DNA of 64,000 nucleotides from Nymphaea colorata (Eukaryota > Streptophyta > Magnoliopsida > Nymphaeales > Nymphaeaceae), in the NCBI RefSeq assembly GCF_008831285.2, contig NC_045143.1, positions 6,645,503 to 6,709,502 on the forward strand. Reading direction: 5' to 3'. The position numbers and the translations under genes were made by a program. Position 1 is the stretch's first letter; each line of letters opens with the position of its first letter. Below, piece by piece: positions 1-64,000 of this stretch. The notes under the pieces are model-generated. The model worked only from the letters and a program-made list of their open reading frames with translations. It had not been told where the DNA came from and did not search any database.

Positions 1-317
1 GATGGGTTTCATTCCTTTATAAATACTGCTCGTTTCTCACCTTAACACATCAACCCACCAACTCTTTGAGCCCTCTCTCTCCTCTTATAGACTTTCTACC
101 ACTGTCCTTTCAGTTTCTATTTTCCTCTTCCTATTTCTTAGCTTCGTTCCCTTCATCTTCAATTCCAAACCTCCATCTCTACTTCAATTCCAAACCTCCA
201 TCTCTACTATGGAAGAGCTCCTTGAGGATTTAAAGTCCACTGCTACCTAAGGACCCCCTTTGTCCAAAGAGCTAAGGACTCATTTCTACTCTAAACCTTT
301 TCCCATAAGCTATGTAG
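1..317 (+). repeat. R1 dispersed repeat, copy a, left part
   Basis: This stretch matches 17698 onward and about 62540 onward. All three share a run beginning with TTCATTCCTTTATAA, a pyrimidine-rich middle and a line reading like 'ccaaacctccatctc'. The repeat continues after Copia-1 at 5618, so the retrotransposon split it. No coding sequence is seen. The family could not be assigned to a known transposon class; the left end lies outside the window. Confidence 0.7.
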
Positions 318-940
318 TGTTGGGATAAAATGCGGATAAGACACAAATCTACTAAATGAATTTAGCAACAAACTATAGTTCAATCCGATTATGCAATAAG
401 CAACAAATCAACGGCTAAGCAATCCAAGCAAAGCAATCACAATCACAAACTACACAATAAGATTTTTACGTGGAAAGCCCCTCAAAACAATGAGGGTAAA
501 AACCACGGGGTACTACGACCCAAAACTCAATCCACTATAATCAATGATATAAGTTTGCCAACGATGAGCTACACAAAGCCAACCCTCAAACAATAATATC
601 TCATCAAAACTATATGAGAAAAACAAGGAAAATATCACCGATGAAATGCCCAAAACGTGGATTGGAATAAGATACGTTTAGCTTCCTCCTCGATATCAAA
701 TCTTGCTCAAGCCAAATGCTCGCAGCCTTCTCTTTCTTGCCTTCCTCTTCTCCTTCTTTCCTCTTGATGTGTAGCCACAAGAAAGACACCTCTCTTTTCC
801 TTTTCCCAAAAGAAAAAACCCTAGAGAAAGAGAGACCTGAGAGATTGGGGGGCACCATCGAGTGCCCTCCCTTTTTCTTCCGTCCGTCACTTAAGTGACG
901 GGCCGGATCGGGTCCACTTGAGGCTGGACCCGACCCAACA
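318..940 (-). repeat. Copia-1 3' LTR
   Basis: This 623-bp LTR is the downstream LTR of the minus-strand element. It starts TGTTGGGATAAAA on the plus strand and ends CCCAACA, giving the short inverted termini TGTTGGG/CCCAACA. It aligns along its whole length with 4989-5612. ORFs inside it are incidental. Confidence 0.95.
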
Positions 941-953
941 AGCTCCCCCTCCA
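941..953 (-). other. Copia-1 polypurine tract
   Basis: Read on the minus strand, a purine run (tggagggggagct) lies immediately before the 3' LTR. This is the expected primer for plus-strand DNA synthesis in LTR retrotransposons. Confidence 0.8.
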
Positions 954-992
954 GCCTCAAGTGAGGGAACATACCTGCAAAAATGAACCAAA

Positions 993-3900
993 TTAATATA
1001 CTGCCTTAAAGGCAGTCATCCCAACTAAGACTCTACACATATCATGCTTCTCTTTAAGTAGAGACTTCGTCATCATATCTGTAGTATTATCATCTATATG
1101 GATCTTATCAAGAATAAGCTACTTCGACTCTAGAACATCATGTATCCAATGATACCTCACGTCTATATACTTGGACCTTGCATGAAAAGTAGAATTCTTT
1201 CCAAGGTGAATAGCACTCTGACTGTCACAGTAAAGCACATACTCGTCTTGACTGAAACGAAGTTCTTGCATGAACCTCTTCATCCATAGTAACTCCTTGC
1301 TTGCCTCTGTAGCTGCAATAAACTCTGCTTCAGTAGTAGATAGTGCTACACATTTTTGAAGTCTGGATTGCCAAGAAACTGCACCACCTGCATATGTCAA
1401 TAAAAAACCAGATATATATCTTCTTCCGTCAATGTCTCCTGCCATGTCTGAATCTGTATAGCCAACAAGAATAAATTTTTCTGCCCAAAAACAAAGTGAA
1501 AAACTGCTAGTCCCATGAAGGTATCTCAAAATCCATTTAACTGCTTCCCAGTGTTTCTTTCCTGGATTTGAGACAAACCGACTAACAACTCCAACTGAAT
1601 GAGCAATATCAGGTCTAATACATACCATAGCATACATTAGACTACCTGTGACTGAGGCATAGGGAATCTTTTCCATATCTTCCTTTTCTGAATCTGTCCT
1701 TGGACTCTGCTTGGTGCTCAACTTCAAATGCGCTGCAAGAGGGGGTGCTAACATGCTTTGCCTTGTCTATGTGAAATCTTTGAAGTACATTCTCAATGTA
1801 CTTGTCCTGAGATAGCCATAGCTTCTTCAACTTCCTATCTCATGTGATCTTCATACCCAAAATCTGACTAGCAGCTCTCAACTCTTTCATAGGAAAAGAC
1901 TTGCTCAACTCCTTTTTCAAGCTTGAAATTGTCGAGATATTATTGCCAACAATAAGCATGTCGTCAACATAAATCAACAAAATGACAAAATCATCACTTG
2001 AGAATTTCTTCACAAAGACGCAGTGATCTGAAGTAGTCTTGGTGTAGTCATACTCCCCCATAAATGACTCAAACTTCTTGTACCACTGCCTAGGTGTCTG
2101 CTTCAGACCATAGAAGCTTTTCTTTAATCTGCAAACATGGTTTTCTTTACCTTTCACAAGAAAACCTTCTGGTTGCATCATGTAAATTTTCTCATCAAGA
2201 TCACCATGAAGAAAAGTTGTTTTCACATCCATCTGCTCGATTTCCAAATCAAGACTGGCTGTCAAACTAAGAACAACTCTGATAGACGACATCTTGACCA
2301 CCGGTGAGAATATCTCGTCAAAGTTTACTCCTTTCTTCTGATTGAACCCCTTCACAACCAACCTAGCTTTGTATCTTGGGTTTAGAGAGTTTTCATCATG
2401 CTTCACTCTAAAAACTCATTTGTTTCTCAATGCCCTCTTGCCTTGGGCAACTCTACAAGCTCGAAGGTGTGGTTGTTGTAAAGTGACTGCATCTCATCTT
2501 TCATGGCTTCCATCCACTTTTCCTTGTGCACATCATGTATAGCTTCTTCATAACATTCAGGCTCACCACTGTCAATCAACAAAATATAGTCATGTGTGGG
2601 ATATCTAGTTGAGGGACGCCGCTCCCTCACGGATCATCACTGTCGATCTATATCTGAGGAAGAACCCTCCAAATTATGATTGTCACCTTCGTCATCTGAA
2701 TTAGGAATATATGAAATGTCTACTTGTCCTTCTCTATCATGTATCTGCCCAACAACAACATCTGATACTGCTCTTAAAGTATGCTGCAAGGGAATAGAGT
2801 CCACATCAACTGGAAAATAGCTGTTATGAGAAGAATCATTTACTGCTTTCTGAATATTTTCAATATTCTGATCTTCAGCAAATACAACATCCCTGCTTCG
2901 GACAAGCTTCTTCTCAACTGAATCATACAATCTATAACCAAATTTATCATGACCATAACCCAAAAACATGCACTGCCTGCTTTTTTATTACAACTTCGAT
3001 CTCTCATCCTTTGGTATATGCACAAATGCCCTGCATCCAAATACACGTAAGTGCTTATAGGATCACCATCCAAAGAAACATGTAGAGACAAATTAATCAC
3101 ATAAGCAGCAGTATGTAAAGCTTCACACCAAAAAGAATCAGATAACTTAGCTTCAGATAAGAGACATCTAACTCTCTCCATGAGTGTCTTGTCCATCCTT
3201 TCTACAACGCCATTCAACGGAGGAGTCTTAGGTGGAATCTTGTGGTGCCTGATGCCATAAGATCTGCAATACTCATCAAATGGACCAATATACTCTCCCC
3301 CATCATCGCTGCGAATACACTTCAGCTTCTTTTCTGACTGTCTTTTAACCAGTGCATGAAAGTTCTTAAAAACATCAAGGACTTGGTCTTTCATCTTCAA
3401 AGAATAGACCCAAACTTTCCTAGAAAAATAATCAATAAACGTGACAAAAGAAAGTGCACCACCATGTGAACATACTTTCATAGGACCGCAAACATCTGTA
3501 TGAACCAACTCAAGTGCTTCTGACTTTCTGGAAGGTGGTTGACTCTTGAAAAAAACTCGCGTCTGCTTCCCTACAAAACAATGACTGCATTTGTCAAGTT
3601 TATCCTTCTTTACATCTTGTAGAAGATTCTTCTTGATCAAGAATTGCAGTCCCTTGTCACTCACATGTCCCAGTCTCCTGTGCCACAACTCAATAGATTT
3701 CTCATCATGTGTCACATGTACCATGTTTTTGGAAATTGATGTCTGCATAGTATAAAGATTATTGCTGCATCTTTTGCCTCGAGTAATAATCAAGGAACTT
3801 CTGGTAAGCTTCCATTGGCCATTACCAAAAGTGTTGTGATACCCTTCTTCATCGAGCCTTCCTGCAGAAATAAGGTTTAGATTCATGTCAGGTGCATGCC

Positions 3901-4969
3901 TCACGTCTGTCAGCATCAAGAGAGCTCCATTCGCATTCTTCAGAATGACGTCGCCTCTGCCTACAACATGAGACAAAAAACCATTACCCATTCTCAAAGT
4001 GCCAAAATCACCAGAAATATATGAAGAGAAAAAATCCTTATGGGAAGTAACATGAAGAGCTGAACCACTATCAACAAGTCAATAAGTATCATCTTTGGCA
4101 ACATTAACCATGTTAGCATCACAAACAACAAACATTTCATGTTGTGCATCAGCTGCGACATTGTTATCTCGGTCATTTTTCTTCTCTTGTTTCTCCCTAA
4201 TTTTATTCTCCTTCTTCACCTGGAAGCAGTACTTCTTTATGTGTCCTTTCTTTCCACAGTGATGGCATTCCAAATTCTTATATTTCGATTTGGACTTGCT
4301 TCTGCTTTTATCTTTGCTCCTGTCACTCTTGAATTTACTCCTCCCCCTGTTCTCTGTGAAAAGAACCTCTGTCTGAGAAGAGCAAGCCTGAGATTTTCTT
4401 CTTATCTCCTCATTGAGAATACCTGACTTAACAGACTCTAAAGAAACAACCCTATTAGCTGCAGAGTTAGTAAGCGAGACTCTAAATGTCTTCCACGAAT
4501 AAGGCAAAGTAGCAAGCAATAATAATCCCAAAATCTCATCTTCAAATTGAACGCCCACACTAGATAACTGACTAATGACCTCCTGAAAATCATTTAGAAA
4601 ATCTGACACTGAACTGCCCTCCCAGAATCTCAAATGCATCAATATTTTCAGAAGAAATAATTTACTACTTCCTGTCTTGGAGGCATAAAGATTTTCTAAT
4701 TTTGCCCACAAACTACATGCATGATTTTCATCTTGGATATGGTTATAAACATTCTCATCCACAACTTGTCGAATGAAACCACAAACTTGTTCGTGTTCAA
4801 ATTCTCATTCTTCATCAGACTTAGAAGCAGATTTTTCTTCAGAAAAAACAAAGAGGTGCATAGCCTTAACATATAAGAGATCTTTCATCTTATTTTTCCA
4901 TAGACTATAATTAGTCTCATTTAAGCTAATCATACGGCTAGTACCAAAATCAATTTTGTTATCCACCAT
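993..4969 (-). pseudogene. Copia-1 gag-pol polyprotein, broken
   Basis: Domains in order on the minus strand: gag from an ATG at 4969 ([12 protein letters not shown] motif); CCHC zinc knuckle (CHHCGKKGHIKKYC) near 4240; protease DSG motif near 4070; GAG-pre-integrase H-H-C-C (HRRLGHVSD...CSHC) and integrase core between 3900 and 3100; reverse transcriptase 2400-1850 with YVDDM near 1965; RNase H 1650-1120. The frame is interrupted by TGA at 4805 and 4079 (both where Trp is expected), a deletion with frameshift near 3063, TAA TAA near 2989, TGA TGA near 2634, a frameshift near 2440 with TGA at 2416, TGA at 1840, a frameshift in a C run near 1743, and TAG at 1119. Homology resumes after each break. 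The product is dead; the family function is reverse transcription and integration. Confidence 0.93.
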
Positions 4970-4973
4970 GTTG

Positions 4974-4985
4974 GCTCTGATACCA
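4974..4985 (-). other. Copia-1 primer binding site (tRNA-iMet)
   Basis: On the minus strand the sequence TGGTATCAGAGC lies three bases inside the 5' LTR. It is complementary to the 3' end of plant initiator tRNA-Met, the usual minus-strand primer for Ty1/copia elements. Confidence 0.92.
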
Positions 4986-4988
4986 CTT

Positions 4989-5612
4989 TGTTGGGATAAA
5001 ATGCTGATAGGACACAAATCTACTAAATGAATTTAGCAACAAACTATAGCCCAATCTGATTATGCAATAAGAAACAAATCAACGGCTAAGTAATCCAAGC
5101 AAAGCAATCACAATCACAAACTACACAATAAGATTTTTATATGGAAAACCCCTCAAAACAATGAGGGTAAAAACCACGGGGTACTACGACCCAAAACTCA
5201 ATCCACTATAATCAATGATATAAGTTTACCCACGAGGAGCTACACAAAGCCAACCTTCAAACAATAATATCTCATCAAAACTATATGAGAAAAACAAGGA
5301 AAATATCACCGATGAAATGCCCAAAACGTGGATTGGAAGGAGATACGTCTAGCTTCCTCCTCGATATCAAATCTTGCTCAAGCCAAATGCTCGCAGCCTT
5401 CTCTTCCTTGCCTTCCTCTTCTCCTTCTCTCCTCTTGATGTGCAGCCACAAGAGAGACCACCTCTCTTTTCCTTTTCCCAAAAGAAAAAACCCTAGTGAA
5501 AGAGAGACGTGAGAGATTGGGGGGCACCATCGAGTGCCCTCCCTTTTTCTTCCGCCCGTCACTTAAGTGACGGGCCGGATCGGGTCCACTTGAGGCTGGA
5601 CTCGACCCAACA
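4989..5612 (-). repeat. Copia-1 5' LTR (promoter LTR)
   Basis: This 624-bp LTR pairs with 318-940. Because the element reads leftward, it would carry the element's promoter. TG...CA ends and the adjacent target duplication TGTAG at 5613-5617 define the edge. Confidence 0.95.
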
Positions 5613-5617
5613 TGTAG

Positions 5618-8812
<3,195 letters not shown>

Positions 8813-9590
8813 TTTAGGAAAATGATGACGTGAGAAGGAAAATGCGAAAGCAGCGAATCACTCTACGAATTTTTCTTTTATTGTGATCTTCACCCTGCTT
8901 GTCTTCCCCAGCTGTTAGCTCCCGCCCTCTTCCCTCCTCATTCTCCTCTCCTACTACTCCTTTTGTTGTTTTCCTTTCTTTTCTTGGTTTTTTTTTCTCA
9001 CTTTGGTGATTTCTTTTGTTAATGATTTTTCCATTTGGTCCTCCCCACCTCTCTCTCTCTCGTTCTTCTGAAGGGCAAATTTTATAAATGGTGCAAGCGA
9101 TACCCTGAGAGGTCGTTTGTTGGCATTGGAACATCATGGAACAAAAGGGACACGTTCTGTTTTAGTAAATTGAAAACAGACGTTGGACAAAGAATGCTCA
9201 AGATGGACAGAGAACAAGATGTATAAAAGGCTAAAGAGTTCCACCACGTTCCATGGTTTACCACGGAACAGCCTTCCCGTGACCCCGAGCTCTCCTTGCC
9301 CTCGACCTATCTCTTCCTCTCCTCCTCCTCCGTCTCCACCCACCCCCCAAGCATTTCCTTCTCCTCCATCTTCGTCTCCGCCCCCATCTTCATTCCTTCT
9401 CTTCCGTCTCTGCTCGAGGGCGACTGCCGCAGCATCACTTGAGGCCGTTCGTAATTGCTTTTGTATTTTCGCGTTTAGTGCTCACTCTCCTCCTTCGAAA
9501 CCCTTCTACTAGGGTTTTCTCTTAAAGGTTGAAAAGGCCGACTCTTCACCAGCAGCTCCTCAGCTTCCTCTTCTCCCCTCCTTAGCAGGA
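8813..9590. other. Intergenic stretch, possible gene 5' flank
   Basis: After the end of R1 there is a CT-rich stretch (8880-9060), a block with repeated GGAACA/TGGAAC words (9110-9260) that looks like a small transposon remnant, and a C-rich run (9280-9420) with a 'cttctactagggttttctc' motif at 9503. That motif resembles plant 5'-untranslated leaders. No ORF here shows a recognisable domain. Confidence 0.35.
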
Positions 9591-9825
9591 ATGGCAGCTC
9601 TCCGCAGCAGCGACTCTTCCGCATCTCTGTCGAGGTTAGGCGTAGGCTACTTCTCTCTCTCTCTCTCTCTCGCTGTTGTTTTTCTTTTCCCTGACCGCAG
9701 CCCTACTCCTTTTTCTTGCTCTTTTCCTATTTCCGTTTATCATTTTCAGGCTACCAGCAGACCGGCTACCAACAGACCAACGGTAGCTTCCGTTGCAGCC
9801 CAGCAGTAGCTTCTTGTCGAGGTAA
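9591..9825 (+). CDS. Possible first exons of an unidentified gene
   Basis: An ATG at 9591 follows a leader-like region and starts MAALRSSDSSASLSR, a short Ser/Arg/Ala-rich stretch of the kind seen in organelle transit peptides. After 15 codons there is a donor (TCGAG|GTTAGG, 9635), a CT-rich intron, an acceptor (TTTTCAG) near 9749, and a second donor-like site (GTCGAG|GTAAGG) near 9821. Joining at the first acceptor gives a stop after about 13 codons; an alternative AG ten bases later leaves a slightly longer frame that also stops before the second donor. No downstream exon was recognised before Copia-2. It may be a gene remnant, a gene with a non-coding second exon, or a false call. Confidence 0.25.
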
Positions 9826-11256
9826 GGGAGTCCTCTTTTTTGCCCATTTCCCAATCTCCTTGACCTTCCCATTGACAAGCATTTGATTTGTCTATGACTT
9901 GGCAGATAAACTCTAGATTCAATTAGGAATCTGTGTTGGGGATTGCATGATTTGTGTGTTTGGTTTTATCTTCTAATAAGGGCCACAAGTTCTCTTATAG
10001 GCAGAAAATGAAGGCATACTTCCACCGATTGCTCAACCTATCAAAATCTTAGCCGAACTGAAGCCAATGGAAGTAGCACCTTTTCCTTTCTCTGTTTGAT
10101 TAGAGCACTTCTAAATCTAAATGCAGAAATGTCGGTTTTCAAATGTGACAGTCTTTAGTATAAGGCCTGTGCAAAAAGGCACAGCGCTGGATGATGCTGT
10201 GCCCTGTTATGAAACAAGAGAAACACCAGTAAGACAGAGCAGAGCAACCGGGTAGTAGCAGAGAGGCAGAGGGAGAGAGAAGCCACAGAAGGGAAGCAAG
10301 TGGGATGACTTTAGTGATGGTTGACGTACAATTCTCATTTAGTCTTTTTGCAAAAGATTTTACCCCAAATCTGACTCACGGTCAGATTAAGCAATATATC
10401 CAATTGATGGAACCTGTAATAACTACAGTAACCAACAGTCAAGCCACCACCGAAAAAACCTGACATTTGATTGTCAGACAACACCACCATTTAGCATCTG
10501 ATGGAACCCATTTTGCAGAATATTTTAGACTTAGTTTAGAGTTTATATTGAAGCTGCATCTGATGGATGAATGGCAATTGAATCTAGCGAATATCCCCTT
10601 CCCTGCCAGCCTCAATCAGTTGCTGCTTAGTTTAGCAATAGTAATCAGCATCTGATATTACATAGAAATTCATGAGTTCTTACCATAAGTACAGGCACAT
10701 AGTTGTATATTGTAATTTTTCTTTTATAATTGTTCATTTTCTGTTTGCTCAGGATTTCTATATTTCTATGGTTCTTCATTTCTACGCTTCCCTATATCTT
10801 TACTCCATTTTTCAGGAGGCAAACAGAAAATCCTTGTAATTAACATCCCTCTCCATTTCTTTTTTTCATTTTCTTCCTTATTCGTCTTCCCTTGGCATAC
10901 AAGATACCCTTAGAATCTCTATTTTAAAGTCAAGAAGCTATTCTTAAGTGCACGGGAAACATGAGAAGGTGAAGTGACATTTCATTTTGTGCTTAAATCA
11001 TGTTATCTTTTTCTTTGAATGTAATCCTTCTGTGATGTTTTCTTTCCTTTCTTCTTCATCTCTCCATGACCATATGAGATAGTTCTCAATCTCTATTCTA
11101 GAGTTAAGAGGCATTTCTATTCTGGAGTTAAGAGGCTATGCTCGAGTGCACTGAGAGCATAGAAGATAACATGATATTTCATTTCATAGTTGAATCATGT
11201 TCTCTCTCTTTCCTTGAATATTGCTTTGTTTTAAGATATTATCCATGCATAGTTAT
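9826..11256. other. Unassigned region with imperfect tandem repeat
   Basis: No gene is recognised. From about 10912 a unit of about 175 bp is repeated imperfectly (again from about 11087), marked by 'aatctctatt' plus 'aagaagct/aagaggct', 'gtgcac', 'atttcattt' and 'aatcatgtt'. A third diverged piece continues after Copia-2 at about 15967, showing the retrotransposon landed in this array. The purine-rich run at 10205-10300 has no recognisable feature. Confidence 0.5.
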
Positions 11257-11421
11257 TGTTAAGATGTGTTTATATTCAGTTTTAGGTTTAAGAGGGTACT
11301 TTTGTAATAACTTTTCCTTTAGATGTTTCTCTTGTAACTTCTCTCTCTCCTCTAGTCTATATAAAGAGGAGTTAGGGCAGATTTCGTAGTTAATCAAAGT
11401 TTATTCTTTCTAATCTTATCA
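11257..11421 (+). repeat. Copia-2 5' LTR
   Basis: A 165-bp LTR with TG...CA ends (TGTTAAGATG...CTTATCA). A TATA box lies at 11358-11365. It is unusually short for an autonomous copia element and appears identical to 15800-15964. Confidence 0.96.
11358..11365 (+). promoter_or_regulatory. TATA box in Copia-2 5' LTR
   Basis: TATATAAA lies 56 bp before the LTR end, preceded by a CT-rich run, and is placed to drive the genomic RNA. The same site in the 3' LTR (15901-15908) could drive flanking DNA. Confidence 0.7.
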
Positions 11422-11433
11422 TGGTATCAGAGC
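11422..11433 (+). other. Copia-2 primer binding site (tRNA-iMet)
   Basis: TGGTATCAGAGC begins at the first base after the 5' LTR and is complementary to the 3' end of plant initiator tRNA-Met. Confidence 0.93.
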
Positions 11434-12025
11434 AGCAGCCGTCTCCTCCTCCTTGGCGCGCCGATTGAGCGGCGCCGCCCGCCGCCTGACCGCGCCCATC
11501 GCCTCCGTCCGTTGCTGTCTTCTCCACCCGACGCCTCCGCCCGTTGCTGTCTTCTCCGCCCGACGCCTCCGCCCGTTGCTGTCTTCTCCGCCCGACGCCT
11601 CCGTCCGCTGTTGCAGTCATCTTCGCCGCTGCCCGCCGTGGCTGTCACCTCCGCCCGCCGCCGCCGTCTGTCACTGTTGCTTCTCCGCTGCCGCTGCACG
11701 CTGCATCGCCCCTGCTGTCTCCACCATTCTCCTCTGCTCCGCCGCTGCCCTGCACGCTGATTTTCTTCTCAGCGTCTTCGCTGCATCGCCTCCTCTACTC
11801 CGCCGCTGCTCTGCACGCTGATTTTCCTCTCAGCGTCTTCGCTGTCGCCTCTGGTAATCTGTCTTCGTTCAGTTCTGTTGTTGCCTCTTCCAGCCGATCA
11901 GACTTATGGATTGCTGCCCGTGTTAACTGCTTCATGATCAGCATGTTGTCTTTCGATATGTGATTGTCTTCTTTTTTGCCTGCACTTCCTATTCCGTGGC
12001 TCGGTTTCCTCCATTGTGTTGAGCG
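11434..12025 (+). other. Copia-2 GC-rich leader with tandem repeats
   Basis: The 0.6-kb leader before the gag ATG is far richer in G+C than its surroundings and almost wholly made of CCG/CTG-type words. It contains about three copies of a 32-bp unit (11512-11610, around 'cttctccgcccgacgcctcc') and a duplicated unit of about 62 bp (11738-11850, around 'ctgcacgctgattttc'). Overlapping ORFs in all frames here are composition artefacts. It may fold strongly in the RNA. Confidence 0.8.
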
Positions 12026-14710
12026 ATGTCTGAAATTAGCAGCGGCGCTAATACCTCTTCCTTTGTGTCGTCGGGAGAGATGAAGAGTTCCCCATTTTCC
12101 AGCTTTATCACCAAAATGGATGGGGGTAATTACGAGATGTGGGCCATGCAAGTAAAAAGAACCTTGATCGCTCATGAGAAGGAACATCTTATATTGGAGC
12201 CCGAGCCCGTACAGAAGGTAGGAAAATATACTACTTGGTTTAAAGATAATTCGTTGGTTATGGTATGGATTGTTGGTACTCTTACTCAAGACATTGCCAA
12301 TGAAGTCCTGCATAAGGAAAGTGCAAAGGATATGTGGGATTCCCTTGCAGCCACCTATTCACAAGCAAGGAATGAAACCAGAATTATGCAGCTTCATCAT
12401 GATATTCATCAGATGCGCCAAGATGGTCGCCCTCTACATACTTATTATTCTAGTCTCAAGTCCATGTTTGAGAGACTAAACAGCTACTTTCCTGCATGTA
12501 AGTGTGAGCAACAGAAGGCATACAGAGATATGCTTATGGTCGGAGTATTTCTGTCTGGATTAGACTCTGTTTATGAATCAGCAAAGAATCAGATGCTCAC
12601 TAGTCCCTCGATTCCTCCTATTGATGAAGCTTATAGTAGGCTATGCAGAATTCCAATCCCTTCATCGACTGTTCTTGATACCACTTCTGCTATGCTTGCT
12701 ACTCGTGGCAGAGGTGGGTCCCTCTTTGCCAGAGGACGAGGATACCGTGGCCGTGGCAATACCCCTTCGCGCCCAGTATGTCAGTTTTGTCATCGCATTG
12801 GTCACACTGTGGATAAGTGTTGGCAGAAACATGGTCGTCCAGCTGTTGCCAATCAGACTGTTTTTACTGATTCTCCAGAGCAGCCTAAGACTCAACATCC
12901 TGTTTCCTCCAGTGAGTTACGTGCAGATGATATTATCTCTCAGTTGAGACACTTGATTGGAGATAGACCTCAACAAGCTCCTGATCCGACCACCTCTACT
13001 ATCACTACTGCTGCCAGTGCATCTTCATCTGGTATGTATTCTGACACTACAGATTGGCTCATTGATTCGGGTGCATCGACACATCTCTGTGGAGACAAGG
13101 CACAATTTACTTCTTATGTCCCTACTCCACCTGGTCGCTCGGTTATTCTAGCAGATGGCAAATATTCTCCCGTTGTTGGACTTGGAGAGGTCCAACTTAC
13201 TTCATCATTACCATTGCAACATGTTCTTCATGCACCAGAATTCCCACATAGCCTACTATCTATCAGTCAGATTACCAGAGATTTAAACTGTCGTGCGATC
13301 TTTGACTCCTCTTCTCTTGTGTTTCAGGATATACTGACGGGCAGGGTGATTGGCAGTGGCCGTGAACAGGGAGGTCTTTACAGGCTAGTGCATCCCTTTC
13401 CCTTTGCTGGATCTACCTCTGCAGGGTCGTCCTCATCCTCGGCTTATACTTGGCATTTACGTTTTGGACATCTACCGTTTCAGAAACTGCTGCATGTTCT
13501 TCCTCAGTTGTCTCCCAAGTCTTCTTTTCAATGCGAGTCTTGTCAGTTGGGCAAACACCATAGGTCATCCTTTCCTCCGCGGCCCAGTCGAAGTAGCCAT
13601 TCTGTGTTTGAGTTACTTCATTTTGATGTTTGGGGTCCGAGTCGTACACCTGCTCTTCAAGGTCATCGATATTATCTTGTTGCTGTCGATGACTATAGTC
13701 GTGTTAGTTGGGTTTTTCTTATGAAGCATAAATCTGAAGTGGGTCATGTAATCAAAAATTTTATCAATGAAATTCTGACTCAGTTTGATACTTGTGTCAA
13801 AATTGTGCGCTCTGACAATGCTCTTGAGTTCTGTGCTTCCTCTTTGGAACAATTTTTCAGGGATAAGGGTATCATCCACCAAACTTCTTGTGCCTATACC
13901 TCCCAACAAAATGGGGTTGCTGAACGGAAACACCGTCATATTCTTGATGTTGCCAGAACCATTATCATACATAGCCATGTTCCCCATTCTTACTGGGGCG
14001 ATGCTGTTCTCACAGCATGCTATCTTATTAATCGTATGCCGTCATCTGTGTTGGGAGACCTTATTCCTATCTCTGTCCTCTTTCCTGACAGAGACTTGTT
14101 TTCTGTTCCACCTCGTGTTTTTGGATGTGTTGCCTTTGTTCAGTTGCTTGGTCCTGGGCGAGATAAGTTGTCTCCTCGGGCCATCAAAACGATCTTTGTT
14201 GGTTATTCCCGCACTCAAAAGGGATATCGATGTTATGATCCTTCTACTCGTCGGTATTATGTGAGTGCTGATGTTACATTTTTTGAATCAACCTCTTTCT
14301 TCTCCCCAAATGGAACTCAATTAAGGGCGCCTGCATTAAATGATGAAGTCCAATTTCCTCTACCTCTCATGAGTTGTCCAAACCCAGTTGATCCACGTTT
14401 TGGGGCTGTCTACCATCGTCGTACTAAGCCTGCTGCGCCTGTTCAATGTGCACCTGTGCCTTCACCCAGCACGCCCAAGGTAATTCCTGACACAAACTCA
14501 ACTGACAATGTTTTATGTAATGATGACATAGGAGTATGTCACGAGCATGTTCCTGCTCCTAATGAACTTGATGTGCCCATTGCTCAAAGGAAAGGCAAAC
14601 GCAGTTGCACTTTGCATCCTATCTCTGGTCATTTATCCATGGATAGACTCACCATGCTGAGGGGGAGTGTCAGAAAGTGTGCAGATTGCGAAAGGCGATT
14701 TATGGTCTGA
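12026..14710 (+). CDS. Copia-2 gag-protease-integrase polyprotein, fused out of frame at the deletion
   Basis: The 894-residue ORF starts at ATG 12026. Residues 1-220 are gag (GGNYEMWAMQVKR). A CCHC knuckle (CQFCHRIGHTVDKC) follows near residue 252, the protease DSG motif (WLIDSGASTH) near 344, the GAG-pre-integrase H-H-C-C near 475-510, and the integrase core with D (FDVWGP, ~529), D (VRSDNALEF, ~595) and E (QNGVAERKH, ~632). The last ~30 residues are out of frame because of a deletion near 14670. Upstream of that point no stop or frameshift is present. The expected functions are particle assembly, polyprotein cleavage and cDNA integration; they could act on RNAs of related elements if expressed. 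Confidence 0.95.
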   Translation: MSEISSGANTSSFVSSGEMKSSPFSSFITKMDGGNYEMWAMQVKRTLIAHEKEHLILEPEPVQKVGKYTTWFKDNSLVMVWIVGTLTQDIANEVLHKESAKDMWDSLAATYSQARNETRIMQLHHDIHQMRQDGRPLHTYYSSLKSMFERLNSYFPACKCEQQKAYRDMLMVGVFLSGLDSVYESAKNQMLTSPSIPPIDEAYSRLCRIPIPSSTVLDTTSAMLATRGRGGSLFARGRGYRGRGNTPSRPVCQFCHRIGHTVDKCWQKHGRPAVANQTVFTDSPEQPKTQHPVSSSELRADDIISQLRHLIGDRPQQAPDPTTSTITTAASASSSGMYSDTTDWLIDSGASTHLCGDKAQFTSYVPTPPGRSVILADGKYSPVVGLGEVQLTSSLPLQHVLHAPEFPHSLLSISQITRDLNCRAIFDSSSLVFQDILTGRVIGSGREQGGLYRLVHPFPFAGSTSAGSSSSSAYTWHLRFGHLPFQKLLHVLPQLSPKSSFQCESCQLGKHHRSSFPPRPSRSSHSVFELLHFDVWGPSRTPALQGHRYYLVAVDDYSRVSWVFLMKHKSEVGHVIKNFINEILTQFDTCVKIVRSDNALEFCASSLEQFFRDKGIIHQTSCAYTSQQNGVAERKHRHILDVARTIIIHSHVPHSYWGDAVLTACYLINRMPSSVLGDLIPISVLFPDRDLFSVPPRVFGCVAFVQLLGPGRDKLSPRAIKTIFVGYSRTQKGYRCYDPSTRRYYVSADVTFFESTSFFSPNGTQLRAPALNDEVQFPLPLMSCPNPVDPRFGAVYHRRTKPAAPVQCAPVPSPSTPKVIPDTNSTDNVLCNDDIGVCHEHVPAPNELDVPIAQRKGKRSCTLHPISGHLSMDRLTMLRGSVRKCADCERRFMV

Positions 14711-15792
14711 AACAGAGTCCTCGAGCTTGGTTTCAGAAATTGTCAGAGAATATTGAGAATGAGGGCTTCAGACGTTCTTCGGCCGACCATTCCCTCTTTG
14801 TCAAGAAGACTTCTACAGGTACGGTGATAGTTCTTGTTTATGTTGATGATATCATTGTTACAGGGGATGATGATCAGGGGATTTCCAACATCAAGGATGT
14901 CCTTGGACAACACTTTGTCACCAAGGACCTTGGTGAACTACGTTATTTCCTTGGTATTGAGTTTGCCAGAAATCAAAAGGGTCTTATCATGTGCCAGAGG
15001 AAATACGTTACTGATGTTTTGCAAGAGACAGGGATGCTGGGGTGTCGGCCTGCATCCACGCCTATGGATATCAATACCCGCTTGTATGATGATGATACTG
15101 AAGATGTTGATGCAAGACAGTATAGAGGGATTGTTGGGAAGCTCCTATACATCACTGTTACTCGACCTGACATTGCCTATGCTGTTAGCAGAGTGAGTCA
15201 ATTTATGGATAAGCCCAAGAAAGTTCATTGGGATGCTGCTATGATGATTCTTAGGTATCTAAAGAATTCACCAGGAACGGGACTCTTCTTTCAGAATGGT
15301 ACCTCACTCACTATATCTGTGTATGTTGATGCCGACTATGCAGGATGCCCCTCAGACAGAAAATCCACTACTGGATTTTGTGTGTTTATTGGATCCAACT
15401 TGGTTACATGGAAGAGTAAGAAGCAAACTGTGGTTGCCAGATCAAGTGCAGAATCTGAGTATAGAGCTATGGCTCAGGGTACTGCTGAAGTTATGTGGGT
15501 TAGATCCCTGATGTTGGATCTTACTGTCGAAGTGCCTCTTCCTATGCAACTGTTATGTGATAACAAAGCTGCACTGTTTATTGCTAATAATCCGGCTTTT
15601 CATGAAAGAACCAAGCATGTTGAAGTAGATTGTCACTATACTAGAGACATGATTCAAAAGGGGTTTGTAAGTACCTCACACATTTCAACTACAGGGCAAA
15701 CGGCTGATATCTTTACTAAGGCTCTTGCAAGGGGACCATTCCAAAGCTGCTGTTCCAAGTTGAGCCTATTTGACATATACGCTCCAACTTGA
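14677..15792 (+). CDS. Copia-2 partial reverse transcriptase and RNase H
   Basis: The frame resumes in mid-RT (AIYGLKQSPRAWF, codons from about 14695), keeps the catalytic YVDD motif (~14839), and continues through the thumb/connection into RNase H (VDADYAGCPSDRKSTTGF; SSAESEYRAMA; CDNKAALFIANNPAFHERTKH) to the stop at 15790. The RT fingers and the first half of the palm, including the upstream catalytic aspartate region, are absent. The ORF lies in a different frame from the upstream polyprotein. It cannot give an active RT. Confidence 0.93.
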   Translation: MCRLRKAIYGLKQSPRAWFQKLSENIENEGFRRSSADHSLFVKKTSTGTVIVLVYVDDIIVTGDDDQGISNIKDVLGQHFVTKDLGELRYFLGIEFARNQKGLIMCQRKYVTDVLQETGMLGCRPASTPMDINTRLYDDDTEDVDARQYRGIVGKLLYITVTRPDIAYAVSRVSQFMDKPKKVHWDAAMMILRYLKNSPGTGLFFQNGTSLTISVYVDADYAGCPSDRKSTTGFCVFIGSNLVTWKSKKQTVVARSSAESEYRAMAQGTAEVMWVRSLMLDLTVEVPLPMQLLCDNKAALFIANNPAFHERTKHVEVDCHYTRDMIQKGFVSTSHISTTGQTADIFTKALARGPFQSCCSKLSLFDIYAPT

Positions 15793-15799
15793 GGGGGAG
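15791..15799 (+). other. Copia-2 polypurine tract
   Basis: GAGGGGGAG sits directly before the 3' LTR and is the plus-strand primer site. The same run plus flanking bases (TGAGGGGGAGTGT) recurs at 14658-14670 at the internal deletion junction. Confidence 0.92.
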
Positions 15800-15964
15800 T
15801 GTTAAGATGTGTTTATATTCAGTTTTAGGTTTAAGAGGGTACTTTTGTAATAACTTTTCCTTTAGATGTTTCTCTTGTAACTTCTCTCTCTCCTCTAGTC
15901 TATATAAAGAGGAGTTAGGGCAGATTTCGTAGTTAATCAAAGTTTATTCTTTCTAATCTTATCA
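15800..15964 (+). repeat. Copia-2 3' LTR
   Basis: 165 bp, matching 11257-11421 base for base by eye. It is followed by the target duplication GTTAT. Confidence 0.96.
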
Positions 15965-17589
15965 GTTATTTCATTTTTCCTATCTCTATGTGAATGCACG
16001 GTGAGAATGAGAGTATGGTTTGAAATTTCTCTTCATTCTTATGTTTATTATTTTGAGGTTGGGACTTGTCCAACCCAGGAAAAGCTCTCATGAATATGTA
16101 TATGTTAATATGCATTTGCATGTCATTTTGCGTTAGTTTCCTTTTGACCATCTCATTAGGAGCCCTAATGAGCATCTTATCGTATGGTTCGACCTTCTTT
16201 TATACCCAACGGTGGAAGAAACGTATTCCCTTGTAACAAACCAAATAATAACATTCTATGTTTATATTATAAATCATATTTTAAAAAAGATTTTTAAAAG
16301 AAATACTCTTTCAAATGTGTCTTTAGAGACTTAGGTTAAACTCTTGCATGACTCCAAGCTTCCTTTCGATCTACATCAAACTTGAAATCGGTTATTTTAA
16401 ACATTTTTTTTTTATTTCTAATCTCATGAAGACATGTATGTATATACATGTTATATACATATATGTGCACATAATGATTCCTTCATCCATCTCTCTAATC
16501 TCATGAAGACACGTGTGTATATACATATATGTGCACATAATGATTCATTCATTCGTCTCTCTAATCTCATGAAGACATGTGTATATACATGTTATATATA
16601 TATGTGTATATATGATGATTTTCTTTTTTCTCTCTCTATGTTTCCACATTTTATTTTACAAATTTTCATATACAAATGAATGCATATATACATGTGTTCT
16701 ATTTTTTTTTCTCTAAAACCTTTTGTTCATCTCTTCAAGATAAATGCCTTCACCTATAAATATGTATACATACATATAGAGAAGATGTGTCTCCTCCTAT
16801 TCCAAAATCTTTCATCTAAAGATCTTTGAAATCTCTTTATCTCTTTTTTTTTGTATAGGAGTATTTCATCTTCTCTATCCTTTCAAATATTTTTCTCTCA
16901 TTGTTTAAGATCATTTTCATTTATTGATTTCACTAAGACCAAAACTCAAGTAATGACCCAATGTTGGATTCATGCTTAATGGTCTACAACCCCAATCTAT
17001 TTCCAAAACTTTTATTTCTTATGTTAACAATAAAAACAAAAATGTTAGATGTATGTTATGTTAGGAATGCGTTTTAGATGAATATTGTGGTAGTAATGGT
17101 TAATCATATATGATCAATGCATTCATGCATTACACTCACTTAACATCATTTGTATCACAAGCACCACTCCAAAGAACTTAAGCAAGATGAAATAGAACTC
17201 TAATTAGGTGGTAACTGAATTAGAGCAAAATCTCAAACCCACTTAAAGTTTTAAGAGGACACTAAAGTGACTTTAACAATAGATCTCCAAAATTTTCCAA
17301 ATATTTATAAAAAACCTCTCAAAATCAAAATGTTTTACATTTTTCAAAGCTTTCTCAAAGTCTTGAAACATGAAATCTTCAACATTTTCTCATATAGTAC
17401 ACTACATATAGAGTGAAAAGATGTTTAAGCTAAAATGAAATGCATCACTAATAAACTTAGTCTTTGGATTGATTACCCCCAGTAAAGGTGCCGGGAACGG
17501 TCAATCATTGTACCGACGAGCGAGTCCTTTTCTCTTTCACTTTCAAAACAAAACTCATTTTTCTGGAACTCTCCAAAACCAATAAAATT
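15965..17589. other. AT-rich intergenic region
   Basis: No gene recognised. It begins with a diverged third unit of the tandem array that Copia-2 interrupted, contains a three-copy minisatellite (separate entry), and then AT-rich sequence. A small GC-richer island at about 17480-17520 (around 'gtgccgggaacggtcaatc') resembles text found in some large retrotransposon leaders, but no LTR or coding domain supports that. Confidence 0.5.
16417..16625. repeat. Three-copy minisatellite of 66-77 bp
   Basis: Units start at 16417, 16494 and 16560, each opening with TCTAATCTCATGAAGACA and continuing with 'gtatatacat' and 'gtgcacataatgatt'-type text. Spacing shrinks from 77 to 66 bp through loss of internal TA-rich bases. 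The peptide repeats it encodes are incidental. Confidence 0.9.
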
Positions 17590-18134
17590 TTAGGGATGCG
17601 AACACCATAGTAGTGTAATTGAGTTGTTTTTAAATTTTAAGCCAATAACAACTAGACAATAGTTAAAATGGATTTTAAAAAAAAAACTATAATGCTAATG
17701 GGTTTCATTCCTTTATAAAATACTTCTCATTTCTTAGCTTGGATTCCTTAGTCTTTAACTCCAAACCTCCATCTCGAGTTCATCCTAATCCATGGAAGCT
17801 CCTATCAGGTGATTCCCTTTGTCCGAAATAGTTAAACAGTCACTTCTACTCCAAAACTTTTCTCATAAAGTATGAAGATCTTTCCTTTTAGATTTTTTTC
17901 TTTTCTTTTTATTCTATAACAAGCCATTGAAGGCCTAAGATCCATCCGAACCTAAAGATCTTTCTCAATGCTCCGCTAGCATGATGAGAGAAATATAGCT
18001 TTCTAATTTTTTTTTCTATTTGTTTTTAACATGGTTTCATTTTTCTCAACCTTTTCTCTCTCTTCTTTCTTCTCTATTCTTCTTTTTCTCTCTTTCTCTA
18101 TACTTTCATCTTTCTCAAATGTCATTTTTAGAAT

Positions 18135-18178
<44 letters not shown>

Positions 18179-20456
18179 AATCTCTCCCTCTTTTAAATCT
18201 TTCTTACTCTTTTATTAATTTCTCTGTCTTTTTTGTTTCTCTTTTCCTTTTTCTCTATCTTTTTTTTTATCTCTTTCACCCTTTTCATTCTTTTCATTTT
18301 TCTCATTCTCTCTATTTCCCTTTTTCTCTACTTTTCTCTCTTTTGAAATCATTTTTCTCATATTTTTAATTTCTCTTTGATTTTTAATATATCTCTCTCT
18401 TACATATATTTTAATTTCTACTTCCCTCATTCTTGACTCTTATCTCTCTCGTTTTAATATCTCTCCCTCTTTCATTCTCTCTTTTTTCTCATTTTTATTT
18501 TTTTTCTCACTCTCCTTCTTTTTATTCTCTATTTGTTTTCATTTCTCACCCTTTATTTTACTCTATTTATTTTTTCTTTTTCTTTTTCTTCTATTTTTCT
18601 ATTTTTTTCTTATCTCTCAGTAGCTCTTTCTTTCAAGTTTGATGGCTCGTAGATGTGTATTACAATGGCGATGATTTGGTGTGAGATATCTTTCTTATTT
18701 TCATTATTTTTGAGGTACATGTTCAACCCCAAAGAACTCCTAAATAAGTTTGATGTATATGTTAAATTGCATTGAGCGTGTCATTTTTTATTTTCAAAAT
18801 GCAAATTTACCTCACCTAAACTTTTAAACAAACCATTGAGATGAAAGTTTATTCCACAATACAAATCAAAATCTAATTTTATATCATCCATATGAATATT
18901 TTTCTTTCAACATTTTCTATCAATTTCATATAAATATGCATGAACATGCACAAGCACACACCATCACTTCACCAAACACAAATGGAATAATGAGTGCACC
19001 TCTTATTAAATTCTAAAGATGACAAGACTAAATCCTATCTAGGTAGAAACCGAAATAGGATTAAGTCTTCACCCTTCATCAGAATTCGAAGGAAACACTT
19101 TTCCATATTATTATATTTCCTCCATCTTTTCAAAAAACTTGATTTTCAAATATTCTCCTTTTCAAACTTTTGTAAATAATGCAAAGCCAATGCGCTTTTC
19201 TTCGTCCCTCTAATTGAAAATTTTATCTTCCAAAACAAAGCTTGAAAATCTTTTCTCTAAAAAACATGACACTTTGAAGACGTGATTTGCAAAACAAGCA
19301 ATTTATAAATATGTTTAATTATACTTTCTCAAATAAGTTGAAAACCTTAGATTTTCAAAAAACTATTTTTGAATGCAAATTCTCTTTTACACATGTGTTA
19401 TAATGGTAATATTATAAAAACCCAAATGATTTTCAAGTATACATTTTTCAACAATGCATTTTCTAGTCCACCTAAGAATTCTAATTTTCTAGCTCATCTT
19501 ACTAAGATTGCAATTATTTGGGGTTTATTAAAATACCCAAAGACCATGATTCTATCATCTAAAAACTATATTTTGAAGCAAACCTCATTTAATCTTTTTA
19601 GAAATTTTTCTCAATCTTTTGATAATTTTGCTGAACTTGAGTACATAAGCATAGGGCTTAAAGATATAACTAAAAAATGTTGGAATGTGTAAAGCAAAGA
19701 TACTAATTCTTTGTTGGGTTAACTTCAATAAAGACGTGAGAACCATCAGACCTCGTATCGACTGTCAAGTCCATTTCAACCATTTTTCTAAACAAAAGCT
19801 TACTTTTTAACACACTTGAAAAACAAAAATCAATTTCTGGTTGCACACATGTGCCTTATATGCAACCGCCTATCATAGTTGGCAAGTCCGTGACTCTGAC
19901 TTGGATTGGCAAATGATGACTGGTGCAGCAAGTTGACTTTTGACTTGTTAAGTTGATTCATCGACTCAGTCGAGTTTTAAAATAACATGAATCAGACGAG
20001 TCAGCCTGAGTTAGGAGCGAGTCAGGCCAAGTCAAGACGTGTTTGGGGGTGAGTCCGGGGTGAGCCAGGCCAACCTTGACTTGTGGCCAAGTTTTTTAGC
20101 GATTCAAGCTGGCTCGGGCAATTCCTGAGCCAACTCGAGGAGTCAGCCAACTATGCTGCCTGCCCCACCAACTATTGGATTACATATCAGTCTAAAGACA
20201 TTTGCATTATGTAGTATGAGATCACACATTTTTTTTCTTTGCCGACTCTCATGAGTGAACTGGGTGATTATGGATTTATAACTACAGGCATCATTCACTC
20301 AATGTATACACAACAATCGAATGGCAATAATGGCCGTAGCCCACTAAAACGTCGGCACGTGAACTTCTCACTTGTATTTAAAATTTTCCTTCGAAAGGAG
20401 ATTTGTGTTTTTATAAAATGTGCTGTTCACCTTCGCAAGAAAATTTTTCATAGGTG
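17590..20456 (+). repeat. R1 dispersed repeat, copy b, left part
   Basis: It aligns with 1-317 and 5618-8430 in the same order and orientation. It shares upstream similarity with about 62490 ('gtgtaattgagtt' versus 'atgtaattaagtt'), so the family extends further left than the part seen in copy a. A (CT)n tract lies at 18138-18175. This copy has no Copia-1 insertion and so shows the undisturbed site: 'ctcataaagtatgaagatc' near 17872 corresponds to 303-317 plus 5618 onward. Confidence 0.7.
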
Positions 20457-21841
20457 CTATGGTACCAGGGTGTGCCATTTTTGGCCTCGCACCTGTGTCG
20501 ATGCAATGTAGGTGCGTGTGCTGGTGTGCCTCTGGTGCGCACCTAAATGAGTCAAAGAAGAGTCAGGTGCAGTCAGCCGCACCTAGTTAAAATAGTCTTT
20601 TTTCAACTCGCACCCGACTCGCATTTGACCTGAGTCGGGTGCAGTCAAATGTGCACCGGACTACTTTGGTCTAATTTTCAAGGTTTTTTTTTTATTTTTA
20701 AGTTTTTAACAAAGCTCGCCCGCCCCTCCTTCTCCCCTTTTCTTCGACCTTCGTCTCTCTTCGACTCTCATCCCTTCTTCTTCTTCTTCCTCCGTCTTCC
20801 ATACGTCGTATTGGGTGGAGCTGGCCTCTCTGGTTGCTTCCTCCGTCTTCCATATGTTGTGTTGGGTGGAGCTGGCCTCTTTGGTTGCTGGAGCAGCCTC
20901 TCTGTGCAAAGAAAACACCATCCCTCGTCAATCCCTTGACAAAGCGAGTGAGAGAGAGAGAGAGCAAGGGCAGGGAAGATCTTCACATACCTGCTGCAAT
21001 TGCTGTTAAAGAGTTGAAGACTCTCGATCAGCTGCACTTCACTGCTGGCGGGGATGAAGGAGAAAGAGAGAAGATAGCTAACGGCAGGGATGGAGGAAAA
21101 AGGCGTGTTAGGGCATCGCGGGTGAGAGTTGGGAAAAGGTCGGGCACGAGGGAGCAGAGCACGGTCGACGGAATTTTGATTTCAGCATTTCCATTCCAGA
21201 ATTGATCCACAATGCTACAACAAAAAATGCTGCCTTTGATTAACCTACGATCTCTTAAGGGCTATACATTTTGTACAACCATCTTATTTCTTTCACCTTT
21301 TTTTTTTCTTTGAAAATTCAGCCCTAAGGGCCTAAGGATGTTGTCGGTACAGCTAATTTAGTGGAGATCAACTTTTGCATTGCTGGTATTCTATGTGAAT
21401 CAAGACTTAATTCAAAACCGACGACTAGAATGCATCAAGTTTTGAAGGAAAAATAAAAAAAAAAACCCTTTTTAGGAGGCCAAAGAATCAATGAGAGGTT
21501 GAATTGTATCTTTTTACAATAGCTGGTTACAGGTAGATTATCATGTGGATTATGATCGTATGACCTCTGATTTTGTGAACTCAAAACTAGAATATATTTG
21601 TTGTTGAATGTTGAACTGATGATAATGATATCATGATTAGCAAATTGCAATTTTGATCTTGTTATTGAACAATTTTGTGGTTTAGGACAATTTTTGTCAT
21701 ATATATTATATATATGATTATAATAAATTAATAATAATAATAATAATAAATACCCTCACCGTACTGGCGCACTTAAATTTTTTGAAATGTGCCGCGCTAG
21801 CACTGGCACCGGCACCTACACCCCGCACCTTGGTGACATAG
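20457..21841. mobile_element. hAT-like non-autonomous element 1 (1.4 kb)
   Basis: The element is flanked by the 8-bp direct repeat CATAGGTG (20449-20456 and 21842-21849) and has imperfect terminal inverted repeats CTATGGTACCAGGGTG / CTATGTCACCAAGGTG. The corresponding site in R1 copy a (about 8430) lacks it. Eight-base target duplications and subterminal repeats (GGTGC/GCACC words over the first and last 150 bp) are typical of hAT transposons. The interior has no transposase; it carries a GC-richer block (20715-21200) with a duplicated unit of about 54 bp (20788-20895, around 'ttgggtggagctggcctct'), possibly captured host sequence. A second member with matching termini lies at 45986-46456. 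Confidence 0.82.
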
Positions 21842-21849
21842 CATAGGTG

Positions 21850-22160
21850 TTTAATGTTTGATGTTTTGTCCCCATAATACAGAAGTCCACGCTTGGAGCC
21901 CGCTCAGCTGACTAAGTTCACCCAACTCAAGTCAATAGAACTGAGCAACCAACCCAATACATCTGCAGCAGTGGGATTAATACATTAAATGAGGTGGAAC
22001 GGCATAAGAAAAATACAGTGAGACGGATTGACTATGTTATGTGTAAGGATTTGGTATTCAGATTAAATAAATATTTAATGGTAATTAATTTATAAAACCA
22101 TGCTTCACATTTTATGTGACTACAGATGCCTGCATAAGGTTTGCAAATTACAAACGACTG
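21850..22160 (+). repeat. R1 dispersed repeat, copy b, tail
   Basis: It matches 8430-8812, including 'cagctgactaagttca', 'acatctgcag' and 'gactacagatgcctgcataagg'. Similarity stops at about 22160, which sets the right boundary of R1 in both copies. Confidence 0.75.
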
Positions 22161-23540
22161 CATAAGTTTTGAGATAAATACTTCACATACAGCCGACCCA
22201 TAAAGCAGTGGTTGATGGAATCTTTCCCTACCATTTAAAAGACCATTATACCCTTAAAAGGAAAAAAATCTATTATTTAAAGAGTGAAATACCAAGTGGG
22301 GATTAGAGTAAAAAGCAATGTTGCTTGTAAAGACTTGACTGAGGAGGAACAGCTTTTGCTTTTGCTCTTAGTCACGTTGTTGCAAATCAGCAAATTAATC
22401 TGATCCGGTGAGTTTCATATTGGAAACTCGGTCGGGCTTCGATCGTTAAGCGGAACAGAGTAAATGCTGAATTTGCAACAACAAAAACAGTGATAAAAAA
22501 AACTCAAAAGTGGATTCCCTTGGTTTTCATTTTTTTCGCCTTTTATTATGAAGGAGAATAATAAATTTTCTAAACTCAAAACGGCTTCGTTCCTTCCTCA
22601 CTCCCTCTTTCTTGTCCTCAAACTTTGTTCAAATTTTGTTATGCATTCCCATGTAATAGTTTAATATAGTTTAATAGTCAACAATGAGATCTAATAAAAT
22701 TTTATTCTCATGTAAATTTTGTTATGCATTCCCATGTAATAGTTTAATATAGTTTAATAGTCAACAATGAGATCTAATAAAATTTTATTCTCATGTAAGT
22801 ACACAATACACACACTGCAAAGACCGACAAAATCTTGTTTTTCACCGTTGAAAGGACTCCCAACTGAGTCCATCTTTCGCTTTATTAAATGCTCAATAAT
22901 TAGCATTTCAGACCTACAAAAGTCCAACCAATGAGAAGCCTTTTCCGGGTTCAACTTTGTTCAGAAATGTAATCATCGGACTAGGGCCCGATCGTTTATC
23001 GAGTGTGAATCTTGATAACGGGCATATGCAATGCCCCTCATTCTCACTTTTGGCTGCTAAAGAATTTTAGGACATGTTTCCACTCAATCTTATTCTTTTT
23101 ACCATATGCATTGCTGGACTTACATGGACCTTGGTAAGGGTGCTTTTCGATCCCTTACTCACTTAAGTTAGCCAATGGCAGCTCCCTTTCATCTATCTCA
23201 TCCCCAATAAGACTGTTTCAGTTCCTCAAGCTGCCATGAATTTGAAACGGCAGATTCAGTCATTCAACAGGAACTGTAGGCCATTTGAATCGTCAAATAA
23301 ACGTCTAATCAAATCCCAAATTGTTATTAACTAAAACATCACACCCACATTGTTTTCATGCCAAATAATGTAGCACACAGGATTGTTGAAGAGAATAGTT
23401 GTTCTAACCGGTGATATAACATAAATGAGATGGCCTTTTTCAATGAGGTCGAAAGCCCTGAAGTTCGAAATATGATGAAACTAAAATGCAGAGTGGGGAA
23501 TTGATTGCAGCAGAAGAAAAAGCATGAACCATCTCTCCAT
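22161..23540. other. 3' flank of receptor-kinase locus A
   Basis: No gene seen. It holds the 83-bp tandem duplication at 22631-22796. From about 22800 the sequence is similar to 47947-48640 (shared 'atgctcaataattagcatttc' region and 'tatcgagtgtgaatcttg'), so it belongs to the segmental duplication and probably contains the 3' untranslated region of locus A. Confidence 0.55.
22631..22796. repeat. Perfect 83-bp tandem duplication
   Basis: Copy 1 (22631-22713) and copy 2 (22714-22796) read the same base for base from 'aaattttgttatgcattccc' to 'ttattctcatgt'. The absence of differences implies a recent slippage or unequal-exchange event. Confidence 0.92.
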
Positions 23541-23934
23541 TTAGATTCGAGGGGTATCATCAAAAGAATATTGGCTGGGCATAGATTCAGATATGGAGAT
23601 CTCGTCAGCCTGCGAAGTTTCCATCCTTAAGGCTGATTTCAGCGTACTTACAATCATGGGCATATCCGGTCTTCCAGCTGGACGTTGTGTGGCAGCCCTT
23701 GCAATCTCTGCTACCTTCCAGGCAGATTGGAGGTTACGCCGGCCCTTCAACAATGGATCAAGTAGATTCTCTATGTTCTCCCTCCTAAGCATAGGCACGA
23801 TCCATTCAGCGAGGGGTTGCATTCCTTTCGTTTCAGTGTTCATCATGGCAGGCTTCCCTGTTATGAGCTCAAAAAGAACTACGCCGAAACTGTACACATC
23901 ACTTTTTTTAGTGAGAGACTGTGTCTGCAAATAC
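23541..23934 (-). CDS. Locus A last exon: kinase C-lobe and tail
   Basis: The exon starts after the acceptor GGCAG at 23935; its first G completes the Glu codon of DPEY. It encodes [20 protein letters not shown], the C-lobe signature with the invariant Asp of DVYSFG, then FELITGKPA and a Ser-rich tail ending at TAA 23541-23543. 131 codons, no internal stop. The paralogous exons at 42780-43070 and 48640-49020 are broken. Confidence 0.9.
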
Positions 23935-26900
23935 CTGCCGATAAGCAAAAGTTGGTTAAAAACTTAAACGAGTTCATCCGGTCAATGATATGCTTTGTGT
24001 AGGTACATTTTCATGGAGAAATATAGCAAAAACAATTTTTAAATGTAAATAGACAAAATGATCAAAACCACAAATTCTCATAAGAATTATATATATATAT
24101 ATACAACTGCCGTCACGAGTACCATACTCAATGTTTTGAGTTTTTTTCTGAAATACATGGACACGACATCTATGCCAAAAAACATGTACAAGAATCAATG
24201 TCTCTGCGATCTGTGGATCAAACAGAAAAGTTGTTTTGATGATCTGACAATAAGATAGTGGAAACTAAACACAAGACGCATACAGTTTTCTGATATGGAG
24301 TCCAATGAGAAAGCAGGTGCAGGAAAATCAAGCGTAGGAGCAGACAAAAACTTTGAGTGGACTGGATGGAATTTTCTAATGCACCACATTGAACTTTATC
24401 CTCATGAGAAAAATGACAAAAATGAATGGAGGAAAATGACATACTCAGGATCAATGTATCCCTTTGTGCCAGCAACTTTGGTTTGATAAGCTGTATGCTC
24501 TGTTCCATCTACAGCTCCAGCTTTGGACAACCCAAAATCTGCTAATTTGGCTTGCAGTTTTTCATCCAATAGAATATTTGCGGGTTTGATATCTCTGTGA
24601 ATGATTGCTGGACTGCATCCCGTATGCAGATATTCCAACCCTGCAGTTCAGCAGTGGGTTTACCTTATTAAGGGATAGTAATAGTAATCAAGGCAGGGAA
24701 AGGCTGATGGAGCCCTATATACGAACCTGTTGCAGCGTCTAGTGCTATCTCCAGTCGTTTTCTCCATGTCAACTCGCTGGCCCTAGCTGCTTTGTACAAA
24801 GTGATGACATCCACTTAAAATTAAGAAGTTTAATGTACAGTTCCTTTCAAATGTAAAGGATAACATTCAGGCAGTTTCTGCAAGCCTTGAATTCTGGCGG
24901 AAATTCATTCACTGGAAAGCCAGATGGTGTGCATATTTGTGGAATTGCTGACCCAGCAGGTTGTTGGTATTTCAAAAAATTGGCGATGATTTTCAAAAAG
25001 TGCATAAGAATTGCGTTGCAACAATTGAGTACCTATTCAAGGTTTAAGGAATGAGTAGAAAAGGGCAATTTAACTGATACTTAGTCAGACCCCTTACAAC
25101 ATTCTGACTGGAGTTTCATACCTTCCAATTTCCCAAGGAGACTTCCATTCGCCATGTAATCGTACACAAGTATTAGTTCATGTCGTTCTTTGCATAAGCC
25201 GACTAACGAGACCAAGTTCTTGTGATGGATTTTCACCATAATCTCTAACTGCAACAAGCCAAGGGTTGGGCAGTTACACAACATGTAATTATAAACTTAC
25301 TTATCAGTACTTACAACTAATCTTCCCTTTTCTGTCAAGAAGAAAGTTCCATTCTTTTACTTAATTGTGCCAAGCACCACGTGAAAGCAACTAACATATA
25401 AGCATGCACCGTGATTGTAAAAAGCAAGTACAGAATTTTATGTGCACACAGAGATGCAGATAAATACCTCTTTGAGGAGGCTGGAAAATTGTGAGCCGGA
25501 CTCTCTTAGTTTCTTGACAGCGACCTTAAGACCATTTTCAGGTAGCTCGCCGTAATAGACGGTGGAAGACCCTCCTTTGCCGATGACCCGACCGAAGTTT
25601 CCGGTAATGCTCAGGATCTCGTTGTAGGCAAATTGACGTGGAGCCGCCGCCAACAGCACTTCGCTTGCTGCAGACCTTACTGATTTTTTAGCTGCAGAAG
25701 TTGTTCCTTGGGCGGCGGTTCCATTGCCTGTCTCTGCCCATGCTGATTGAGCTTCCAGCGAACGACTGACCCCCGTTCCTTTAACAGGGAGAAAGAAATT
25801 GTGAGACCGGTAGAGACTAGAGAGTGAATGCAATTTGGTTGCTGGCTGATTCGACGGCCATTTTTATGATGCCATTTATCTCTTTTCAGTTATATTTAAA
25901 AATAATTTAAGATATTTTATATTTTTCATTAAAATGCAGTCACTTATTTCGAGAATAAATTATTAGCTTACACAAAGATATTGATTGGAGTCAAACACAA
26001 AAGACCATACTTCAATTTAATTTGATGAACCCGTGGAAAAACTGTTTTAATTTTGTTTTATAGGAAATTAACAATTCACCATTCACAAAAAAAACACTAA
26101 AATTCCTCTACATTCGTTCTTGCTTTTGGGTCTTGGATGCATTGAGGCTTACACTCGTCAATTAAAGTGCTGTGATTCTACTGTTTATAGTTTAGAGAAA
26201 TAATACTTACCTGAATCAAATCGACAAACAAATGCATGCTCGACCAGCTAAGCTATTTTAGTTTTATTGTGTTTTTAAATATTAAAAAAAGAGATTACAT
26301 CTCTTGGTCTTGCAGCTAATGGCTGGCCAGTGGTCGTTTCACTCAAAATAAACTAAAGATGAATGTGAAACTCGTTTACTAAAAACATGAGATTTTTTAG
26401 CGGCGAAAATTAAAGATATCAAGAGTTGATGACCCTATATCAATTTGACCGATGGTGTTTTTTTTATAATTTAGTACTGGCTTTTCATTAATGACCTTCA
26501 ATTAAAAAAAAGAAAAAAGAAAAAAACCTTAGGGTATGTCTTATTGCCTACTTTTTCAAGATGGATTAATCTTAAAATTGTTTCTGAAGAACTACTGACA
26601 GATTTCAAATATTTAATTGAAAATCAAGAAAAGCCATACCTATCTGAACTGTGAAACACAACCTAAAAAGTAAAAACACACAAAAGAAAGTCTAAGGGTA
26701 GATGACCAAACCGCTGTTTTCAGTATTGTTCACGTTGTAAGTAAAGTTAACAGTTGCAGGCGCCGGCTTTGTTCTCTTGGTTGTTCCTGGACCTGACACT
26801 TCGCTAGCTGCATGGCATGTTGATTCTTCATCTGCAGAAGTTGATTGTTTTCCGGCGGTTCCATTGCCCGCATTTGCCGGACCTGCTTGAGCTTTCACCG

Positions 26901-29900
26901 AGTGACGCATGGCCGTTCCTTTAACAGGGAAAGTGGGAGATTGTGTGAGAGAGAGAGAATGCAATCCGTAGATTCGATGGCCATTTTTATGATGCCATTT
27001 GTCAGTTTTTAGTTATATTTTAAAATAATTTACGATATTGTATATTTTTTTGTTAAAACGCAGTTGCTATTTCAAGAATAATCAGAAAGATATTCATTGA
27101 AGCTGAAGATAAAAGTGCAGGCAATATGTTTAACCCTCTCAATAGAAGCCCTGAAAAAACTGTGGGTGAGTGGGATGTTAAAAATTCAGGCCTGAGAAAG
27201 AGATCCAAAGTAATTCCTATTCTCCATTGCCTCCAGGTTTTACTATGCGTCGAATTTGGGTGAGGTACGGTATCAAGTATGAAAGTGAACTGATCATGTG
27301 CCTTTTATGCCATCGGGGTAATAGAACCTACAACAGTCAAACTTACCACGTTTCTTTTATGCAACCGCCGATCACCAATGATATTTTGGTTTTAGTTTTG
27401 TTGTGTTCACTGTTTTAAATAAAAAATAAAAATGATATTTCCTCTCGCAGCTCATGGCCGGCTGCCGGTTGTTTTGCTCAAAATAAACTCGAGGAAAATG
27501 TGCAGCTCATTCAGTAAGATGGTTTTTCCAATCATCAAACATGAGATTTTGTGGACTAATATTAAAGACCTTAGATCAAATGGATCGATTGTGTGTTTTT
27601 TTTTTCTGTATTTTTTTATATAATTTGGCACTGGCAGTTGCTTATTGACGTTCAATTGGGGGGGGGGGGGAAAGCTCAGGATGTGTTCTATTGCCTAAAA
27701 AGCTTTTCCAGGTGGCTTCATCTTGAAATTGTTTTTAAGTGCTAAGGCCATGATTAGGAATCTCGTTCAATCAATTAATTAAAGAGTAAATAGCAGCTTA
27801 ATTACCTGGTTGATTAGCATATCCTTTTGCTGGCTTCTGCTTGTACTTTCGCCAGATGGCGACTCCGATTAATCCAATCACTGGGACGGCGACCACGACG
27901 GCCACGACGGCCCCTACTATGGTGCCGATTGGCGTCTTTCCTTCACCGTCACCTTCCGATTCAAAATGGTATAGCAAAAGTTTGTCAGATACATAGTGAT
28001 ATTAGAGTCTGGCTGTAATTGCTCACGTTCAAGGAGAAGCAGCCATTGATCAGGATAGACTGTAGAAGTTGGTTGATCTGGAGCTGGGCTCCAGTCTTCT
28101 ACGCTTGGCCTGAACAAAAAGTCAAGGTTGATCGAGGCAGAGTTCATAGCAATCTCTGCCTCAGCACCTCCAAGCAGTATAGAAAACCTCGCTTATAGAA
28201 AAATTGTTTCACAAAGGAAACAGTAGGGTTGTGAACATATTACCTTGGGACTGCTGAAATTGTTGAAACAGTGAAATAGGCTGCACATATAGGCCCCATA
28301 AAACCAGTGTTTATAGCTACACTTTGAAATTGTCGAAATATATTTTCGATGTGAAGTGTGCTTAGTTCTTAGTTTGGCAGTAAGTATACTTTGTAAACGT
28401 TTTATGAATTTGACCTGAAATGCAGATTTATGAAACACATGTTCTAATGTTTTATGAACCTGCCCTAATCTTTAAGTCAACTTCATGAACCTTCACATGG
28501 TTTACCTTCTGCCAAACAACCTCTTAAAATCTGTTGCCTACTAAACACCCCAAGTTAAATACCTTCTGACGTTAGTGGAAAGAGAGGCCTTAAAAATCAC
28601 TAATGGGAAAGTAAAGTAGTGGCTGGATTCCAGAATGTTGATAAAATCCAATAATTAATGTGGTAGGCCTTGTGAAAAGACTTGACTGCTGATTGTCTTA
28701 AAGAGAAAGTGATCACATTTTATATTGACGGTTTCCCTGCATAAACATAATTACTGGTGACAACATGAAATAATTGACTATACTCACATAATAGCTAGAG
28801 ATTTTCCCCTGTTGAAAATCTTAAAAACATTAATATAAATATATGTTACCAGATATATGAACAAAAAATTCTTGCCAAGAATTCAGACAACAAGAGGCTG
28901 ACATTTTGTCTTGTAAAATCTTTGCCACACGAAGAAAAACGTCTTTGTAGCTTCATTGTTGCCTTCTTGTGGGGAAGAACATTACATTTGTATGGTTAGT
29001 TTCATTTAAAGTCATTTACCCATAGGAAGCCGGGGCAGAACCAGAAACTTTTGGTTACTGTACACTAGTTATAAAATTTAAAATTTTTAAGAAACACTAA
29101 TACATAAATGAGAAAAATTTTCTTGAAATACCAATATAAAAATATGAATTTCTGTGCGTCTATGTGGGCAACTGCCCACTGCCACACTTGCCTCTGCCTC
29201 TGATCGGAAGAAAGGTTTTTGTTTTTTTAATTCTTTTCTTCTGTTAAGATGTTCTTAAAATAAATTCATCATTTTTTCCTTTATCCTGCTACTGATCGAC
29301 TCAAGCTAACCTCTAGCTTTTAAGTTATTTGGATGCGAACTAGGCAGATGAAAATTGAATATGTCGACAGACAGAAAAAATAATAAACGGATTTGGAAAA
29401 CTTAAATTGCAGATTTTGAACAATGGTGAAAAGTGCTATAGCTGGGTTCACTACGCCGAAGCTGTTCAAGGTGGCCTCTCTCTGCACTACTTATACGTGA
29501 AGCACGTAGGAGCTGGAATGGCTAGCAAAAACAACCCACCTTCACCTTTTGAGTCTGTTGTTGTTGGGACTGGATTATCAGGTGGGGGAGGAGGCGGAGA
29601 TCTGCGTGATCCATAATTTCCAGGTGAAGGACTGCTCTGCGGGGCAGGCGGTGGAGCAGCCGATTCCGGAGGGGAAGGCGGTGAAGCAAGCGAATCCGGA
29701 GGGGCAGGCGGGGAATCAGGCGGCAGAGTAGGCAGATATGGAGGCGGTTCTCCTGCCGGGGAAGGGCTGCTTGGTTCAGGTTCAAAACCTAGTAGTGAAA
29801 GTAGGTTATGCACTATGGACAAGAACGACTTTAATGCACAGCATTGATCAAAGGCAGAGACATTGTTGCTGATGAAGATCACAGCATGGTAAGCAAAAAC

Positions 29901-30574
29901 GGACAACACAGCAGCTACCAAATCATGTTATCAAATCAAGAAAGATAAACCGATGCGGTTAATTTTAGGGGCCACGGCGGAACAACACTAGCACTGTAAA
30001 TCTTTTTTCCCTGTCGATACTGACGGGAAATTAAATGGCCATGTGGTTCTGATCGATGTCTACCACCAAAAACAGGGATGCACAACGAGTCGTGAGCCAA
30101 CTTGGGATCACCAGCGCTGGTCGATGAGTCCAACCGAAACATTTGCAAAGTCGTAGCTAGCCGGAAAATCGACGATCCTGTCCTCGTTTTCCTTTACATT
30201 TTCCGTGAACACTTGCCACTTACTTTTTTCCGACTTTGGTATTCTTCTTCTTTTTTTTTTGGACAAATAATAGCATTAATACCAGAGGAATGGAACCAAA
30301 GGAATTTCTTTTAGACAGGAAATTATTTTTCTTCCATTTCAAAAAGGCCAAAAAGCATTTTTTAAAAAATGTTACATCAAATTTATATAACAGTTTTGAA
30401 CATGCAACTATGTTAGAATAGGAATTCATTTGAAGAACCTTTTTTTTGAAAATTTTTGAATGTCAACTCCAGGTTTCATATATATTGAGAAGATTTTGCA
30501 CCGACTTTAGTTAGAAGAAAGGAAAATTAAAGCTGGTTTACAAATGGAATTTTATGAGTCAAACAAATTTAATG

Positions 30575-30610
<36 letters not shown>

Positions 30611-32306
30611 ATATGACGTTCAATTTTAGATCAAATGACCTAGATCTCCCCTCTTCTCGTGAATCTCTCTCTCTCTTTATCTCTCTGCTTGCAAGGGGCC
30701 ACCTAGCGGCTCCTCCCCTACCATCGCAGACAGGCCCACCGTGCACTGTAGCTGTGAAGACCACCAGGGAGGAGCTTATGAGGCTTCCCTTAGCAAGGGA
30801 TAGCCACCAAGCCTTTCCCTCATAATGACACTTCTATTTCTAAGATCAACACTGCTTTTTCACACCATCAAAATAGCATTCCTGAAGAATTAAACTGAGG
30901 AAAGAATTAAACTGATGATGTAGCTATAACATGCCAACCCGTTGCGCTACTGATATGTGTGTGTGTGTGTGTGAGATAGAGAGAGAGAGAGAGAGAGAGA
31001 GGTTCCAATGAAAAAAAGGAGGAGGAGAGTAAAGAAGGGAGGGAAAGGCTATAGACCTGGGCCATCCGAGTAAGAGTGGGATAGTTCAGATTAGATATGC
31101 TTAGAAATTTAGATTAACTGAGAGCCAGCATACATAAACTACATGTAGGTTATTTAAGGGAAGTTTTTTCATGGGTATTATTAAGCAAAGTTCATCGTTA
31201 AAATATCAGTAAATTTTTAAAATTAAAATATACTTCAGGTAAGAGTAAAGTAAATCGAAACTAATGAAAAGACATTAAATACTACATAAAATGATAAGAA
31301 TGGAATTTTAATGATAATGACAATTTAATTTAAGTTTAAATGCAAATTTGTGCTAACATTAAAGTTTATGAATTCAACATTAACGTTTAAAAATATATAA
31401 AAAAAAAAAGAAAAATTCCGTGGCAAATTTATTTTCCAAAAATGTAACCTTCTCGTGTTTTTCATGTTTACTCTGTTGGTCAGGTTTTTATCAACTGCCT
31501 AGCCCACTCATTATGGCCATTCAATTTATGGTGATGGACGGTTAAGACGAAAAGAAGGAGACAAAAAATGACTGTTTTTTTTTTCTTTCAACTATTCATC
31601 ACTAAATTGATCGCATCACTCTCATGACTGGGATGGATGATTTTGGATAATCAATGTCACTATATCAGGAGAACAGGCTTTAATTATATATACATATATA
31701 TAAGACATGGGGAGACGGTCATGATTAAGAAATAATGCATGTGGTTTGGGTGCTAATTGGAAGACCCGCACCAAATGGTGGGGACTTGCTTTTAATTCGA
31801 AATCGTCTCCTTCAAACTCAAACTCCTAATTGATTCCACAAACTCGTTGGCAGTTGTAAAAATGAATCCCTCAAAATTTTCAAAATGACTCCAAAGAAAC
31901 CAAGTGTCAAGTTTCAAAATTTAATTTCATGAAGTAAGCTTAATCATTTTCAAAAATCTACTGATTTTTCGTTTTCATGTTAGAAACTAGCCTCATGGCC
32001 AATCATAACTTGTGCTGCATGCACAAAAGCATCATACAATATTGCAGATTACTTTGCACGCCCCAGCCAAGAATTAGGACGTCCAATTCTCCAAAGCAGA
32101 AAGCCGAAACAATAACACGCAAAATTTCAGTTCTGGTAGTAGATCTCACCAAATTGGCCATCAACTACAGAGGCGAAGAAGAGAACCGCAGCGATCCAGA
32201 ACGAGAAGAGGTTCCGCTTGACATGGATCACCATTGCCGAGTTGCCTCCGCTCTTGATCATGATGAGGTCGCAAGCATCGTGAGCAGGATAGGAAAGACA
32301 AGCCAT
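23541..32306 (-). CDS. Receptor-like protein kinase, locus A (multi-exon gene model)
   Basis: Exons read leftward: signal peptide 32150-32306; proline-rich exon about 29600-29921; juxtamembrane ectodomain exon 28027-~28173; transmembrane exon 27806-27952; kinase exons 25468-25778, 25122-25248, 24727-24786, 24445-24640 and 23541-23934. From the transmembrane exon to the stop every junction is GT-AG and the phases join with no stop. Joins among the first three exons are not proven. The kinase matches the LRR-I (malectin/LRR) subfamily of plant receptor kinases, which phosphorylate Ser/Thr at the plasma membrane. No malectin-like domain or leucine-rich repeat was found in the 4 kb between the signal peptide and the membrane segment, so the ectodomain would be short and proline-rich. 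Loss of the ectodomain, making this a recent pseudogene, is the main alternative. Confidence 0.6.
24445..24640 (-). CDS. Locus A kinase exon: catalytic and activation loops
   Basis: It reads [20 protein letters not shown], then [20 protein letters not shown] and an activation segment ending [11 protein letters not shown]. The HRD Asp and DFG Asp are present and the Arg before the HRD Asp makes it an RD kinase. The donor is GA|GTATGT at 24444, the acceptor AACTGCAG at 24641. 196 nt, phases fit both neighbours. Confidence 0.92.
24727..24786 (-). CDS. Locus A kinase exon: hinge/alpha-E region
   Basis: A 60-nt exon encoding [18 protein letters not shown], the 'L.W..RL.IA.DAA.GLEYLH' block of plant receptor kinases. 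Acceptor AAAGCAG at 24787, donor CAG|GTTCGT at 24726. The equivalent exon is intact in locus C (about 49328-49387) although the rest of that kinase is not. Confidence 0.88.
25122..25248 (-). CDS. Locus A kinase exon: N-lobe beta 4-5 and hinge
   Basis: It reads [19 protein letters not shown] followed by [20 protein letters not shown], typical of receptor kinase subdomains IV-V. Acceptor TTGCAG at 25249, donor GAAG|GTATGA at 25121. The 127 nt leave one base, completed by the next exon. Confidence 0.9.
25468..25778 (-). CDS. Locus A exon: cytoplasmic juxtamembrane plus ATP-binding lobe
   Basis: After the acceptor TTAAAG it starts [11 protein letters not shown] and has a Ser/Ala/Thr-rich juxtamembrane stretch, then [20 protein letters not shown] and the lysine of KVAVKKL. 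The glycine loop reads GKGGSS where GKGGFG is usual, so the third Gly is Ser. Donor AAAGAG|GTATTT at 25467. 311 nt, in phase with the transmembrane exon (Q-P-G split codon). A second, truncated copy of this exon lies at 26692-26918. Confidence 0.9.
26692..26918 (-). CDS. Truncated duplicate juxtamembrane exon (A2), possible alternative terminal exon
   Basis: It has the same acceptor context (CTGTTAAAG|GAACGG) and start phase as the functional exon at 25468-25778. It encodes [20 protein letters not shown]..., ends [10 protein letters not shown] and stops at TAG 26692-26694, just before the glycine loop. Splicing the transmembrane exon to it would give a receptor with a ~75-residue cytoplasmic tail and no kinase. 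Similar truncated copies lie at 51650-51770, 52710-52945 and, partly, 37676-37770. Whether it is used or is simply a decayed duplicate cannot be told from sequence. Confidence 0.55.
27806..27952 (-). CDS. Locus A transmembrane exon
   Basis: It encodes [20 protein letters not shown] then [21 protein letters not shown] 22-residue Val/Ala/Ile-rich helix is followed by a basic stop-transfer (WRKYKQK), placing the kinase in the cytoplasm. Acceptor CGGAAG at 27953, donor CCAG|GTAATT at 27805. 147 nt, phase 1 to phase 1, compatible with both flanking exons. Paralogues: 38370-38501 and 54127-54246. Confidence 0.88.
28027..28173 (-). CDS. Locus A ectodomain exon next to membrane segment
   Basis: The frame reads [38 protein letters not shown], then donor GAAC|GTGAGC at 28026. 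A 74-nt intron separates it from the transmembrane exon, and the split Arg codon fits. The SASI-L-FLF...EDWS.APDQ pattern is kept in the B and C copies (38576-38730; about 54345-54460), which supports coding. No known domain recognised. The 5' edge is uncertain by a few bases. Confidence 0.6.
28174..29486. other. Intron of locus A with old MITE-like insert
   Basis: Mostly AT-rich with no exon recognised. At about 29030-29212 a block opens GGGGCAGAACCAGAA and closes CTTGCCTCTGCCTCTG, imperfect inverted ends of the type seen in plant miniature elements. The same block is at about 39428-39604 and 55200-55378, so it was there before the cluster duplicated. Confidence 0.5.
29487..29921 (-). CDS. 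Locus A proline-rich ectodomain exon
   Basis: The frame starts with a hydrophobic stretch ([20 protein letters not shown]), then [20 protein letters not shown] and about 75 residues rich in Pro and Ser with PPAPP, SPSPA and PPPPPP runs, as in extensin-like cell-wall segments that become hydroxyproline-glycosylated. The frame runs on to a stop at 29487, but a donor (GGTGG|GTTGTT, near 29530) probably ends the exon. The B copy (39861-40262) keeps the whole frame and the C copy (55620-55944) keeps the core. Both exon edges are inferred. Confidence 0.55.
   Translation of the reverse strand: MVAAVLSVFAYHAVIFISNNVSAFDQCCALKSFLSIVHNLLSLLGFEPEPSSPSPAGEPPPYLPTLPPDSPPAPPDSLASPPSPPESAAPPPAPQSSPSPGNYGSRRSPPPPPPDNPVPTTTDSKGEGGLFLLAIPAPTCFTYK
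29936..30230 (-). other. Block conserved in all three ectodomain copies
   Basis: The block around 'gatgagtccaaccgaaacatttgcaaag' recurs at about 40480-40510 and 57090-57120 at the same distance class from the proline-rich exon. On the minus strand one open frame reads [16 protein letters not shown] in A and B and [15 protein letters not shown] in C. It may be another short exon or a conserved intron element; no domain was recognised. Confidence 0.35.
30584..31001. repeat. Microsatellites in locus A first intron
   Basis: (TA)n at about 30581-30606, (TG)n at about 30955-30971 and (GA)n at about 30975-31001. Locus B has much shorter forms at the matching places (40931-40940 and 41241-41256), so the tracts changed length after duplication. 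The rest of 31002-32149 is AT-rich intron with no exon recognised. Confidence 0.85.
32150..32306 (-). CDS. Locus A first exon: signal peptide
   Basis: The first ATG at 32304-32306 ([14 protein letters not shown]) is followed by a second at 32232-32234 starting [20 protein letters not shown], a basic n-region and hydrophobic core ending ASVVDGQ, a classical secretory signal. The second ATG gives the more usual signal peptide. The exon ends QFG before donor GTGAGATC at 32149. In malectin/LRR receptor kinases the first exon ends in the same way and the next continues into the malectin fold, which was not found here. Three paralogous first exons exist (42387, 45770, 59500). Confidence 0.75.
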
Positions 32307-32336
32307 GATATGTTAGATGAGAAAAATGTCGGTCCG

Positions 32337-32344
32337 TTTATATT
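32337..32344 (-). promoter_or_regulatory. Putative TATA box of locus A
   Basis: On the minus strand AATATAAACGG lies about 30 bp upstream of the first ATG. The same motif stands before the first exons at 42531 and 45931 (and as a variant before 59674), so the core promoter was duplicated with the exon. If it acts as a TATA box the transcription start would be close to, or past, the first ATG, favouring the second ATG. Confidence 0.5.
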
Positions 32345-32366
32345 TCACACCGAAGCGAAATGAGCA

Positions 32367-33058
32367 GTGGGGCTTCTTCCCACTCGGGCTTTGAAAAGTA
32401 TTCCGTTCCCCATCTACTCGGCCTACATTATTACCGGATGAAAGGGCACCATTGCAGTTGCCCCACACCATTAACTTCAACATGTTCCCTTCCCATTGAC
32501 TTGGTCGCTTGAACGGTGAACTTAATGGTCTAGCTGTTAATCAGCTACTTGCAAAATCTGGACTCGTTTTTCTATTAAAAGCCCAAGCTTCCAGGCCCTC
32601 GATTCAAACTCTGGGTCACTTGCTCATAATAGAAGAGTTTCACGAACCAAATGAGGGCATCAGCCGCGTAGCCTAAGCAGTAAGTAGTATGTTCGGAAGC
32701 TCAACCACTGGTGACCATGCTGGCTTAGAGGAGAGTGAGTTGCTTGCACCATCGAGCATCAGATGTGCACTCTCAAAAAAGAAAAAAAGAGTTGGGATAT
32801 TTTTGAAAATGTTTCCAAAAAAAAAAAGTTTTTTTTTTCGTTTAATTTTTTTAACTACCATTTTTTTGGTTTTTTGGGATATTGTGCATGGAACGGTGCA
32901 GTTAACCCGCTTCAGTCCTAATCGGTGTTCAATAGGAAGGAGTGGTGTACCACCACAGTTGGAGTGGACCACAAGCCATTAAGGTGCACTGTCTTTCAAT
33001 GACCTTGTGGAGCAGTGTTTGGACTGTGCCATTCTGTTCGGTGTAAGTAGCGAGAACA
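32367..33058 (-). promoter_or_regulatory. Upstream region of locus A, conserved in paralogues
   Basis: It aligns with 46465-47200 and, nearer the gene, with 42595-42740 and 59740-59900 (shared 'cttgacttggtcgctt' core and 'attattaccggatgaaag'). No gene. A poly-purine/poly-T pair at 32775-32845 is low complexity. Conservation next to four copies of exon 1 fits a duplicated promoter. Confidence 0.5.
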
Positions 33059-33346
33059 CAAGGCACATCAGCTAAGAATTCGTCACGCTCATATCACCAT
33101 GAATAGTTTTGAGTTTGGATTGGAAAGGCAGAGTTAGCGACCATGATTTCGCCAAGACAATGATAATAATATTCATAAGTTATACTGCTTTTAAACAGTT
33201 GAAATAAATTCATGACTAATAAATCAATACAAATTATGCGGACCAAACACCTTCTATTTGGTATCTTGTTAAGGATAACAACATATAAAAGCCACACATG
33301 TGACATTCGAACCAAACTACGCCAACGAATTCTTAGCTGATGTGCC
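33059..33346. mobile_element. MITE-like element with perfect 22-bp inverted repeats
   Basis: GGCACATCAGCTAAGAATTC plus GT at 33062-33083 is inverted perfectly at 33325-33346. The direct repeat CGAGAACA flanks it (33051-33058 and 33347-33354), an 8-bp size that suggests a hAT-type miniature element. The paralogous site near 47165 shows 'aagaacacaagg' without the insert. The left end has three extra bases (CAA) not mirrored on the right, so the exact terminus is uncertain. Confidence 0.7.
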
Positions 33347-33354
33347 CGAGAACA

Positions 33355-34420
33355 TTGAGAGAACTCACATGCAACAAAGTGCCGCTAAAGATTACCGTCT
33401 TATGCTGCACATCTTTCGGATAAAGTGTTAAAGTTCAATTATTTCGATAGATTTGTGGCGTAGACTTAATTTCAAAAACTAATTTACCATATTCTAGATA
33501 GGTTAATGTGAAGAAAAAGAAAATTAAGTGATTGACCAGTAGATGATAGTCAATTAATTGTTTAGCAACGAGAACGGTCATAAAAAGTTAGATTAATTAA
33601 ATGCATGGGCGGTTTAGAGTTCTACCATCCAATTAGACCAGATTAGTTACTAGACAACGTATTATACAACACTAGTTGTAGGTTGGAAGTAGGTGAAATT
33701 ATTTGCTCCAAAATTAATTCTCCCAAAGAACATGGCAACCAAACTCACGTGCGTGTGCACAAACATACACACTCTCTCTCTCTACTTAATATTCACTAAA
33801 TTGAAACAAGTTTTCTACTTTTAAGATTCTGATTAGTTTTTTTACTTTGTGATGCAAAAAAACATGGTGACATTAAAAATCTTTAACAAGCGATTAGCCG
33901 CTGCAAAATGCATGTTTTGCAACGGTTTTTAACAATACACAATAAAAAATAACCAGCAGCCATAGAGATACTGAATTTCAATTTCTGACAGAGGCAAGGG
34001 GCTGGCAAGGGCCATACTCCCCCTTTATTTTGGTGAAAAAGAAAGTATATATTATGACTTACAAAAAACTTTTTCTTTTCTTTTCGTTAAAAATTTTAAA
34101 AAATATATTTCATTTCAGCTTTGATAACAATTTTGAAAGATAAAATTTTCCAAGAATTTCTTTGCTCCGCCTTGTATAACAGATCTGTTAGCTTCGGTAG
34201 AGGGAAAGGGGGCCGGCAATGGCCATGGTCTTCCCAAAAAATAAATTTATATTTATATTTTTAAAAAATAAAATTTGACATATGAAAAAATTTTCAAAAT
34301 TATATTTTCGGTTTCTACGCAACAATTTTTGGAAATGCTATTCGGAGGTTTCTAACAACAATTTTTGGGGAGTTGCCCTAAAAAAAAAAAGTTGCCCAAG
34401 CAGAAAATTGGACGCGTTCA
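33355..34420. other. Intergenic, transposon remnants
   Basis: No gene seen. Two stretches (about 33975-34180 and 34195-34370) carry 'gaggcaaggggctggcaaggg'-like and 'gggggccggcaatggcc' words followed by AT-rich DNA, resembling the ends of plant miniature elements, but no complete inverted repeats with target duplications could be defined. Confidence 0.35.
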
Positions 34421-35000
34421 GGACGGGGGCGGTGCTCTCTTTCCCACAGCCCATCCTTTCAAACTCTCTCTCTCTTTCTCTCTCTCAGGGCTGCCGCATT
34501 GAATCTAGGTACTTGTTGTAAGGATCATTTGGCATCAGTTGTATCAGAGTCTATGTTTATTACTGAATAATTGGATTTTATGGTTTAATTGTTGAAGCAT
34601 CCGTACAACTTTTGGATGAATTTTGTGCGTTCTTCCTCTTCAAATCTTCTTCTTTTGAGAACTGCCGCGTTTGTCTCCTTTCCCCATTTCCCTTGCTAAT
34701 GGGCTTACGCGATGGAAGCCATTGGGCTTCCGTTGCGGCCGTAGAAAGAGGAATAGGGAAGGGAGGGGCGACGGCCGGACAGGACTGTGCGACCAGCTAG
34801 CACCCACCGACAATGTTGGGAGGCCTGCCAGAGAAGCTCCACCGTTCAACAGCCATTCGTTCGTTTGGCAATCGAACGGTAGAATCGCTGCTGGAAACTG
34901 CTCACGCGGTAGGTGGTTAGACCCGGGATTCGACTGGTGGAGACTAGAAAAGTTGCACCAATCCGGAATCTTACTCCCAAGATCTTCTTGAGGCAACCTA
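34421..35000. other. GC-richer block of unknown origin
   Basis: ORFs are open on both strands (34671-34991 plus, 106 residues; 34640-34996 minus, 118 residues) but neither shows a domain. Composition is clearly higher in G+C than the flanks and the edge is sharp at 35001, where a block starting 'gggaccgtttgatggtctgg' (typical of hAT-type miniature elements) begins. It may be another captured gene fragment. Confidence 0.3.
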
Positions 35001-35280
35001 AAACCAAAAACCCTAAGGGACCGTTTGATGGTCTGGAAATGTGGAATTGAAAATATATTTCCTGGAAAAAATGAATGGGAAAAATCTTTTCAATTTCAAT
35101 TTTGGTGTGTGTGTGATGACTGAGAAATATATTTTCAGAAATATATTTCTATGTTTGATGAAAAAGAAATATATTTCCAGATTTCTAAAAAATTAATTTT
35201 TAGTTTGATAATAAGGAACATTTTTTCAGATTTACAGAAATTATAGAGAAATAACCACACCAACCAAAAGAATGATATAC

Positions 35281-35680
35281 CTCAAATATGTTCTTATTTT
35301 CAAGGCACCAACAACATCAGATCGAATAATCTGGCCATTGCTATTTACAAGTGTGTTCACACTTTCCACCACATCCAAAAACACCTAAAAGGTGATAGGC
35401 TCCAAGAGCTTAAAATACAGTATCACTAATCAAATTTAAACAAACACTCATCCAGGAAATAAAAATTACACCCACTTCATTTTTCTTGTATCTTATTCCC
35501 TCACTGTGCCATGATACACCATTAGTGCCAACCATGGGAGGGCGTTGCATGATTTCCATCCTATAAGCATCTGTTTTGATAAACTCACCAAAATCCATCA
35601 TTTCATCAAAGCAAACCGTGTTTAGATTCAAATAAGGTGTAGAAGAGATTATAAAAAGACGAGAAGAGAAAGTGAATAAT
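35281..35680 (-). pseudogene. Fragment of AP-1 adaptor complex mu subunit (medium chain)
   Basis: Exon 35476-~35620 reads FDEMMDFG, then EFIKTDAYRMEIMQRPPM and VSWHSEGIRYKKNE; exon 35281-35384 reads VFLDVVESVNTLVNSNGQII followed by RSDVVGALKIRTYL. These are successive blocks of AP-1 mu adaptin, which sorts cargo in trans-Golgi clathrin vesicles. About 11 codons after MDFG are missing. The intron between them (35385-35475) has a GT donor and AG acceptor, and the left exon ends at a GTATAT donor, so the piece came from genomic DNA, not from a processed mRNA. The rest of the ~430-residue protein is absent. Confidence 0.85.
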
Positions 35681-35822
35681 TTTGTCAAGTTGTCAATAGG
35701 AGGTTGGTCCTATGTGAGGTATGATATTTAGTGATGGTGATGATGATCCACCATTACACCTCAGGCCTCACCGGCCTATGACTTCTTCCAACTGTTAAAT
35801 CTTGGGTAATAATACACAGACG

Positions 35823-36077
35823 TCATGTTCCAAGTTGTTCTTCTAGCATGATGAATGCTGGCCTCCCTGGAACTTCAGTCACTGCCTTTTGTTCTTTCTT
35901 GACCATTGGCCACCAATAATTTGGTGAAAGTGAGGCAGAATCGGCCATGTCCTCAATTACCACACGAGGAATATGATACTTTGTAGGCCAAGATTGATCT
36001 TGGTGGACGACATTCTGCATTATAGCCTTTCTGATTCTGTGCATTCTGCATTTATCTTTCAAATCCATATACAGCAT
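35823..36077 (-). pseudogene. Unidentified protein fragment
   Basis: An 84-residue ORF containing WPTKYHIPRVVIEDMADSAS and ending in PGRPAFIMLEEQ with a stop looks like real protein sequence (normal residue mix, no low complexity), but the family was not recognised. It lies between the AP-1 mu and PPR fragments and may be from a third gene or an unrecognised part of a neighbour. Confidence 0.4.
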
Positions 36078-36126
36078 TATTATTATTTATCTAAAGCATT
36101 TAGCAGCACTGCACATCTTAAGAAAT

Positions 36127-36570
36127 TTGACAAAATTTGTTCATGGATGTTTTAAAAGGTTGGTTGTGGTGTACACCATGGATCAAACAATTATAGATGC
36201 ACTTTGTGAGAAGGAAAGTGCAAAGCTTTCTGTTGCAATTGTCGGCTGCTTGCTAGTGAGGGGCTGCAGACCTAATTATGACATTTACCTCCATAATGAG
36301 GGGATTCTTCAAGGGAGGAAATGTTCATGATGTAACTATGATGTGGAATCAAATGCTAAAGGAAGGGTGTAAACCCAATATAGTTGCATACAATACCATG
36401 ATATATGGTCTTTGTCTCAACAGGAAGTTGCTTAGAGCTATATCAGTTTTCAATAAGATGGCAAAAGGCGAGCATCTACCAAAGTCAGGACTTATGGTAT
36501 TCTTATAGATGGGTTTGCAAATGCTGGTAATTTGGAGGGTGCTTCAGATGTTTATTGAATGATATATTGG
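36127..36570 (+). pseudogene. Pentatricopeptide repeat (PPR) protein fragment
   Basis: Two frames together give PPR repeats: CRPNYDIYLHN-like text, then FFKGGNVHDVTMMWNQMLKE, GCKPNIVAYNTMIYGLCLNR and ISVFNKMAKGEHLPKSG, and after a frameshift near 36485, TYGILIDGFANAGNLEGASD. The repeated 'CKPNIVAYNTMIYGLC' pattern is the P-class PPR motif. At least one more shift lies near 36310. PPR proteins bind organellar RNA. The fragment has no start, transit peptide or end, so it is a pseudogene piece. Confidence 0.85.
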
Positions 36571-37675
36571 GAAACACTGATGCAAAAATACATATAGAAT
36601 ACATTATTATTTTATATGAGCTACAGCTGCATTATTTTCCAAATGCTTTCTTCAAATTCTCTTTTAAATATATGGCTTTCAAGAAAGTGCCTGGAGGAAG
36701 TTGAAGGAGCAAGAGAACTACTAAGTAGGGCCTGGAAAAGAATCCCCTACTTTGTGTGTCATGCTCTGTAACGATTGCAATTGGCTGGATAATGAGCACT
36801 TGGGTTCAAGTTGCTACCTTTTCTCCAATTTCTCTGTGGATATCCAACAGAATGTTTTACTAACAGAGGAGCTTTCCTTTTCCTTCTCCTTCCTCAACAA
36901 AGAAGTGTTACTATTCACTTTAAGTATGCACTTGAAAGATTATGTTATATTGATTGAAATATCCTTTTTTGACGGCTATTTCTCTTTTAGTTTATGCAAG
37001 GCAGGGGTATGAGTATGGACCAGTGCAGCTTTCAGTATCTGTGATACTGAACACGATAATACGCAAGTTGTGGCTTCAATTCTTACATGAAGGTGCGGTT
37101 TATGAACACTGAATATCTATGTAGAAAAGATTGTAAAACTGATGTCCCTGTCAATAACATGCCCATACACACAAAGAAGGGTGGAGGGAGAGAGAGACCA
37201 ATTGCAGATGCATGACACTATGCGTGTCTAGTAGAGTGATTTTCTTGCTGATTTATCATTTTAATTATGAGCTTTCTTTTTTATTTGCAGATGGAAAGTC
37301 ATGAAAGAGAAAAAAGATGAAGAAGTAGGTGAAGCTAACTTATGTTTAAATAATGAGTTTTTATATATATATATATATATAAAGAGAAAAAAAGAAAGAA
37401 AGAAAACTATTGCTTCATCTTGGCTATTCAAACACTTTTTTGAGTATTCTTATAATAGAACAAGAGATTTTAAGAAACATTGGACATGACAAATAAGGCA
37501 CAGATAGAGATAAAACAAACGTTGGACATATAGAACATTGGACATATAGAACATGCTGTTCATTCTTAAAACTGTCAAACAATAGATGCCTTGTGTATTC
37601 TGTTTTATGATACAGCTATCAAACTATTAGATGACAAAGCCATGTTGTGAGTAGTGTTCGGGTAGCAATGAAAGT
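36571..37675. other. Intergenic between gene-fragment island and locus B
   Basis: AT-rich, with a short frame (LEEVEGARELLSRAWKRIPY near 36690) that hints at a helical-repeat protein but is too short to assign. A (TA)n run lies at about 37363-37381. Homology to the kinase cluster resumes at about 37676. Confidence 0.4.
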
Positions 37676-37770
37676 TAACAGGTGCAGGCGCCGGATTTGT
37701 TCTCGTGGATGTTCCTGGACCTGACACTTCGGTGGCTGCATGAAATCTTGATTCTTCAGCTGCAGAAGTT
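37676..37770 (-). pseudogene. Remnant of truncated juxtamembrane exon in locus B
   Basis: The frame reads TSAAEESRFHAATEVSGPGT then NPAPAPVNF, matching exon A2 (26692-26918). Its 5' part, including the splice acceptor, is deleted: at 37771 the sequence jumps to the equivalent of about 27255. So locus B has no usable intracellular exon after its transmembrane exon within this window. Confidence 0.7.
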
Positions 37771-38369
37771 AGGTGAGGTACGGTATAAGTATTTTGATTT
37801 TACCGTTCGTAATATGAAAGGAATAATACCTTTGAAAATTGAACTGACCACATGCCTTTTTTTGTAACCTGTGTAATAGCACCTATAACAATCAAACTTA
37901 CCACGTTTCTTTTATGCAACCGCCGACCACCAATGGTAGTTTAGTTTTAGTTTTGTTGTGTTCACTGTTTTAAATAAAAAATAAAAATGATATTTCCTCT
38001 CACAGCTCATGGCGGGCTGCTGGTTGTTTTGCTCAAAATAAACTACATGAAAATGTGCAGCTCATTCAATAAGATGGTTTTTCCAATCATCGAACTTGAG
38101 ATTTTGTGGACTAATATTAATGACCCTCCATCAATTGGACCCATTGTGCTTTTTTTTTTTGTATTTTTTTATATAATTTGGCAATGGCAGTTGCTCATTG
38201 ACGTTCAATTGCGCGGGAAGGTGGGTTGGTGTGGAGATCAGGATGTGTTTTATTGCCTAAAAAGGTTTCTCAAGGTGGCTTCATCTTGAAATTGTTTTTT
38301 AAGAGCTAATGCCATGATTAGGAATCTCGTTCAACTAATTAATTAAATAGTAAGTAGCAGCTTAATTAC

Positions 38370-38501
38370 CTGGTTGCTCAACGTCTCCTTCTGCTGGCGT
38401 CCGCATGTTTCGCCAGACGGCGACTCCGACCACGACGACCATGACGACCACGACTACCACGACGACCACGACTATGGTGCCGATTGGCGTCTTTCCTTCA
38501 C
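38370..38501 (-). CDS. Locus B transmembrane exon with polyvaline helix
   Basis: Acceptor CGGAAG and donor CCAG|GTAATT are as in locus A and the 132 nt keep the same phases. It encodes [20 protein letters not shown] followed by VGVAVWRNMRTPAEGD. The membrane helix is almost pure valine, from expansion of GTC/GTG/GTA triplets. The exon remains open and in frame. Confidence 0.75.
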
Positions 38502-38575
38502 CTTCCGATTCAAAATGGTATAGCAAAAGTTTGTCAGATACATAGTGATATTATAATCTCGTTGTAATTGCTCAC

Positions 38576-38730
38576 GTTCAAGGGGAGAAGCAGCCGTTGA
38601 TCAGGATGGACGTTAGAAGTTGGTTGATCTGGAGCTGGGCTCCAGTCTTCTAAGCTTTGCCAGAACAAAAAGTTAAGGTTGATCGAGGCAGAGCTCATAA
38701 AAAACTCTGCCTCAGCACCACCCAGCAGTA
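38576..38730 (-). CDS. Locus B ectodomain exon
   Basis: The frame reads SSASINLNFLFWQSLEDWSP and PDQPTSNVHPDQRLLL, clearly the counterpart of 28027-28173, with donor AAC|GTGAGC conserved at 38575. No stop in this frame. The 5' edge is inferred from locus A. Confidence 0.55.
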
Positions 38731-39860
38731 TAGAAAACCTCGCTTATAGAAAATTTGTTTCATAAAGGAAACAATAGGGTTGTGAACATATTACCTTGGG
38801 ACTGCTAAAATTGTTGAAACAGTGAAATAGGCTGCACATATAGGCCCTATAAAACCAGGGATATAGCTATTATTGAAACATGTTTTTCCATGTGAAGTGT
38901 GCTTAGTTATTGTTTCACAGTAAGTATATTTTGTGAATGTTTCATGAATTTGACCTCAAGGTAAATGCAGATTTATGAAACACATGTTTTTTAGTGTTTT
39001 ATGAACTTGTCCTAATCTTCAAGGCTACTTCATGAACATTCACATGGTATACGTGCTGCCAAACATCCTCTTAAAATCTGTTGCCCACTAAGCCCCAAAG
39101 TTAATTACCCTCTGACGTTAGGTGGAAAGGGAGACCTTAAAAATAGCTAATGAGAAAGTAAAGCAGTGGCTGATTCCAGAATGTTGATAAAATCCAATAA
39201 TTAATGTGGCAAGCCTTGTGAAAAGACTTGACGGCTGATCGTCTTAAAGAGAAAGTGATCACATTTTATATTGACTGTTTCCCTGCATAAACATAATTAC
39301 TGGTAACAGCATTTCCCCCCGTTGAAAATCTTAAAAACATTAATATAAATATATGTTACCAGATATATGAACAAAAAAAATTCTTGAGGCTGAATTTTGG
39401 TCCTGGAAAATATTTGCCACACGAAGAAAGCCGGGGCAGAACCAAAAAATTTTGGTTGCTGTACACTAGTTATAAAATTAAGATTTTTAAGAAACACTAA
39501 TACATGAATGAGAAAAATTTTCTTGAAATACCAATATAAAAATATGAATTTTTGTGGGTATATGTGGGCAATTGCCCAGTGCCGACACTTGCCTCTGCCT
39601 CTGATGGGAAGAAAGGTTTTTGTTTTTTTGTAAATAAGATAATCACTTTTTCCTTTATCCTGCTACTGATCGACCCAAGCGAAACTCTAGTTTTTAAGTT
39701 ATTTGGACGCGAAATAGACAGATGAAAATTGAATGTGTCGACAGGCAGAAAAAATAATAAACGGATTTGGAAAACTTAAATTGCAGATTTTGAAGAATGG
39801 TGAAAAGTGCTATAGCTGGTTTTACTGCGCCGAAGCTGTTCAAGGTGGCCTCTCTCTGCA
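38731..39860. other. Locus B intron
   Basis: AT-rich, aligned with 28174-29486 and including the old MITE-like block at about 39428-39604. No exon seen. It lacks about 130 bp present in locus A around 28770-28990. Confidence 0.5.
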
Positions 39861-40262
39861 CTACTTATACGTGAAGCACGTAGGAGCTGGAATGGCTAGC
39901 AAAAACAACCCACCTTCACCTTTTGATTCTCTTGCTTTTGGGACTGGCTTATCAGGTTGGGGAGGAGGCGGAGATCTGCGGAATCTATAATCTCCAGGTG
40001 GACTGGTCTGCGGGGCAGGCGGTGGAGCAAGCAATTCCGGTGGGACAGGCGGGGAATCAGGCGACAGAGTAGGTAGATATGGAGACGGTTCTCCTGCCGG
40101 GGAAGGGCTGCTTGGTTCCGGTTCAAAACCTAGTAGTGAAAGTAGGTTATGCACTATGGACAAGAACGACTTTAATGCACAGCATTGATCAAAGGCAGAG
40201 AGATTGTTGCTACTGAAGATTACAGCATGGTAAACAAAAACGGACAACACAGCAGCTACCAA
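39861..40262 (-). CDS. Locus B proline-rich ectodomain exon
   Basis: The frame is open over 133 residues and close to locus A: hydrophobic start (VLSVFVYHAVIFSSNNLSAF), [20 protein letters not shown] and a Pro-rich segment that is 11 residues shorter than in A because one [14 protein letters not shown]-type piece is missing. In-frame length change and an otherwise intact frame point to coding constraint after duplication, though recent duplication would look the same. Exon edges are inferred. Confidence 0.5.
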   Translation of the reverse strand: MVAAVLSVFVYHAVIFSSNNLSAFDQCCALKSFLSIVHNLLSLLGFEPEPSSPSPAGEPSPYLPTLSPDSPPVPPELLAPPPAPQTSPPGDYRFRRSPPPPQPDKPVPKARESKGEGGLFLLAIPAPTCFTYK

Positions 40263-42386
40263 ATCATGTTTTCAAAATAAGAGATGTTATCAAATCAAGA
40301 AAGATAAACCGATGCGGTTAATTTTAGGGGCCACGCCGGAACAGCACTAGCACTGTAAATCTTTTTTCCCTGTCGATACTGACGCGAAATTAAATGGCCA
40401 TGTGGTTCTTATCGATGTCTACCACCAAAAACAGGGATGCACAACGAGTCGTGAGCCAACTTTGGATCACCGGCGCTGGTCGATGAGTCCAACCGAAACA
40501 TTTGCAAAGTCGTAGCTGGCCGGAAAATCGACGATCCTGTCCTCGTTTTCCTTTACATTTTTCGTGAACACTTGCCACTTACTTTTTTCAAACTTTGGTA
40601 TTCTTCTTCTTTTCTTTTATGCATGTTGACAAATAATAGCATTAATACCTGAGGAACGGGACCAAAGAAATTTATTTCAGACAGGAAATTATTTTTCTTC
40701 CGTTTCAAAAAGCCCAAAAATCCTTTTTAAAAATATTACAACATCAAATTTATATAACAGTTTCGAACATGCAACTATTTTAGAGTAGGAATTCATTTGA
40801 AGAACCTGTTTTTTGAAAATTTTTGAATGTGAACTCCCAAGGTTTCATATATATTGAGAAGATTTTGCATCGAGTTTAATTAGAAGAAAGGAAAATTAAA
40901 GCTGGTTTACAAATGGAATTTTATGAGTCAAATATATATATGACGTTCTATTTTAAATCAAATGACCTATGTCTTGCTTAGAAGGGAGGATCTTCTGAGG
41001 CTTCCCTTCGCAAGGGATAGCCACCAAGCCTTCCCCTTGCAAGCCGATGAGAGAGAGGAAAGAAGTGGGGATGAGAACGGTCCACTTAGCCTCATAATGA
41101 CACTTCTAGTTTCAAGATCAACATTGCTTATTAATGCTATCAAGATAGCATTCTCTATGAATTAAACTGAGGAGTTAGCTATAACACGTTATCCAACCTG
41201 ACGGATTGCGCTACCAATCACTTGATATCGCTACCAATCAGGGAGAGAGAGAGAGAGGTTATTATGAAAAAAAGGAGGAGAAGAAGAGTAAATCAGTGAG
41301 GGAGAGGCTATAGACCTGGGCCATCCGAGTAAGAGTGGAATAGTTCAGATTTGATATGCTTAGATATATAGATAAACGGAAATCCAGCATACATAAACTA
41401 CATATAGGTTATTTAAGGCAAGTTTTTTCATAGGTATTATTAAGCAAAGATTATCTCTAAAATATCAGTAAATTTTTAAAAATAAACTATACTTCAGGTA
41501 AGAGTAAAGTAAATGGAAACTAATAAAAGACATTAAATACTACATAAAATGATAAGAATGGAATTTTAATGATAATGACAATTCAATTTAAGTTTAAATG
41601 TAAATTTGTGATAATATTAATGTTTATGAATTCAACATTAACGTTTAAAAGTATATAAAGAAAGGAAAAAGTCCGTGGCAAATTTATTTTCCAAAAATGT
41701 AACCTTCTCGTGTTTTTCATGATCACTCTATTGGTAAGGTTTTATCAACTAACTAATATTCATTATGGCAGAAAAAAAACCAAAAAGAAAAAAACAATGT
41801 GTATTTTACTTTTTTTTTTTTTTGTCAACCATCTATCACAACGGATCGAATCACTTTCATGATTGAGATGGGTGATTTTGGATAATCAATGTCACTGTAC
41901 CAAGAGAACAGACTTTATACACATGGTGAGACAGTGATGATTAAGAAATAATGCATGTGGTGACTGGTGGGTGGCAATTTGAAGACCCGCACTAAATGGT
42001 GGGGACTTGCTTTTAATTCGAAATCGTCTCCTTCAATCTCAAGATCCTAATTGATTCCACAAACTCGGTTGGCAGTTGTAAAAATGAATCCCTCAAAATT
42101 TTCAAAATGACTCCAAAGAAACCAAGTGTCATTGTGTCAAGCTTCAAAATTTAATTTCATGAAGTAAGCTTCACCATTTTGAAAAATGTACTATTTCTCC
42201 TTTCCACGTTAGAAATTAGCCTCGTGGCCAATTATAACTTGTGATGCATGCACAAAAGCATCATAAAATATTACAGATTAGTTTGCACGCCCCAGCCAAG
42301 AATTAGGACGTCCAATTCTCCAAAGCAGATAGCCGGCAAACTAACTTTAAGGCATGCTAAATTTCAACTCTGGGGATGGATCTCAC
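40263..42386. other. Locus B first intron
   Basis: It aligns with 29922-32149, including the conserved block at about 40440-40560 (see 29936-30230). Mostly AT-rich; a CT/GA-rich stretch and a 20-bp T run (about 41810-41823) are low complexity. No further exon recognised. Confidence 0.5.
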
Positions 42387-42531
42387 CAGATTGACCTTCA
42401 ACCACGGAGGTGAAGAGAGCCGCAGCGATCAAGAACGAGAAGAGGTTCCGCTTGAAATGGATCACCATTGCCCAGTTGCCTCTGCTCCTTCTTCCTTCAT
42501 AGACATGATCAGGAGAGGAAAGAGAAGCCAT
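42387..42531 (-). CDS. Locus B first exon: signal peptide
   Basis: ATG at 42529-42531 (MASLSSPDHVYEGRR) with an internal MVIHFKRNLFSFLIAAALFT signal sequence and VVEGQSG at the end; donor GTGAGATC at 42386. It keeps the frame and donor of locus A. QSG is the form usually found just before the malectin-like domain in related receptor kinases. A TATA-like motif lies about 35 bp upstream (near 42566-42573). Confidence 0.7.
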
Positions 42532-42719
42532 GATCTTTTCGATGCGGAGAAACAGATTGGTCGGTTTATATTCTTCACACACAAGGGAAGTGAGCAGTGG
42601 GGCTTCGTTCAGCTAGGACTTTGAATAGCATTCCGGCGGAAATCTGTCAGGCCTACATTATTACCGGATGAAAGGACAGATGAGCAGTTTGCCCCCACAC
42701 CATTAACTTCTACTTGTCC

Positions 42720-44730
42720 CATTCCACTTGACTTGGTCGCTGGAATTAATGGCCTCGCTGCTCTTCAACTACTTCTCCAGTTCTTCTTCCTTTTGGATCT
42801 TGTGTTGCCGAATTTTGACCGCTTTTACTTCCCCTTCCCCCACAGATTGGACGTTACACCAGCCCCTAAACAATGACTCAAGTAGACTCTCTATCTCCCC
42901 TCTCATGAGCATAGGCATGACCTATTTAGTTAGATGGCACTTTTCATTCGTTTGAATGATATATATGGAAGGCTTCCCTGTTATGAGCTCAAAAAGAACT
43001 ATGCCGAAACTGTACGCATCATTCTTTTTAGTGAGAGTCCGTGTATAGAGGTACCTGCCCATAAGAAAAGTTGGTTTAACGACTAACTTCATCCAGCAAA
43101 AACAATTAAGAAATGTGCACAAACAGAATGATCAGATTCTCAAATTCCAATAAGAATTTAAAAAAGATTATGTGCATATATATTCCTTCCATCATGAGTA
43201 CCATACTCCCAGCAGTTCGAAGTCTTTTTCTGAAGTACACGAACATGACATCTATGCCCAATGACATACATAAGAATCAACTGCTAAAATTGTTTCTGTG
43301 ATTTTTGGATCATATTTCGTTAGCTGAAAACGTTGAGAGCAGTTGAACTTTAAAGTTAAAATCAAATTATTAATGCTGCACAAAAAATTGTTCTGATGAT
43401 TTGCCAATAAGATAGTGGAAAGTAAACACTGGAAGCATGGTTAGCATGGTTTTCTGATATGGTGTCCAATGAAAGAGAATGTTCCAAAAAAATTTAAGCT
43501 AAAAAACAAACAGAAACTTTGAATGAAAGTGGATGGAATTTTCTAATGCACCACTTTGAACTTTATACTCGTGAGATAAATGGACACAAAGGAATGGAGG
43601 TAAATGCCATGTTCAGGATCAATGTATCCCGTTGTGCCAGCAAACTTTGGTTTGACAAGCTGAACGCTCTGATCCATCTATTTTCCTGCCTTGGACAACT
43701 CAAAATCTGCTAATTTGGCCTGCAGATTTTCATCCAATAGAATATTTGCGGGTTTGATATAAAAACTGCTGGTTTGCATCCTGTATGCAGATATTCTAAC
43801 CCTTCAGTTCACCAGTAGTTTACTACTGTTGGGGGATTATAATAGTAACCAACGCAGGAAAAGGCTAAAGGATAGCTATATACAGACCTGTTGTAGCATC
43901 CAGTGCTATCTGCAGTCGTTTTCACCATGTCAACTCACTGGCCCTATGTGCTTCGTACAAAGCAATAAGATTAACTTAAAATTAGGAAGTTGGATATATG
44001 GTTCCTTGTAAAGGAGAAAATTTACGATGATTTCCAAAACATGCATAGGCATTAAGCCACATTAACCCATTGCATTGCTATGATTGAGTACCTTTCAAGT
44101 TTTGAGAAAAGAGTAGAAAAGTGCAATTTAACTGATATTTAATCGGACCACTTACTTCCTTGAGACTGCATGGAATTCATACCTTTGAATATGTCAATGC
44201 TACTTGTTGGCTGGGCTGGGCCACTGCTCCCACCAGCTTATTAAAAACTTACATTATAATGTCTAAACATTACATTGTTGTGTCTCCAAAATCATATACA
44301 GTGCCACACCAAATTTGTGTGATCAGTGCAAGTGCCCTATGACTAAAAAATTCTGTCTCTGCCACTGGTAAGAAAAACTTGCATTGGCCATGTACTCATA
44401 TAAGCGTATTATTTCATCATGTTCTTCTTACAAGCCAACTAATAAAACCAAGTTCTTGTGATGGATTCTCATCAAAATCTTTATTTGCAGCATGCTAGGG
44501 GAAGGGCAATTACATGACATGTACATTATAAAATTACTTACCAGTTCTTGTCAACTAAATCTCCCCTTTTGTGGCATGAAGATAGTTCCATTCTTTTACT
44601 TTATTGCACAAAGCTAATTTGTGCAAAGCAATTAACATACAACTATGCACCGTGATTGTAAACGACAAGTAACTAATTTTATATGCTCAGAAAGATGCTG
44701 ATAAGTTCCTTTGAGAGAATGGAGCTGGTT
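42720..44730 (-). pseudogene. Locus B' kinase pseudogene
   Basis: Homology to locus A starts right after the locus B promoter. Last-exon counterpart (about 42780-43070): YLYTRTLTKKNDAYSFGIVL, then FELITGKPS and a TAG, after which homology continues (PMLMRGEIESLLE). Catalytic-exon counterpart (43620-43830): ADFELSKAGK followed by a stop and TTGYIDPEH; the HRD region is lost. The alpha-E exon counterpart lies near 43890-43950. The N-lobe exon (44100-44470) is split by about 190 bp of unrelated sequence (44184-44375). The glycine-loop exon is cut off at about 44725. It cannot make a kinase. Confidence 0.85.
44184..44375. mobile_element. Insertion inside the B' kinase exon, unclassified
   Basis: Compared with locus A (about 25117-25125), about 190 bp of extra sequence separates 'cataccttt' from the rest of the exon. 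It contains 'ttggctgggctgggccactg' and ends 'ctgtctctgccactggtaag', words similar to the MITE-like ends at 29030-29212. No clean target duplication could be read. Confidence 0.4.
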
Positions 44731-44749
44731 ATATATGCTGCCCCCATGT

Positions 44750-45694
44750 TTGAATTTTCATGTATCATTTTAATAATAACAACAAATTCTTATGCTTAAT
44801 ACAAAAATAAACTTTTTATAAGGATAAAAAAACCCTTAAAAAGAAGAATTGTGGATTACATATCACTATGACCAATATACCCTCCAAGCGGTAAAATAGC
44901 ATCTTTGTTTTTTTTTCTTGTTCACAGTGTATTTGATAAATATTTTATTATATCATAAACATTATCTCATACTTATTTAGTGTTATCTCATACAACTGTC
45001 CATCTTCTCATAAATCTTTTGTTATCTCATATATATTATCATATACTCATGTTTAACATTATCTCATACATCCATCACTATCTCATACCTATTTGTCATT
45101 TTATACTCATTAACTTGTACCTATTTGTTATCTCATATTTATTTATTATCACATACCTATTTATTATCTCATGCACCTATTATCTCATGCACATATAAAT
45201 ACAATGTTTGGGCACGAAAAAGTAAATATGTATATTGGTAATGTCACCAGTATCAGTGCAGTCGTGCATATTCTTGTATAACCCACATACTTAGAGGTGC
45301 TCTTTCTTCTTTTGAGGATTCATATTAGTTTGATTTTCATATATTAAAGTGGATATCAACATAACATTTCAGCATAAACAATTTACATGAAAATATCACA
45401 TGTCTGTACATGCGACCATAGATCTATCTTGAATGATGCTGAAAGCTCGAAAAAATTATGATATAACAGCAGTGTGGCAACAATATGACACAGCTATATA
45501 TGGATGTAAGTCATCAAATTTTGTGTCTCTCTTACAATAAGTTGGCTTAGTGGGTCTATCTTAATCTTGTGCTGTGTGTGTGTATGTGTGAATAGTTACT
45601 CTAACTATGTAACTCAACTCATTTATGAGGGTAGTTTGATTCATAAAGATAAGAATAAAAAAATTGTGAACTAATATAAGATAAAAATGTTTCA
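44750..45694. repeat. AT-rich region with 'TTATCTCATAC' minisatellite
   Basis: Between 44953 and 45194 the word TATCTCATAC, spaced by short TA-rich linkers ('tatttgt', 'tatttat'), recurs at least eight times irregularly. Flanks are AT-rich without gene signals. This block replaces the exons expected between the kinase and signal-peptide exons of B', so it marks a deletion or rearrangement. Confidence 0.7.
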
Positions 45695-45769
45695 TCACAT
45701 TTTTCTCCTTTTATGTCCCTCAAACGCAAAATTTGGAAGAAACTGAAGGCCGAAATTATTCCTTATCAC

Positions 45770-45931
45770 CACTTGGCTATCAACCACAGACGTGAAAAGA
45801 GCCGCAACGATCAGGAAGGAGAAGAGGTTGGGCTTGAAATGGATCACCATTGCCCAGTTTCCTTCGCCCCTTCTTCCTTCATTGATCATGAGGTCGCAAG
45901 CATCGTGATGAGGAGAGGAAAGAGAAGCCAT
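45770..45931 (-). pseudogene. Locus B' first exon: signal peptide, orphan
   Basis: ATG at 45929-45931 (MASLSSPHHDACDL) and the internal signal MVIHFKPNLFSFLIVAALFT end in SVVDSQ. The donor context is changed (CAAGTG|GTGATAAG). No ectodomain or transmembrane exon follows downstream, so the exon is an orphan. A TATA-like motif is kept near 45960-45967, and a hAT-like element starts at 45986 in the promoter. Confidence 0.65.
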
Positions 45932-45985
45932 GATATGTTAGATGAGAAAAACGTCGGTCCGTTTATATTCCACACTGAAGCGAAA

Positions 45986-46456
45986 CTATGTCACCTGGGT
46001 ACGAGTACGGGTGCTGGTACGGGTACGGGAAAACGGGTACTGGTACGGCGTTTTTGAAATTTATAGTACGTATACGGTGTAAATTTTATGCAATAAAGTT
46101 AATTTTTTAATTAAAAAAATTATAAATTTTGAAGAGAAAAAACACCATATCATAAAAACGAACCTTCACAATGACTTACAATACATGAAAAGTGGAAACA
46201 TTGTTATATATTAGTTTCCTGTTTCAGACAGGACTAAAGAAGCTTCTTTATAACTTATAAAGAAGCTTCTTTAGTCCTGTATTGAAAAAATCTGGAATAA
46301 AAAACTAACATATAAGAATGTTTTCGCTCATTATATTTGTAAGTTGGTGGTGGAAGACCTCAACATTTTTTTCGGGTAAACTTGGTTTGGATCTGGTTTT
46401 GACCCGAAACCAGATCCAAACGTACCACCACGTACCGCGGTGCCGCGGTGACATAG
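45986..46456. mobile_element. hAT-like non-autonomous element 2 (471 bp)
   Basis: The flanking 8-bp target duplication AAGCGAAA (45978-45985, 46457-46464) is perfect, and the paralogous promoter of locus A has the empty site 'gaagcgaaatgagcag' at about 32352. The termini CTATGTCACC / GGTGACATAG match those of element 1 at 20457-21841. Subterminal GGTACGGG-type repeats fill the left 70 bp and similar words the right end. The centre contains a 53-bp palindrome. No transposase. It sits within 60 bp upstream of a first exon, so it may alter that promoter. Confidence 0.9.
46228..46280. repeat. 53-bp near-perfect palindrome within hAT-like element 2
   Basis: Arms of 26 bp (46228-46253 and 46255-46280), starting ACAGGACTAAAGAAGCTTCT, are exact reverse complements separated by one base. 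Each arm itself contains the smaller palindrome AAGAAGCTTCTT. Confidence 0.95.
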
Positions 46457-46464
46457 AAGCGAAA

Positions 46465-47738
46465 TGAGCAGAGGGCGGTGGGCCAACTACTCGGCCTACA
46501 TTATTGCTGGATGAAACCATACCAGTTTCCCCACGCCATTAACTTCAACATGTTCCCTTCCGATTGACTTGATCGCTTGAACAGTGAACTTATTGGTCTC
46601 CCTGTTACATCAACTACTAGCAAAATCTGGACTTGTTTTTCTATTAGAAGACCAAGCTTGCAGGCCCTCGACTCAAACTCTAGGTCACTTGCTCATAATA
46701 GAAGTGTTCACGAACCAAAAGTGGGCGTCAGCCCCTTAGCCTAACAACTAGTGTGTTCTGAAGCTCAACCACAGGTGACCATGCTGGCTTAGAGGAGAGT
46801 GAGTTGCTTGCACCATCAGATACGCACTCTCAAAAAAGAAAAAAAGAGTGGGATATTTTTGAAAATGCTTCGAAAAAAAATGTCTTTTTAAAATTTTTTT
46901 AACTACCATTTTATTGGTATTTTTAATACCCCACTTTCTACCGACCAAAGGTATTTTATTCATTACATACGCCAATACACGATTCATTAAGCACTAATGT
47001 AACGAGCATGGATCCTAAAAGCCCTGTCGGTGTTCAATGGGGAGGGGTGCTGGATGTGTGGTGTACCACCACAGTTGGACCCTTAGCCCATCACATGGGT
47101 GGGCCGTGAGCCATTAAGATGCACCGTCTTTCATTAACCTTGTGGAGCAGTGTTTGGACGTGCCATTCCATTACGTGTAAGTACCAAGAACACAAGGTAA
47201 AAAATGACACGTCCCTATATAATCAATCGGGTATATAAATACTATCCAAGCACTGATTGAGTCAAGAATTTAGGCGGAGGCACTGATATATAATTTCAAG
47301 GATAAGTCTTTGCTTGTTTTGTTCGTTTTCTAGTATAGTCAACTGCATGGATGTGATCTTGATAAGCAAACAGTATGTAAGCCAATGATTCATATAAAAT
47401 TATATTCTTATATAAGTGCACACTTACAATCAGTTTTTTTTAGCTTATAAAACTCGTTTTGCATGCCCAAACAAATATGATGGTTATGTTGTTCATAACT
47501 TTAGGCATGAAGAACAAATTTAGATAACTAGTTTAATGTTTGGAAAATAAGTAAAAGTATGGTCAAGGATTGGCATGCAAACATTGTGAATTAAAGTAAC
47601 AATTATATTCTTAACTGTACTACCAAGATTTAATACAAGTTTAATAATCAACAATCAGATCGATTTTCTTAGCTTATTATGATATTTATGTTCTTCATAA
47701 TCATAGGCGTGCGCGTGCATATACACACATGCACACAG
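46465..47738. other. Upstream region of B' and intergenic DNA
   Basis: 46465-47200 aligns with 32367-33058 (shared 'ggtgaccatgctggcttaga'), the region upstream of locus A. 47200-47738 is AT-rich with no gene or repeat recognised apart from TA- and CA-rich words. Confidence 0.5.
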
Positions 47739-47888
47739 ATGAACGACCCTCGTTAGGTGGCTTAGTGACTTTGGATATCTACAGTTACAATTCACTCACT
47801 TCATATCTATATATATATACATATGAAGTGAGTGAATTGTAACTGTAGATATCCAAAGTCACTAAGCCACCTAACGAGGGTCGTTCAT
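47739..47888. repeat. Perfect 68-bp inverted repeat (hairpin)
   Basis: Arms 47739-47806 and 47821-47888 are exact reverse complements, from ATGAACGACCCTCGTTAGG inward to CACTTCATAT, with a 14-base TA-rich loop. The arms have ordinary composition, not simple repeats. It could be a fold-back transposon, a recent inverted duplication, or the source of a hairpin RNA. Exact arm identity implies a young event or active correction. No obvious target duplication flanks it. Confidence 0.95.
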
Positions 47889-47946
47889 ATGATGTTGATG
47901 GATGGTTGAGAGAAAAATATTGGAGAAAAATGGTGAGATCTAAAAA

Positions 47947-49430
47947 CACACACATATGAAACCTTGGCTTCTTACCTTTAAAGGAACTCACAACTGAGAC
48001 TATCTTAGGTTTTATTTAATGCTCAATAATTAGCATTTCAGACCTACAAAAGTCTTGTTAATGAGATGCCTTTTTGTGGTCCAACTTTATTTCAAAATGT
48101 TTAAAAATGTGGTCGTCAGACTAGGTACCGATCTTTTATCGAGTGTGAATCTTGCAAAGTCCCTGATTCTCACTTTCAGCTGCTAAAAGAATTTTAATCT
48201 TCCTCCTTTTTGGCCCATATACATCGCTGGACTTACATGGACCTTGGCAGGGGAGTTTTTGGGTACCTTACCCAGTAAAGGTAGCCAATATCACCTTTGT
48301 TTCATCTATCTCATCCCCGATAAGACTTGTTTCAGTTCTTCAAGCTGCCATGAATTTAAAACGGAACATTTGGTCATTTAAACAGGGACTCTACGCCATT
48401 TGAATCACCAAATAAAAGTCTAATCGAATCCCAAATTTTTACTAACTAAAAAAAAAAAATGCACCCACATTGCTTTCACGAAAAATAAAGGAACACAATA
48501 TTGTTCGAAGTGCATAGTCGTTCCAACCAGTGATTGACAAAAATGAGATTTGCCCTTTTTTAATGAGCAAGAAAGCACCAAAGTTTGAAATATGATGAAA
48601 CTATGATTCAGAGTGGGGAATTGATGAGGGCAGCAGAGGTAGAAGATTGGCTGGTAATAATTTCAGACATGGAAGTCACGCCCGCCTTTTAAGTTTCCAT
48701 CCTCAATGCCGCCTTCAGCGTGCGCACAATCTCGGGCATGTCTGGTCTTCCAGTTGGATGTTGTACGTGTGGCAGTCTTTGCAATCACTGCTACTTTCCG
48801 AACGGATTCCTTGTTACACCGGCCCTTCAACAAATGGTCAAGTAGAAACATCTATCTTCGCACGCTCAAGCATAAACATGACACATGCAGTGAGATGTTG
48901 CTTTCCATTCGTTTCGGTGTTCATTATGGCAGGCTTCCCTGTCATAAGTTCAAAAAGAACTAAGCAGAAACAGTACACATCATTCCTTTTGGTGAGAGAG
49001 TGTTTCCAAATACCAGCCCATAAGGAAAAGTTGGTTCAAAGGATAACTTCATCCGGCCAATGATATGTTTATAAAAGTACACTTCCATGAAGAAAACCAT
49101 AGATTCCCGTGAAAATTTATAAAGGATAATCTATGTGTGTGTATATATATATATATCTATGTATGTTTCGTCCAAGAAAATATGTGTGGGCTTCATATAT
49201 CTGTGAATGACTGCTAGTTTGCATAGTGTATGTAGATATTCTAAGCCTGCAGTTCAGCAGTGGTTTAGCTTATGAAGGAATAGTAAGAGTAATCAAGGCA
49301 GGAAAAGGCTGAAAGAGCGCTATTAGACCTGTTGCAGCGTCCAGTGCTATCTGCAGTCGTTTTCTCCATGTCAGCTCACTGGCCCTAGCTACTTTGTACA
49401 AAGAGAAAATATTTAGGCCGTGTCTACAAG
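47947..49430 (-). pseudogene. Locus C kinase pseudogene
   Basis: 47947-48640 aligns with the 3' flank of locus A (22800-23540). 48640-49020 is the last kinase exon with shifts: one frame reads LLKGRCNKESVRKVAVIAKT, another contains the GKPAIMNTET counterpart, and the DVYSFG block is degraded. The HRD/DFG exon is almost gone (a remnant near 49195-49265). The 60-nt alpha-E exon is intact at about 49328-49387 ([19 protein letters not shown]). At about 49430 homology stops where R1 sequence begins; the N-lobe exons are missing. Confidence 0.8.
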
Positions 49431-49439
49431 CCTTACATT

Positions 49440-51188
49440 GGAAACAAAATAATGAAAATAAGAAAGTTATCTCACACCAAATCATCGCCATTGTAATACA
49501 TATCCACAAGCCATCAAAGTTGAAAGAAAGAGCTACTGAGAGATAAGAAAAGATAGAAAAATAGAAGAAAAGAAAAAGACAAAAAAGAAACAAAAAAATA
49601 GATAAAGTAAAATAAAGGGTGAGAAATGAAAACAAAAGAGAATAAAAAGAAAGAGAGAGAGAAAAAAAAGGAAATGAAAATGAGAAGAAAGTGGGAGAGA
49701 TATTAAAATGAGAGAGATAAGAGCTAAGAATGAGACAAGTAGAAGTTAAATTTTTTATTTTCAAAATGCAAATGTCTCATCTACCCCATTGCAATAATTT
49801 ATTCTCTTTTACCTTGTCCATGGCTCACCCAATCTTTTAAACAATCCGTTGAGATGAAAATTTATTCCTCAATAAAAATCACAATCTAATTTGATATCAT
49901 CCATATGAATACTTTTCTTTCAACATTTTCTATAAATTTCATATAAATATGCATGAACACACAAGCACACACCATCACTTCACCAAACACAAATGGAATA
50001 ATGAGTGCACCTGTCATTAAATTCTAAAGAAGATAAGACTAAATCCTATCTAGGGAGAAACCAAAATAGGATTAAGTCTCAAACCTTCATCAGAATATAA
50101 AGGAAGCACTTTTCAAAATTATTATATTTCCTCCATCATTTCCAAAATCAAGTCCTTCTCAAAAATTTTGTAAATATTGCAAAGCCCCTCCACTTTTCAT
50201 TGTCCCTCTAATTCAAAATTTTTATTTTCCAAAACAATGCTTGAAAATCTTTTCTCTAAAAACCATGACACGTTGAAGACATGATTTGCAAAACAAGCAA
50301 TTTATAAATATGTTTAATCATACTTTCTCAAATAAGTTAAAAACCTTAGCTTTTCAAAAAATCTATTTTTGAATGCAAATTCTCTTTTACACATGAGTTC
50401 TAATGATAATATTATAAAAACCCAAATGATTTTAAAGTATACATTTTTCAACAATTCATTTTCTAATCCACCTAAGAATTCAAATTTTCTAGCTCATCTT
50501 ACTAAGACTGCAATCATTTGGGGTTTATTAAAATACCCCAAAGACCATGATTCTATCATCTAAAAACTATATTTTAAAGCAAACCTCATTTAATCTTTTT
50601 AGAATTTTTTCTCAATCTTTTGATAATTTTGCTGAACTTGAGTACATAAGCATAGGGCTTAATGATAACACTTAAAAATGTTGGAATGTGTAAAGCAAAG
50701 ATACTAATTCTTGGTTGGGTTAACTTCAACAAAGACATGAGAACCATCAGACCTCGTATCGACGGTCAAGTCCATTTCAACCATTTTTCTAAACAAAGCT
50801 TATTTTTTAACACACCTAAAAAACAAAATGGGTTGCCCACATGCCTTATATGCAACCGCCTACCATAGTTGGCAAATCGGACTTGGATCAGCAGAGGACA
50901 ACTGGTGCACTGGGTCAGCGACTTGACTCATCGACTTGTTGAGTTGATTCATCAATTCGATCGAGTTTTAAAATAACATGAATCAGGTGAGTCAGGCCTG
51001 AGTCAGGCTGAGTTAGGAGCGAGTCGGGCTGAGTCAAGACGTGTTTACGGGCGAGTCAGGGGTGAGATAGGCCAACCTTGACTTGCGGCCAGGTTTTTCA
51101 GCAATTCAAGCTGGCTCGAGCGATTCCCGAGCCAGTTGGTGAATCAGCCAACTATGCAGCCTGCCCCACCAGCTATTGGATTACATAT
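49440..51188. repeat. R1 dispersed repeat, copy c, internally inverted
   Basis: 49440-49745 is the reverse complement of R1 (as at 6190-6665), while 49748-51188 runs in the forward sense (as at 6735-8160). About 70 bp that should join the two parts are missing. Copy c lacks both ends of R1. It replaces the kinase N-lobe exons of locus C, with sharp edges at about 49430 and 51188. Confidence 0.75.
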
Positions 51189-51640
51189 CCTCTTGCAACT
51201 CATGACCGGCCACCGGTTGTTTTGCTTGAAACAAACTAAAGATCAATGTGCAACCCATTTAGTAAAGATGGTTTTTCCAATCGTCAAACACGGCATTTTG
51301 TAGAGGCAAATATTAAAGATATTGAAGCTGAAAACCCTATATTAATTTGACCCATAGTGTTTTCTTCTTATGTTTCCTGTAATTTGGTAATGGCTACTAC
51401 TGCTTATTGACCTTCAATCAAAAAAATAAAAATAAAAAGCTTAGGTTGCATTCTATTGCCTAAAAAGCTTCTTCAAGACGGCATAATCTTGAAATTGTTT
51501 TTCAAGAACTACAAATGGATTTCAAATATTTAACTGAAAATCAAGAAAAGCCATAAGTATCCAACACAACCTTAATGCAAAAAAGAAAAAAAAGAAAAAC
51601 ACAGACCGAGGAAAGTCTAAGACTAAATGACCAGACAAAA
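51189..51640. other. Intron-type repeat unit of locus C
   Basis: It aligns with 26285-26640 and 27430-27720 ('ctcatgrccggccrccggttgtttt' type sequence). The same stretch recurs at 52305-52640 and 53590-53900, so each truncated exon copy is followed by a similar ~0.4-kb intron piece: a tandem array of about 1.1 kb per unit. No coding. Confidence 0.6.
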
Positions 51641-51775
51641 GTTTCCAGTACTTTGACACTTCGCTAGATGCATGCCTTCAGCACAGAAGTGGTTCCTTCC
51701 GCGATGGTTGCGTTGCCTGCTTTTGCGCGAATGCTGAAGCTTCCACCGAGTGATTCCCCGCCGTTCCTTTCAGAA
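51641..51775 (-). pseudogene. Truncated juxtamembrane exon copy C1
   Basis: It keeps the ASSEVSKY-type end and the 'gtctggtcatttag' stop context shared with A2 and C2, and starts near CCGTTCCTTTC (acceptor side). An internal stop and length changes disrupt the frame. Confidence 0.6.
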
Positions 51776-52710
51776 CAAGAAAGAGAGAGAGTGAATGAAA
51801 TTGTTGGCTGACTGATTGGATGGCCATTTTTTGTGATGCCATTTATCAGTTTTTAGTTATGTCTTAAAATACCTTTTTTTGTTGAAACGAAGTGACCCAT
51901 TTCGTGAATAAACTGTGTCCTTGCTTGCGGAAAGATCTTGCGGATCAAACGGAATTCCGAGGCCATATGTTTAACCCTCTCAACATGTAGCAATTCAATT
52001 TAATTTGGTGAAGACACGGAAAAAAACTGTTTTAGTTTGGTTTCTGGTTAGTGACTGGGAGCTTAACAATACAGCATTGGAAAAAAAGACCCAAAGTCTT
52101 CTTCATTCTCCTTTGTCTTTGGATTTTGAGCTGCATTGAGATTTAGGTGGGGTAGGATACACCTATCAATTGAAGTGTTATAGTTCTACCGTTTACGACA
52201 AATTGATGACAAACTTTCTATGTAACCACCTACTCAACCTGCTATGCTACTTTAGTTTTGTTGTGTTCACTGTTTGTTTTAAATAATAAAAGGGACTACA
52301 TCGCTTCCTCTGGCAGCTCATGGCTGCCCACCGGTTGTTTAGCTCAAATAAACTAATGATGAATGTGCAACTGATTTGAAAAGATGGTTTTTCCACTCAT
52401 CAAACATGGGATTTTGTAGAGGCGAATGTGCATGAAAGGCATAAAGAGTTGATGACCCTATAACAATTTTACCCGTGGTGTTTTTATTTATTTTTTATAA
52501 TATTTTGTTGAATCTATCCGAAAGAAAAAGGCTTAGGCTGTGTTTTATGGTTTAAAAAGTTTCTTCAAGAGGCTTAATGTTGAAATTGCATTTCATGAAC
52601 TATGGACGTATTTCAAATATTCAACTGCAAAAACAAGAAAAGCCACACTTATCTGCCCTATCAAACACGGCCTTAAAAAAAAAAGAAAAACACACCAAAT
52701 TAGAAAGTCT

Positions 52711-52945
52711 GAGGCTAGATGACCAGACCTAAGTTTTTGGTAATGCTCCGGATACGACTGTCGGTAAAGTGACATTCAGCTGCAGCCACTAGCATCGTTC
52801 CGTCGGTTGTTCTATTACTTGACACTTCGCTAGTTGCATGGCTTCCTGATTCTTTAGCCGGTGAAGTTGTTTCTTCTACAGCACTTCGGTTGCCTACATT
52901 TGCTGGCGCTGCTGGAGCTTTTATCGAGGGATGCACCACCGTCAC
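52711..52945 (-). pseudogene. Truncated juxtamembrane exon copy C2
   Basis: The frame reads TVVHPSIKAPAAPANVGNRS, then KESGSHATSEVSSNRTTDGT and IRSITKNLGLVI before TAG, the same end point (just before the glycine loop) as exon A2. The splice acceptor region is replaced by (TA)n/(GA)n at 52951-53012, so it is unlikely to be spliced in. Confidence 0.65.
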
Positions 52946-52950
52946 ATTAA

Positions 52951-53012
52951 TATATATATATATATATATATAAAGAGAGAGAGAGAGAGAGGGAGAAAGA
53001 GAGAGAGAGAGA
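52951..53012. repeat. (TA)n-(GA)n microsatellite
   Basis: A TA run (about 52951-52971) is followed by a GA run with a few interruptions to about 53012, directly upstream (gene sense) of exon copy C2. Confidence 0.9.
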
Positions 53013-54126
53013 AGCCAATCGGTGGCTGACCGATTCGATGGCCATCGTTATGATGCCATTGGCCAGCTTGTAGTTATATTTTACAATAATTTAAGATATT
53101 TTATATCTTTTTCAAAAACAAGCTCGCTGGAGGATAGGCCTCCTACCTTTTATTAATGAAGATGATGACAGATGTGTCATGTTTTTGGTTGAAATGCAAT
53201 GACCTAGTTCGTGAAGAAACTGTGTCGTGGCTTATAGAAATCACTTGATTGGAGTAAAAACAAAAGTCCAGGCAATATGTTCAACCCTCTCAACAAGTGG
53301 CATTTCACTTTATTTTACTCAAGTCATGAAAAAATGATTTTAATTTTGTTTTTCTGTGAGTGAAAGGTTAACAATCCACCACTCATAAAAGAGATCTATA
53401 ACCTTTCCCGTGTCCCCTTGCCTTTAAGTTTTGGGTTTATGATACTCCCATCAACTAAAGCACTATTGTGATTCTACTGTTTACAATCCATGAACATGAG
53501 GATCTAACCAACTACATGCCTTCTAACCAACTATGGTACATTAGTTTTGTTGTGTTGACTGATTCATACATACAAAGAGAATGTATCACTTCCTCTCTAT
53601 GCTCATGACGTGGCATGCTCCAGTTGTTTCGTGCAACTCATTTAGTGAAGGATGGTTTTTCCAATTATCAAACTTTGGATTTTGTACAAGGAGAACATTA
53701 AAGATATCAAGAGTTGAACACTCTATATCAGTTTGACCAGTGGTGTTGTTTTCTTATTTCTTTTCATAATTTGGTACTGGCTGCTTCCTGTTGACCTTCA
53801 ATCACAAAAATAAGGCTTAGGCTGTGTTTTATTGCATAAAAAGCTTTTTCAAGGTGGCTTGATATTGAAATATTTTTTAAGAACTAGGGACGGATTTCAA
53901 ATACTTAACTGCAAAATCAAGTAAAACAATACTTATCTACCCCATCAAACACGGCCTTAACAAAAAATAAAAAATAAAAATAAAAATAAAACGCACCAAA
54001 GAAAGTTTAGGGCTAGAGGGGAACAACATGGCAATCCAAAGCAGATGCATATGGCTTCTTAACCACAGAGGCCCCCGATTAGGAATGTCGTCGAGCTAAT
54101 TAAATAGTATGTACCAGCTGAATTAC
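53013..54126. other. Third exon-array unit of locus C, exon lost
   Basis: 53590-53900 is the intron-type repeat, and 53995-54020 keeps only the 'aaagaaagtttagggctag' tail that follows exons A2, C1 and C2. The exon body is deleted. So locus C once had at least three units where locus A has two. Confidence 0.5.
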
Positions 54127-54246
54127 CTGGTTGCTCTTGATCTCCTTCTGCTATCTTCTGCTTGTACTTTAACATGACGGCGACTCCGATTAATGCAATC
54201 ACTGGAACAGCGCCTACGACGGAGCCTACTATGGTGCCGAGGTGGA
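54127..54246 (-). CDS. Locus C transmembrane exon
   Basis: It encodes HLGTIVGSVVGAVPVIALIG followed by VAVMLKYKQKIAEGDQEQP. 120 nt, same phases as A and B, acceptor GTGAAG, donor CCAG|GTAATT. The helix is shorter than in A (about 19 residues) but still hydrophobic with basic residues inside. Confidence 0.7.
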
Positions 54247-54329
54247 CTTCACCAAAAAATGGCGCAGGAAAAGTTTGTCAGATACATCGTGATATTATAG
54301 TCTCGCTGTAGCAACTAGCAATTGCTGAC

Positions 54330-54475
54330 GGTCAAGGATAAGCGACCATTGAGGACAGACTGTAGAAGCTAGTTGATCTGGAGCTCGGCTCCAGTCTTCT
54401 AGGCTTCGCCTGAACAAAAAGTCAAGGTCGATCGAGGCAGAGCTCTCAAAAACTCTGCCTCATCAACTCCAAGCA
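54330..54475 (-). CDS. Locus C ectodomain exon
   Basis: One frame reads SSASIDLDFLFRRSLEDWSR followed by APDQLASTVCPQWSLIL, the counterpart of 28027-28173. The donor is altered (GACC|GTCAGC). Upstream the frame differs from A by a shift near 54460, so this copy may be degenerate. Confidence 0.45.
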
Positions 54476-55619
54476 GTATAGAAAAACCTAAAATTGTTTA
54501 AAAAAGTAAACAATTGGTTTTGAAAATATTACCTTAGAATGCTTAGATTGTTCAAACGGTGAAATAGTCTGCACATACTGGCCCTACAAAATCATTTGAT
54601 TCAAAAATACTATAGATCTGCAGAACCTTTTTTTTTTCTTTTTTATGTAGAGTGTGGTCAGGGTCGGCAGTAGTACACGGTATGAGTGAATCAAATGGTA
54701 TTGATGCTGCGAAACAATCTCTTGAATATCTTTTCCCTAGTAATCCGCCCAAGTTATCATTGGACGTTACGTGGAAAGCGAAAATCGATAATGAGAAAGT
54801 AAAGCAGTGGATGGATTCCAGATTGTTGACAAATCTAATAAAGTAATGTGGTAGGCCTTCCGAAAAGACTTGACTTATGATCCTCTTGAAGAGAAAGCGT
54901 GCTGCTTCCCTTTATAAACATAATTACTGGTGAAAACATGAAACCAGCTGACTGTACTCACATAATAGGGCTTTTCACTTGTCCAAAACCTTAAAATCAT
55001 TAATATAAATATATGTTACCAGATGTATGAACAAAATCACTCTTCAAGAATTCACACAACAAGAGGCTGACTATGTGTCTTGCAAAATCTTTGATACATG
55101 AAGAAAATTTTATCCGTAGCTTCATTCTTGCATTCTTTTGGGCATCAATGAACATTACATTTGTATGGTTAGTTTCATTTAAAATCATTTATGCATAGGA
55201 AGCTGGGTGGAACCAAAAAATTCTGGCAGAGATATTAGTTATAAAATTATAAATTTTGAAAGGACACTAATAGATAAATGAGAAAAATTGTCCTGAAATA
55301 CCAATATAAAAATATGAATTTTTGTGAGCCTATGTGGGCCATCGCCTTCACAGTGCCCATGCTTGTCACCACCCTTAGTGGGAAGAAAGATTTTTCTTTA
55401 TCCTGCTGCTACTGATCGACCAAGCTAACCTCTAGCTTTTAAGCTATTTGGATGGGAAATAGACGGATTATAATTGAATGTGTCGAGAGACGGAAAAAAA
55501 TAACAAACGGATTTGGAAAACATTAAGAGCAAATTTAGAACAAAGGTGAAAAATTGTATAGCTGGGATTACTACACCAAAGCTGTTCAAGTTGGCCTCTA
55601 TCTGCACAATTATACATTA
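54476..55619. other. Locus C intron
   Basis: AT-rich, aligned with 28174-29486, with an unmatched stretch at 54590-54680 and the old MITE-like block at about 55200-55378. No exon seen. Confidence 0.45.
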
Positions 55620-55944
55620 AGGTAGGAGCTGGATTGGCTAGGAAAAACAACCCACCTGGGGGGTCTGGTGGTGAAGGTGGGGGAGGCAGTACATATTGCT
55701 CAGGCGACCGAAAAGGCCAATCCGGAGGCGGGGGAGGCGGTACATATTCCTCAGGCGATGGAAAAGGCCAATCCGAAGGCTGGGGAGGCAGTACATATTC
55801 CTCAGGTGGCGGAGCAGACCAATCCGGAGGCTGGGGAGGCGGTACATATTCCTCAGGCGGCGGAGCAGACCAATCCGGAGGGGGCGGAGGCGGTCCTTCC
55901 TGCGGAAAATCTAGTAATGAAAGTAGGTTATGCAGTATGGACAA
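55620..55944 (-). CDS. Locus C proline-rich exon with 17-residue repeats
   Basis: It begins SILHNLLSLLDFPQEGPPPP and continues with at least four tandem units of 17 residues of the type PPDWSAPPPEEYVPPPQ, encoded by 51-bp repeats (markers at 55689, 55740, 55791, 55842). Locus A and B have unrelated Pro/Ser text here. The units resemble cell-wall extensins in Pro content and regular Tyr spacing. The frame upstream of the Met is interrupted by a stop at the hydrophobic segment (about 56022), so the copy may be inactive or use a different exon edge. Confidence 0.55.
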
Positions 55945-57544
55945 GAATGACCATATTGCAGAGCATTGATTAAAGGCAGAGACATTGTTGCTGATGAAGG
56001 TTACTGCAGCGTAAGCAAAAACGAATTATACAGCAGTTACCAAATAATGTTTTCAAAATAAGAGATGTTATAGTCATCAAATCAAGAAAGATAAATCTCT
56101 AGTCTAACAACTTCTATTGTTAAGGAGCAATCTTTGAAAATCGTTGCAGAAATTCCTTATAAGTATGGACTTGCTTTATGGATTTGAAGGAGGATGGACT
56201 TCCGTGGGTAACGAAATAATGTTAATCTCTTTGAGTTCTTTTCTATTGTTATTTTATGTTTTTCGTCAGATAACTCCTGTCTAAGTTGAATTGGGAACGC
56301 CTGTGGAGAAGGTGGACACTGCCTGAGGGTAACGTTGAGCAAGTGGTATTGCAATTGCATCTGCCAAGGATCACAAACGGACTGTTGCCATCAAGACTGG
56401 TTTAGCAACTAAGGCTCCAATAAACAAATCACACCAAAATATTTGTAAAGAACAAAAGGAATAAAATACTGATAACGCTTCATGTGGATTATTACAGACG
56501 ATGAAGTGAAGATAATCAATGTGGTTTAGGGGCCAAGCCAGAAAAGCTCTAACCCTGGTCATCTTTTTCCCCACTAGATATTGATGCGAAATTAGACGCC
56601 ATGTGGTTCCAAATCTTCTAATTGGTGCCTACTAAAAATAGAGATGTACAATGAGTCGCCAGCCAACTGGTATCGGCTTTGAACTCGTCCATGTAAGCGT
56701 AACTCTAACTTAACTTGTTTATCAGCTTGAGTTAAAACTCGCGTTATATACGAGTCAAGTTTGAGTTACATGAGATGACTCAGGTAGTGTCTTCCAAGTT
56801 TGTTAATCTTTAAGGCGATGTTCATAATTTTTATTCATTTTAGCATCTTTTTTATGATTTTTATTTTCATTAAAAAAAAAACATGTGAATGAAATGATAA
56901 AGTATAAATGGGTCGAACTCAACTCGGCTTGCTGAAATATGTGCCCCGAGATAAGTTCAAGCTGGCTGAACTGGAACTCGGCTCATTCGTTGTACATTCC
57001 TAACCAAAAACATATTCAGCCCCACCACTAGCATAGATCCTGTCAACGTGTCCATGTGTCCATCAAGAAAGCCTACTCCTGCCGGATCACCACCACCGGT
57101 CGATGAGTCCAACCGGAACATTTGCAAAGTAATAACTGGCCCGAAAATGGATGATTATCTCTCCGTCAGGAAGGCGGTGTCACTCCCAACACCATCCGGC
57201 GGGATTGTCGCCGATGGCAAGGGAAGAGCTGCGAAGGCTGCCCTTAACAAAAGGGTAGGTGCCGAGGCTCCCCATTAGTTCATTACAAGGTCTTTCTTTC
57301 TTTCAACGGGGTGGAAACATATTTTAGAAAATATTTTTTCGAAAATTCATCCAAGGGGCAAAAAACTTTTTCTTTGTTTGATGGATTGGAAAACTTGATG
57401 GATTGGAAAACTTTTAAGAATTTGAATTTTTTTTCTTCCCGAATACTGCATTTTCAGCCCATCAAATGGGCCCTCATAGAGAGAGGGGAAGAAAGAGAGA
57501 CCTGGGCCGTGCGGTTTACGTATGCCTGAAGTCAGCATTCGAGA

Positions 57545-57546
<2 letters not shown>

Positions 57547-57606
<60 letters not shown>
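57547..57606. repeat. (CT)n-(TA)n microsatellite
   Basis: A CT run from 57547 to about 57582 passes directly into a TA run to about 57606. Confidence 0.92.
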
Positions 57607-57951
57607 ACATTCTTAGGTTGTTTTTTTTTATGATAGATTTTTCTTGGGTACTTTTGGCAAAGCTTATTGCTAAAATATCAGTAAATTTTAAAAAATAAAA
57701 ATACTTCAACACATTAGCTAAAATTCCAATAAACGCAAACTAACAAAAAGAGATTAAGTGCTAGACAAAATGATAAGAATAATATTTTAATGATGATAAC
57801 AATTTAATTTAAGCTTAAATGTAAATTCATGATAACATCAATCTTTGAAAATAAAAAAAAGGAAAAAAGGCGTGACAAAATTATTTTTCAAGAACGTAAC
57901 CTTTTCATGCTTTTTTATTTGTCACATTTTTAGCATTACAATCACTATATT

Positions 57952-57954
<3 letters not shown>

Positions 57955-58041
<87 letters not shown>
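57955..58041. repeat. (TA)n microsatellite, about 43 units
   Basis: An uninterrupted TA run of about 87 bp. Such tracts can extrude cruciforms and are breakage-prone; the true length may be misassembled. Confidence 0.95.
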
Positions 58042-58043
<2 letters not shown>

Positions 58044-58601
58044 TAGACCATGTAGGTAAGAGATAAGAATGAGACCCCTTAAATATGTATTAAAAAATGT
58101 TCTAAACAAAATGTAAATCTTCTAATATGTTTATAAACAATAATTTTACATAAATTATATTTTAGTTAAAACTATTTTGTAAAAAAAATTATCTCTTGTA
58201 CTATCAAAATTTTGATGTCATATTCTTGACAATTAAAAAACATTATTAAAGTAAAAAATTAGCAACTTAATATATGTTTCTTATAAATTGCTTTATAAGG
58301 TTAAATTGCAGAAAAACACATTAACGATTAATTTTAATGAGTTTGGTTCTTGTCATTTACTCAAGTGGTATGATATTTACCAACTACCTATCTGAATCAT
58401 TATGGTAGTCCAATCTATTGCGATGGATGGTTGAGAGAAAAAAAAAGAGAAAAAAATGAAAAAAAAAAAGAGAAAAAAATGATGTATATTTTTGTTTACA
58501 GCTTCAGTTTTTTCTCATTGTTTTTCTCTTTGATTGTTTATCACCGTAGATCTAACAACCCTCATGAGAAAAGTGATTTTGGATATGTACATATATATAT
58601 T

Positions 58602-58765
58602 AGTCCCCCCATGTGGTATTAGATTTGAATCTTCGGGCTTTAGAGTTTCAAGTCTACCACCACATTGTATATATATTTATATATTTTATATATATAATAG
58701 TCCCCCCTTGTGGCATTACATTTGAATCTTCCGGCTTTAAAGTTTCAAGTCTACCACCACATGGG
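58602..58765. repeat. Two-copy tandem repeat, 97-bp spacing
   Basis: Units starting 'tagtcccccc' (58601) and 'tagtcccccc' (58698) share 'gtggyattaratttgaatctt' and 'agtttcaagtctaccaccacat', separated by TA-rich spacer. Confidence 0.88.
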
Positions 58766-59499
58766 GAGACTGTATATATCAAGTGACAGGCTTTAGATTT
58801 AATGAAGGAAGGCAACCATTTGATGCAGGTAATTAAAAATGTATCGACATTATTGGCTTTAATTATAGAGGCCAGTAGCTAATGAACATGAAAACAATTT
58901 ATTGAAGTAGTCAGCCGTTCTGGTCAAACCAAACTTAAGCTGGCGGTAGCTGGATCTAATCAATGGAAAGTCATTTTTTATTAACAGCTGCATAACTCAA
59001 TTGTAATTTTAACAGTATAGAAAGGTTGGTTTCTATTCTAACGATGGGAAAAGCCAAGGTGTCGCCTTTGTTGGAATTTTTTATTCTCTTTCACACTGCA
59101 CCAGTTATTTTCCAGCATTGACGCTAACTTCCCTTAAAGTATTGGAGATTACTTTTTACGTCCCGGCAGCCAAGAATTAGGACGTGCAATTCTCTAAGGC
59201 AGAAAGCTGGAAAATTAACTAAAAACATGCTAAATTTCGTCTTTGAAACTGGATCTCACCGCCTCCATCTCCACTATCAACCACAGCTTAATCACTTCCG
59301 AAAATCTTCTTATTTCCCCTTGCCACCTTAGAAATTAGCCTCATGAAGAATTATAACTTGTAATGCAAGCTTGAAAGCGTCTTAAAATATCGAAGATTAC
59401 TTTGCACGCCCCGGTCAAGAGACGTCCAATTCTCTAAAGCGAAAAGCTGGAAAACTAGCTACAGGCAAGCAAAATTTCAGCCTTGGGGCAGTATCTCAC

Positions 59500-59674
59500 C
59501 ATATTGGCCGTCAACCACGGACATGAAAAGAGCCACAACGATCACTAACGAGAAGAGGTTCCGCCTGAAATGGATGACCATTGCCCAGTTGCCTCCGCTC
59601 CTTCTTCCTTCATAGTTCCTTCGTGTCTTCTTGAGATTGCAAGCATCGTGATCAGGAGGGGAAAGAGCAGCCAT
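59500..59674 (-). CDS. Locus C first exon: signal peptide
   Basis: ATG at 59672-59674 (MAALSPPDHDACNLKK) with the internal signal MVIHFRRNLFSLVIVVALFM and end SVVDGQYG; donor GTGAGATA at 59499. It is the longest of the four first exons, with a few extra codons (KKTRRNY) before EGRRSGGNW. Frame and splice site are intact although the downstream kinase is broken. Confidence 0.68.
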
Positions 59675-60060
59675 GATTCGTAAGATGAGAAAAATGTCGG
59701 TCGTTTATACTCTTCACACCGAAGCCAAATAAGCAGTGGGGCTTCGTCTCGCGCGGGCTCTCGAAAGTATACTGCTCCCCATCGAGATGGCCTACATCTA
59801 CATTATTAACGGATGAAAGGGCACATCAGCAGCTGCCCCACGCAATTGACTTTGACCTGTCCCTTTCCACTTGACTTGGTCGCTTGAACGTAATGGTCTA
59901 GCTGTTCGTCAGCCACTTGCAACATCTTCACATGTTCTTCTGCTAGAAGCGCAAGCTTCCAGGTTCGCCACTCAAAAATGTCGGTCACTTGGTCATGTCA
60001 TCAGAGTTCACCAGCCAAATCTGAGCACCGCAAGTGGGTTGAATCGAAATAAGCAAGACT
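59675..60060 (-). promoter_or_regulatory. Upstream region of locus C
   Basis: It aligns with 32330-32560 upstream of locus A (TATA-like 'gtttatact' at about 59705; 'cttgacttggtcgcttgaacg' core at 59870). Similarity fades at about 60050, the right edge of the duplicated cluster. Confidence 0.5.
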
Positions 60061-60129
60061 AGAAAAAATAATTGTAATGTGGTTAGATTTAAGGAAGAAT
60101 TATTCAAAATTCAAACAGACTTGTAAAAA

Positions 60130-61110
60130 GTCCCTCCAAAAGATCTTGCATAAATTGTGGAATTAAGTAAACCTCACACCATCGAAGTCTTGAGTGTGAG
60201 AGATCATGGATGTAGGATTCGGATCTGAAGCATGCTAAAATTCTTTTTTCCTGTCTTGCTTATTTCATTTCATGGTATTAGAGCACCATCTGCTAGGAAT
60301 TTTTTTCCTGGTCTATGTTCTCCACAGCATATGCAGCTTCTTCTTAGTTAATGTTGCAAATTTTATCTCCATCAAACTTTCTCATAAGAATTATCTGCCT
60401 TAGAAAACTCAAATGTTTGGGCTCATTAAGACCGACGGCATGATGAGGTTTATTGACGAACAAGTTTGTCAGATGATGGATCACTAGATCACTATTTGAA
60501 GAAGAAATGGGTCTTGTCGTTGGACTCCAAACCCCTGCCAATGTTTCAAACGGTCTTTTAAAGGTCTTTGCTAGAAAATCAGAAGACTGAGAATTTCTTT
60601 TAAACATAAACTTGCAGATATATCAAAGTAAGACAAAGCTATCATCGAATATAGAACTTGATTCAAATAATATGTGATGAATTGGCAGCAATTGAAAAAC
60701 CTTTATTGGATCGAAACAAGGCATTTTGGCTCATAAATGGCATGGGATCAGGGTGGGTCATTGATGTTGTCTCATTGATTGAAAGACACGACAACATGAA
60801 GAACCTTCATGGCCCTCAACTTAATCTTAATGCAGCCTTTGTGAGTTAGCAGGTTCAATATTTTTCCAACTCTTACAACTACAATAATAGAGCAAGTGAC
60901 AAGTACAATTTGGAAGAATTTATAAAAAATTTTTGAAGTAGCATGGGCAGCAAATTTAATAGCCCTATGTGTCCCTTCTATTTAAAAGAGCATTGCATTA
61001 AACATATCTCAAGGCACATTGTATTTGATTAGAATTGCTTTCCTTTCCATCAAGGTTCGACTAGTACAACACCAAATTACATTTTTGCTCGTGAGCTTGT
61101 CTCATTTCTG
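60130..61110 (+). pseudogene. Decayed Ty1/copia remnant: LTR end, primer site and gag
   Basis: A TGGTATTAGAGCAC sequence at 60274-60287, one base off the usual tRNA-iMet primer site, follows an LTR-like 'gcttatttcatttca'. A frame at 60658-60849 reads IQIICDELAAIEKPLLDRNK then AFWLINGMGSGWV, which fits copia gag proteins of the ELAAI...K..WLL.GLG type, and a degenerate zinc-knuckle-like stretch follows near 60970. Stops are frequent and no pol domain follows, so it is an old truncated insertion. Confidence 0.6.
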
Positions 61111-61179
61111 CTACCCATTATAGACCCACATGATCTTGCCCGCCTACATCATGGCGAACCACAACCTCATCCTATTGAT

Positions 61180-61800
61180 TCTAGACAGATCCAAGGCATA
61201 TCCAAAACAAGCCAGATTAAATTCTAGACCCACATGATCTTGCCCAGATCGAAACAATGTATGGATCAGTATTGTCAGAAAGAATTCATTGCCATGTTGT
61301 ATGCCTAGATCCCATTTTAGATTCATATCCAGATCTAAATTCTGGGTCCAGATCCAAACCATATCCAAAACAAGCATTTAAATCCAAACCAAATCCAAAA
61401 TATGCTTTCATATACTAAACAGATCCAAGACATAACTTTATACCAAATCCCAATTCTAGACCCATTTGATCTAAATCCAAGCCCTGGATCCATTTTAGAT
61501 ACACGCGCCAAAGTATTGATTCATATCCCTATCTGGTTCCAAATTCTCAATCCAGATCATGATCGAACCATGGTATTCATATCCAAATCTATGATTCTAT
61601 ATCCATTCTAAATACTTAATCTAGATCCAGGTCTAGATCTGAGCGTTTGTATCCATTTCTAAATCAAAATCCATATTCAAGATTTAAATTTATTGGTTGT
61701 ATCCATTTTCAACTTAAAATTATAAATTCATCCTTCTCTGGTATTTGGATCTGGTTGCAGATCTAAATTCAGTATCCAGACCCTGCACAGGCCCAAGGAT
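61180..61800. repeat. Irregular 'GATCCA/ATCCAAA' minisatellite-like region
   Basis: The words 'agatccaaa', 'catatccaaa' and 'ccagatctaaat' recur many times with irregular spacing. 'gacccacatgatcttgccc' also occurs at about 61122 and 61229. The repeat unit is not fixed. ORFs with Leu/Asp/Gly-rich strings on the minus strand come from this composition. Confidence 0.7.
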
Positions 61801-62013
61801 GAGCCTTGATTTTTTCAATATATCCAAGATTTTTCCAAAATACCCTTATCCCCCAAATCTCCTTTATTTTTTTAAAAAAATACTATTTTTTTTGTCAAAA
61901 AATTTCAAAATGTCTTTTTTTTTTTTCTCCACTGGCCCATAGAAGATGTGGCAAGCAGACCTAGCCATGTCACGCAGTACCCGACCCACACTAGCACTAG
62001 CCAGCCGTGTCTA

Positions 62014-62305
62014 TAAGCGTGGACAACAAGCCCGGGTACCCGTACCTGGCCCAATCTGGCCCTGGGCCCAGGCCCAAAATGGCTGACCCAATAATAAATC
62101 AGGTCAGCAGATGGTGCCGGATTGGTTTTTTAAAATTTTTTGTTATTTTTATTTAATAATAATATATATCTAATGACTATAAATATATTTTACACTCAAA
62201 AATTTTATTTTATATTTAAAAAAATATGTGTTTTATGTTAATCGGGTCAGGCCCAGGCTAGGTTTCGGGCGTCGTATTCTAGTCGGGCTGGGCTGGCTCG
62301 GTCTG
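62014..62305. mobile_element. GC-rich hAT-type MITE candidate
   Basis: The flanking 8-bp direct repeat CGTGTCTA (62006-62013, 62306-62313) surrounds 292 bp whose ends are GC-rich 'cccgggtacccgtacctggcccaatctggccc' on the left and 'gtcgggctgggctggctcgg' on the right, around an AT-rich centre. This layout is common in plant hAT miniature elements with GGGCC subterminal repeats. The terminal inverted repeat itself is weak, so an eroded copy is likely. Confidence 0.55.
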
Positions 62306-62469
62306 CGTGTCTAGCCATATACTGCCCTAGTTGTTGGCCGGCCTGACCAGAATTGGTCAAAACAGTGGTACGGCTTGCCGGTATAGGTTTTGTAGGCTGA
62401 AGGGGCAGCCTACCTTTGGTGCTGTCAAACCCAAGGACAATCTTATTTTTGGACAGATTTTACTTTATT

Positions 62470-64000
62470 AATGTAATTAAGTTAATTTTATGTCAATAAT
62501 GACTAGATAATTGCATTTAATGAAAAAAAAAGAATGCCCTTAGGCTTCATTCCTTTATAAGTATTTCTCATTTCTCACGTCAAACACATCAATCTAGCAA
62601 TTCCTTGAGCCCTCTCTCCCCTTCTAGTCTTCTTACTCCCTTCTTTCAACTTTTATTTTCCTCCTCCTGTTTCTTAGCTTGGGTCTCTTCATTTTCAAAT
62701 TGAAGCCTTCAATCTCTACCATGGAAGAGCTCGTTGAGGATTTAAAGAGTTCATCCCTAGTCCATTGAGGGGGCTATCAAGGGATCCCTTTTGTTCAAAA
62801 GAGCTGAGGAATAATCATCCATTTCTTTCCCTTCTAATCTTTCCATTTTTTGAGGGATTAAAATTACATTAAAAAATCATTTTTTTTTTACCTTCTTTAC
62901 CTTTTCTTTCCCTTACATCCAAACATGGTTATTAGTTCTCCGTTCCTATCTCTTCATATTAATTAGTCATTCAAATACAGGAAATGACTTCCTTTCCATT
63001 CCTTTCCCTCCTTTCCCAGGTTGTTCCGTAAGGTATGAAGACCTCTCCTTTTTTAAGTTTTTTTTTTCTTTCTATTTTACGACAAGCCAATGAAGGTTTA
63101 CAGATCCATCCGAAGCTAAAGATCTTCCCTAAAGTTCTACAAGCATGACCGATAAAAAATATAACTTCCTAATTTCTTTTTATCTATCCTTTTAACGTGG
63201 CTTTATTTTTTTTAATTTTTTCTACCTCTTAATCTCTCTTTTCATTTTTATTTATCTCTTCATTTCTCTCTTTCACAACATTTTCGTCTTTTTCTTAATC
63301 TTATTTTAAATTTTATCTCCTTATTTTGAAAGCCTTTTTCTCTTTTTGGATCTCTCTCTCTCTATATCACTTGTTAATTTCTCTCCATCTGTTAAATCTT
63401 TCTTGCTCTTTGGTTAATTTCTCCCTTTTTAATTTCTCTTTTCTTTATCTTTCTCTCTACCTCTCTTTTGTATCCCTTCCTCTCTTTTCTTTCCTCTTAT
63501 TTCTCTCTTTCTCTCTGTTTCCTTTTTCTCTACTGTTCTCTCTTTATAAAATTGCCTTTCTCACATTTTTAATCTCTGCCTCTCGCATTTTTTATCTTGT
63601 TCTTTTCCTTTTCTTAATTTTGTTTTCTCTCTCATTTTAATGTCTCTCCCTCTATTTCTTTCTCTCTCTTTTCTCATCCTTATTTCTTCTCTCTCTCTCT
63701 CTTGATGTTTTTCTCACGCTTTTATAGTTTTTTCACTTTCTATTTTTTTCCTTTTTTGTCTTTATTTTTCACCCTTTAATTCTCTCTATCTATTTCTTTC
63801 TTTTTCGTTTTTTTCTTTTTCCCTATTTTTCTCTATGTTTTTCTTTCTATATGTCTTTCTTTCTACTTTGATGGCCTGTGGATATGCATTACAATGGCAA
63901 CGATTTGGTGTGAGATACCTTTCATATTTCCATTATTTTGGAAACTAGGACATGCTCAACCTAAGAAAACACCTAAACAAGCTTAATGACATGTTAAGTT
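62470..64000 (+). repeat. R1 dispersed repeat, copy d (cut by window end)
   Basis: It starts with similarity to about 17605 ('atgtaattaagttaattttatgtcaataa'), then TTCATTCCTTTATAA at about 62548, the 'ccttgagccctctct' line shared with 1-70, the pyrimidine tract (63180-63860) and 'gcattacaatggcaacgatttggtgtgaga' at 63885. It lacks the Copia-1 insertion. No coding sequence. Confidence 0.7.

Follow-up and report, generated by a model that had tools for sequence, protein, structure and literature searches.

A truncated juxtamembrane exon multiplied in a Nymphaea receptor-kinase cluster, probably an alternative last exon for a kinase-less receptor

Kinase-less forms of plant receptors are known mostly as intron-retention variants or the products of separate receptor-like protein genes. 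In Dscam arrays, the multiplied exons encode extracellular parts and are subject to mutually exclusive splicing. For TrkB.T1, the part of the published description considered here (PMC8934854) reports a short-tail exon with its own stop codon, located after the transmembrane and juxtamembrane exons, which gives a kinase-less membrane receptor. In a receptor-kinase cluster of Nymphaea colorata, a truncated form of the exon leading into the kinase was found in at least 15 copies within 250 kb, ten of them in tandem within one gene (gene X, outside the window). As judged from sequence comparisons, this shortened exon probably lets some genes of the cluster make a kinase-less receptor. The cluster was the subject of none of the literature titles found (titles and abstract beginnings), and the accessible part of PMC2650789 makes no mention of alternative transcripts.

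The window, that is, the whole stretch of 64,000 nucleotides of plant DNA that was analysed, corresponds to bases 6645503-6709502 of contig C6 of a 407.8-Mb genome. Its minus strand carries a row of receptor-kinase copies (C, D, B and A), of which A gave a complete gene model:

60020-47959, minus strand: locus C, receptor-kinase copy
46923-42843, minus strand: locus D, signal-peptide region and kinase pieces
42774-37628, minus strand: locus B, receptor-kinase copy
23541..32234, minus strand: gene A, 520-aa model
32234-32150, 29788-29546, 27952-27806, 25778-25468, 25248-25122, 24786-24727, 24640-24445 and 23934-23541, minus strand: exons of gene A
27806..27952, minus strand: transmembrane exon of gene A, donor CAG|GTAATT, phase 1
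26692..26918, minus strand: A2, truncated juxtamembrane exon, frame to GLVI ending at 26701, stop TAG at 26694-26692
25468..25778, minus strand: A1, full juxtamembrane/ATP-loop exon

The gene A model comprises a signal peptide, a Pro-rich ectodomain, a transmembrane segment and a kinase with HRD and DFG motifs (PF07714, E 2.4e-47) in one intact frame. With the signal peptide and transmembrane segment called by eye and a Ser/Thr-Tyr kinase in an intact frame, gene A is predicted to encode a plant receptor-like kinase. A Pfam search at E 0.01 returned the kinase alone and no known ectodomain family (LRR, malectin-like or lectin). In the remaining loci, B showed no match to the ATP-loop exon or to the next exon, C is also devoid of both and has a frame-shifted last exon, and D contains a stop within the piece following the ATP loop.

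The first-pass annotation had placed two exons with the same acceptor and phase after the transmembrane exon, and its coordinates, acceptor and phase were correct. A2 lies between the transmembrane exon (27952-27806) and A1 (25778-25468), and both copies start with CCTGTTAAAG|GAACGG after a phase-1 junction, with pyrimidines at 17 of the 22 positions before the acceptor in A2 and likewise 17 of 22 in A1. In agreement with the same annotation, the nearer exon (26692-26918) reads TAMRHS...GLVIYP-stop and the farther one continues into the intact kinase. The two exons are 74% identical over 105 nt, and the match including upstream sequence extends over 303 columns (E 1.3e-48) and is therefore not due to chance. 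The A1 frame is kept in A2 up to G-x-V-I, and the sequences diverge just before the ATP loop. A2 follows the transmembrane exon, agrees with A1 in acceptor and phase and brings a stop ahead of the kinase, and is predicted to be a tail exon of the TrkB.T1 type. Splicing it in would give a predicted 233-aa product with a signal peptide, a Pro-rich stretch, a transmembrane segment and a tail but no kinase, in line with the short-tailed membrane receptor suggested earlier.

Further truncated copies were found in loci B and C:

37628..37770, minus strand: B2, truncated-exon remnant of locus B that has lost its acceptor and 5' part and, close to its end, a single nucleotide
52718..52942, minus strand: C1, truncated exon of locus C with an open frame as far as GLVI but no acceptor AG
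51626..51766, minus strand: C2, second truncated exon of locus C, acceptor kept, shortened and frame-shifted
53987..54017, minus strand: parental intron segment for the post-junction sequence (parent of the stop), unrearranged, after the transmembrane exon of locus C

The acceptor AG of C1 was lost beside a TA repeat. An amplified array unit of exon plus ~0.8 kb of intron had been described for locus C; the two copies are real, and their spacing is about 1.1-1.2 kb.

Alignment of A2, C1 and C2 with the introns following the transmembrane exons showed that the truncation break fuses exon sequence to sequence of the preceding intron, which is the source of the stop. The three copies align through GGTCAT(C/T)|TA(C/G) into ..TTAGACTTTC-like sequence (CTCAGACTTTC in C1), so that after CATC the truncated copies continue with intron sequence like TAGCCTTAGACTTTC, and locus C keeps CTCTAGCCCTAAACTTTC after its transmembrane exon. 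Short profile matches to this segment, about 40-120 nt after the transmembrane exon, were also obtained in five paralogues outside the window (E 6e-6 to 0.88, each weak alone). B2, although devoid of its acceptor and 5' part, aligns to the truncated copies as far as CATCTA, and the common end point claimed for A2, C1, C2 and the B remnant was thereby confirmed. The TAG of C1, C2 and A2' is TAC in A2, which consequently reads on to YP-stop, and the common stop has been lost in T1 and T5. A partial tandem duplication may have cut the juxtamembrane/kinase exon at G-x-V-I and fused its 5' part to the preceding intron, which would have provided the truncated exon with its in-frame stop.

Whole-genome protein searches placed all 18 matches to the A2 exon, and the ten strongest matches to A1, inside C6 6.61-6.86 Mb; weaker A1 matches elsewhere in the genome corresponded to the kinase part. 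A scan of viral contigs detected 27 distant kinase loci (identity 26-44%) and no relative of A2, and a plasmid search with a 401-base query gave no match. The 15 truncated copies, a lower bound, are the ten of gene X together with A2, A2' (6613440), B2, C1 and C2; a DNA profile run over the cluster stretches found no further decayed copies. In gene X the order is transmembrane exon (6857815), T0, T1, T2, T3/T4, T5-T10 and full exon (6840308), T3/T4 being a single exon whose halves lie about 5.4 kb apart, with other DNA in between. Full exons were found as A1, A1', F738, F747, F761, F775, F796, F827 and X, together with a stop-bearing fragment at 6809021; internal stops occur in A1' (TAA) and F761 (TAG). 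At seven loci (F738, F747, F761, F775, F796, F827 and the 6809021 fragment) no truncated copy lies between the transmembrane and full exons.

The junction was recognisable in 14 of 14 cases (thirteen copies aligned across it, and T4 read), and the residue before V-I is L or M in truncated exons versus R, Q or W in full exons. The shared junction and this residue support the view that one truncated exon was itself multiplied, as the first-pass annotation had proposed. In the tree the full exons grouped together with the truncated ones outside, with weak basal support (49/70 for the full-exon group). The truncated exon was copied along with whole genes and also inside single genes, reaching ten tandem copies in gene X.

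All frame, codon and indel tests were performed within one genome. The reading frame is open to the junction in 12 of 15 copies (T0, T1, T2, T3/T4 with each half open, T5, T6, T7, T8, T10, A2, A2' and C1) and broken in T9, C2 and B2; without T3/T4, which was counted as one open copy, the figure is 11 of 14. Gene X alone has nine of its ten copies open, including the split T3/T4 and T6, whose 5' end and acceptor are lost. An AG acceptor followed by an unsplit open frame is present in nine of the 15 (T0, T1, T2, T5, T7, T8, T10, A2 and A2'). Neutral change was simulated on the tree of the copies with substitutions and indels patterned on the A/B introns and the T7 sequence as ancestor, C2, B2 and T3/T4 being attached by hand with assumed branch lengths. 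A mean of 0.57 copies stayed open, with a maximum of 5 in 1500 runs, versus the 12 observed. Halving the indel rate gave a mean of 1.21 (maximum 6), and shortening the branches to 0.7 as well gave 2.14 (maximum 8); with branches at 0.5 and half the indels P(>=12) was 0.0007, and with no indels at all the mean was 5.77 and P(>=12) 0.005. For single lineages at divergence 0.185, the neutral chance of staying open is about 5% for A2 and about 3% for C1, both of which are open. Gene conversion from full exons could have aided frame keeping, a factor to which comparison of sister pairs is less prone.

Four sister pairs of truncated copies (T2-T7, T6-T10, T5-T9 and A2-A2') gave an omega of 0.52 (bootstrap 95% 0.34-0.82, Fisher P 0.005), from 34.5 synonymous changes in 196.5 sites and 60.5 nonsynonymous changes in 619.5; the three pairs of the X array alone gave 0.46 (0.28-0.77). 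Under a transition-biased neutral simulation the nonsynonymous depletion was weaker (P 0.028). T9 was included as far as its frameshift, T3 and T4 were left out of the codon tests, and C2 and B2 out of the codon tree. Four full-exon sister pairs, which include the damaged loci A1', F761 and X, were not more constrained than the truncated ones (omega 0.79, 0.47-1.45), and the juxtamembrane stretch is therefore loosely selected even in the kinase form. In whole-tree codon models, with kappa held fixed in the omega = 1 run, omega was 0.82 for the truncated exons (log-likelihood gain of 1.2 over omega 1, not significantly below 1) and 1.29 for the full exons, with no significant departure from 1. 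Indels were rarer in the exons, with 3 in 863 columns (all in T5-T9) versus 57 in about 3230 flank columns (P 0.001), the flank figure being approximate since it was summed by hand and some local matches lay off the main diagonal. Synonymous divergence of T2-T7 (0.15) was like that of the flanks (0.09-0.21, four local matches); a global flank alignment, partly misaligned (divergence 0.4-0.5), was dropped in favour of the local ones. The ~80-165 nt that directly follow the junction are better conserved (27/324 vs 140/832), but this stretch had been picked post hoc and was left unused as evidence.

The truncated ends and flanks are shared by the sister pairs of gene X, so these were copied as truncated units, and the family evidence hence favours a coding exon selected after truncation. 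The statistics support translation of the exon, and selection on it, over a large part of its history. With about even confidence, we regard the truncated exon as a long-lived coding exon, probably used as an alternative last exon for a kinase-less membrane protein. The transmembrane exon would be spliced to it and translation would stop about 75 codons later, so that the product would be a kinase-less membrane protein whose cytosolic tail is short; it might act as a decoy or as a partner for those paralogues that have a kinase. Such use would require a putative poly(A) site in the following intron. No consistent strong donor was found downstream of the truncated copies, which makes a last exon the simplest use; as to donors for a Dscam-type array, the weak GT within the copies is also present in full exons.

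Four of the five loci with a truncated exon (A', B, C and X) have a damaged kinase or none: the full exon contains a stop in A' and is lacking in B, C is without the ATP-loop exon and is frame-shifted further on, and the full exon of X is without its 5' part and acceptor, with QRG in place of HRD. Where the truncated copy is absent, five of the seven loci have an open full exon, a pattern rather than a test, with the full exon alone checked. Because of this kinase damage, gene A is at present the only candidate for regulated switching between two outputs, so that of the kinase-less switch originally read into this locus the multiplication and the predicted product hold, and the switch itself stays a proposal for one gene.

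It is possible, though rather unlikely, that the truncated copies are decaying, unused intronic by-products of unequal crossing over, at least now in gene A. Within this genome, selective conservation is apparent for the family but not for A2 alone, and the neutral substitution pattern previously named as evidence against the switch applies to A2-B2 and to A2-A2' amino acids and not to the family as a whole. A2 and B2 differ at 27 of 150 sites (2 synonymous and 17 nonsynonymous changes in 42 codons), which is not below the A/B introns (212/2655), and their branches carry 5 and 14 changes versus 37 and 51 in introns (Fisher P 0.30). The A2-B2 excess is concentrated next to the B2 breakpoint, in the final 44 nt (12/44 vs 10/96), and for this reason was not read as positive selection. 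For A2-A2' the amino acids gave an omega of 0.78 (P 0.445), while indels numbered 0 in 216 columns versus 4.3 expected (P 0.013). Loss of the acceptor in C1, T6, B2 and T3 also fits disuse, but family-wide frame retention and the sister-pair constraint speak against it; a reading of A2 as a neutral relic, drawn from tests within the window against B2 and C1, was changed by the genome-wide copies.

Preservation of the frame rather than the stop would also suit an in-frame cassette, in which a GT in the last Gly codon acts as donor, the stop is intronic and the kinase is kept behind a longer juxtamembrane linker. Its phase (1-1) fits, the GT is present in 10 of 10 aligned copies, and T6 and T10 have tcg|GTATGT (score 6). 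The same GT is, however, coding sequence in eight of nine full exons, the other copies score 3-5, and the kinase to be kept is dead or missing at most of the loci concerned, which renders this quite improbable. Less probable still is a poison exon, A2 running to a later donor (e.g., tag|GTATGG, 26640) with its stop 51 nt before the junction, so that decay would lower kinase mRNA. A score-6 donor does occur at the same place after A2 and A2', but an open, constrained frame is not needed for this purpose, the site of T2 and T5 is related but weaker (taa|GTATGG, score 5), and no such site exists at this place in C1.

If the truncated exon is indeed an alternative last exon, the family could be on its way to becoming kinase-free through multiplication of this exon, gene X offering a choice of tails and gene A a tail or a kinase; we consider this extension unlikely. 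If true, expression of gene X, whose ten tail exons have diverged and whose kinase is dead, would yield tails and no kinase. Were use as a last exon borne out, it would give a stepwise view of a signalling receptor gaining, and maybe being taken over by, a kinase-free output, traceable through the dedicated truncated exon, its junction, the surviving parental intron segment and the ten-copy array in one gene.

As far as the considered part of its description goes, TrkB.T1 (PMC8934854) resembles the arrangement predicted here from sequence in having a tail exon with its own stop after the transmembrane exon and a kinase-less product. It belongs to an animal tyrosine kinase, with a single tail exon whose poly(A) sites are known and whose 11-aa tail is conserved, whereas the predicted Nymphaea tail derives from the kinase exon itself, of which it is a truncated duplicate present up to ten times per gene. 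MtSERK3 and other plant LRR-RLK variants (PMC3061892, PMC2817689) are alike, in the parts considered, in their transcripts stopping before the kinase and resembling receptor-like proteins, but those of MtSERK3 (PMC3061892) arise from retained introns, and the portion of its description considered has no dedicated duplicated tail exon. Gene X shares with tandem exon arrays such as that of arthropod Dscam (PMC3364881) an exon multiplied in tandem within a gene (ten copies in X), with frames kept and copies diverged; unlike in Dscam, the copies of gene X end in a stop and encode a predicted cytosolic tail.

The kinase of locus C, a receptor-kinase copy, was without two exons, the ATP-loop exon and the one that follows it, and the third copy of a repeat with a unit of about 1.6 kb was located at this position. 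Three copies of this repeat were present in the window, copies 1 and 2 being direct and copy 3 having also inverted matches. Two short repeats were found as well, one of them downstream of the receptor-kinase gene A.

6500-8100, 1.6-kb repeat, copy 1
18550-20200, 1.6-kb repeat, copy 2
49445-51190, 1.6-kb repeat, copy 3, in locus C
47736-47891, spacer-free inverted repeat, near-perfect, the two 78-nt arms having 97% complementarity
22631-22798, tandem repeat with an 85-nt unit and 100% identity, located downstream of gene A

In gene X, a receptor-kinase locus outside the window on the same contig (C6), the T3/T4 truncated exon was interrupted by an insert of about 5.4 kb (C6:6848300-6853760; loci L066, L067 and L062), apparently accompanied by a short target duplication. 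This insert could be useful for dating the truncated-exon array of gene X. The signal-peptide and transmembrane exons of gene X were present (C6:6857650-6858800, L068) and no Pro-rich exon was seen between them; therefore, the predicted product may have almost no ectodomain.

The gene A model (23541-32234) contained a short Pro-rich ectodomain and a kinase in one protein. No family match was obtained for this ectodomain in Pfam, and the top matches of the N-terminal part of the kinase, among solved structures, were a lectin-type receptor kinase and FERONIA.
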